Below are positions 1-38,880 of a stretch of 38,880 nucleotides of DNA, piece after piece. The notes under the pieces are model-generated. The model worked only from the letters and a program-made list of their open reading frames with translations, ran no database searches and had not been told where the DNA came from. The position numbers were made by a program, and so were the translations under genes. Origin of the DNA: Nitrospina sp. (GTDB lineage: Bacteria; Nitrospinota; Nitrospinia; Nitrospinales; VA-1). Location of the stretch: the NCBI GenBank assembly GCA_018702695.1, contig JABIYR010000051.1, positions 1 through 38,880 on the forward strand. Direction: 5' to 3'. Numbering within the stretch: position 1 is the stretch's first letter; each line of letters starts with the position of its first letter.

Positions 1-1038
1 CGGTAAGGAGACGTGGCTCTCATCAATGACAAACAGGGCATCTTTAGGGAAATAGTCCAATAATGTCGGAGGTGGTGCGCCTGGGGTGCGTGACATGAGA
101 TGGCGAGAATAATTTTCAATGCCCTGACAATAGCCAACCTCTTTGATCATCTCTAGATCAAATAAAGTCCGTTGGTCAATTCTTTGTGCTTCAATAAGAA
201 GATTCTGGCTTTCAAAATAGGCGATCCGTTCGATCAACTCTTGTCGAATATTTTTCATGGCGTTTTCCAAGAGATCTTTTGGCGTCACATAATGGCTGGC
301 AGGGTAGATAGCGATACGGTCGAGTTCTCGAATCGATTGACGGGTGAGTGGGTCAAAAGCAGAAATCCTTTCAATTTGATCTCCAAAAAATTCGATTCGA
401 ATGGCTTCGTTTCTTTCATAAACCGGTAAAATTTCTAGAACATCACCTCGCACCCGAAAATTGCCACGCTGAAAGTCGATATCATTTCTTTTATATTGGA
501 TTTCTACCAGTTTCTCTATTGCCTGATCTCTTTCTATGTTTTTGCCCTTTTCCAGAAAAAGAAGCATGCCGTGATAAGCTTCGGGTGATCCCAAACCATA
601 AATGCAAGAAACGCTGGCGACGATGATGACATCTCGACGCTCGAAGAGAGCGTGTGTCGCGGCATGACGCATTTTGTCGATCTCATCATTCACAGAGGAA
701 TCTTTTTCGATAAAAGTGTCGGTTTGGGCTAGGTAGGCTTCGGGTTGGTAATAGTCATAATAGCTGACAAAATAACCCACGGCGTTGTTAGGAAAAAAGG
801 ATTTGAATTCAGCATAGAGTTGAGCCGCCAATGTTTTATTGTGGGCCAGCACCAAGGTCGGTTTTTGCACTCGCTCGATGACATTGGCGATGGTATAAGT
901 TTTTCCAGAACCGGTTACACCGAGAAGAGTCTGAGAGCTCGGGTCGGAGGCCAGACCCTCAACCAGACCTTCTATCGCTTTCGGTTGGTCGCCTGCTGGC
1001 TGGTAATCAGAGTGAAGTTTAAAAGGTTGCATGACCAT
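1..1038 (-). CDS. uvrB: Excinuclease ABC subunit B (UvrB), N-terminal part; gene runs off the left edge
   Basis: Reverse complement from about 1032/1038 reads [51 protein letters not shown]..., the UvrB N-terminus with Walker A (GVTGSGKT); further on ...[46 protein letters not shown]. Missing from the ORF track because it is truncated. Confidence 0.95.
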
Positions 1039-1088
1039 TTCAATAGGTAAAGGTTTATGTTAAATTGAAGGCCTCGTGACAGGTGACT

Positions 1089-1104
1089 CTGTCAGCAGAT
1101 GCAG
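1089..1104. promoter_or_regulatory. Candidate LexA/SOS box CTGT-N8-GCAG upstream of uvrB
   Basis: CTGTcagcagatGCAG, one mismatch to the CTGT-N8-ACAG form, about 50-65 bp upstream of the uvrB start. Confidence 0.3.
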
Positions 1105-1206
1105 TCTTCCTTATCTTAACTCAAATAAATAATTATCGCTCGCTTGGGGTGGAGCGATGCAGTCATAATAATTCTGAGCAGAGCATACGTTTCAGGAAAG
1201 GATATT

Positions 1207-2397
1207 GTGGAACAACCCGAAGATATTGTTAAAACGTTTCACCTTGGGGAAACAGAGATTACTTTAATGGGAACGGCCCATGTCTCCAAGCTGAGTGTGG
1301 AAATGGTGGAAGAACATATTCAAAGCGGAGACTACGATTGTGTGGCGGTGGAATTATGCGCACCGCGTCTGGAAAGTATTACCAAACAAACGTGGTGGAA
1401 GAACCTTGATATTTATCAGGTATTCCGCAAAAAGAAAGCCGGACTCTTATTGATCAATCTGGCGTTATCGGCCTATCAGAAACGCTTGGCAGACCGCATT
1501 GGCGTGGAGGCAGGTCAGGAAATGATTCGCGCTGTCCAATTGGCAGGTGAAAAAGATATTCGTTTGGAGGTCATCGATCGAGATATCTCGGTCACGCTTC
1601 ATCGACTGGTCACAGAAGTGTCTTTCTGGCAGAAACTTAAAATAGTTGGAGGGCTGGTAGCCGGGGTATTTGTCGGAGAGGATATCAGCGAAGAACAAAT
1701 TGAAGATCTGAAACGAGGCGATTTATTGCATTCTGTGGTGGGCGAATTTGGCGATGAATTGCCAGAGATCAAACGGGTTCTGATTGATGAGCGAGACCAA
1801 TATATGGTTGGACGTTTGGCGCAAATTGCGGAAGCCGAGTCTGCACCTAAAAAAGTTCTAGCCTTAGTCGGTGCCGGGCATTTGATCGGTATGCTTCCAA
1901 CCATGCAAGCACCCCCCGATGCCGAACATTTAAAAAAATTGGATACCAAACCCCCTCCAAGTCGCTGGGGTCTTTATATTGGCTGGGGCATTTGCGTCTT
2001 CATTCTGGCGATGTTTGTCGTAGGTTTTCGGCAGTCTCCTGAACTGGGAGAGCAGTTGATCTGGACATGGGTTTTATTTAATGGTGGTTTTTGTGCCTTA
2101 GGAACCCTGATCGCATTGGGGCATCCCGTCTCCATTATAGCGGGTTTTTTTGCCGCCCCGCTGACCTCGTTGAACCCGACAATTGGTGCGGGAATGGTTG
2201 TGGGGTTGGTGGAGTCCTATATGCGAAAACCGAAAGTGAGCGATTTTGAAACCCTGCGCGAAGACATTTCCGTCTATTCGCGATGGTGGAAAAACCGTGT
2301 TGCCCGTTTATTATTGATTTTTTTTCTATCGAGCTTTGGTTCTATGATCGGCACTTATACAGCGGGTGCATCGATTGTGAATCAGCTCTTTGGCTAA
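1207..2397 (+). CDS. TraB/PrgY (pheromone-shutdown) family membrane protein
   Basis: ORF 1144-2397; FHLGETEITLMGTAHVSKLSVEMVEEHI and VAVELC motifs plus C-terminal TM segments. GTG at 1207 looks like a better start than the TTG at 1144. Confidence 0.85.
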   Translation: MEQPEDIVKTFHLGETEITLMGTAHVSKLSVEMVEEHIQSGDYDCVAVELCAPRLESITKQTWWKNLDIYQVFRKKKAGLLLINLALSAYQKRLADRIGVEAGQEMIRAVQLAGEKDIRLEVIDRDISVTLHRLVTEVSFWQKLKIVGGLVAGVFVGEDISEEQIEDLKRGDLLHSVVGEFGDELPEIKRVLIDERDQYMVGRLAQIAEAESAPKKVLALVGAGHLIGMLPTMQAPPDAEHLKKLDTKPPPSRWGLYIGWGICVFILAMFVVGFRQSPELGEQLIWTWVLFNGGFCALGTLIALGHPVSIIAGFFAAPLTSLNPTIGAGMVVGLVESYMRKPKVSDFETLREDISVYSRWWKNRVARLLLIFFLSSFGSMIGTYTAGASIVNQLFG

Positions 2398-2400
2398 AAA

Positions 2401-3336
2401 ATGGATGCCCGTAAACTAAAAATTGCCGTCACCCCTCCGGCTTTTTGCAAATCGCAAACGCTGAAAGACGAGTTATCTAGATATTTTCCTGATGCGGTTT
2501 TTAATGAAACAGGCCGTTACCTTTCTGTCGCAGAGTTGATTGATTTTCTGGCCGATGCCGATGCCGCTTTAATCGGTCGAGACTCTGTCAGTGCTGAACT
2601 GCTTCGCTCCCTACCTAAATTGAGAATGATTTCAAAATATGGTGTGGGTCTGGACAACCTCGATCAAGAGGCGATGCAGTGTGCCAATGTAGACCTCAGA
2701 ATGACCGCAGGAACCAATCGGCGATCGGTCGCTGAACTGACTCTGGGCTTCATGATTGGCCTTTGTCATAATATGCTCTCCAGCTCAGAAGATTTAAAAC
2801 AAGGTGTCTGGTATCGCGATGGCGGCCAGCAAGTCACACAGAAAATGGTTGGCATCATCGGTTGTGGCAATGTAGGGCAAGAGTTGGTTCGATTGTTACA
2901 ACCCTTCCAGTGTAAAATTAATATTAGAGATATTGCCGACCGCAGTGAATTTTGTCGTGCATGGGGGGCACAGGAAATGGGCTTTGAAGAAATTATTACC
3001 GAGTCTGACATCCTGACCTTGCATGTTCCTTTGACCCATGACACCGAGAATATGATTGATCAAACGGTGCTCGCTAAAATGAAGACATCAGCTTTTTTAA
3101 TCAATACCTGCCGAGGGCAGGTGGTTCATCAAGGAGATTTACATCAGGCGTTGGGTGCGGGAGAGATTGCCGGGGCGGGTTTGGATGTGTTTTGGCCCGA
3201 ACCACCCACCGATATAGAGTTCCTCGAACTTCCCAATTTGATGGTGACTCCGCATATTGGTGGAAACGCTAAAGAAGCCGTTGACTCGATGGGCAGGGCG
3301 GCTATTCAGGGGATGGTCGATTATTTTTCTTTATAA
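2401..3336 (+). CDS. D-isomer-specific 2-hydroxyacid dehydrogenase (phosphoglycerate dehydrogenase-like)
   Basis: GIIGCGNVGQELVRLL nucleotide-binding motif; LINTCRGQVV; GAGLDVFWPEPP; TPHIGG. Confidence 0.88.
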   Translation: MDARKLKIAVTPPAFCKSQTLKDELSRYFPDAVFNETGRYLSVAELIDFLADADAALIGRDSVSAELLRSLPKLRMISKYGVGLDNLDQEAMQCANVDLRMTAGTNRRSVAELTLGFMIGLCHNMLSSSEDLKQGVWYRDGGQQVTQKMVGIIGCGNVGQELVRLLQPFQCKINIRDIADRSEFCRAWGAQEMGFEEIITESDILTLHVPLTHDTENMIDQTVLAKMKTSAFLINTCRGQVVHQGDLHQALGAGEIAGAGLDVFWPEPPTDIEFLELPNLMVTPHIGGNAKEAVDSMGRAAIQGMVDYFSL

Positions 3337-3359
3337 GCACAATCATTTATTGAGCTGTT

Positions 3360-3965
3360 ATGGCAGAAGAATCAAAAGACTATAAACAAGAAGACTGGCA
3401 ACGGCATTATGAGACCAATGATATGGGCTGGGACTTGGGGCAAGTCGCACCTCCGTTCGTCAAATTATGGGAGGATAAGAAGCTCCCGCCGGGGAAAGTT
3501 CTGATCCCCGGATGTGGAAGAGGCCACGAAGTGGTGTTTCTCGCGAGCAATGGTTTTGAGGTGACGGCGGTAGATTTTTCTGAAGGGGCTGTCACGCATT
3601 TAAACAAATCCTTAAAAGAAAGAAACCTCAGTGGTCGAATTTTACAGCAAGATTTTTTTAGACTTGATGATTCGCATAATAGCTATTATGACCTGATCAT
3701 TGAACAAACCTTTTTTTGCGCTATTTCACCTTGGCAAAGAAAAGGTTATGTCCTGAATAGTGTGAGGCTGTTGAAGCCCGGGGGAATGCTGGCGGGCTTG
3801 TTCTATCACACCGAAAAGCAGGGCGGGCCTCCCTACAACACCACTCGTGAGGATATCAAAACGCATTTTTCAGGAAAATTTATAATTCACGAACTCTATA
3901 AAACTCCCTTGTCAGCGGAGCAGAGAAAAAACAAGGAGTGGTTAGCGATCTTGCAAAAAAAATAA
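3360..3965 (+). CDS. Class I SAM-dependent methyltransferase, TPMT (thiol/halide) family
   Basis: VLIPGCGRGHEVVFLASNGFEVTAVDFSEGAV; QTFFCAISPWQR; LLKPGGMLAGLFY. Confidence 0.8.
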   Translation: MAEESKDYKQEDWQRHYETNDMGWDLGQVAPPFVKLWEDKKLPPGKVLIPGCGRGHEVVFLASNGFEVTAVDFSEGAVTHLNKSLKERNLSGRILQQDFFRLDDSHNSYYDLIIEQTFFCAISPWQRKGYVLNSVRLLKPGGMLAGLFYHTEKQGGPPYNTTREDIKTHFSGKFIIHELYKTPLSAEQRKNKEWLAILQKK

Positions 3966-3972
3966 GAAGTGT

Positions 3973-4629
3973 TTAAACAGGTTGCAAAATTTCTGGCCGA
4001 TTGTTTTTCGGTGAATTGACTTCTTTAGAAACCGGGTAGTAATCGAATTCTTCAGAAGGGAAGGGTGTTAAGAGTTCTCGCACCGCAGTGAGGCTGGAGT
4101 CAGGCGCAAGCCATTTGTTGTATTGTCCGGGTGGTACAATGACGGGCATTCTAGCGTGCAGGGAGCTTAGTTTTTCGTTCGCTGAAGTGGTTAGAATTGT
4201 GTAGGTGTTCAAGCTCTGCCCATCAGGGCTTTTCCATGCAGACCAAAGCCCGGCAAAGGCGAACAGGGCTTGGTCCTTCAATTGTATGTAATAAGGTTGT
4301 TTTTCTTTTCCCATTCCTTGCCATTCTAAAAAACCATCTGCGGGTATCAGGCAACGCTGATTTTTTAGCGAGTTTTTGAAGCTGGGTTTTTCGTGTACAG
4401 ATTCTGACCTTGCATTGATAAACTTCATCTTGTCATCTTTTGCCCAAGCCGGTATCAATCCCCAATTCATAGACATTAGCTGTTTTCCTCCTGCTGGGTC
4501 AATCACCACAGGGCATGCCATGCTGGGAGCGATATTATAATAAGGGGGGAATTTGAAATTAAGGTGGATAGGCCCGAAATGCGATGCGATGGTTGTTGCT
4601 GGTTTTGTTAGCGTGTAGCGTCCGCACAT
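3973..4629 (-). CDS. yedK: SOS response-associated peptidase (SRAP/YedK/HMCES family)
   Basis: MCGRYTLT with catalytic Cys2; NARSESVHEKPSF; RCLIPADGFLEWQ; LHARMPVIV. Confidence 0.93.
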   Translation of the reverse strand: MCGRYTLTKPATTIASHFGPIHLNFKFPPYYNIAPSMACPVVIDPAGGKQLMSMNWGLIPAWAKDDKMKFINARSESVHEKPSFKNSLKNQRCLIPADGFLEWQGMGKEKQPYYIQLKDQALFAFAGLWSAWKSPDGQSLNTYTILTTSANEKLSSLHARMPVIVPPGQYNKWLAPDSSLTAVRELLTPFPSEEFDYYPVSKEVNSPKNNRPEILQPV

Positions 4630-4739
4630 AGAATTATAAAAAAATGAGAAAATTTTGCATGGGGTTCGACTTTAATAACGTTTATAGTACTATTAAATAT
4701 TGCGAATAAAAAACAGGAATTTAAAATATATAAAAATAT

Positions 4740-6140
4740 ATGAAGACTATAAAAAAAGTTCATACAGGAATATTTCGAGATGGGGGCGCAGGGGTTTTTG
4801 CCAAGCGCAGATATCGGGAGAGAAGAAAAAAACTGCTGGAAAAAGAAAACCAACTCATCGCGTTAGCCGGTGTGCCATATGGGCCGGGGGGGAAGACGAC
4901 ATGGGCCTATGCCTATTGCCCTACCTATCAAGAGCCAGCGATGATGTATTTAACGGGCATCAATCAAAATAATGTCATCTTGTTATTGGACCCCTATTCC
5001 AAGGAGTCGAGTGAAATTTTGTTCGTGGACCGAAAGAACCGGACGATGGAGTTTTGGGAAGGGGTGCGTTTAGGAGTTGGCGATGAGCAAAGTTTGAAGG
5101 AAGCACGTTCTGTGACCGGCATCCAAGATATCCGAGACATTCGAGAGTTTAAAGACGTTTTGAAAGAGCGCTTACTTAAGCGTAAGAAGAACCGTTTGGC
5201 AACGCTCTGGCTGGAAGGCCTCCGAAAAGGCAAGCTCTGTTCCATCAAAACAGACCATAATTACGACTTCAAAAAGAAGCTTGAAGGTTGGATGCGTTCT
5301 TGGAAGACTCCGGTTTTGCAAAACACCATGAAAAGTCATTTTGAACTGCGCTTGCCGCTGGATAAATATGACATTGCCAATGCCCGAAAAGCTCAAGACA
5401 TCACGGGGAACGGGTTTGAGGTGTTGCTTAAGAATATTGGGCATTTTAAAAACGAGTGTCAGGTGCAGGGTTTTCTGGAAGGCCAAATGTTGATGAATTC
5501 TCCATTCGGCCTGAGTTATCCGTCTATCGTTGCATCGGGGAGTAATGCAACCACTCTTCATTACACAAAGAATGATGATGATTTTTCAAAACATGAAATG
5601 ATGTTGATCGATTTTGGCGTACGCTGGATGACCATGCACGCCGATATCACTCGCACTTTTCCACTATCGGGTCGGTTCAACCCCATGCAGAAAATCCTCT
5701 ATGAAATTGTGCTGAAAGCTCAATCAGCGGTCGAGAAAAAAGCACGGGCAGGGGTGACGATGGATGAGTTAAATGGCGTTTGCTGGAGCACGGTCAACCA
5801 AGGGTTAGAACGTGACTTTAAATCGATTGGTGGGGAGTGTGAGCTGCAATATGACGAGCGTCCGCACGGAGTGGGGCATTTGATGGGCGAGCAAGAGCAT
5901 GATGGTGATCCCTTTCGAAATTATCTTCAACAACCCATGCAACCGGGCTGGATGATCAGCAATGAACCGGGTTTGTATGGGGAGTTCAAACTGCGCGTGA
6001 AAGGGAAAACATACTCAGAGAAGATCGGCATCCGCATTGAAGATAATCTAGTCATCACCCAAAAAGGCTGTTTGAACCTTTCGAGCCAGATTCCTAAAAC
6101 GGTAAAACAACTGGAGAAATTGATGGCTCGCAAAAAATAA
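4740..6140 (+). CDS. pepP: M24 family metallopeptidase (Xaa-Pro aminopeptidase P-like)
   Basis: Metal-ligand motifs intact: LIDFGVRWMTMHADITRTFP, HGVGHLMGEQEHD, NEPGLY, IGIRIEDNLVIT. Confidence 0.9.
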   Translation: MKTIKKVHTGIFRDGGAGVFAKRRYRERRKKLLEKENQLIALAGVPYGPGGKTTWAYAYCPTYQEPAMMYLTGINQNNVILLLDPYSKESSEILFVDRKNRTMEFWEGVRLGVGDEQSLKEARSVTGIQDIRDIREFKDVLKERLLKRKKNRLATLWLEGLRKGKLCSIKTDHNYDFKKKLEGWMRSWKTPVLQNTMKSHFELRLPLDKYDIANARKAQDITGNGFEVLLKNIGHFKNECQVQGFLEGQMLMNSPFGLSYPSIVASGSNATTLHYTKNDDDFSKHEMMLIDFGVRWMTMHADITRTFPLSGRFNPMQKILYEIVLKAQSAVEKKARAGVTMDELNGVCWSTVNQGLERDFKSIGGECELQYDERPHGVGHLMGEQEHDGDPFRNYLQQPMQPGWMISNEPGLYGEFKLRVKGKTYSEKIGIRIEDNLVITQKGCLNLSSQIPKTVKQLEKLMARKK

Positions 6141-6143
6141 CGG

Positions 6144-6608
6144 TTAGATTTCTTTTAACGCAGAAAGAACATCTTCCATATGGGTTTTAACTTTTACTTT
6201 GGGAAATATTTTTCGGACTGTACCGGTTTTGTCAATGATGACGGTGGTGCGAACGATGCCCATAAAGGTTTTTCCGTAGAGCTTTTTTTCCTGCCAGACC
6301 CCATATTTCTGCACGAGTTTTTTATCGACATCTGCGATGAGAGAGAAGGGAAGGTTATATTTGGCGATGAATTTTTGATGCCTTTCTATTGAATCAATGC
6401 TCACACCTAAAATGACGGTATCTTTGAATTTTTTATATTGATCGCGGAAGTCGCAAGCCTGAGTGGTGCAGCCGGGAGTCATGTCTTTAGGGTAAAAATA
6501 AAGTATGACGTTTTTTTCACCGCGAAAAGAACTCAGTTTGACTTTGTTTGCATCCTGGTCGATCGCCGTAAAATCTGGCGCTTTATTTCCTTCTTTCAAT
6601 TCAGCCAT
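6144..6608 (-). CDS. bcp: Thioredoxin-dependent thiol peroxidase (Bcp/PrxQ)
   Basis: GNKAPDFTAIDQD; FYPKDMTPGCTTQACDFRD; GVSIDSIERHQKF. Confidence 0.94.
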   Translation of the reverse strand: MAELKEGNKAPDFTAIDQDANKVKLSSFRGEKNVILYFYPKDMTPGCTTQACDFRDQYKKFKDTVILGVSIDSIERHQKFIAKYNLPFSLIADVDKKLVQKYGVWQEKKLYGKTFMGIVRTTVIIDKTGTVRKIFPKVKVKTHMEDVLSALKEI

Positions 6609-6610
6609 AA

Positions 6611-7066
6611 TTATTGGGGGAGTTGCGCAAGCAATGCGTCGATTTCTTTGTTTAAGTTATTTAATTGCCCGACAATCTCTTCTTTTTTCTGTCGATCTGC
6701 ATTTTTATTGAAGACCACCCTTGCATCTCCCAACAGACTGGAAATTAGTTGATGAAGTTTAGGGGTGGGCGTTTTGCCGTCTTCGCAAAGAGTTTCAAAG
6801 GTGCTGACCAGACGCTGTAGTTTGCCGTCAATTTGAAACCCTAATATCGAATGATCTTTCAGGTTGGAAGATTTTTCGATGTATCCCCAAATCCCACCTT
6901 TGCTTTGAATGACACCTTGGCTTTTATTCAAGTCCCGCAATCCTTCCTTGCATATGTCGGCGGCATAACTCGATGGCGTGGAAGTTATAAATAAACCCAA
7001 GGTCATAAAAACGGTGATCGTTAGAAATTTTTTGCAACTTGCGAATAACGATTTGCTTGGTATCAC
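6611..7066 (-). CDS. Hypothetical exported protein
   Basis: 151-aa ORF with N-terminal signal-like segment (TITVFMTLGLFITSTPSSYAA); no recognised domain. Confidence 0.6.
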   Translation of the reverse strand: MIPSKSLFASCKKFLTITVFMTLGLFITSTPSSYAADICKEGLRDLNKSQGVIQSKGGIWGYIEKSSNLKDHSILGFQIDGKLQRLVSTFETLCEDGKTPTPKLHQLISSLLGDARVVFNKNADRQKKEEIVGQLNNLNKEIDALLAQLPQ

Positions 7067-7208
7067 TGGATAACTCCCCGAAGCTGGTGGTCGATGGGGT
7101 CTTTACGGATAAATAGTAAAGAACAGATTTATTTAATTATTAGACCGGAACAAAAATTAATTGTCAAACCTTACTTATTTAGCGTTGAACAGACGCGCTA
7201 AAGTGTTG

Positions 7209-8831
7209 TTATTGCGTTAATTCGATGAAAGATTCCAGACTGCGTAATTTTTCGAATACGGGGTCTGAAGTGATCACTTTTTTTGCTGCGGGATTTAATT
7301 TTACAATAATAGCAAGGTTCCTGACTCCATCTCCCAGATCTCCCTTCATCACATAAGATCGGGCCAACAGCAATCGATGCGCAATGACATGCTCATGGTT
7401 GGGGTGGATTACAAATAATCTTTCCAGAATAGAAATAGCACGGTTGTATTTTTTATTTTTATATTGCGCAGTGGCAGTGTTGAGCAGAGCCGTGAGGTTC
7501 GTGGGCTCAATTCTAAGGATCATGGCATAGATTCCCAATGCCCGTTGATACATGCCAAAATGAGCAAAAATCTCCCCTTTTCGGTTTAACGCTTCGGTGG
7601 GGTTGACGAACAAACTATTTGGATTCAAAGGGTGCTCTTGGGTGGTATCAATGTTTTCTGGGAATTCGTCCAAAGAAGCTTTGGCGATTCCATTGATGTC
7701 TCCCAAGGTTTTGGCCTTTTCATATAGTTCTTTGGCTTGTTTCATGTGGCCGCGCAGAACTTCGATATCTCCCAATTCCTGATATCCTCGACTTTTGAGC
7801 TTGTCATCATTTTTGGTCAACGCCATAAACCGTTCGACTGATTTTTTTGCCCCGTCCAAACGCAAGAACATGCTATGAACCCCAACGAGAATTTCCTGAG
7901 TTTTTAGATCGTTCGGGTTCAGTCGCGCGGCGGTTTCTGCTTCAATGATGGATAGACCATATTGCTTGGACTGGTAAAGAGATTGTGACCGACTCAAATG
8001 ATACTTTCCAGGTATGACCTTTAAAGGTAATTTGTCGGTCGCATCTTTATAAATATATTCCTTGAGTAATTTGGCTGATTTTGCCTTTGGTTGATCGCGA
8101 TAGTTATCGAGAATATGGTTGATATAAATCAACGCCTGATCCCGGTTTTTTTGTGTGGCATAAAAATAAGCTAATTGGTAGGCGGCATCGATATTGCTTT
8201 TGTCGAGAGTGAATGCTTGTTTGAAAGATCTTTCCGCTTCCTCATTTTGGTTCAGATAATTGAATATCATCCCACGTTCATAAGGGTATTTTGAATTCTT
8301 GGGATCGAGCTTGGCACTTTCTGCCATTTCTTTATTGGCCTCAACCGCTTTGCCTTGAATCATTAAGGTCAAAGCAAACTCATAATGAGCCAGAGGGTTC
8401 TGTCTATGTTGTTCCGAGGCAATGATGCAGGCTTTATGCGATGTCAATCCGTTACCCAGTTTGCGATGGATTTGACAAAAAGCAAAATGCAGTGCGGGGT
8501 GTTGACGCTCTTTTCTGAACCCCATTAGCAGAGATTCTAAGGCTTGCTTCGGCTTATCCTTTTCATATAAAACCATTGCTTTTAAAATTTCAGGCGTCGC
8601 TTCTTTCGGCTGACTGACAATTTTTGTTTCAAGAACAGCTAGAGCTTCGTCGTATTTTTTTTGCGAAACCAACGCATCTGTCTTTTTGTAGTCCGGGTCA
8701 TTTTGGGCATTAGAAATGGAAAGGTCCCAATATGCGATGTCGGGCGATGGGTATGTCGCATGGACGGAAGCGGGCAAAACAGAGCCGATGAATAAAGCGA
8801 TGAATAGAACTACGGATTTATGAAATGTCAT
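7209..8831 (-). CDS. Exported TPR-repeat protein
   Basis: 540 aa with signal peptide and repeated TPR-like helices (e.g. YPYERGMIFNYLNQNEEAERSFKQAFTLDKSNIDAAYQLAYFYA). Confidence 0.85.
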   Translation of the reverse strand: MTFHKSVVLFIALFIGSVLPASVHATYPSPDIAYWDLSISNAQNDPDYKKTDALVSQKKYDEALAVLETKIVSQPKEATPEILKAMVLYEKDKPKQALESLLMGFRKERQHPALHFAFCQIHRKLGNGLTSHKACIIASEQHRQNPLAHYEFALTLMIQGKAVEANKEMAESAKLDPKNSKYPYERGMIFNYLNQNEEAERSFKQAFTLDKSNIDAAYQLAYFYATQKNRDQALIYINHILDNYRDQPKAKSAKLLKEYIYKDATDKLPLKVIPGKYHLSRSQSLYQSKQYGLSIIEAETAARLNPNDLKTQEILVGVHSMFLRLDGAKKSVERFMALTKNDDKLKSRGYQELGDIEVLRGHMKQAKELYEKAKTLGDINGIAKASLDEFPENIDTTQEHPLNPNSLFVNPTEALNRKGEIFAHFGMYQRALGIYAMILRIEPTNLTALLNTATAQYKNKKYNRAISILERLFVIHPNHEHVIAHRLLLARSYVMKGDLGDGVRNLAIIVKLNPAAKKVITSDPVFEKLRSLESFIELTQ

Positions 8832-8863
8832 TTTTAATTTCCTGCCTGAAGTGATTGCCTGCG

Positions 8864-9400
8864 TTAGTTGGTATGGTTTCTTACTGCGCGAGTGGCCTTG
8901 CGGGAACGAGACTTTTTGTTGCCGTTGAACACCTCTCCCGAATTAAAAACGACCCCAAATGCATTGTAGTGACCGTTTTGTTCTCCTGACCACAGAGAAC
9001 CGCCTCCATCTTTGCCAAATATGGGGTCGGTGTGAATTTTCATTTCGCTACCTGCTTGTGAACCATTGGTTTTTTCTGGTTCGTAAAGAGATTTCAATTC
9101 ATCCGTAGTGGGCATTCGCCAATCGCTGTGTTGGGCGAAGGCCTCATTATTTAACTGGAGAATATACTCGTGAGTATCCTTCCAGCTGATCCAGTGACCG
9201 GTATGAAGGTAAGAATCTTTTTGTAGCCACATCAACCCGGTATTTTTGTCGGTGATGGTGCCATCTTCGTTGTCTAAATAATGTCCAGATTCTACCGCAA
9301 CCGCATTCGAAGTCAGAATACAAAATAAAAGTAAAAGCGTATTGAGTGCGCCGAATAAGAGGCCAGTGACTTTGGGTTGGTTTGAGGTTAATTTCTCCAT
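8864..9400 (-). CDS. DUF1566 (Lcl C-terminal) domain exported protein
   Basis: DGTITDKNTGLMWLQKD...DWRMPTTDELKSLYEP...KATRAVR is the DUF1566 signature. Confidence 0.8.
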   Translation of the reverse strand: MEKLTSNQPKVTGLLFGALNTLLLLFCILTSNAVAVESGHYLDNEDGTITDKNTGLMWLQKDSYLHTGHWISWKDTHEYILQLNNEAFAQHSDWRMPTTDELKSLYEPEKTNGSQAGSEMKIHTDPIFGKDGGGSLWSGEQNGHYNAFGVVFNSGEVFNGNKKSRSRKATRAVRNHTN

Positions 9401-10836
9401 TAGACAATTTTTTCTTTAATGAGTTTGTTTACCATGCCAGGATTGGCTTTGCCTTTGCTTAATTTCATGACTTGCCCTACCAGAAATCCGAGAACTTTTT
9501 CTTTTCCACCCTTGAGTTCTTCAACCTGACTGGGATTGGCCTGAAGCACTTCTTCAACAATTTTTTCGATGGCAGAACTGTCTGTGATTTGTTTCAGCCC
9601 TTTTTTCTCAACGATACTGGTGGCAGAGTTTTGCGTTTGATACATTTCTTCAAACACTCCTTTAGCAATATTGCCGCTTATGGTTCCCGACTCTATCAGC
9701 TTCAATAGCTCGATCAATGCGGCAGGTGAAACCGGGCACTCAGTTATGTCTCGGCCTTCTTTTTTCAAGTCTCGCAAAAGATCACCCATCACCCAGTTGC
9801 TGATGGTTTTAGGATGAGGAAATAAAGCCGTGCATTCCTCAAAATAATTGGCCAGAGCTTTTGATGAAGTTAAAACCCCAGTATCATACTCCGGTATGCC
9901 ATAACTGCTGGAGAAACGTTCCCTTTTCTGCTCTGGAAGTTCAGGAATGGTTTTACGAATTTTTTCCACCCATGCTGAATCGACTAGGATGGGAACCAAG
10001 TCTGGGTCGGGGAAATAACGGTAATCGTGCGCCTCTTCTTTGCTTCGCATGGGAAAGGTCTCACCCCGGTCTGAATCGTAAAGGCGGGTTTCTTGTTTGA
10101 CTGTATCGCCTTGTTCTAATACCTTGGTTTGTCGAGCGACTTCAAACTCAATGGCTTTTTGCACAAATTTGAAGGAATTAAGATTCTTCAATTCGGTTCG
10201 AGTACCAAGTTCTTTTTGTCCAACGGGACGAATGGAAACGTTTGCATCGCAGCGGAAGCTCCCTTCCTCCATATTGCAATCGCTGACCTCTGCGTATTCG
10301 AGGATAGATTTTAGTTCCGCCAGATAGGCTCGGGCTTCTTCCGAAGAGCGCATATCGGGTTCGCTGACCACCTCGCAGAGCGGAACACCCGTGCGGTTAA
10401 AGTCTACATAACTCTTGCCGGGGCTCCCTAGGTTTTCTCCGTGAATCAATTTCCCTGCATCTTCTTCCATATGAATTCGGGTTAAGCCGATTGTCTTTTT
10501 AACGCCATCAATTTGAATGTTGATGTGCCCCTTTGTTCCCAAAGGCAGTTCCATTTGAGATATCTGGTAACCCTTGGGCAAATCAGGGTAAAAATAATTT
10601 TTTCTGGCAAACCGATTCATAGGCTCAATTGTGCAATGGGTTGCCAAACAGGCTTTCATCGACGACTCAAGGAAGCGTTTATTTAATACTGGAAGCACAC
10701 CGGGCATGCCGAGACAAACGGGGCAAGTGTTTTCATTTGGAGGCGAGCCAAACGCAGTGGAGCAAGAGCAGAATATTTTTGTTTTAGTATCTATTTGGAC
10801 ATGAACTTCCAGCCCGATGACAGTCTCGTACTTCAT
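9400..10836 (-). CDS. gatB: Asp-tRNA(Asn)/Glu-tRNA(Gln) amidotransferase subunit B
   Basis: [55 protein letters not shown]. Confidence 0.98.
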
Positions 10837-10939
10837 AGGTGAATCCTTAATCTTGTTGTCTGGTAAGGACGGTGTTTTGTGAGGTTTTTCAATTGGTCTT
10901 GATTTTAATCATCCCAAGGGGCCCCGTCAAGCCCTGACA

Positions 10940-11680
10940 TCATTGGGCTGTGTAACCGCCATCGACAGGAAGCGTTGCGCCAGTGATAAATGAGGACTCA
11001 TCGCTTGCTAGAAAGAGACAGGCATTTGCCACATCCTCTACTTTTCCGAACCGACCAATGGGGTATCCCTTGCTCCATTCTTGCATCAAGGCCTCATCTT
11101 TCATTAGGTCTACTGTCATATCTGTGGCAATCAGACCGGGGCAAATGGAGTTAGATCGAATCCCGTGATTGCCATACTCCACCGCCACGGACCTACTAAA
11201 TTGGTTTAGAGCGCCTTTGGAGACATTATACGCCGCCACTTGCGGTACAGCGATGAGACCTAAGATGGAACTGATATTGACAATGTTTCCATATTTTTGT
11301 TCCATCATTATAGGGAGGATTCTACGGGTTAGCTGAAAAACTGCTTTCATATTGATGTTCATCATTTCATCGTATTGCTCGTCAGAAATTTCATGCAAAG
11401 GGGCACCTTTGAACAGGCCAGCATTGTTGACCAAGATGTCAATGCGGTGAAACTTGCTCCGGGTTTCTGTCACAAGCCGGTCGAGATCCTGACTTTGGGT
11501 CATGTCTCCCTGTACGACCAGTGCTTGCGAGCCTAACTCTTTGGCGGTTTCTTCTAGGTTCTCTTTCCTTCGACCCATCAAAACCACATTTGCACCTTCT
11601 TTGCAAAAAGCTTTGGCACAGGCTTGGCCTATTCCTGATCCAGCACCGGTGATGATAGCTGTTTTGTTGGCGAGTCGCAT
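10940..11680 (-). CDS. SDR family oxidoreductase (3-oxoacyl-ACP reductase FabG-like)
   Basis: MRLANKTAIITGAGSGIGQA; NNAG; YNVSKGAL; GATLPVDGG. The ORF extends to 11761, but the internal Met at 11680 is the natural start. Confidence 0.9.
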   Translation of the reverse strand: MRLANKTAIITGAGSGIGQACAKAFCKEGANVVLMGRRKENLEETAKELGSQALVVQGDMTQSQDLDRLVTETRSKFHRIDILVNNAGLFKGAPLHEISDEQYDEMMNINMKAVFQLTRRILPIMMEQKYGNIVNISSILGLIAVPQVAAYNVSKGALNQFSRSVAVEYGNHGIRSNSICPGLIATDMTVDLMKDEALMQEWSKGYPIGRFGKVEDVANACLFLASDESSFITGATLPVDGGYTAQ

Positions 11681-11810
11681 TTGGGTTTCCAATTCTTTAA
11701 AAATGGTCCAAAAGATATGTATAATGAGCCTGATAATAATATTTTTAACATCATAATCCAAGTCTTGCCGTCTTTGCTAGTTGAATCAAGGCTATCTGTA
11801 GGAATCAAAT

Positions 11811-12056
11811 ATGAAGTATGTTTATTATGGTTTTGGGGCTTTTATTGGGTTTATCTGTGGCATGGGTATCAACCTGATTTTTTATTGGCTCGACCAATCT
11901 GGAGTAAAATTTGCCAATTACCTGATCACTAACTTTGGTTTTATAGGGAAATATATTCTCGAATTGATCAATGCCCTGCCTATAATTGGTGCGGCTTTAG
12001 GAATTATTTTGATAAACCTGCTTTTTAATCGCGATATGAAAGAGGGAGATCGTTGA
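11811..12056 (+). CDS. Small hypothetical membrane protein
   Basis: 81-aa ORF with two hydrophobic segments; no recognised family. Confidence 0.55.
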   Translation: MKYVYYGFGAFIGFICGMGINLIFYWLDQSGVKFANYLITNFGFIGKYILELINALPIIGAALGIILINLLFNRDMKEGDR

Positions 12057-12170
12057 AAAACAGGGCCTTTATTGTTTGTTTAGGTTCTAGTGTGAAAATT
12101 TATTAGCACTTCAACGACCCATAATTAATGATAGAATGATCACTAAATTAATTTTTGCCCAGGACCGAAA

Positions 12171-12377
12171 ATGAGTAAAAAATTTAATGAAAATATTCTA
12201 AAAGCCTTGGATGGTGCCCATGAGGCTGTGAAAATATGCAAACAGGCGATGATGGATGCCAACGATGAGAGTTGCAGAGCCATGTATTCGGCAATTCAAA
12301 AGGATTGTGAAAAGCATGTTGAAATGTTGAAAGGAGAAATTGAGCTTCATAAGGTGCAAAAAAAATGGGATGACTGA
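12171..12377 (+). CDS. Hypothetical 68-aa helical protein, immediately upstream of the response regulator
   Basis: Stop codon abuts the response-regulator ATG (12378); Cys/His-containing helices (KICKQAMMDANDESCRAMYSAIQKDCEKHVEML). Confidence 0.65.
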   Translation: MSKKFNENILKALDGAHEAVKICKQAMMDANDESCRAMYSAIQKDCEKHVEMLKGEIELHKVQKKWDD

Positions 12378-13046
12378 ATGCGTATCTTGATAGTAGAAGA
12401 TGAAAAAAAAGTTTCTGGCTTCATTAAAAAAGGCCTTGAAGAGGAGACCTATGCGGTAGACGTTGCCATTGATGGGGAAGAAGGGCTTCTTTTTGGTGAG
12501 CAGAATCAGTATGATTTGATCATTCTCGACCTCATGCTTCCGAAAGTTGATGGCTTGGAAGTTTTATCTACATTGAGAGCCAGAAAGATCGAAACGCCCA
12601 TTCTCCTCCTGACAGCCAAAGATTCCATCGAAGATAAAGTGACGGGTTTGAATCAAGGAGCCGATGATTACCTGACCAAACCTTTTGCCTTTTCAGAACT
12701 GTTAGCCCGGATTCGTGTTCTACTTCGACGCGGGAAGACTGAAACCCGAACGACATTGGAAATCTCCGACTTGACGTTAGACTTGGTGAGCCACAAAGTA
12801 AAACGTGAAAACGAAGAAATTGAACTCACCGGAAAAGAATACAGCCTGCTCGAATATTTTATGCGCAATCAAGGCAAGGTACTGACGCGAACAATGATCG
12901 CTGAGCATGTTTGGGATTATAATTTTGACACCTTTACCAATGTGATTGATGTTTACGTCAATCATTTGAGAAAGAAAATTGATAAAAACTATTCCCAAAA
13001 GCTTTTGCACACCCTCCGAGGCGTTGGATATATCATGAAAGAATAG
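12378..13046 (+). CDS. OmpR-family response regulator
   Basis: MRILIVEDEKKVSGFIKKGL; LIILDLMLPKVDG; GADDYLTKPF; C-terminal winged helix ending LLHTLRGVGYIMKE. Confidence 0.96.
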   Translation: MRILIVEDEKKVSGFIKKGLEEETYAVDVAIDGEEGLLFGEQNQYDLIILDLMLPKVDGLEVLSTLRARKIETPILLLTAKDSIEDKVTGLNQGADDYLTKPFAFSELLARIRVLLRRGKTETRTTLEISDLTLDLVSHKVKRENEEIELTGKEYSLLEYFMRNQGKVLTRTMIAEHVWDYNFDTFTNVIDVYVNHLRKKIDKNYSQKLLHTLRGVGYIMKE

Positions 13047-13048
13047 TC

Positions 13049-14488
13049 ATGGCTTTCAAATCTATTCGATCTCGTTTGACAGCTTGGTATGTCACTTTAC
13101 TGGCTATCATCCTCATTTTATTTAGTATTGTTCTTAATTATTTCCTTTCCAATCGTTTGCACGAAAGTGTCGATAACTCGTTGACGGTCTCAGCCACGGT
13201 GGTGGCTACCTCAGCGGTGATGAAATCTAACCGCTCGCCTTTACCGGGTCTAGGTCAATTTTTCGAACAATTCATGGGGGCGGGCACGCTCAATAAGTTT
13301 TATCGCATCTATGATGGCTCCGGCAATGTGGGGTCACGGTCTAAAAATATTGATGCCTCTAAGTTTCCCCTATCTCAGACGGCTTACGCCGATGCCCTCA
13401 TAGGTATCAACTCCTACGAAACATTTATGGTAGATGGCAAACACCCCATTCGGGTGATCACCATGCCCATTCTGAAAAATAATAAACTGGTTAACTTAGT
13501 ACAAGTGGGGACTTCGCTGGAATCGGTGCGAGAAACAATGAAGAATCTGAGAATATTCCTGTTCACCGCTGTTCCTTCGGTGCTGGTTCTGGCAGCACTG
13601 TTCGCAAGGTTCATGGCTCGACGGGCTTTGAAGCCGATCTCAAAAATTATTCAAACCGCTCGAGATATCGGGCAAGGGCAGGAGTTGAGCCAACGCATTC
13701 CTGTATTTAAAGTTCAGGATGAACTGGGGCAACTGGCCCTCACCTTCAATGAAATGATGAACCGACTGGAAAACTCTTTCGCTCAAATGCGTCAATTCTG
13801 TAGTGACGCTTCGCATGAATTGCGGACCCCTTTGACCATTCTGAAAGGACAGAACGAGTTGGCGCTGAGTAAAACGCGAGATCCGAAAGAGTATCAAGAT
13901 GTCGTCATCAGCAACTTGGAAGAGATCAATTATATGTCCAAAGTGCTGGAAGATTTATTCGTTCTCTCACGATCAGATGAAAACCAGATTCACCTCAATT
14001 GCAGACCGATAGACCTGAGAGATGTAGTGGAAGAAGTGTGCCGACATGCAGAGATTTTAGCGGGTGATAAAGATATCGGCATCATCATTGCTTTTCTAGA
14101 GTCGGTGAACATCAATGGCGATGAAGTGCGGCTGAGGCAAATGATCTGGAATATTTTGCATAATGGAATTAAATATACGCAACCCAAAGGAGAGTTGAAA
14201 GTTTCATTGCAAGCACAAGCAGAGTTTGCCTTGTTGACCATACAGGATACAGGCATCGGCATCCCAGAAAAAGATTTGCCATTAATTTTTGACCGATTTT
14301 ATCGAGTGGACAAGGCTCGTTCTAAAGATGAGGGGGGCAGTGGCTTGGGGCTGAGCATCTGCAAGCATATTGCCGAAGCGCATAAAGGGAATATCGAAGT
14401 CGAGAGCAAACCCGGAGGGGGGACTCGTTTTAAAATACGCATCCCGATCGCAACACCTGCGAAGAATGAACCCAAGCTCTTGACCTAG
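13049..14488 (+). CDS. Sensor histidine kinase (HAMP, HisKA, HATPase_c; heavy-metal-sensor-like)
   Basis: SDASHELRTPLTIL H-box; DTGIGIPEKDLPLIFDRFYRVD; GGSGLGLSICKHI. Confidence 0.95.
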   Translation: MAFKSIRSRLTAWYVTLLAIILILFSIVLNYFLSNRLHESVDNSLTVSATVVATSAVMKSNRSPLPGLGQFFEQFMGAGTLNKFYRIYDGSGNVGSRSKNIDASKFPLSQTAYADALIGINSYETFMVDGKHPIRVITMPILKNNKLVNLVQVGTSLESVRETMKNLRIFLFTAVPSVLVLAALFARFMARRALKPISKIIQTARDIGQGQELSQRIPVFKVQDELGQLALTFNEMMNRLENSFAQMRQFCSDASHELRTPLTILKGQNELALSKTRDPKEYQDVVISNLEEINYMSKVLEDLFVLSRSDENQIHLNCRPIDLRDVVEEVCRHAEILAGDKDIGIIIAFLESVNINGDEVRLRQMIWNILHNGIKYTQPKGELKVSLQAQAEFALLTIQDTGIGIPEKDLPLIFDRFYRVDKARSKDEGGSGLGLSICKHIAEAHKGNIEVESKPGGGTRFKIRIPIATPAKNEPKLLT

Positions 14489-14520
14489 GTTTCCCTTTTC
14501 CCTGCCAAATAAAGTCGAGG

Positions 14521-16044
14521 TCAGTGAATCTGGATGATGACGTTTTTGATTTGTGTGTAACTTTCCAAAGCGTGAATGCCCATATCTCTGCCGAATCCGC
14601 TTTGTTTGTAGCCACCGAAAGGTGCGGCGGCATCAAAAATATTATGGCAGTTCACCCACACCGTGCCAGCCTTAAGACCCTTTGCTACTTTGTGTGCCTT
14701 GTTGATGTCTTGCGTCCATACACTGGCGGCCAAACCATAAACCGTATCGTTACCTTGGGCAATGACTGAGTCGAGGTCTTCAAAGGGGGCGGCTACGAGA
14801 ACCGGGCCGAAGATTTCTTCCGCCACGATTTTCATGTCGGGGTTCACATTGTCAAAAACGGTTGGCTCGACATAACACCCCGACTGCATGGGTCCACCCG
14901 GAATATTTCCTCCGGTGCAGGTTTTAGCCCCTTGCTCTTTTCCAGAGCGAATATAACTCATGACTCTCTCTTGTTGCTCTCTAGAAATCAGAGGCCCCAT
15001 TTCGGTATCGAGACACATGCCGGGCCCGACTTTAATATTTTTTGCCAATTCGGAAACCCGTCCGACCAGATCTTCATAAATATTTTTGTGTACTAGCAGT
15101 CGAGAGCCGGCGGCACAACATTGCCCATGATTAAAGAAGATCGCTCCCGCTACGCCTTGCGCGGCAAGTTCTAGGTCGGCATCGGCGAACACGATGCTGG
15201 GCGACTTGCCTCCCAGCTCTAACGAAACTCGTTTTAAATTACCAGAAGAAGATTTGATGATTTCATGCCCCACTTCGGTGCTACCCGTGAAGGCAACTTT
15301 GTCAACGCCTGTATGACGGGCAAGTGCTTCGCCAGCATCACCGAAGCCAGTGACGATGTTGACCACTCCATCGGGAAAACCCGCCTCGGCGAACAGGTCA
15401 GCGAGGTATAAGACTGATAAGGGAGTTTGCTCTGCGGGCTTCAAGACCACACAGTTGCCAGCCGCTAATGCCACACCCAGTTTCCAGGTAGCCATGAGCA
15501 GAGGGAAGTTCCAAGGAACAATTTGGCCGACTACCCCGACGGGTTCTCGCAATGTGAAATCGAGAAATTCTGTGTTCGGTGCATAGGGAACACTTATATC
15601 CAGGGTCTCGCCGTGAATTTTGGTTGTCATCCCGGCGTAATAGCGGAAGTGATCTACAACGAGAGGAATATCGGCGGCGCGGGCGATGGCAATCGGCTTG
15701 CCATTATCCAGCGTTTCGAGTTGCGCAAACTCTTCTGCGCGTTGTTCTATGAGGTCTGCCAGTTTCCAAATGATTTTGCCTCTCTCTGAAACGGTTATTT
15801 TTCGCCACGGCCCGTTTTCGAAAGCATTTCGTGCCGCTTTGACAGCAAGGTTGATGTCTTCCTTTTCGCCTTTGGGGACACGAGTCAAAACCTTGTTGTC
15901 AGAAGGGTCTAAAACCTCAAGAGTCTCTCCGCTGGCGGAGTCGACTCGCTTTCCTCCGATCAATAATTTTTGTGGTGCGGCGAGAAATTTTTTTATGGCT
16001 GAAACCGGTTCCGGTACGGTGACAATTGTCATGACTATCTCCAA
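14521..16044 (-). CDS. NAD(P)-dependent aldehyde dehydrogenase
   Basis: PWNFPLLMATWKLGVALAAGN; FTGSTEVGHEI; LELGGKSPSIVFADAD; FNHGQCCAAGSR; EEIFGPVL. Confidence 0.95.
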   Translation of the reverse strand: MEIVMTIVTVPEPVSAIKKFLAAPQKLLIGGKRVDSASGETLEVLDPSDNKVLTRVPKGEKEDINLAVKAARNAFENGPWRKITVSERGKIIWKLADLIEQRAEEFAQLETLDNGKPIAIARAADIPLVVDHFRYYAGMTTKIHGETLDISVPYAPNTEFLDFTLREPVGVVGQIVPWNFPLLMATWKLGVALAAGNCVVLKPAEQTPLSVLYLADLFAEAGFPDGVVNIVTGFGDAGEALARHTGVDKVAFTGSTEVGHEIIKSSSGNLKRVSLELGGKSPSIVFADADLELAAQGVAGAIFFNHGQCCAAGSRLLVHKNIYEDLVGRVSELAKNIKVGPGMCLDTEMGPLISREQQERVMSYIRSGKEQGAKTCTGGNIPGGPMQSGCYVEPTVFDNVNPDMKIVAEEIFGPVLVAAPFEDLDSVIAQGNDTVYGLAASVWTQDINKAHKVAKGLKAGTVWVNCHNIFDAAAPFGGYKQSGFGRDMGIHALESYTQIKNVIIQIH

Positions 16045-16200
16045 TAAGACTAGGGCGCAAAAGGCAATTTGCTTGCGAACAATAATGATGCCGACATTAT
16101 TATATTGATTGGTAACGAAATAAAGTTTTTTTTGATCGGTGAATAAGGACTCTCGGAAGATCTATGTGGAGTGCGTTAGAGTAGGGTGAGAAAGAGGGGG

Positions 16201-16641
16201 TTATTGTATCCAGACAAGAGGGCGATAGATCCAGGCTTTGTCCCTTGCGGCATCCTCGACCTGAACCCAGTTGTTTTCAATTTTAAGGACTTTCATTGAG
16301 AAGTACTTGTCTACCGGGGCCCATTTTACGATCGGGAAGCTCGTGCCAGGGCCTTCTCGAAGGTTTGTTTTGTTGTTTTTAATCACCGCACATTTGTATT
16401 TTTGCGTGGTGAGCGGTGCATGAATCCAATAGCTGTCGCCATCAACATCTTGAACCTGATTCCAATTGCCTTTGCTGGCCAACATTTTAAAAGGCATGTA
16501 TTGAAATACCTGCCAGAGTTTTTCGTATTTGGTACCCGGCCCCGTTCTTAAATTGGCTTTTTCATTTTTTATGCAAAGGGCCGTTGCAGAGGTGCTGAAA
16601 AAGAGAGTCAATATGCTTAGCGAAACAAGAATTTTGATCAT
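16201..16641 (-). CDS. Exported SH3-like domain protein
   Basis: Signal peptide and two SH3b-like repeats (KANLRTGPGTKYEKLWQVF; KTNLREGPGTSFPIVKWAP). Confidence 0.85.
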   Translation of the reverse strand: MIKILVSLSILTLFFSTSATALCIKNEKANLRTGPGTKYEKLWQVFQYMPFKMLASKGNWNQVQDVDGDSYWIHAPLTTQKYKCAVIKNNKTNLREGPGTSFPIVKWAPVDKYFSMKVLKIENNWVQVEDAARDKAWIYRPLVWIQ

Positions 16642-16691
16642 GGCTGTTTATTAAAGGTTATGGATGATTCGATTCCGGAAATGAGTGGGCC

Positions 16692-17426
16692 TTATTTTCT
16701 GCCATACTCCAACAAGAACAAGGTTAAGGAAATGGCCGCGTAAATCATGGCTGTCTGGAGAAAAAAACGGGCCAGAGTAACAGATTGAACCGCTTCGCCG
16801 TTAACCCTGTAGGAAAAGGTAAAAAACTTCTTTTCTATTTGATCTTCTTTTTTTAGCATATCAAATAACTGGAGCTTGATCCGCTTTTTCTTTTCTTTCC
16901 CCTTTGCGGTTTTAATGATCACTTGGTAAGAAATGTTTTGAAACAAGTCGGAATCCATTGTTTTTCCCATTACCATTCCATTGACGGCTGAAAAAAACTT
17001 AAAAAACATCAAGGCTCCGAGGAGCGCAACGAACAATATTTTTCCATTGAGAAATGTTGAGCGCAGGGTTGCGTTGTGATCCGATTTGGCTTTGCGGCCC
17101 ATGAAGAAAGTGTGCAAGGTTGGGGTGAAAATGTCCCACTGAAAATAAGGATAGCCAGAATAATGCGGGCGGGTGTGCCAAGGGCCGCTTTGAGTTTGCC
17201 TTGGGTTTACTTGTTGGCTGGCATCGTGAACTCGCCTGCGATTTAGGTCGGATAATACCGAATAGGCCTCTGCAATTATCGCGAATCGCTCTTGATCGGC
17301 TGAACCGGGGTTTTGAACTCGGTCAGGATGATATTGTTTTGCCAGCTTGCGGTAGGCCGATTTGATTTCAGAATAACTTGCATTGTGGGTTACGCCGAGA
17401 CAGGCATAATAATCCGGTTTATTCAT
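16692..17426 (-). CDS. J-domain (DnaJ) membrane protein
   Basis: MNKPDYYACLGVTHNASYSEIKSAYRKLAKQYHPDR (HPD motif), then two hydrophobic segments. Confidence 0.88.
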   Translation of the reverse strand: MNKPDYYACLGVTHNASYSEIKSAYRKLAKQYHPDRVQNPGSADQERFAIIAEAYSVLSDLNRRRVHDASQQVNPRQTQSGPWHTRPHYSGYPYFQWDIFTPTLHTFFMGRKAKSDHNATLRSTFLNGKILFVALLGALMFFKFFSAVNGMVMGKTMDSDLFQNISYQVIIKTAKGKEKKKRIKLQLFDMLKKEDQIEKKFFTFSYRVNGEAVQSVTLARFFLQTAMIYAAISLTLFLLEYGRK

Positions 17427-18004
17427 GAGGGCCCTGTTTTTGAAGGGGCGACTTTGCGGGTGATCCAGATGATAGCCAGAATAAATAACAGGGTTACAAG
17501 CAGGTTGGTGATTTTAAATGGATTTAAGGTATTGATAATGAAATTGCCCAACGACAGACTCAACAAGGTGTAAGCCAGCGAAAAAAGAATATTACCGGCG
17601 AATGAGTATTGGATGTATCGGCGGGTATCGTAGCGGATCATTCCGGCGAAGGGGGGGATGATTTTGGAAACCGCAAACATAAAACGACCGAGAATGACCA
17701 AGGTTGCGGGGTGGCTTTGAAAAGCACGGTGGGTCCAGTTGATGAGCTTTTCAAGTTTACGCACAAAGCCAAATTGCATCCAGTAGCCCAAGCCTGTTTT
17801 ATAGCCCAAGAAGTATAAGAATAAGTCGGCGATCCAACCTCCGGCAAACCCACAAAAGAAAACGCCGTATGGGTTCAATATATCCTGCGAAGCGGCGATG
17901 CCTCCAAAAACAAGAAACAGAGGGATGCCGTAATGATCAAAATATGTTCCGATTAAAATGATTCCGTAACCATAATCCTGAACCAGAGTCTCTGGGGAGG
18001 GCAT
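17423..18004 (-). CDS. DedA/SNARE-associated family membrane protein
   Basis: YGYGIILIGTYFDHYGIPLFLVFGG; GGWIADLFLYFLGYKTG; ILGRFMFAVSKIIPPFAGMIR. Confidence 0.82.
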   Translation of the reverse strand: MPSPETLVQDYGYGIILIGTYFDHYGIPLFLVFGGIAASQDILNPYGVFFCGFAGGWIADLFLYFLGYKTGLGYWMQFGFVRKLEKLINWTHRAFQSHPATLVILGRFMFAVSKIIPPFAGMIRYDTRRYIQYSFAGNILFSLAYTLLSLSLGNFIINTLNPFKITNLLVTLLFILAIIWITRKVAPSKTGPS

Positions 18005-18279
18005 TATTCGCAGGAGTCACAGAGCATATTGGTGAGCGCATTCATACAACAACACCCGGCATAGGTTCCCGCGCCGGATACAGCACTCTGTTTGAAAGTT
18101 TCTTTCATGTCGGGACGTTGGCTGTATTGTTGTGGCGGTTGCTGAAATTGTTGGGGCGTTTCAGACCCCCCATATTGTTGTGGGGTTTGGATATTGGGGT
18201 CATTACTCAAACCTGTTCCACATTTGGTGCAGAAATTAGAACCCTCTCCATTTTCTGCGCCACAATTTCCACAAAACAT
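18004..18279 (-). CDS. Zinc-ribbon protein with Cys-rich C-terminus
   Basis: MFCGNCGAENGEGSNFCTKCGTGL N-terminal ribbon; C-terminal CCCMNALTNMLCDSCE. Strong SD (AAAGGAG) directly before ATG at 18279. Confidence 0.82.
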   Translation of the reverse strand: MFCGNCGAENGEGSNFCTKCGTGLSNDPNIQTPQQYGGSETPQQFQQPPQQYSQRPDMKETFKQSAVSGAGTYAGCCCMNALTNMLCDSCE

Positions 18280-18289
18280 ATTCGCTCCT

Positions 18290-19225
18290 TTAAAATTCTT
18301 TGCAGTTGAACAAGGTTCGCTCTGGGTTTTGTTCTTTCTTAACCATGAATTCAAACACTTTTGCTGTTTCCTTGTCAAGGCAGTGAGTGATAATATTTTG
18401 CACGATTGGAAACGATTCTTTTAAACTTAATGTGGGCAAGCATTTCAGCAGAATCTGCTTTTCATTGACAATATGTTGAGCATATTTTTGCCCTGTTCCT
18501 TCAAGCCAAGTTAGATTTTCAGGGTCAGATGTTTTTTCACTATGCTGGATTAGGTTAAACCGTCCTGCCTTCAGGTCGGAGTGGAAATCTTCCATCGCGT
18601 CAATGAGATTGATGACCTTTCCCAATCCCGTGAAAAAAATGTTCAGAGCAGAAAGACGGGCTGGGTCAATTTTATCTTTAAAAGGTTGGGTCATGATATA
18701 GGCGAAGGTTTCACCCCAGCATTTTTGAATCTCAGAATAACTGGCGGAACTTTTTTCAAGTGCATGAAGTTGTTTCTGTCCGGCCTGTATTTGTTCGATC
18801 TCTATATTGAAGGCTTGGTATTGGTCGAAATGACGGGTGTATGATTTTTGAAAACGAGATTGGAGAGCCTGATTGTAGCGCGAGATCCAGAATCCTTTTT
18901 CGTCATCCAAATTATCCTGAAATTTTATTTGAAAGGCCAGTAGACTGATCAAAGCCCCAAGCTGGACTGCCGGGTGATCTGCTGCTAACGCCGCAACTTT
19001 GGCAATCGGCATTCCTGAGCAACGGTCCTTGACCGCTTGAATGTCTTGCACTACCATTTCGTTATACAACATGGCGATCAGGGTGCCTTCATAGGTATTC
19101 ACAAAGGCATACAGGCGATTATGAGTTTTCACCATATGTCGGCAAATACTACAATAATAAAGTTTGTAGTACAGGCAGTCTTTGAGCAAAAGCTCCATCT
19201 TTTCTGGTTTTAAAATTCCGAGCAT
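18290..19225 (-). CDS. DUF5685-like all-helical protein
   Basis: MLGILKPEKMELLLKDCLYYKLYYCSICRHM...YAFVNTYEGTLIAMLYNEM...GLGKVINLIDAMEDFHSDLKAGRFN resembles the DUF5685 pattern. Confidence 0.65.
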   Translation of the reverse strand: MLGILKPEKMELLLKDCLYYKLYYCSICRHMVKTHNRLYAFVNTYEGTLIAMLYNEMVVQDIQAVKDRCSGMPIAKVAALAADHPAVQLGALISLLAFQIKFQDNLDDEKGFWISRYNQALQSRFQKSYTRHFDQYQAFNIEIEQIQAGQKQLHALEKSSASYSEIQKCWGETFAYIMTQPFKDKIDPARLSALNIFFTGLGKVINLIDAMEDFHSDLKAGRFNLIQHSEKTSDPENLTWLEGTGQKYAQHIVNEKQILLKCLPTLSLKESFPIVQNIITHCLDKETAKVFEFMVKKEQNPERTLFNCKEF

Positions 19226-19281
19226 GAGAAATTAGGCAGGTTCATTTAGAAGTTCTGGGTATTATAAGCGATCCCGCCATC

Positions 19282-20445
19282 TTGATCAAAAGAGAAGGGC
19301 ACAAAACCTTGATAGAAATACTGACATTGCTACAACTGCTCTTGATTGTCGGAGTGATTGTTTATTTGACGATGAATATGATTTATCTGGTTCGTATTGA
19401 ACCCGTTTATTCGGAAATACATGATGCGCCGATGGTGTCGGTGTGTGTGCCAGCTCGAAATGAGGAACGTGGTATTCAGGCTTGTTTACAGTCTCTTCTA
19501 AAGCAGGATTATCCCAACTTTGAAGTGATCGTCGTGAATGACCACTCTACAGATCGTACCGGGGAATTGATTCAGGACTTAGCGGCTCACTATTCTCATT
19601 TGATCGCCTTGGAAGGCGAGCCATTGCCGGAAGGCTGGTTGGGAAAACCCTTTGCGCTGGATCAGGCTTTTAAAAAAGCCAAAGGAGAAATTCTCTTATT
19701 CACCGATGCCGACCCAGTTTTTGAATCCCATGCCCTGCGCACGGCTGTCTTCACCCTACAAGAGCGCAATCTCGATGCGATGACATGGATGCCGAAAGCC
19801 GAGTTTGGTTCATTATGTGAAAAAATCGTGCAACCAGTGATTTTTGGTTTTATCGGGTCTTTAACCCGGTTTCGCAAAGTGAACAGCCCGGAGCATAAAA
19901 GCGCAATGGGGTTTGGGGCCTTTCTCATGTTTAAGCGTTCTGCTTATGAAAATATAGGCGGGCATGAAGGAGGCAAGGCCGATGTTCTCGAAGATGTTTT
20001 GATTGCTAAACGCTTAAAAAAGTCAGGCGGAAAACTTCTTGTTGCCGATGCCAAAAAAATGTTTTCCATTCGCATGTATTATGGGTTGCAAGAAATATGG
20101 ACGGGCTGGCGTAAGAATATGTTCCTCGCTATGAAGCGGTCTGTTGCACGCGCTCTCTACTATATTTTCATGGTATTGGCATTTTTGTTGACCCCTTATC
20201 TGATTTTAGCTTGGAATATGATTGCCGGGACGGATGTTTGGTGGTGCGGGTTCTCTTTACTTGGAGTGATTATGGTTATTGTGGCAAAGATTAAAACCTG
20301 TGATGAGTTGGGTTTGGAACGCAAAAACGCTTGTTTCTTTCCGATAGGTGCTATGGTGATGGCGGCTATCATGATCAACTCAATGATTGAGGTTTTATTT
20401 TATTCTCGTACAGAGTGGCGAGGAAGAACCTATTCAGCAGAATGA
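19282..20445 (+). CDS. Glycosyltransferase family 2 membrane protein
   Basis: VSVCVPARNEERGIQACLQSLLKQDYPNFEVIVVNDHSTD; LFTDADP; C-terminal TM helices. Confidence 0.87.
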   Translation: MIKREGHKTLIEILTLLQLLLIVGVIVYLTMNMIYLVRIEPVYSEIHDAPMVSVCVPARNEERGIQACLQSLLKQDYPNFEVIVVNDHSTDRTGELIQDLAAHYSHLIALEGEPLPEGWLGKPFALDQAFKKAKGEILLFTDADPVFESHALRTAVFTLQERNLDAMTWMPKAEFGSLCEKIVQPVIFGFIGSLTRFRKVNSPEHKSAMGFGAFLMFKRSAYENIGGHEGGKADVLEDVLIAKRLKKSGGKLLVADAKKMFSIRMYYGLQEIWTGWRKNMFLAMKRSVARALYYIFMVLAFLLTPYLILAWNMIAGTDVWWCGFSLLGVIMVIVAKIKTCDELGLERKNACFFPIGAMVMAAIMINSMIEVLFYSRTEWRGRTYSAE

Positions 20446-20500
20446 TAGCAAATACGTAACTTGATGGAATAATCCAACCCTCTACGCTCTCTTAACCACT

Positions 20501-21409
20501 ATGGACAATACACCAAGACTGTTTATCAAAGCGGGACTTATTTATGCTGTAATTGGGGCCGTGCTTGGAATTACCATGGCCATCAACCCTTCGTTATCGC
20601 ATCCATTGCGGTTCATTCATATTCATGTGAACTTGCTGGGGTTCATGACGATGATGGTGTCTGGCGTGGCTTATCATGTGCTTCCTCGTTTCAGTGCTCG
20701 AACATTGCCTTGGCCTGCGGGCATGAAATATCAGTTTATTCTACAAAATGCAGGTCTCATCGGCATGGTGGCAGTTCAGGGTTTTGGCGATTGGAGGGGG
20801 GGCGAGCATCAGGTTATTTTTATATTCTTTTCTGTTCTTGCCGGGGTTTCGTTTTTCATCATGTTTTATAATCTCTATTTTGTCCTTTCCCCTGCCCCGG
20901 AAGAATCGCCACCAACAAAAATCACCGGCGATATGAAAGTCGGGCCAGTGATTGATCAGTTTCCTCAGGCCTTGGCTGTCTTTGTCGATAGCGGGTTTCA
21001 GGCCTTGGCCAATCCAACGGCACGGAAAACCTTTGCCAAGATGGTGTCTATAGATAAGGCTTGCGAAAAACACGGTGTTTCGCCTGCCGAATTTCTGGAT
21101 AAATTAAATAATGAAGTTTTTTCAGAAGAACCCTCTGCGAGCGTTCCACCCGTCGCACCTGCGGGAACAGTGGGGAAAGAAATTCAGCGTGGCGAAAGTT
21201 GCGAGGCCGACACTCGGGTCGGAAGCTTGATCAAGACCTATATCACTACTAAAACCGTGTTCGAGGCGCATTATGGCGAAGGGTGTTTTTCTTGCCCTGG
21301 GCAAGTTTATGAAACGGTGGAACAAACGGCCAGCATGCATAATGTTGACTTGAATCTGATTCTGGGGGAAATCAATGTCATGATTCAAAAGGAATTGCAG
21401 TCGAGTTGA
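20501..21409 (+). CDS. Heme-copper-oxidase/NnrS-like membrane domain fused to two DUF1858-like domains
   Basis: N-terminal TM part with HIHVNLLGFMTMMVSGVAYHVLPRFSARTLP; then MKVGPVIDQFPQALAVFVDSGF... and TRVGSLIKTYITTKTVFEAHYGEGCFSCPGQ..., both DUF1858-like. Confidence 0.65.
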   Translation: MDNTPRLFIKAGLIYAVIGAVLGITMAINPSLSHPLRFIHIHVNLLGFMTMMVSGVAYHVLPRFSARTLPWPAGMKYQFILQNAGLIGMVAVQGFGDWRGGEHQVIFIFFSVLAGVSFFIMFYNLYFVLSPAPEESPPTKITGDMKVGPVIDQFPQALAVFVDSGFQALANPTARKTFAKMVSIDKACEKHGVSPAEFLDKLNNEVFSEEPSASVPPVAPAGTVGKEIQRGESCEADTRVGSLIKTYITTKTVFEAHYGEGCFSCPGQVYETVEQTASMHNVDLNLILGEINVMIQKELQSS

Positions 21410-21424
21410 CAGCGCAACGAATGT

Positions 21425-22318
21425 TTATAATGCCGATGCCAGTTCCAGGGCTCGTTTCTTGAGTTTTGCATTCGCACCGAACCATGCTAACCGTAGGCGC
21501 GAGTCTTGGCTTTTTCCGAGTTGATGGTCGATTATGTAAGTCACCGCGTTGAGCAAACCCCATGCTGTATCTTTTGATGATGCCAGGTTCTGCCCCGGAG
21601 CTCGAGAGAATGCCTTCATTGCCAATAACGTATTGCTCTCTGCCAGTTCTTTCAGTTCTTCGACGCTAAGAGTAGAAATATCCTTGGTGGTTTCCGATTG
21701 GAAAACGTTGAGCATAAAACGCCAAGCCGCTGGCTCATCTACTGTTTTATCTGTCAGGCGCTGGGCATCTTTTTCAAAGGCAGAAAATGCTTCTCGCCCG
21801 AGAGTGATCATTGCATTCATTTTACTGTTTACTGCATCGTCAAACTTTTGTTGTTTTTGATTTTCCAAAGAGAAGGCCTGCTTGAACGTTTTCCTGAAAA
21901 TATTTTTAACATAAGGTTTACCTTTGCTGGCGATTTGCAACATGCTGTGATTGTTTTCTCGCACAGCGAGAAACTTAACTTCAATTTTTTCTCTGTTTTC
22001 ATCGCGGGATGCGAGTAAAATATAACCCTGCACCGTATCTCCCTCTTTCAAAGTAAAGCTTTCATTCAAGCGAGCCAGTCCCCATATAATGCGTGATCCA
22101 TCTAGACTGCCGATGGACTCTATAGGCGCTTCTCCGGCTTCAAAATAACCTTTGAAGAATCTTATTGTCTCTTGATTGCCATGTGACTTGGGGCGTTGAG
22201 AAGGTATTTTAGAAACCTCCCAATCGAGCTTGGCTTTATAAAGCATCTCTCGACTGGATAAATTGATGTCTACTTCTACCCCTACGTCACTCCAAGGTTT
22301 TGGGTTCGTTTCTTCCAT
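21425..22318 (-). CDS. DUF932 (phage/plasmid-like YfjQ) domain protein
   Basis: LDWEVSKIP..., IGSLDGSRIIWGLARLNESFTLKEGDTVQGYILLASRDE..., C-terminal WGLLNAVTYIIDHQLG...RLAWFGANAKLKKRALELA. Confidence 0.7.
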   Translation of the reverse strand: MEETNPKPWSDVGVEVDINLSSREMLYKAKLDWEVSKIPSQRPKSHGNQETIRFFKGYFEAGEAPIESIGSLDGSRIIWGLARLNESFTLKEGDTVQGYILLASRDENREKIEVKFLAVRENNHSMLQIASKGKPYVKNIFRKTFKQAFSLENQKQQKFDDAVNSKMNAMITLGREAFSAFEKDAQRLTDKTVDEPAAWRFMLNVFQSETTKDISTLSVEELKELAESNTLLAMKAFSRAPGQNLASSKDTAWGLLNAVTYIIDHQLGKSQDSRLRLAWFGANAKLKKRALELASAL

Positions 22319-22654
22319 TTTGATTAATCCGAAAAATCAGCGATACTTTAAATAAGAGCAGAAACCCATGCAATGAAATGGTGGGGCTCTGTATTAAAAC
22401 TTTAAAGGCTATTATAGACAGAACAAATTATTCTTGATGGAAATTCTGCTTAATGTTGAAGAAATTTATGACCTGGGTGTTAAGGGATGAGTGTTTTTGT
22501 AGCATTTGTTCATGATCAACTGCGACTCATGACGGCTGTCGAGTTCAAATGTGCTCGATTTACTTAGAGCAAGCACGAAGCATAGCAACCCATTACTTCA
22601 AAAATAAAAACTTACCACTAATATTAATATTGCCAGTTGAACAAGTTATTGCTG

Positions 22655-23437
22655 TTACCCAGTTGGTTTGTTTTGCTTTGCTTCTTGCCAATACTGTTCC
22701 AGCTCTTCCAAGGGCGTGTCTTTGAGTTCTTGCCCTCGTTTGGCGACTTCTTGCTCGATATATTGGAAGCGTTGAATGAATTTATTATTGGTTCGGCGCA
22801 AGGCTTCTTCAGCATCAATCTTTTTGAATTTGGCAATGTTGACCAGCACGAATAAGATGTCGCCCAGTTCTCCTTCGATGTCGGCATCTTTTCCGGATAA
22901 CACGGCTTCTTTGAATTCGGCGACTTCTTCATCGAGCTTGTCGAAGACGGAGGAGATTTCATCCCAGTCAAAACCATGTTTGGCGGCTTTCTTTTGTAAT
23001 TTTTGTGAACGCATGAGACCGGGCAGGTGATTGGGGACACCATCCAAGGCAGATTTTCGGTGAGCATTGTTTTTTTCCTGCTTTTTAATTTCCTCCCATT
23101 GGGTGACGACTTGGTCGGGTGTTTCCAAATTCCCATCCTGAAAGACATGTGGGTGACGGCGAATCATTTTTTCGCTGATGGATTGCACCACATCTTCAAT
23201 GTTGAACTCGTTTCTATTCTCAGAAATTTTTGCATGAAATAGAATCTGGTAAAGTAGGTCACCCAACTCGTCTTTAATTTCTTCGGGGTTGTTGCCGTCT
23301 AAAGCCTCAAGTGTTTCGTAAACTTCTTCGACTAGGAAAGGTTTTAGGCTTTCTCGGGTCTGTACTTTATCCCAGGGGCAACCTTTTTCACTCATTAGGG
23401 TGTCAACAATTTCAGTCAGTTTTTCAAATGCGCTCAT
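22655..23437 (-). CDS. mazG: Nucleoside triphosphate pyrophosphohydrolase MazG
   Basis: CPWDKVQTRESLKPFLVEEVYETLEAL; EIKDELGDLLYQILFHAKI; second domain EGELGDILFVLVNIA. Confidence 0.96.
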   Translation of the reverse strand: MSAFEKLTEIVDTLMSEKGCPWDKVQTRESLKPFLVEEVYETLEALDGNNPEEIKDELGDLLYQILFHAKISENRNEFNIEDVVQSISEKMIRRHPHVFQDGNLETPDQVVTQWEEIKKQEKNNAHRKSALDGVPNHLPGLMRSQKLQKKAAKHGFDWDEISSVFDKLDEEVAEFKEAVLSGKDADIEGELGDILFVLVNIAKFKKIDAEEALRRTNNKFIQRFQYIEQEVAKRGQELKDTPLEELEQYWQEAKQNKPTG

Positions 23438-23444
23438 AGTTTTA

Positions 23445-24581
23445 TTAGGCCAGAAATTTTAAGATGACGGAGTCAGCAATAAAAAGTCCTTTGCGTGACA
23501 AAGCCATTCGGTTTTGGTTGAGTGTGATCAGCCTCTCTTCAAGAAGGGGGGCCAGCACTTTGCCATAGACGGTGTTGAATGAAACTTGAAAGCGGTTTTC
23601 AAAATTTTCAATGGAGATGCCTTTGAGCTGGCGAAGGCCCAGCATAATGGTTTCGCCCATTGCGTGCAAGGGCTCAAGTCGTTCGGTCGACTCCACCGCT
23701 GTCCCCCCTACTTGGACCTCACGAATATAGCGCGAAGGGAGGTTGATGTTTTTGAAACGTTCTCCATTTAAATAGGAAGATGCACCGGCTCCCAAGCCAA
23801 GATATTCGCCGTTGTTCCAATAATTGAGATTGTGTTGACATTCATACCCCGGTTTCGCGTAATTGGATATTTCATAATGTTCGTAGCCCGCTGATTGCAA
23901 AAAACCAATGGTTGTTTCAAGCATTTCTAGTTGTATGTCTTCATGGGGCAATTGTAGGAGACCTCGTTCTTGCAGTTTAAAGAAAGAAGTTGCCGGTTCT
24001 ATAGTTAAACCGTAGGCCGAGAGATGGTCGGGTTTTTTATTCACCGCCTGTTGCAAATGAGATTTCCATTTTTCCGGCGATTGACCCGGTAGACTGAACA
24101 TCAAATCGAGAGAGAGATTGTTGAAGCCAGCCTGTCTAGCCCGATCTACAGTGGTGTGGATTTCTTCTTGGTTGTGAACTCGCTCCAAAAGTTTCAGTTC
24201 TTCCGCATCGAAGGATTGCACTCCAATGCTAATGCGATTGAAACCGGACAGGCGGATTTGCTCAAGCGTTTCGCATTCCACCGTTGCCGGGTTGGCCTCA
24301 ATAGAAATTTCACAATTTTGGGTGAGATCAAAACGGTTTTTCACCCGGCCTAATATTTTGTCAAGATGGTCGGGGGGTAAAATAGTCGGCGTGCCACCGC
24401 CAAAGAATACGGTGGGAACCCTTTTCTCTTTCAGTTTTACAGCATAATGGTCAATTTCTGCTAACAGGGCTGAAATATAAACTTCAGCTTCGGCTTGATT
24501 TTCTGGGTGAGAATTGAAGTCGCAATAGCCACATTTATGCAGGCAATAGGGAATGTGAAGGTATAATCCTAAGGAGTTCAT
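23445..24581 (-). CDS. hemW: Radical SAM HemW (coproporphyrinogen III oxidase-like heme chaperone)
   Basis: LYLHIPYCLHKCGYCDFNS (CxxxCxxC); FFGGGTPTILPP; NRISIGVQSFDAEELKLLERVH. Confidence 0.94.
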   Translation of the reverse strand: MNSLGLYLHIPYCLHKCGYCDFNSHPENQAEAEVYISALLAEIDHYAVKLKEKRVPTVFFGGGTPTILPPDHLDKILGRVKNRFDLTQNCEISIEANPATVECETLEQIRLSGFNRISIGVQSFDAEELKLLERVHNQEEIHTTVDRARQAGFNNLSLDLMFSLPGQSPEKWKSHLQQAVNKKPDHLSAYGLTIEPATSFFKLQERGLLQLPHEDIQLEMLETTIGFLQSAGYEHYEISNYAKPGYECQHNLNYWNNGEYLGLGAGASSYLNGERFKNINLPSRYIREVQVGGTAVESTERLEPLHAMGETIMLGLRQLKGISIENFENRFQVSFNTVYGKVLAPLLEERLITLNQNRMALSRKGLFIADSVILKFLA

Positions 24582-24688
24582 GGTATGATTAAATAAAAAA
24601 GAGGCTGATTTAAACGAAGTTTAGCTTACAACGTTGATTTTATGCCAACTTTATTGATATTTAACAGAGTTCTTAAAGAAAAAATAAT

Positions 24689-25591
24689 ATGTCAGATGGT
24701 TTCAAGTCAGGTTATGCCAGCATTGTAGGCAGGCCAAATGTGGGTAAATCCACACTTTTAAATCGATTGATGGCTCAGAAAGTGGCGGTGACATCTAAAC
24801 GCCCGCAGACCACACGCAATAAAATTACAGGGGTTTTACATCTACCCAATGCGCAGATCATTTTGGTTGATACACCGGGTATTCATAAGTCTGAAAAGAC
24901 TTTGAACGATATGATGGTGAAGGCCAGTCTCAGCACCTTCTCAGATGTCGATTTGATTCTCTTTATGATATCGGCGGATAGAGGTTTTAGCGACGAAGAT
25001 GAATTTGTTCTGAACTCTATGCGGTGGGTGAAGACGCGAAAATTTTTGATCATTAATAAGATTGATCTGGTGGAAAAAACCAGCCTGCTTAATTTGATGG
25101 CAGAGATGAGTCAAAAAGATTTGTTTGAAGAGATCATTCCGGTATCGGCGCTTAAAGATGAGGATTTGGACCCGTTAAAAAATTTGATTTTAAATTGCTT
25201 GCCCGAGGGGCCGGAATATTTCCCGAAAGATATGATAACGGACTGTCCGGAAAGCTTCCTTTTTGGTGAGATCATTCGTGAAAAAATATTGAACCTCACG
25301 CGGTTTGAAGTGCCACATTCGGTCGCTGTCGTGGTTGAAGACATGCAGGAGCAAGGTAACGGCGTGTTACGGATAGACGCTACGATCTTTGCTGAGAAAG
25401 ACTCCCAAAAAAAAATCTTGATCGGAGAGGGGGGGAGCATGTTAAAAACCATTGGACGGTTGGCGCGACTGGAGTTGGAAAAACGTTTGGGCGCAAAAAT
25501 ATTTTTGAAACTATTTGTTAAGGTTAAGGCCAACTGGCGAGACCAGAGGCGAGCCATAAAGGAGTTCGGTTATACCCATGATTCATTTTAA
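24689..25591 (+). CDS. era: GTPase Era
   Basis: SGYASIVGRPNVGKSTLLNRLMAQKVAVTSKRPQTTRNKITGV; DTPGIH; C-terminal KH domain. Confidence 0.98.
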   Translation: MSDGFKSGYASIVGRPNVGKSTLLNRLMAQKVAVTSKRPQTTRNKITGVLHLPNAQIILVDTPGIHKSEKTLNDMMVKASLSTFSDVDLILFMISADRGFSDEDEFVLNSMRWVKTRKFLIINKIDLVEKTSLLNLMAEMSQKDLFEEIIPVSALKDEDLDPLKNLILNCLPEGPEYFPKDMITDCPESFLFGEIIREKILNLTRFEVPHSVAVVVEDMQEQGNGVLRIDATIFAEKDSQKKILIGEGGSMLKTIGRLARLELEKRLGAKIFLKLFVKVKANWRDQRRAIKEFGYTHDSF

Positions 25592-26342
25592 AACCGATGA
25601 AGAAATAAATACCATGCGAGAAACCTGCCGTCTTGCGGCAGAAGTTCTTATCATGATTGAGCCTTATGTCAAACCGGGTGTGACAACCGACAAGTTGAAC
25701 GAAGTGTGTCACGATTTTATTGTATCCAATTCGGCGGTTCCTTCCCCTTTGAACTACCGTGGGTTTCCTAAAAGCATTTGTACATCAATCAATGACGTGA
25801 TTTGCCATGGCATTCCCTCGGATCAAAAACTGCGTAATGGGGACATCGTCAACCTCGATATCACCACCTACTTGAATGGTTTTCATGGCGATACCAGCCG
25901 CACATTTTTTGTCGGGTCGCCACGAAAAAAAGCCGAAAAACTGGTGGAAGTCTGCAAGGAGGCTTTGCAAAAAGGCATTGACTGCGTTAAACCCGGTGGA
26001 TGGTTGGGTGATATTGGTGCAACGATTCAGCAATTTGCAGAGAGTCATGGCTATTCAGTGGTACGCGAATTCTGTGGGCATGGTATCGGAGCCAATTTTC
26101 ACGAAGAACCTCAGATTCTGCATTACGGAAATTTTGGTGACGGCCTGGAAATTAAAAAAGGCATGGTGTTCACCATTGAGCCGATGATCAATATGGGCAA
26201 ACCCGACTTGAAAGTCCTACCCGATAAATGGACCGCTGTGACGCAAGATAGCAGTCTCTCGGCGCAGTTCGAGCATACGCTTTGTGTCACTGACTCTGGC
26301 GTGGAAGTCATGACTCGCATTGAAGGTCGCACAGAATTCTAG
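25578..26342 (+). CDS. map: Type I methionine aminopeptidase
   Basis: NLDITTYLNGFHGDTSRTFFVG; EFCGHGIGANFHEEPQI; FTIEPMIN; QFEHTLCVTDSG. Overlaps era by 14 bp. Confidence 0.97.
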   Translation: MIHFKTDEEINTMRETCRLAAEVLIMIEPYVKPGVTTDKLNEVCHDFIVSNSAVPSPLNYRGFPKSICTSINDVICHGIPSDQKLRNGDIVNLDITTYLNGFHGDTSRTFFVGSPRKKAEKLVEVCKEALQKGIDCVKPGGWLGDIGATIQQFAESHGYSVVREFCGHGIGANFHEEPQILHYGNFGDGLEIKKGMVFTIEPMINMGKPDLKVLPDKWTAVTQDSSLSAQFEHTLCVTDSGVEVMTRIEGRTEF

Positions 26343-26424
26343 AGCTTAATTAGCTAAATATTTTTGAGGTGGTTTTAGATTGAAATAAACTCCCTTTTTT
26401 AAAACTATTGTTAGGAGAGAGCAG

Positions 26425-26904
26425 ATGAAAGGCGATAAAGCGGTAATCAGTGCTTTGAACGATGTGTTGATGGCAGAATTGACTTCGATCAATATCTATT
26501 ACATCCATTATAAAATGCAGGAGGATTGGGGCTACGATAAAGTGTCGGCTCATTCACGCGAGGAATCTATGGGTGAAATGAAACATGCCGATTTGATGAT
26601 TGACCGCATTTTGTTTTTAGATGGGGTTCCCAATATGCAAAAATACGACACCGTTCTTGTGGGCAATGATGTGCACGCGCAATTGAAGAACCAATATAAA
26701 ATTGAATTGGCTCATGTGAAGCGGCTTCAGAAACATATTAAAACCTGCTTTGACAAAAATGATTTTGGAACTAAGGAAATTCTGGATGGCATTCTGGTCG
26801 ATACGGAAGACAGTGTGGACTGGTTGGAAACCCAGTTCAACCGCATCAAAGATATTGGTATCCAAAATTATCTGACCGAGAGCATGAGTCGGGACGGTAA
26901 TTAA
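26425..26904 (+). CDS. bfr: Bacterioferritin subunit with heme Met52 and degraded ferroxidase centre
   Basis: Aligns without gaps in numbering to E. coli Bfr: E18, Y25, E51, M52, H54, E94 present; positions 127/130 are T/S instead of E/H; 46/50 are E/G instead of H/D. Confidence 0.93.
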   Translation: MKGDKAVISALNDVLMAELTSINIYYIHYKMQEDWGYDKVSAHSREESMGEMKHADLMIDRILFLDGVPNMQKYDTVLVGNDVHAQLKNQYKIELAHVKRLQKHIKTCFDKNDFGTKEILDGILVDTEDSVDWLETQFNRIKDIGIQNYLTESMSRDGN

Positions 26905-26930
26905 CAGCAAAACTGATTTACGGTGAGCAT

Positions 26931-26974
26931 AACCTGTTCTGATCTCTTAAAGAGATTGGAACAGGTTTTTTTTT
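26931..26974 (+). terminator. Strong intrinsic terminator after bfr
   Basis: AACCTGTTCtgATCTCTT/AAGAGATtgGAACAGGTT followed by a T run. Confidence 0.92.
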
Positions 26975-27131
26975 GTCCAAGACAAGGGCTGTGTCCGAGG
27001 TTGAATGGAAAAGGACTGGAATTTGTAGATTTGAAGTAAAAATAAACTCTGCTAGGTATTCTATGAAAATCCCGCGATTTATGGACAAATAAGCCATCGG
27101 TAATAAATATTAAAAAAAACGTTGTGAGGGG

Positions 27132-27160
27132 TTGACAAGTCGCCCCGCCTTGTTTATATT
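27132..27160 (+). promoter_or_regulatory. Sigma70-type promoter of the ferredoxin gene
   Basis: TTGACA (27132-27137), 17-bp spacer, TATATT (27155-27160). Confidence 0.75.
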
Positions 27161-27174
27161 GATAATCATTATCA
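27160..27174. promoter_or_regulatory. Fur box (perfect 7-1-7)
   Basis: TGATAAT-C-ATTATCA, identical to the classical Fur 7-1-7 consensus, abutting the -10. Confidence 0.88.
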
Positions 27175-27193
27175 TTTAGATAGCGGTGATCAA

Positions 27194-27451
27194 ATGCGAC
27201 AACAGAATGTGAAAATTTGTAAGGGAGCAGGGTGCAAAGCGTGGTCTTCCGACAAGATTGCTCGCGAATTGATAGAAGTGAATGAGGGCTTAGGGCCTGA
27301 AGGCATTCGTGTTTGTCGGGTGGCATGTATGAATGTCTGCGGGGGTGGAGCATCGGTGCGAGTTAACTCAAAAAATAAGATCGAAAAAATGAAATCGATA
27401 GAAGATATTTTGGAAGTTTTGGGTGTGGGGACGGCAGAGTTGACTGCTTAA
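27194..27451 (+). CDS. (2Fe-2S) thioredoxin-fold (NuoE-like) ferredoxin
   Basis: Cys pattern C-x4-C ... C-x3-C (CKGAGC; VCRVACMNVCGGG). Confidence 0.75.
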   Translation: MRQQNVKICKGAGCKAWSSDKIARELIEVNEGLGPEGIRVCRVACMNVCGGGASVRVNSKNKIEKMKSIEDILEVLGVGTAELTA

Positions 27452-27480
27452 GCACTAAAAAAATTTACCTTTTTTAATTT

Positions 27481-27495
27481 TGAGAACGGTTCTCA
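27481..27495. promoter_or_regulatory. Perfect 7-1-7 dyad, candidate second Fur-family operator
   Basis: TGAGAAC-G-GTTCTCA 29 bp upstream of the EAL gene; same geometry as the 27160 Fur box. Confidence 0.55.
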
Positions 27496-27523
27496 TAACA
27501 ATTTTTTAAGACAGGTCCTTATT

Positions 27524-28315
27524 ATGTTGATGCAGACGCAAGCATATTTTAAGAAATCTCTGGCGAGAAATATTTTATCAGGTCTGGAGCTAGGAGAGTT
27601 TACAGTTTACTACCAACCCAAGTTTGATCTGACTTCCAGAAAAATTATTGGCCTAGAGGCACTTTCCAGATGGTATGCCTCTGGGGTGGGGTGGATTTCC
27701 CCGGCTGAGTTCATCCCGGTTGCCGAATCAACGGGAGCAATCATTCCATTGGGCGAACGAGTATTAGTGACCGCTTGCAAACAGACGAAATACTGGCAAG
27801 AGAATGGTTATCCTGAGTTGTCGGTGGCGGTAAATTTATCGTCCATTCAATTAGAAGAGAAAAATATTGTTACAAGAGTGGAGGACATTCTGAGCCAAAC
27901 GGGCTTGGACCCACGCTATTTAGAGTTGGAGGTCACGGAATCTGTTTTGATTAAAAACTCTATATGGGCCTTGGAAGTTTTAAAGCAATTCAGAAAGATC
28001 GGTATTAAATTAGCAATCGATGATTTTGGAACGGGTTACTCTACAATTGGCTATTTAACCACCTATCCTTTTGACAGTTTGAAACTAGACCAAATTTTTG
28101 CCAAGACCATTCATCTCACGCAAACCCAACTGGTGGTCCGGGCGATGGCTAACCTAGCACGGCAATTAGGTTTGACTACTCTGTTGGAAGGGGTTGAAGA
28201 ACAAACGGAGTTGGTGATGGCTCGCCACTTGGGTTGCGATCAGGTTCAGGGTCATGCTATCAGTCCGCCTCAACCCGCTGGGGAAATTGTTTTGGCAATG
28301 GAAAATTACAGTTAA
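27524..28315 (+). CDS. Stand-alone EAL-domain c-di-GMP phosphodiesterase
   Basis: GLEALSRW, VNLSSIQ, LELEVTES, IDDFGTGYS, LKLDQIF, LLEGVEEQ, GCDQVQG; catalytic residues appear intact. Confidence 0.92.
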   Translation: MLMQTQAYFKKSLARNILSGLELGEFTVYYQPKFDLTSRKIIGLEALSRWYASGVGWISPAEFIPVAESTGAIIPLGERVLVTACKQTKYWQENGYPELSVAVNLSSIQLEEKNIVTRVEDILSQTGLDPRYLELEVTESVLIKNSIWALEVLKQFRKIGIKLAIDDFGTGYSTIGYLTTYPFDSLKLDQIFAKTIHLTQTQLVVRAMANLARQLGLTTLLEGVEEQTELVMARHLGCDQVQGHAISPPQPAGEIVLAMENYS

Positions 28316-28488
28316 ATTCAAGAGAAGATAATTAAATATAAGGTAGTTGTAATAATGAACAGGGTAAACGTGATTTTGGCAGAGGTTCCATAAAATCTTT
28401 GCGTCTGGTTCTGCTTTACGGTAAAAGTTCTAGGTCGCTTGTTATTTAGTTGATATTTGTTAATAACCATTTACCAGTGGTTTTTCTT

Positions 28489-29061
28489 ATGGCATCTTTA
28501 AAATTTCTTTTAACTTTGGCGGTCATGGTCTCGGTGCTCTTGCTCGGACCAGGCTTTTCCTATTCGCAGGAAAAGGAATTACAAGTTCAGGTTTTTCTCA
28601 CTAAAAAACAGGCTCTTGAAATTGCTTTTCCAGGTGCGGATAAGGTGGAGCGAGAGAAAAAATGGTTGACGGATGAGCAAAAAACAGCCATCGCTGACCT
28701 GGCTATGCAAAATTTTGATGCCAACCGCGTGACTTTTTATGTTGGTAAACGCAATGATGCTCCAATGGGGTATGCAGTCATCGACCATGAGATCGGCAAA
28801 TCTTACCCGATCACGTTCATGGTTGTTCTCAATGTAGACGGAACGGTTCGTGATGTAGAGATCTTGATCTATCGAGAGCCACGCGGGTGGGAGGTTCGCT
28901 ACCCTTCTTTCATGGATCAATTTACCGGTAAGGATGCGGAGGCAGATTATCGTACGATCAACACCATTACCGGAGCAACGCTGTCGGTGAGGGCGATGGT
29001 CAAGGGGGTTTCCCGAATCAGTGCGGCTTATAAGGTTTTGTATCTTTCCGATAAACCCTAA
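28489..29061 (+). CDS. Exported FMN-binding domain protein (RnfG/NqrC/NosR-like)
   Basis: Signal peptide (MASLKFLLTLAVMVSVLLLGPGFSYSQ) and flavinylation-like motif INTITGATLSVRAMVKGV. Confidence 0.75.
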   Translation: MASLKFLLTLAVMVSVLLLGPGFSYSQEKELQVQVFLTKKQALEIAFPGADKVEREKKWLTDEQKTAIADLAMQNFDANRVTFYVGKRNDAPMGYAVIDHEIGKSYPITFMVVLNVDGTVRDVEILIYREPRGWEVRYPSFMDQFTGKDAEADYRTINTITGATLSVRAMVKGVSRISAAYKVLYLSDKP

Positions 29062-29133
29062 ACCTTTCTTTCCTTCCGGCAACTTAATGTTTATACTTTT
29101 CTTGATATAGCCCTCAATCGATTGTGAGCCATC

Positions 29134-29831
29134 ATGAAAATCTGGATTTCTATCATTGTTCTATTGGTTTCTGCTTGTGCCTCTTCACCCTTCAAGGGGG
29201 CAAACCCGTTTGAGCATACCGAGTTGCTTTTAGACGCGGAGGAGTCGATAGGAGGGCTGATAAATGTTTCGAAAGGCGGCTCCCGGAAAAATTTTTGAGG
29301 CATACCAAGGCCATTGTCGTGTTTCCCGACCTGGTGAAGGCGGCGATGTTTGCCGGCGCACGGATCGGGAAAGGGGTGGTGATTGTGCGTTCGCCAAAAA
29401 CCGGTAAATGGAATCCCCCAGCTTTTATTAAATCCAGCCAGGCCAGTTGGGGGCTTCAGGCCGGAATCCAAAAAGCAGAATTGGTGCTGTTGGTGGTGAC
29501 CAACAAAGGCCTCAGGCAAATATTCCAAACTCGATACAGTTTGGGCTCAGGTCCGCAGATTGCGATTGGGTCGGTAAACAGATCGCTTGATTTAAACTTA
29601 GAGCAGCTTCTTGAGAATAATGATATTTTTGCCTATTCACGCATTGAAGGTTTGTTTGCAGGGCTTTCGTTTGATGGGACGATTATTTCATCTGATAAAC
29701 ACGCCAATTATGAGTATTACCAACAGTCAGTTTCTAACAGAGACTTGCTTGTAGGAAAAGAGGGCATCAAGATACCTGAATCGGGGCGGGCTTTTTTGAA
29801 AAGAATGAACAAGCTGGCTCCTCCTCTCTAG
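29134..29831 (+). pseudogene. SYLF/Ysc84-domain lipoprotein, frame-disrupted
   Basis: Frame 1 from 29134: MKIWISIIVLLVSACASSPFKGANPFEHTELLLDAEESIGGLINVSKGGSRKNF* (lipobox VSAC). SYLF core LPEKFLRHTKAIVVFPDLVKAAMFAGARIGKGVVIV... continues in the -1 frame to 29831. Confidence 0.7.
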
Positions 29832-30817
29832 CGATCTAAAAGAGCCTTGATCGCGTCTGCCACCCTTTCCAGACCTTTTCCATCTATCAATCGTTTGCCA
29901 GCCTGACTCATCTTTTGTAGTACTTCAGGCCCGGTTTTTAAAATCTGGGGAAGACGGGTTTCATCCCAAGACTCAGCCAATCCCAAATTAAGAGCGGCAC
30001 CTTGTTGTTCTGCGTGATGTGCTTTATCCGCTTGATGAGTGACTTGATTGATTACAAATGCTGGCGTGCCCACCGCCATAGCTTCATGCAGAGTGACCCC
30101 TCCAGCGCAGAATACGACATCATGCTCGAACAGGGTTTGTGCCATTTGCGTTGAAGACTCTAGCAGAGTCACCTTTTCATTCTGCATTTGCAAGGCTTTC
30201 AAGGCATCGATGTTTTTGCACCCCGGCCCTGTAAGAAGGGTTAGGCATAGACCCGGGTCAACCTGTAAAAGTTTTTCAGCCAATGTCGATGTCAGAGCGT
30301 GAGGGTCGGTGCCCCCGAATGTTAGTAAAGCTGATCGGAGGGGTTGCTTGAAAATTCGACTTTTTAAATGATAGGTTGCAAAATCGGGTGCGAGAACGCA
30401 ATGGGGATAGCTAAAAAGGGTTGGAACCGACACCAATTTATTTTCATCGAGATTGCAATCTATCAGTAGGTCGACATGATTTCGGCCTTCGCCTAAATCT
30501 TCAAAACTAACCACGGATTTTTTGTGGAGGTGGAATTGCTTTATAAAGTTTTCAGGCGTGTCTTGAATGTCTAAAACGAACAGATCGTGAGACTCGATGA
30601 TTCTATCTGTGAGAAGAAACGGGTCGGGTTGCGTTTGCCGGGAGAACCCGTGCTGGTCGAGCCAATTTTGTGCCGGGGCGTAATCCGGAATATAAAAGAC
30701 GATCTCTGCGCCTCGGTTTCGCAGGGCATTGGCGACATGCGTTTGCCGGACCAAATGGCCCATGCCTTGAGAAAAAGAGGTTTTGCAGAGTATTCCAATT
30801 TGGGTCATGATAGTCAA
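29828..30817 (-). CDS. PseG/SpsG-like UDP-sugar hydrolase/glycosyltransferase
   Basis: GILCKTSFSQGMGHLVRQTHVANAL; LLTFGGTDPHALT; FCAGGVTLHEAMAVGTPAFVI. Confidence 0.78.
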   Translation of the reverse strand: MTIMTQIGILCKTSFSQGMGHLVRQTHVANALRNRGAEIVFYIPDYAPAQNWLDQHGFSRQTQPDPFLLTDRIIESHDLFVLDIQDTPENFIKQFHLHKKSVVSFEDLGEGRNHVDLLIDCNLDENKLVSVPTLFSYPHCVLAPDFATYHLKSRIFKQPLRSALLTFGGTDPHALTSTLAEKLLQVDPGLCLTLLTGPGCKNIDALKALQMQNEKVTLLESSTQMAQTLFEHDVVFCAGGVTLHEAMAVGTPAFVINQVTHQADKAHHAEQQGAALNLGLAESWDETRLPQILKTGPEVLQKMSQAGKRLIDGKGLERVADAIKALLDR

Positions 30818-30831
30818 GTTCTGCGCCCGGT

Positions 30832-31803
30832 CTAAGAAGCGGTGTTGGTTCTCCGTTTGGAGGCCGAGTTGATATTGATCTTCAATAAAATCTCCCGATC
30901 GCTAAAGAGCACATCTGACTTTTCCTGTTTTCGTGCCTTGAGAATGAGCGGAAGTCGTTTGAGCGCCATATAAAAGGCGATCCAGAATCGGCTCTTCATT
31001 CGGAAGAGGTCGCGGATCAAAAAAAGAGGAATATAAAAGAGAAATTGAACGGTCATAGAACGATCCAATATATTCTTCCACACAAAAAGATAATTATTGC
31101 GCGCCGAAATCAGCCCGATCTGTCGCCGTTTTTCCTGTCGCGTGATGGTGGATTGCACTTTGTGATAAGCGACCGATTTGGGTTCATAGAGCACTTTCCA
31201 GCCTCTTTTTAGAGCGCGGTAAGAAAGGTCGATTTCTTCGTAATAGAGAGGATGATAGATGGGGTCAAATCCACCCAGCTTCAAATAGCGTTGTCGGTCC
31301 ACCATAAAAGCCCCGCCGCAAGCAAAGAGCGTTTGGCTGGAGTCATCTGGTTCTTTTTCGTAGAGATAAAAATGTCCATTTTGAAAATAGCCACCGCGAT
31401 TGCCGTAAAGAAAAGTGGTGCCATCGAAGGCATAAAATTTTCCACTGACCGAAAAGGTGTCTTTGTCGGCGACAAAATGTTCGGCGAGATGGGTGAGAGC
31501 ATCTTCATCTAATTTGATGTCGTTGTTCATGGGCATAATGAGGCGGGTTTTTGATAATTCAGCTCCGTAATTATTGGCCCCATGAAACCCGTAATTGACA
31601 GGTGTTTTTTCTGCTCGAACGATGGGGAACTCGCGGGCCAAAACCTCGAGGCTGTCATCGGAGCTACAGTCGTCCACCACCATGATTTCATATTTTCTCT
31701 GGCTGTCAAAGGCAACGGCTTTGATAACGCTAGGCAGGCATTCGCGTAACAGGTCGCGGCCGTTCCAGTTGGTGATGATCAGGGTGATATCGGGTGTATT
31801 CAT
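30832..31803 (-). CDS. Glycosyltransferase family 2
   Basis: ITLIITNWNGRDLLRECLPSVIKA; VVDDCSSDDS; PMNNDIKLDEDAL; GGFDPIYHPLYYEEIDLSYRA. Confidence 0.92.
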   Translation of the reverse strand: MNTPDITLIITNWNGRDLLRECLPSVIKAVAFDSQRKYEIMVVDDCSSDDSLEVLAREFPIVRAEKTPVNYGFHGANNYGAELSKTRLIMPMNNDIKLDEDALTHLAEHFVADKDTFSVSGKFYAFDGTTFLYGNRGGYFQNGHFYLYEKEPDDSSQTLFACGGAFMVDRQRYLKLGGFDPIYHPLYYEEIDLSYRALKRGWKVLYEPKSVAYHKVQSTITRQEKRRQIGLISARNNYLFVWKNILDRSMTVQFLFYIPLFLIRDLFRMKSRFWIAFYMALKRLPLILKARKQEKSDVLFSDREILLKININSASKRRTNTAS

Positions 31804-32852
31804 GAAAGTATCTGTTGAACTGCCGCTAATATTTCGACTTCCCCGTTCAAGGGGACTCTTCCCTTAACGGTCAAACCCTGAGCTGTCTTGATGGCTGTCT
31901 GCCAATCGCCAGGATAAAAATCTTCCTCGGTAATGAGTACCCCGGTTTCAGTAGTTTGTAAATATTCGCGAATCGCTTTGAATTCATAAAAATCTTTGCG
32001 TTCGCAGGTGATGACGGGCTTGTGGCAGGCGAAGGCCGACCCGATAGTGGAATAGCCTCCTTTGGTGCAAACCACATCCACGCTGGCGATGAGGTGCGAA
32101 AACTCGAACCGACTGTCTAAAACATGCAGGTTGGGCACGGGTGTATTGATCGCATCACGAGTCAGGTACAGGCAGTCGGTATGTTGAGCGAGGTTTTCCC
32201 ATAATACCGAATGAATGCCGTATTCCCCGAGGTAAATAAAAACCAGCGTTTTGTCGGCAAAAGAAGTGTTCAGGTCTTGCTCCAACTCTTTACGGATGTC
32301 ATGGCCTTTTTGAGCGATGAAGCCGACTTCTTGGGTTTTTCTAGCCTGAGGTTGGGGCAAATGGCATTGGGGAAGGATATGCAGGTCGGCGCAGGCAATC
32401 TCTTCTTTCAGTGTTTGCAACAAGTCTTGATGCTCTTCAGCCCCTGGTAGGTGGCTGTATATATCATGCCAAGTGAAATTTCCTATCAGGACGGATGGAA
32501 TGCCGAGGTCGTGCGCCGCTTTGATTGGCATGCTGGCAACATCAGAAATAACTAATGCGATTTGATTGTTTTTCAGCCAGTTTTTTTCCGCTTCCAGTGG
32601 TAAATTATTTTGAAAGTCTTTAAAACTTTTGAATGTTTCGGCTGCGTCCACTTGCAAGGAGCCGGAGTGTCGGCACCCTGTGTCGATGGCTTGAAGTGAA
32701 TGTTCGACGTCAAGGTAAGGCGCGAATAGAGGAGCTTCGATTTCCGATTTTATATGGACGTTAAAATGGGAAACAAGCTGTTTTAGAACCGGTATGGAAC
32801 GGGCATAATGCCCGTATCCATGACCGCTGATATAATAGGCAAGATTTTTGAT
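31800..32852 (-). CDS. UDP-glycosyltransferase/MurG-like protein, similar to the N-terminal domain of L-arabinokinases; predicted AUC start
   Basis: Open frame extends 65 codons beyond the ORF-track start: (I)KNLAYYISGHGYGHYARSIPVLKQLVSHFNVHIKSEIEAPLFAPYLDVEHSLQAIDTGCRHSGSLQVDAAET...; VISDVASMPIKAAHDLGIPSVLIGNFTWHDIY; TKGGYSTIGSAFACHKPVI. Confidence 0.75.
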   Translation of the reverse strand: MKNLAYYISGHGYGHYARSIPVLKQLVSHFNVHIKSEIEAPLFAPYLDVEHSLQAIDTGCRHSGSLQVDAAETFKSFKDFQNNLPLEAEKNWLKNNQIALVISDVASMPIKAAHDLGIPSVLIGNFTWHDIYSHLPGAEEHQDLLQTLKEEIACADLHILPQCHLPQPQARKTQEVGFIAQKGHDIRKELEQDLNTSFADKTLVFIYLGEYGIHSVLWENLAQHTDCLYLTRDAINTPVPNLHVLDSRFEFSHLIASVDVVCTKGGYSTIGSAFACHKPVITCERKDFYEFKAIREYLQTTETGVLITEEDFYPGDWQTAIKTAQGLTVKGRVPLNGEVEILAAVQQILS

Positions 32853-32877
32853 TGCTGGCCTTAGAAAAAAGGAGGCG

Positions 32878-33570
32878 CTATTTGTCTTTTGCCGGTTTGT
32901 AGTCGAATTGGCAGACAGAACCCAATTGCGCGAATAGGTTGCTCAATTTCAAGTCCACATAGTCTTTTCGAGCTTCCCAAGGAATTTTGTCAAAAGCACA
33001 GGCGGTCTCGATATAGTCTGTTCTTCCGAAACGGATGAAAAACTGAGCGAACCAACATTGTTTCATTTTGTAGACCCAGTTTTTATCATCAACTTTTTTA
33101 TGCTCCAGCAGGAAATACCTCCAGGTGTGAACTGCATCCACCTGAGGTTGGTGATTTTCGACAAAGCTTTTAAACGGATTTTCGGAAGCCTTCTCTTGCT
33201 CGATCATTTTGTCGAGTTCGGTCTTCTTCCAATTTGCGAGAGCTGATATAACCATGACTCTGGCTTTATCGATCCTCACATTGGCTTCATCCAGCACATT
33301 GTGGGCATTGTAAATAAAAACCGCAACGGTGGTGAGGTATTGCTCTTCTTCGTTTAGTTTATCGCCTTTTTCATATTCCCAGATATCTGCGAATTTTGTG
33401 CGAATGAGTTCTTTATCAACTTCTGCATCCCCCACATCCAGATGCGCGAGAATGGGATCTACACGTTGTCCTGCGCTCTCTCGGCTAGCGGCTTCTGTCT
33501 CGTCCTGACTTAACTCTGTATTTTCATTCATAATGATTTTCAGGGAACAATCTGTTGAGGTTGAATTCAA
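32878..33570 (-). CDS. Protein resembling L-2-amino-thiazoline-4-carboxylic acid hydrolase family
   Basis: C-terminal pattern CWFAQFFIRFG...ACAFDKIPWEARKDYVDLKLSNLFAQLGSVCQFDY; weak recognition only. True start may be 33531 (MNENTELSQ). Confidence 0.4.
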   Translation of the reverse strand: MNSTSTDCSLKIIMNENTELSQDETEAASRESAGQRVDPILAHLDVGDAEVDKELIRTKFADIWEYEKGDKLNEEEQYLTTVAVFIYNAHNVLDEANVRIDKARVMVISALANWKKTELDKMIEQEKASENPFKSFVENHQPQVDAVHTWRYFLLEHKKVDDKNWVYKMKQCWFAQFFIRFGRTDYIETACAFDKIPWEARKDYVDLKLSNLFAQLGSVCQFDYKPAKDK

Positions 33571-33701
33571 GGTCGAATTTTAAATTTGCCAATTTGTTTT
33601 CTAAAATATCATAATCGGGTTTGATGTAGCAAGCGGCTTGATATTATAAGTGAGTGTGGGTTTGAATCTGTGGCAGGGTTGAAAGGACTGTGTATAAATA
33701 T

Positions 33702-34814
33702 ATGAATAAAATTGATTTTGATATTGTGATCATCGGTTCGGGCGTGATTGGGCATAGTATCGCTTTTCGTCTCAAACAAGATGCCCCGCACCTGAAGATA
33801 GCGGTTCTGGGCGACCCGGTGAACTCTCTGCAGGCTTCGCGGGCGGCGGCGGGTATGCTGGCCCCTTTTTGTGAATGCGATGAGGCCGACCCCTTTTTTA
33901 AGTTTTGTCGCGAGTCTTTGACAAAATACCCGGAATTCCTTAAGGAATTGGCCTCAGTCAGTGAAGTTTCTGTGCATCACTCGTTTGCGGGTTCCTTGAT
34001 GCCCGCTTCCTCTTACCGGGAAACTTGGGAAGAGCGTAAGGCATTTTTTGCTCGTGAAGACATTCCCCATGAAGTATGGAGCTCAGAAAAAGTGCGTCAG
34101 AAAGCGCCTTATTTAGCCGAAGACTGCGGTGAGGTGATGTGGGTAGGGGAGGGGCAGGTGAATAACCGACAAATGCACTCTGCGCTCATACAGGCATCGG
34201 GAAGGCGGGGAATCCATGTCTTGGAGGCCAATGTTTCGGGTTTTATTCGTGATGGTGCATCCATTCTCTCAGCGGTCACTGATTCTGGCAATATAAACGG
34301 CGAGCGATTTGTTCTGGCATCGGGGAGTTGGTCTTCCCAGTTGGCGCGGGTGCTCGAGGTTTCTATCCCCCTAAAACCCATCAAAGGACAGATGTGTCGG
34401 GTGCAGTTGGCGGATCATTTTATGGACTATACCCTACATGGCAAGATGACCTATATTGCACCCTGGAGAGAGGGCAATGGCTTTGTGATCGGATCGACCA
34501 TGGAGGACCGGGGCTTTGACCCCTCTGTAGAGAATGCGGTGATCGACCGCTTGATTGCCAATGCGGCGGAAATTCTGCCTTGCCTTAAAACGGCTCCCTT
34601 GATCGAATCGTGGGCCGGTTTGCGCCCAGCGGCTGAAGACCTGATGCCGATCATGGGAAAAAGTGGACGTTACGAAAACCTGCTTTATTCTTCGGGACAT
34701 TATCGCAATGGCATTTTATTGACCCCGAATCAGGCCGATTATATGTCTGCATTAATGCGTGGCACATTGGACAATGAGATCCCTGAGTTTTCACCTTCCC
34801 GTTATAATTTGTGA
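33702..34814 (+). CDS. FAD-dependent glycine/D-amino acid oxidase (ThiO-like)
   Basis: FDIVIIGSGVIGHSIAFRL; ASRAAAGMLAPFCE; PIKGQMCRV; ESWAGLRPAAEDLMPIMG; GHYRNGILLTP. Confidence 0.87.
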   Translation: MNKIDFDIVIIGSGVIGHSIAFRLKQDAPHLKIAVLGDPVNSLQASRAAAGMLAPFCECDEADPFFKFCRESLTKYPEFLKELASVSEVSVHHSFAGSLMPASSYRETWEERKAFFAREDIPHEVWSSEKVRQKAPYLAEDCGEVMWVGEGQVNNRQMHSALIQASGRRGIHVLEANVSGFIRDGASILSAVTDSGNINGERFVLASGSWSSQLARVLEVSIPLKPIKGQMCRVQLADHFMDYTLHGKMTYIAPWREGNGFVIGSTMEDRGFDPSVENAVIDRLIANAAEILPCLKTAPLIESWAGLRPAAEDLMPIMGKSGRYENLLYSSGHYRNGILLTPNQADYMSALMRGTLDNEIPEFSPSRYNL

Positions 34815-34826
34815 TTGGCATTATCT

Positions 34827-36173
34827 ATGGTTCCTGAAAATAAAATAGATTCTGATATTGTGCGCGACTTGCATCGTGTTTGGCACCCTTGTACCCAGCA
34901 TAAAGATTATGAAACGGTTCCCCCGATACTGGTTGAGAGGGCGGAGGGCATTTATCTTTATGACCGACAAGGAAACCGTTATCTGGATGTGATCGCTTCG
35001 TGGTGGGTCAACCTTTTTGGCCATAATCACCCCCGGCTCAATGAAGCACTCACTGCGCAGTTAGATAAAATGGCGCATGTGATGTTCGCCGGTATCACAC
35101 ATCAGCCAGCGATTGATCTGGCTGATGCGTTGGTGAGACTGTCACCAAAGGGATTTGGAAAAGTATTTTTTTCTGACAACGGTTCCACCTCGGTGGAAGT
35201 GGCCTTGAAAATGAGTTTGCAGTATTGGCGGCAGACCGGGAAAGCAGAAAAGACACAGTTCGCCTACCTCAAGGGGGGCTATCATGGCGAAACATTGGGC
35301 GCGCTTTCTGTCTGTGGTCTGGACATTTTTAGAACAAAGTTTGAAAAGGTTCTGGCCCCTAATTTACCAGTTGATGGGCCAGACTGTTTTCGTTGTCCGT
35401 ATGGCTTGCAACGTGAGAGCTGTAATGCGGAATGTTTTGAGCCGATGGAAAAAACATTGTGCGAAAACGCCGATCGAGTCGCGGGAGTGATTGTCGAACC
35501 CTTGGTGCAAGGGGCGGCGGGGATGATGATGTATCCCCCGGTGTATTTGAAAAAACTGCAAGCGATTTGTGAGTCATTGGAAATACATCTGATTTTTGAT
35601 GAAATCGCAGTTGGGTTTGGGCGTACCGGGTCGCTTTTTGTGTGTGAAGCCCACGACCTTCAGCCTACATTTCTCTGTCTGTCGAAAGGTATCACATCAG
35701 GGTACCTTCCTTTATCTGCGACCTTGACCAGCGATAAAATCTATTCTGCTTTCTACGGAGACCGCAGTGATTTATTTATTCATAGTCACAGTTATTCGGC
35801 GAACCCTCTAGCTTGTGCGGTGGCGAATGAAACCCTGAAAATGTTGACAGAAAATAATTTTCTGCAAACACTGAAACCTAAAATTGCGGCCATTAAAGAA
35901 GGGGGTAAGCTCTTTGATGGATTGGCAGGAGAGTTCCGCCAGACGGGGATGATCGCCGCTATGGAACTCGTTAAGGATAAAAAAGAGAAGTTTTCCGCTG
36001 ATAAACGAGTCGGCTATCAGATATTTTTGGAGGGTTTAAAAAGAGGGCTTTTTCTGCGACCTTTGGGCGATGTGGTTTATTTTATTCCTCCCTTGGTTAT
36101 CACCGAAGAAGAGATCGCCGTCATGCTAACAACGGCACGAGACTGTATCCATGCCGTTCTAAAAAAAGGGTGA
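34827..36173 (+). CDS. bioA: Adenosylmethionine-8-amino-7-oxononanoate aminotransferase
   Basis: LHRVWHPCTQHKDYE; VIASWWVNLFGHNHP; FSDNGSTSVEVALKMS; LIFDEIAVGFGRTG; LSKGITSGYLPLSATL. Confidence 0.95.
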   Translation: MVPENKIDSDIVRDLHRVWHPCTQHKDYETVPPILVERAEGIYLYDRQGNRYLDVIASWWVNLFGHNHPRLNEALTAQLDKMAHVMFAGITHQPAIDLADALVRLSPKGFGKVFFSDNGSTSVEVALKMSLQYWRQTGKAEKTQFAYLKGGYHGETLGALSVCGLDIFRTKFEKVLAPNLPVDGPDCFRCPYGLQRESCNAECFEPMEKTLCENADRVAGVIVEPLVQGAAGMMMYPPVYLKKLQAICESLEIHLIFDEIAVGFGRTGSLFVCEAHDLQPTFLCLSKGITSGYLPLSATLTSDKIYSAFYGDRSDLFIHSHSYSANPLACAVANETLKMLTENNFLQTLKPKIAAIKEGGKLFDGLAGEFRQTGMIAAMELVKDKKEKFSADKRVGYQIFLEGLKRGLFLRPLGDVVYFIPPLVITEEEIAVMLTTARDCIHAVLKKG

Positions 36174-36260
36174 ACTCTGGCAATGTCCGGCGGTTTCATT
36201 CCATCAATGAGTTTTTGCTAACTGAGCCCAGCGATAGGCTGGTTTATTTTGGAGTTAATT

Positions 36261-36629
36261 ATGTATGAGGTCACTGTTAAAACTGGTTTTTCAGCCGCGC
36301 ACCAATTGCGGTTGTACGATGGGAAATATGAAAACCTGCATGGGCACAATTGGTCAGCTCAAGTCATGGTAGAGGCCGATGATCTCGATGCGATGGGTGT
36401 CGGCATTGATTTTGTAAAATTAAAGCAGTTTGCGGAAGAGGCGTTGAGTGAACTGGACTATCAGAATATCAATGAAATACCGCCTTTTGACAAGTTGAAC
36501 CCTTCAGCTGAAAATATCGCCCGCTGGTTATTCATGAAAATTAAGGAAAAAGTCCAGACTCCGAGCACGCGGGTAAAACGTGTGGAAATCTGTGAAATGG
36601 AAGGTTGTGGTGCCAGCTATTTTGAATGA
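36261..36629 (+). CDS. queD: 6-carboxy-5,6,7,8-tetrahydropterin synthase
   Basis: MYEVTVKTGFSAAHQLRLYDGKYENLHGHNW; VGIDFVKLKQ; NPSAENIARWLF; VEICEMEGCGASY. Confidence 0.94.
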   Translation: MYEVTVKTGFSAAHQLRLYDGKYENLHGHNWSAQVMVEADDLDAMGVGIDFVKLKQFAEEALSELDYQNINEIPPFDKLNPSAENIARWLFMKIKEKVQTPSTRVKRVEICEMEGCGASYFE

Positions 36630-36656
36630 TTTTTTATACCGTTGATTTGCCTCTTG

Positions 36657-36690
36657 AGCAGGGATTTCGGGTTTTAATCCCTGCTTTCTT
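36657..36690 (+). terminator. Intrinsic terminator after queD
   Basis: AGCAGGGATT-loop-AATCCCTGCT followed by TTCTT. Confidence 0.8.
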
Positions 36691-36962
36691 CATTGCTCGC
36701 CTTCCTAAAGTTGAAAAAATACCTTCCGACCGACCCTTGGCCTCAAAAAATCTCGTAGAATCCAACGAGCCTAATTTTATTAGCCTTAAATGGCTATTTA
36801 TATCCATATTGATGTTGATTGCTCAGTAACTATTTAATAATCAACTAGTTAGTTGTATTTTTGTAAATATTTTTTATGTGTGAATAATTTTTATAACTCT
36901 TTTTAAAATAAGGGGTAATTTTGTTTTATGACAAAATTGGTGTATTTGGAAATTAAAGTATG

Positions 36963-36991
36963 TTGACAAAAGCAATTGATTTCTTTATAGT
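36963..36991 (+). promoter_or_regulatory. Near-consensus sigma70 promoter
   Basis: TTGACA (36963-36968), 17-bp spacer, TATAGT (36986-36991), with AT-rich DNA upstream. Confidence 0.75.
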
Positions 36992-37016
36992 TATTTCATT
37001 CTTAAAAAATCAATTG
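36973..37016. repeat. 10-bp perfect inverted repeat flanking the -10 and predicted start
   Basis: CAATTGATTT (36973-36982) ... AAATCAATTG (37007-37016). Confidence 0.85.
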
Positions 37017-37205
37017 GAGTTTTCGGCGACATTTGCGGGGTTTTTACCTGAATGTTCCGGGTGGTGGCTTTCAATTCACAGGAGCCACTTTTTAGGCCCA
37101 AGTTGGGCTGAAGATTCCTCACTTATTACCGATAGGTTAGTTGAGTAAAGTTTTTCGTTATGAAAAACGGAATTTACAGCAACCATTTTTAGGAGGGATC
37201 GGATC
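36999..37205 (+). ncRNA. Candidate structured 5' leader or sRNA
   Basis: Hairpins GTGGCT(37064)/AGCCAC(37083) followed by TTTTT, GCCC-AAGTT-GGGC (37096-37108), GTTTTTC-gttat-GAAAAAC (37150-37168) between promoter and SD. Confidence 0.4.
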
Positions 37206-37436
37206 ATGAAGGACCCGGTAGCCGATTTTTGGGGAAATATTGAGTATGCTTTGGATCAAGGAGGATTTCGGTACATTCTTGAGGATCTAGTCAGTAAGGT
37301 TCGTGAGAAATTGGACGACTCTTCTATCACCGCACAGTCTATTGACCGCAAGGACTCTTATTCGGAGATTGCCGCTGTTGCGCAAAAGGATGGTTTGGAA
37401 GATTTTGCTCTGGCTTTGCGTTTCGCTAAAGACTGA
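37206..37436 (+). CDS. Hypothetical 76-aa protein
   Basis: Perfect SD AGGAGG (37191-37196) 9 nt before ATG; followed by a strong terminator. Confidence 0.7.
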   Translation: MKDPVADFWGNIEYALDQGGFRYILEDLVSKVREKLDDSSITAQSIDRKDSYSEIAAVAQKDGLEDFALALRFAKD

Positions 37437-37567
37437 TCATCGAAGAGTTATAAAGTAAATAATTTTGTCAGGAACCATCCCGTGCTTTGATGTGTGGGGT
37501 CGATTCTGGCAGATAGAAGTATTTTCGGGAAACCCAACATCTCGATTGTTTAGCCTCAGTACCTCAT

Positions 37568-37612
37568 GAAAGCCTCGATCTCTGTCAGGAGAGACCGGGG
37601 CTTTCTGTTTTT
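37568..37612 (+). terminator. Intrinsic terminator
   Basis: GAAAGCCTCGATCTCT-loop-AGAGACCGGGGCTTTC then TGTTTTT. Confidence 0.88.
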
Positions 37613-37697
37613 GAGATATCATTTTCTTCCTTTCATTCCATTGACCCGTATAATACGGATAGCCTAAGCGCATTGTTTTTAAAGATCGGACGAAACG

Positions 37698-38880
37698 ATG
37701 GTTCATTTGATTGAAGATTTAGCCGTATTACTTCTGGTCTCCCTACCGATTAATCTTTTTTTTCATAAAATTAAGTTGCCCTCTGTCATGGGCTACCTCG
37801 TCGCTGGAATTCTAATCGGGCCGTATGGGTTGAAACTGATCTCAGATGTTGCTTCCGTTAAAGAGCTGGCGGAAATAGGGGTCATTCTACTTCTATTTGT
37901 GATCGGGTTAGAATTTTCGCTGGGCCGTTTGCTTAAAAATTTAGCGTCCGTTATAGGGGTTGGCAGTCTGCAATTGGGGGGAACCACAGCTTTGGGCTGG
38001 TTCATTTTCAGCGAGATGGGGTTTCAGCAAAATCAGAGCATTGCTTTGGGGCTGATCGTTGCTTTGAGCAGTACGGCCATTGTCATGAAAATGATCACCG
38101 ACCGGGCTGAAATCGACACGTTGCATGGAAAACTTTGCATCGGCACGCTACTTTTTCAGGATTTATGTGTGGTTCCCATCATGCTTCTGCTCCCGCTTCT
38201 GGCACAGACGCAGGTTATTTCTGGCACAGACCTTGTCTTGGCGATGTTTAAATCTCTGACAGCCGTAGTGTTGATATTTTTTCTCTCGCGGTTGATCGTT
38301 CCCAAGGCTTTGGGTTGGGTTGCCCGTGTAGGGAATAAGGAGCACCTCACCTTATCGGTATTATTTCTCATTCTTGCTACTGGCTGGGCTTCGCAGAAGT
38401 TAGGGTTAACGTTGGCAATGGGGGCTTTGATCGCCGGAATGATCATTGCGGAGTCAGAGTATAGCCATCAAATTGTTCTCGATATTCTTCCCCTGCGAGA
38501 CTATTTCAGCAGTATCTTTTTTATCTCGGTGGGCATGCTTCTGCAAGTACAGGTTTTTATCGACTCGATTTGGGTTTGTCTGGCATTATCTATTGGGGTG
38601 GTTTTGATCAAAGGTTGTCTCGCTGGGCTGGCTTGTTTAGGGGTTCGCATGCCTTTAAGAATTTCTTTTGTCGTGGGGATGCGATTGGCGCAAGTGGGAG
38701 AGTTTTCTTTGATTCTCTCAGGGATGGCTTTGGATCAAGGGTTGTTCGATGCTCATCAATACCAGATATTGCTCATTGTCTCGATTCTTTCCATGTTGTT
38801 CGCGCCTTTAATGATCCAAGCGTCAACGGCTCTCTCTATCCGCATTTTTTCTAAATGGAAGCATGAAGAAACCGACCCAG
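37698..38880 (+). CDS. Monovalent cation:proton antiporter-2 (CPA2/Kef-type), truncated at right edge
   Basis: MVHLIEDLAVLLLVSLPINLFFHKIKLPSVMGYLVAGILIGPYGLKLI...ALSSTAIVMKMITDR...LLFQDLCVVPIMLLLPLL; missing from the ORF track because it is open at the window edge. Confidence 0.92.
   Translation, partial: MVHLIEDLAVLLLVSLPINLFFHKIKLPSVMGYLVAGILIGPYGLKLISDVASVKELAEIGVILLLFVIGLEFSLGRLLKNLASVIGVGSLQLGGTTALGWFIFSEMGFQQNQSIALGLIVALSSTAIVMKMITDRAEIDTLHGKLCIGTLLFQDLCVVPIMLLLPLLAQTQVISGTDLVLAMFKSLTAVVLIFFLSRLIVPKALGWVARVGNKEHLTLSVLFLILATGWASQKLGLTLAMGALIAGMIIAESEYSHQIVLDILPLRDYFSSIFFISVGMLLQVQVFIDSIWVCLALSIGVVLIKGCLAGLACLGVRMPLRISFVVGMRLAQVGEFSLILSGMALDQGLFDAHQYQILLIVSILSMLFAPLMIQASTALSIRIFSKWKHEETDP

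What the first reader, a model, noticed from the sequence alone, without database searches (positions are those of the whole stretch)
27132..27451. Fur-box-controlled thioredoxin-fold [2Fe-2S] ferredoxin next to bfr: candidate Bfd analogue
A perfect TGATAAT-C-ATTATCA palindrome abuts the -10 of a TTGACA-N17-TATATT promoter, so the gene should be tightly Fur-repressed. The product is a NuoE-like Cx4C/Cx3C ferredoxin lying just after bfr but insulated from it by a strong terminator. In known systems the Bfr-associated ferredoxin (Bfd) is induced on iron starvation to release iron from Bfr. A different ferredoxin fold in the same position and under the same control could be an independent solution for iron mobilisation. 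The functional link is my inference.
Basis: partly seen in the sequence, partly recalled or inferred. Interest (0 to 1): 0.68.

Follow-up and report, generated by a model that had tools for sequence, protein, structure and literature searches.

The report
Iron-controlled ferredoxin paired with bacterioferritin
In marine nitrite-oxidising bacteria of the Nitrospina group, a small thioredoxin-fold iron-sulphur protein under a Fur-type iron switch travels with an unusual bacterioferritin, and it probably passes electrons to that store to release iron, although a more conventional candidate also exists in the same genome.

Summary
An 85-aa thioredoxin-fold [2Fe-2S]-type ferredoxin (fd, 27194-27451) has a sigma-70-type promoter whose -10 overlaps a perfect Fur palindrome (27160-27174), the only perfect copy in the genome. 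It follows bfr after a strong terminator. The window is a Nitrospina-group MAG.

In 60 relatives of the order, fd and bfr co-occur (36 both, 1 fd only, 3 bfr only, 20 neither). They are mostly adjacent, and a Fur-like box lies upstream of 38 of 38 testable fd copies. In one genome fd directly precedes two bfr genes. fd follows bfr rather than its other neighbour, DUF2325.

Both types persist in genomes with no ferritin, so they are not Bfr-dedicated.

The Bfr is itself odd: it keeps haem ligand M52 but has lost ferroxidase ligands E127 and H130 across the order, and its Bfd-dock region is altered.

Best reading: fd is the Bfr-dedicated, Fur-derepressed electron donor, a Bfd analogue with another fold. 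This is inferred, not shown (about 0.5). The window has also lost fur, DUF2325 and a response regulator; an EAL gene now sits behind the old DUF2325 Fur box.

The parts
26425..26904 (+). bfr: haem-type bacterioferritin, 159 aa. Haem ligand M52 kept; ferroxidase ligands E127 and H130 replaced by T and S
   Evidence: PF00210 and TIGR00754 over cut-off; residue counts over 31 relatives
26931..26974 (+). intrinsic terminator behind bfr (stem-loop 26931-26967 and T-run)
   Evidence: z-score -5.0
27132..27160 (+). sigma-70-type promoter of fd, TTGACA-17-TATATT
   Evidence: same layout in the genus
27160..27174 (.). Fur-type operator TGATAATCATTATCA over the end of the -10
   Evidence: 38 of 38 testable homologues have a box 28-45 bp before the start codon
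27194..27451 (+). fd: 85-aa thioredoxin-fold ferredoxin, Cx4C and Cx3C
27481..27495 (.). second palindrome TGAGAACGGTTCTCA, homologous to the Fur box in front of DUF2325 in relatives; DUF2325 itself is lost here
   Evidence: alignment; no DUF2325 in the genome
27524..28315 (+). EAL-domain phosphodiesterase gene, now directly behind the old DUF2325 box
   Evidence: PF00563; in relatives DUF2325 and a response regulator lie between

Best explanation
fd is the dedicated redox partner of this order's haem-type bacterioferritin. With enough iron, Fur-Fe covers the -10 region and blocks fd, while bfr is made from its own promoter without a Fur box. On iron starvation Fur leaves, fd is made, docks on Bfr and passes electrons through the haem to stored Fe(III), so that Fe(II) leaves. 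It would work like Bfd but with the thioredoxin-like ferredoxin fold. Shown here: promoter, box, gene linkage, co-occurrence with bfr, fold prediction. Inferred: that the regulator is Fur sensing iron, the cluster type, docking, electron transfer and iron release.
For: Co-occurrence of fd with bfr in 60 genomes: 36 both, 1 fd only, 3 bfr only, 20 neither; 22/0/1/4 in the 27 best genomes. Adjacency over several families. Fur-like box on 38 of 38 fd copies but on only 4 of 32 bfr copies. In G056 fd lies 46 bp before two bfr genes on the same strand. Where DUF2325 and bfr part ways, fd goes with bfr: G021, G035, G050 and the window have fd and bfr without DUF2325; G011, G023, G034, G040 and G044 have DUF2325 with neither; no genome has fd plus DUF2325 without bfr. 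BFD proteins show no such tie. M52 is invariant, and residues 73-75 beside the known Bfd dock (P69-Q72, PMC13136788) change from D-L-G to K/R-Y-D.
Against: A Fur-boxed BFD-domain protein exists in the same genome. G016 and G029 keep bfr with no fd found, and in G025 and G047 the two are not adjacent. G053 has fd copies away from bfr, one beside DUF2325. Adjacent genes are lost or missed together, so co-loss is partly expected. The Bfr lacks two ferroxidase ligands, so classical iron storage is itself uncertain. No interaction was tested.
Confidence: 0.5

Rival explanations
1. fd is a general low-iron electron carrier of the Fur regulon. It serves another partner (DUF2325, a reductase or Fe-S maintenance) and sits near bfr only because iron genes cluster beside fur.
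For: The block also holds fur, DUF2325 and a porin, and DUF2325 and the porin have Fur-like boxes too. In G025 and G053 fd sits by DUF2325 away from bfr.
Against: fd stays with bfr in genomes that lack DUF2325, and DUF2325 persists without fd in five genomes that also lack bfr. In G000 and in the g10 and g14 genera no fur gene lies between bfr and fd, yet the pair is kept.
Confidence: 0.28
2. The type-A BFD protein (L001 1468-1767) is the real Bfd and unloads Bfr; fd does something else or is a backup.
For: Fer2_BFD domain over cut-off with CxC and CxxC. Fur-like box at 11 of 14 or better in 22 of 31 sampled genomes, shuffles 4.6%.
Against: Present in genomes with no ferritin at all, such as G005, G024 and G055. 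Unlinked to bfr. Closest NCBIfam models are NifU and NirB, not Bfd; match to solved Bfd only E = 1.2.
Confidence: 0.17
3. The palindrome is an operator of another Fur-family regulator (for example zinc-sensing Zur), so fd does not answer to iron.
For: 7-1-7 TGATAAT-N-ATTATCA boxes are also known for some Zur proteins (own knowledge). No classical iron-uptake genes were found behind the strongest boxes.
Against: The genome has only one Fur-family protein over the cut-off, and it is closest to true Fur in the PDB and NCBIfam. Targets are iron-sulphur proteins beside a ferritin.
Confidence: 0.05

Closest known systems
Bacterioferritin-associated ferredoxin (Bfd) with BfrB, Pseudomonas aeruginosa (PMC7760384, PMC13136788)
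   Same: Small iron-sulphur protein gene linked to bfr; the ferredoxin, not the ferritin, carries the Fur box; a haem-type Bfr as presumed target
   Different: Bfd has the BFD helical fold with CxC and CxxC; fd has a thioredoxin-like fold with Cx4C and Cx3C and no detectable similarity to BFD; the function of fd is untested
Thioredoxin-like [2Fe-2S] ferredoxins (Aquifex aeolicus 1f37, Rhodobacter capsulatus 9jn8) and NuoE/HydC subunits
   Same: Predicted fold and cysteine pattern
   Different: fd is smaller, is Fur-boxed and linked to bfr; sequence identity in the structural matches is 13-30%
Haem-bearing, ferroxidase-poor Bfr subunits of mixed bacterioferritins, such as Magnetospirillum Bfr2 (PMC8945002)
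   Same: M52 kept, ferroxidase ligands lost
   Different: Here it is the only PF00210 protein in the window genome and in most relatives; no ferroxidase-bearing partner subunit found
Desulfovibrio bacterioferritin with its adjacent rubredoxin gene (own knowledge; no paper on it was read here)
   Same: Precedent for a Bfr with a non-Bfd redox partner encoded beside it
   Different: Partner is a rubredoxin, not a thioredoxin-fold ferredoxin

Membership tests
Bacterioferritin-associated ferredoxin (Bfd, Fer2_BFD) | BFD-type fold and CxC..CxxC cluster motif | tested here: not met
   No Fer2_BFD match for fd; motif is Cx4C and Cx3C; fold is thioredoxin-like
Bacterioferritin-associated ferredoxin (Bfd, Fer2_BFD) | Gene linked to bfr | tested here: met
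   Adjacent in most genomes of the order, with exceptions G025 and G047
Bacterioferritin-associated ferredoxin (Bfd, Fer2_BFD) | Binds Bfr and drives reductive iron release through the haem | not testable with these tools
   Needs purified proteins
Thioredoxin-like [2Fe-2S] ferredoxin | Thioredoxin-like fold with Cx4C and Cx3C ligands | tested here: met
   Invariant cysteines; model pLDDT 73.6; Foldseek prob 1.00 to 1f37 and NuoE/HydC
Thioredoxin-like [2Fe-2S] ferredoxin | Binds a [2Fe-2S] cluster | not testable with these tools
   Inferred from ligands only
Bacterioferritin | Bfr family match and haem ligand M52 | tested here: met
   TIGR00754 168 bits against a cut-off of 125.55; M52 in 31 of 31
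Bacterioferritin | Complete di-iron ferroxidase centre (E18, E51, H54, E94, E127, H130) | tested here: not met
   E127 is T or S and H130 is S or A in all 31; known in haem-type subunits of mixed Bfr
Fur regulon | Operator matching the Fur palindrome over the promoter | tested here: met
   14 of 14 arm positions in the window; at least 11 of 14 in 38 of 38 homologues
Fur regulon | Iron-dependent repression of the gene | not testable with these tools
   Needs EMSA or transcript data

The most novel reading that the evidence does not exclude
Nitrospinales evolved an independent bacterioferritin reductase: a thioredoxin-fold ferredoxin, derepressed by Fur, that unloads a haem-type Bfr lacking a normal ferroxidase centre through an altered docking surface.
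Probability: 0.42. Interest if true: 0.75.

Novelty: new variant of a known kind. Interest (0 to 1): 0.56.

Why it matters
Nitrospina-group bacteria are major marine nitrite oxidisers with, by general knowledge, a high iron demand, and the paper searches here found nothing on how they store and release iron. If fd serves Bfr, iron release from bacterioferritin has evolved with at least two unrelated ferredoxin folds. A Bfr without a normal ferroxidase centre as sole ferritin also raises a directly testable question: how is its core loaded?

Tried and rejected
The absence of a canonical Bfd was considered and rejected: two Fer2_BFD proteins were found. The type-B one (CxC..CxxxxC, L002) was set aside as a Bfd: GlpA-like best model, a Fur-like box in only 1 of 11 sampled upstream regions, and present in ferritin-less G005. 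It does show weak similarity to solved Bfd (E 7e-4). Type A was kept as a rival because of its boxes.

Other Fur-like sites in the genome with up to 2 mismatches lie inside ORFs, apart from fd and the relocated porin, so no classical iron-uptake regulon was recovered at that cut-off.

The P. aeruginosa contact residues L68 and E81 were tried as a test of Bfd binding. They differ among known pairs (PMC13136788), so their change here is only weak evidence.

Literature searches for a Nitrospina bacterioferritin, DUF2325 function or a thioredoxin-fold Bfr partner found nothing on point in titles and abstracts.

Full report
WHAT IS THERE. The promoter, palindrome and gene are as described. TTGACA 27132-27137, 17 nt, TATATT 27155-27160; TGATAATCATTATCA 27160-27174, the only perfect copy in the 2.49-Mb genome. 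Near copies are in five-fold excess over the reversed pattern, 175 against 35. The gene 27194-27451 encodes 85 aa with C9-x4-C14 and C45-x3-C49. bfr (26425-26904) ends in a terminator with a 17-pair stem, so fd probably has its own transcript.

THE PROTEIN. Pfam and NCBIfam give only sub-threshold hits (DUF1636, NuoE). A 38-sequence family alignment keeps the four Cys, G11, W17 and G52 invariant. The AlphaFold model (mean pLDDT 73.6) has beta-alpha-beta-beta-beta-alpha order. It matches hydrogenase HydA/HydC, NuoE and the Aquifex thioredoxin-like ferredoxin 1f37 in Foldseek (prob 1.00, E 5e-4 to 3e-3). The fold call is therefore good; the cluster itself is inferred.

CONSERVATION AND CONTEXT. 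Among 60 genomes of the order, fd is in 37 and bfr in 39: 36 both, 1 fd only, 3 bfr only, 20 neither. In the 27 best genomes this is 22/0/1/4. These counts are inflated by relatedness and by neighbouring genes being missed together in drafts, so they are support, not proof. The usual order is era-map-bfr, a Fur-family gene on the opposite strand, then fd-DUF2325-response regulator-(EAL)-porin-FMN_bind. Variants are telling. In G034 and G040, bfr, fur and fd are absent from the map locus but DUF2325 and porin are kept; G024 and G055 go from map directly to the porin. G056 has fd 46 bp in front of two bfr genes on the same strand. Genome-wide, four relatives (G021, G031, G035, G050) and the window have fd but no DUF2325, five have DUF2325 with neither fd nor bfr, and none has fd plus DUF2325 without bfr. 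Exceptions: G025 has fd 124 kb from bfr; G047 has them on different contigs; G053 has three fd copies, one beside DUF2325 away from bfr; G016 and G029 have bfr with no fd found; in G019 the contig ends at bfr.

CONTROL. All 38 fd promoters with enough sequence carry a Fur-like palindrome (at least 11 of 14 arm positions) 28-45 bp before the start codon; shuffles reach that in 4.6%. bfr upstream regions reach it in 4 of 32, three of them in one genus. So the ferredoxin, not the ferritin, is the regulated partner, as expected for a Bfd-like system. The window genome has one Fur-family protein over the cut-off (contig C32), closest to true Fur. The locus-type Fur of relatives is 45% identical to it and is missing here.

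THE BFR. All 31 Bfr proteins aligned keep E18, E51, M52, H54 and E94, but E127 is T or S and H130 is S or A. That resembles the haem-bearing, ferroxidase-poor subunits of mixed bacterioferritins (PMC8945002, PMC13136788), yet here it is the sole PF00210 protein in the genome and in most relatives. Residues 73-75, next to the P69-Q72 docking site described for Bfd, are K/R-Y-D where E. coli and P. aeruginosa have D-L-G. The two reference Bfr sequences were typed in from memory for alignment; their numbering agrees with the solved homologues.

THE COMPETITORS. Two Fer2_BFD proteins are in the genome. Type A (CxC-x32-CxxC) has Fur-like boxes in 22 of 31 sampled genomes (shuffles 4.6%), but it is kept in genomes without any ferritin. 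Type B lacks a box in 10 of 11 sampled upstream regions and has GlpA-like spacing. Neither is Bfr-dedicated by these tests, but type A could still serve Bfr. This is the main reason why confidence stays near 0.5.

LOCAL EROSION IN THE WINDOW. The stretch after fd, including palindrome 27481-27495, aligns with the DUF2325 promoter and Fur box of relatives. DUF2325 is gone from the genome, and the porin lies on contig C4, where it carries a one-mismatch Fur box. The EAL phosphodiesterase gene now follows the old box directly and may have come under iron control.

VERDICT. Observation confirmed. A partnership with Bfr is well supported as a linkage and remains inference as a mechanism. The claim that fd stands in for an absent Bfd is not supported as stated, because BFD-domain proteins are present.

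Noticed in passing
window 27481-27530: The Fur box in front of the EAL gene is the old DUF2325 promoter box; deletion of DUF2325 and a response regulator has put a c-di-GMP phosphodiesterase gene behind an iron-type operator.
   Followed up: partly
window 26425-26904: Haem-type Bfr with M52 but without ferroxidase ligands E127 and H130, order-wide, and the only PF00210 protein in this genome: how iron is oxidised and loaded is unclear.
   Followed up: partly
L001 1468-1767: A 99-aa BFD-type (2Fe-2S) protein next to larC has a Fur-like box upstream in most sampled relatives and is kept in genomes with no ferritin.
   Followed up: partly
L007 181-1425 (contig C4): The porin that follows fd and DUF2325 in relatives lies elsewhere in this genome, with a one-mismatch Fur box 76 bp upstream.
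   Followed up: partly
L054 8095-8391: DUF2325 protein downstream of fd in relatives, with its own Fur-like box in most of them; function unknown, and it can persist without fd or bfr (G023, G034, G040).
   Followed up: partly
L083, L084, L090 (G053): One relative carries three fd paralogues on different contigs, all with Fur-like boxes; one has the perfect TGATAATCATTATCA.
   Followed up: no
window 28489-29061: RnfG-like FMN-binding domain protein at the end of the conserved block; no other Rnf genes were seen in the neighbouring ORFs inspected.
   Followed up: no
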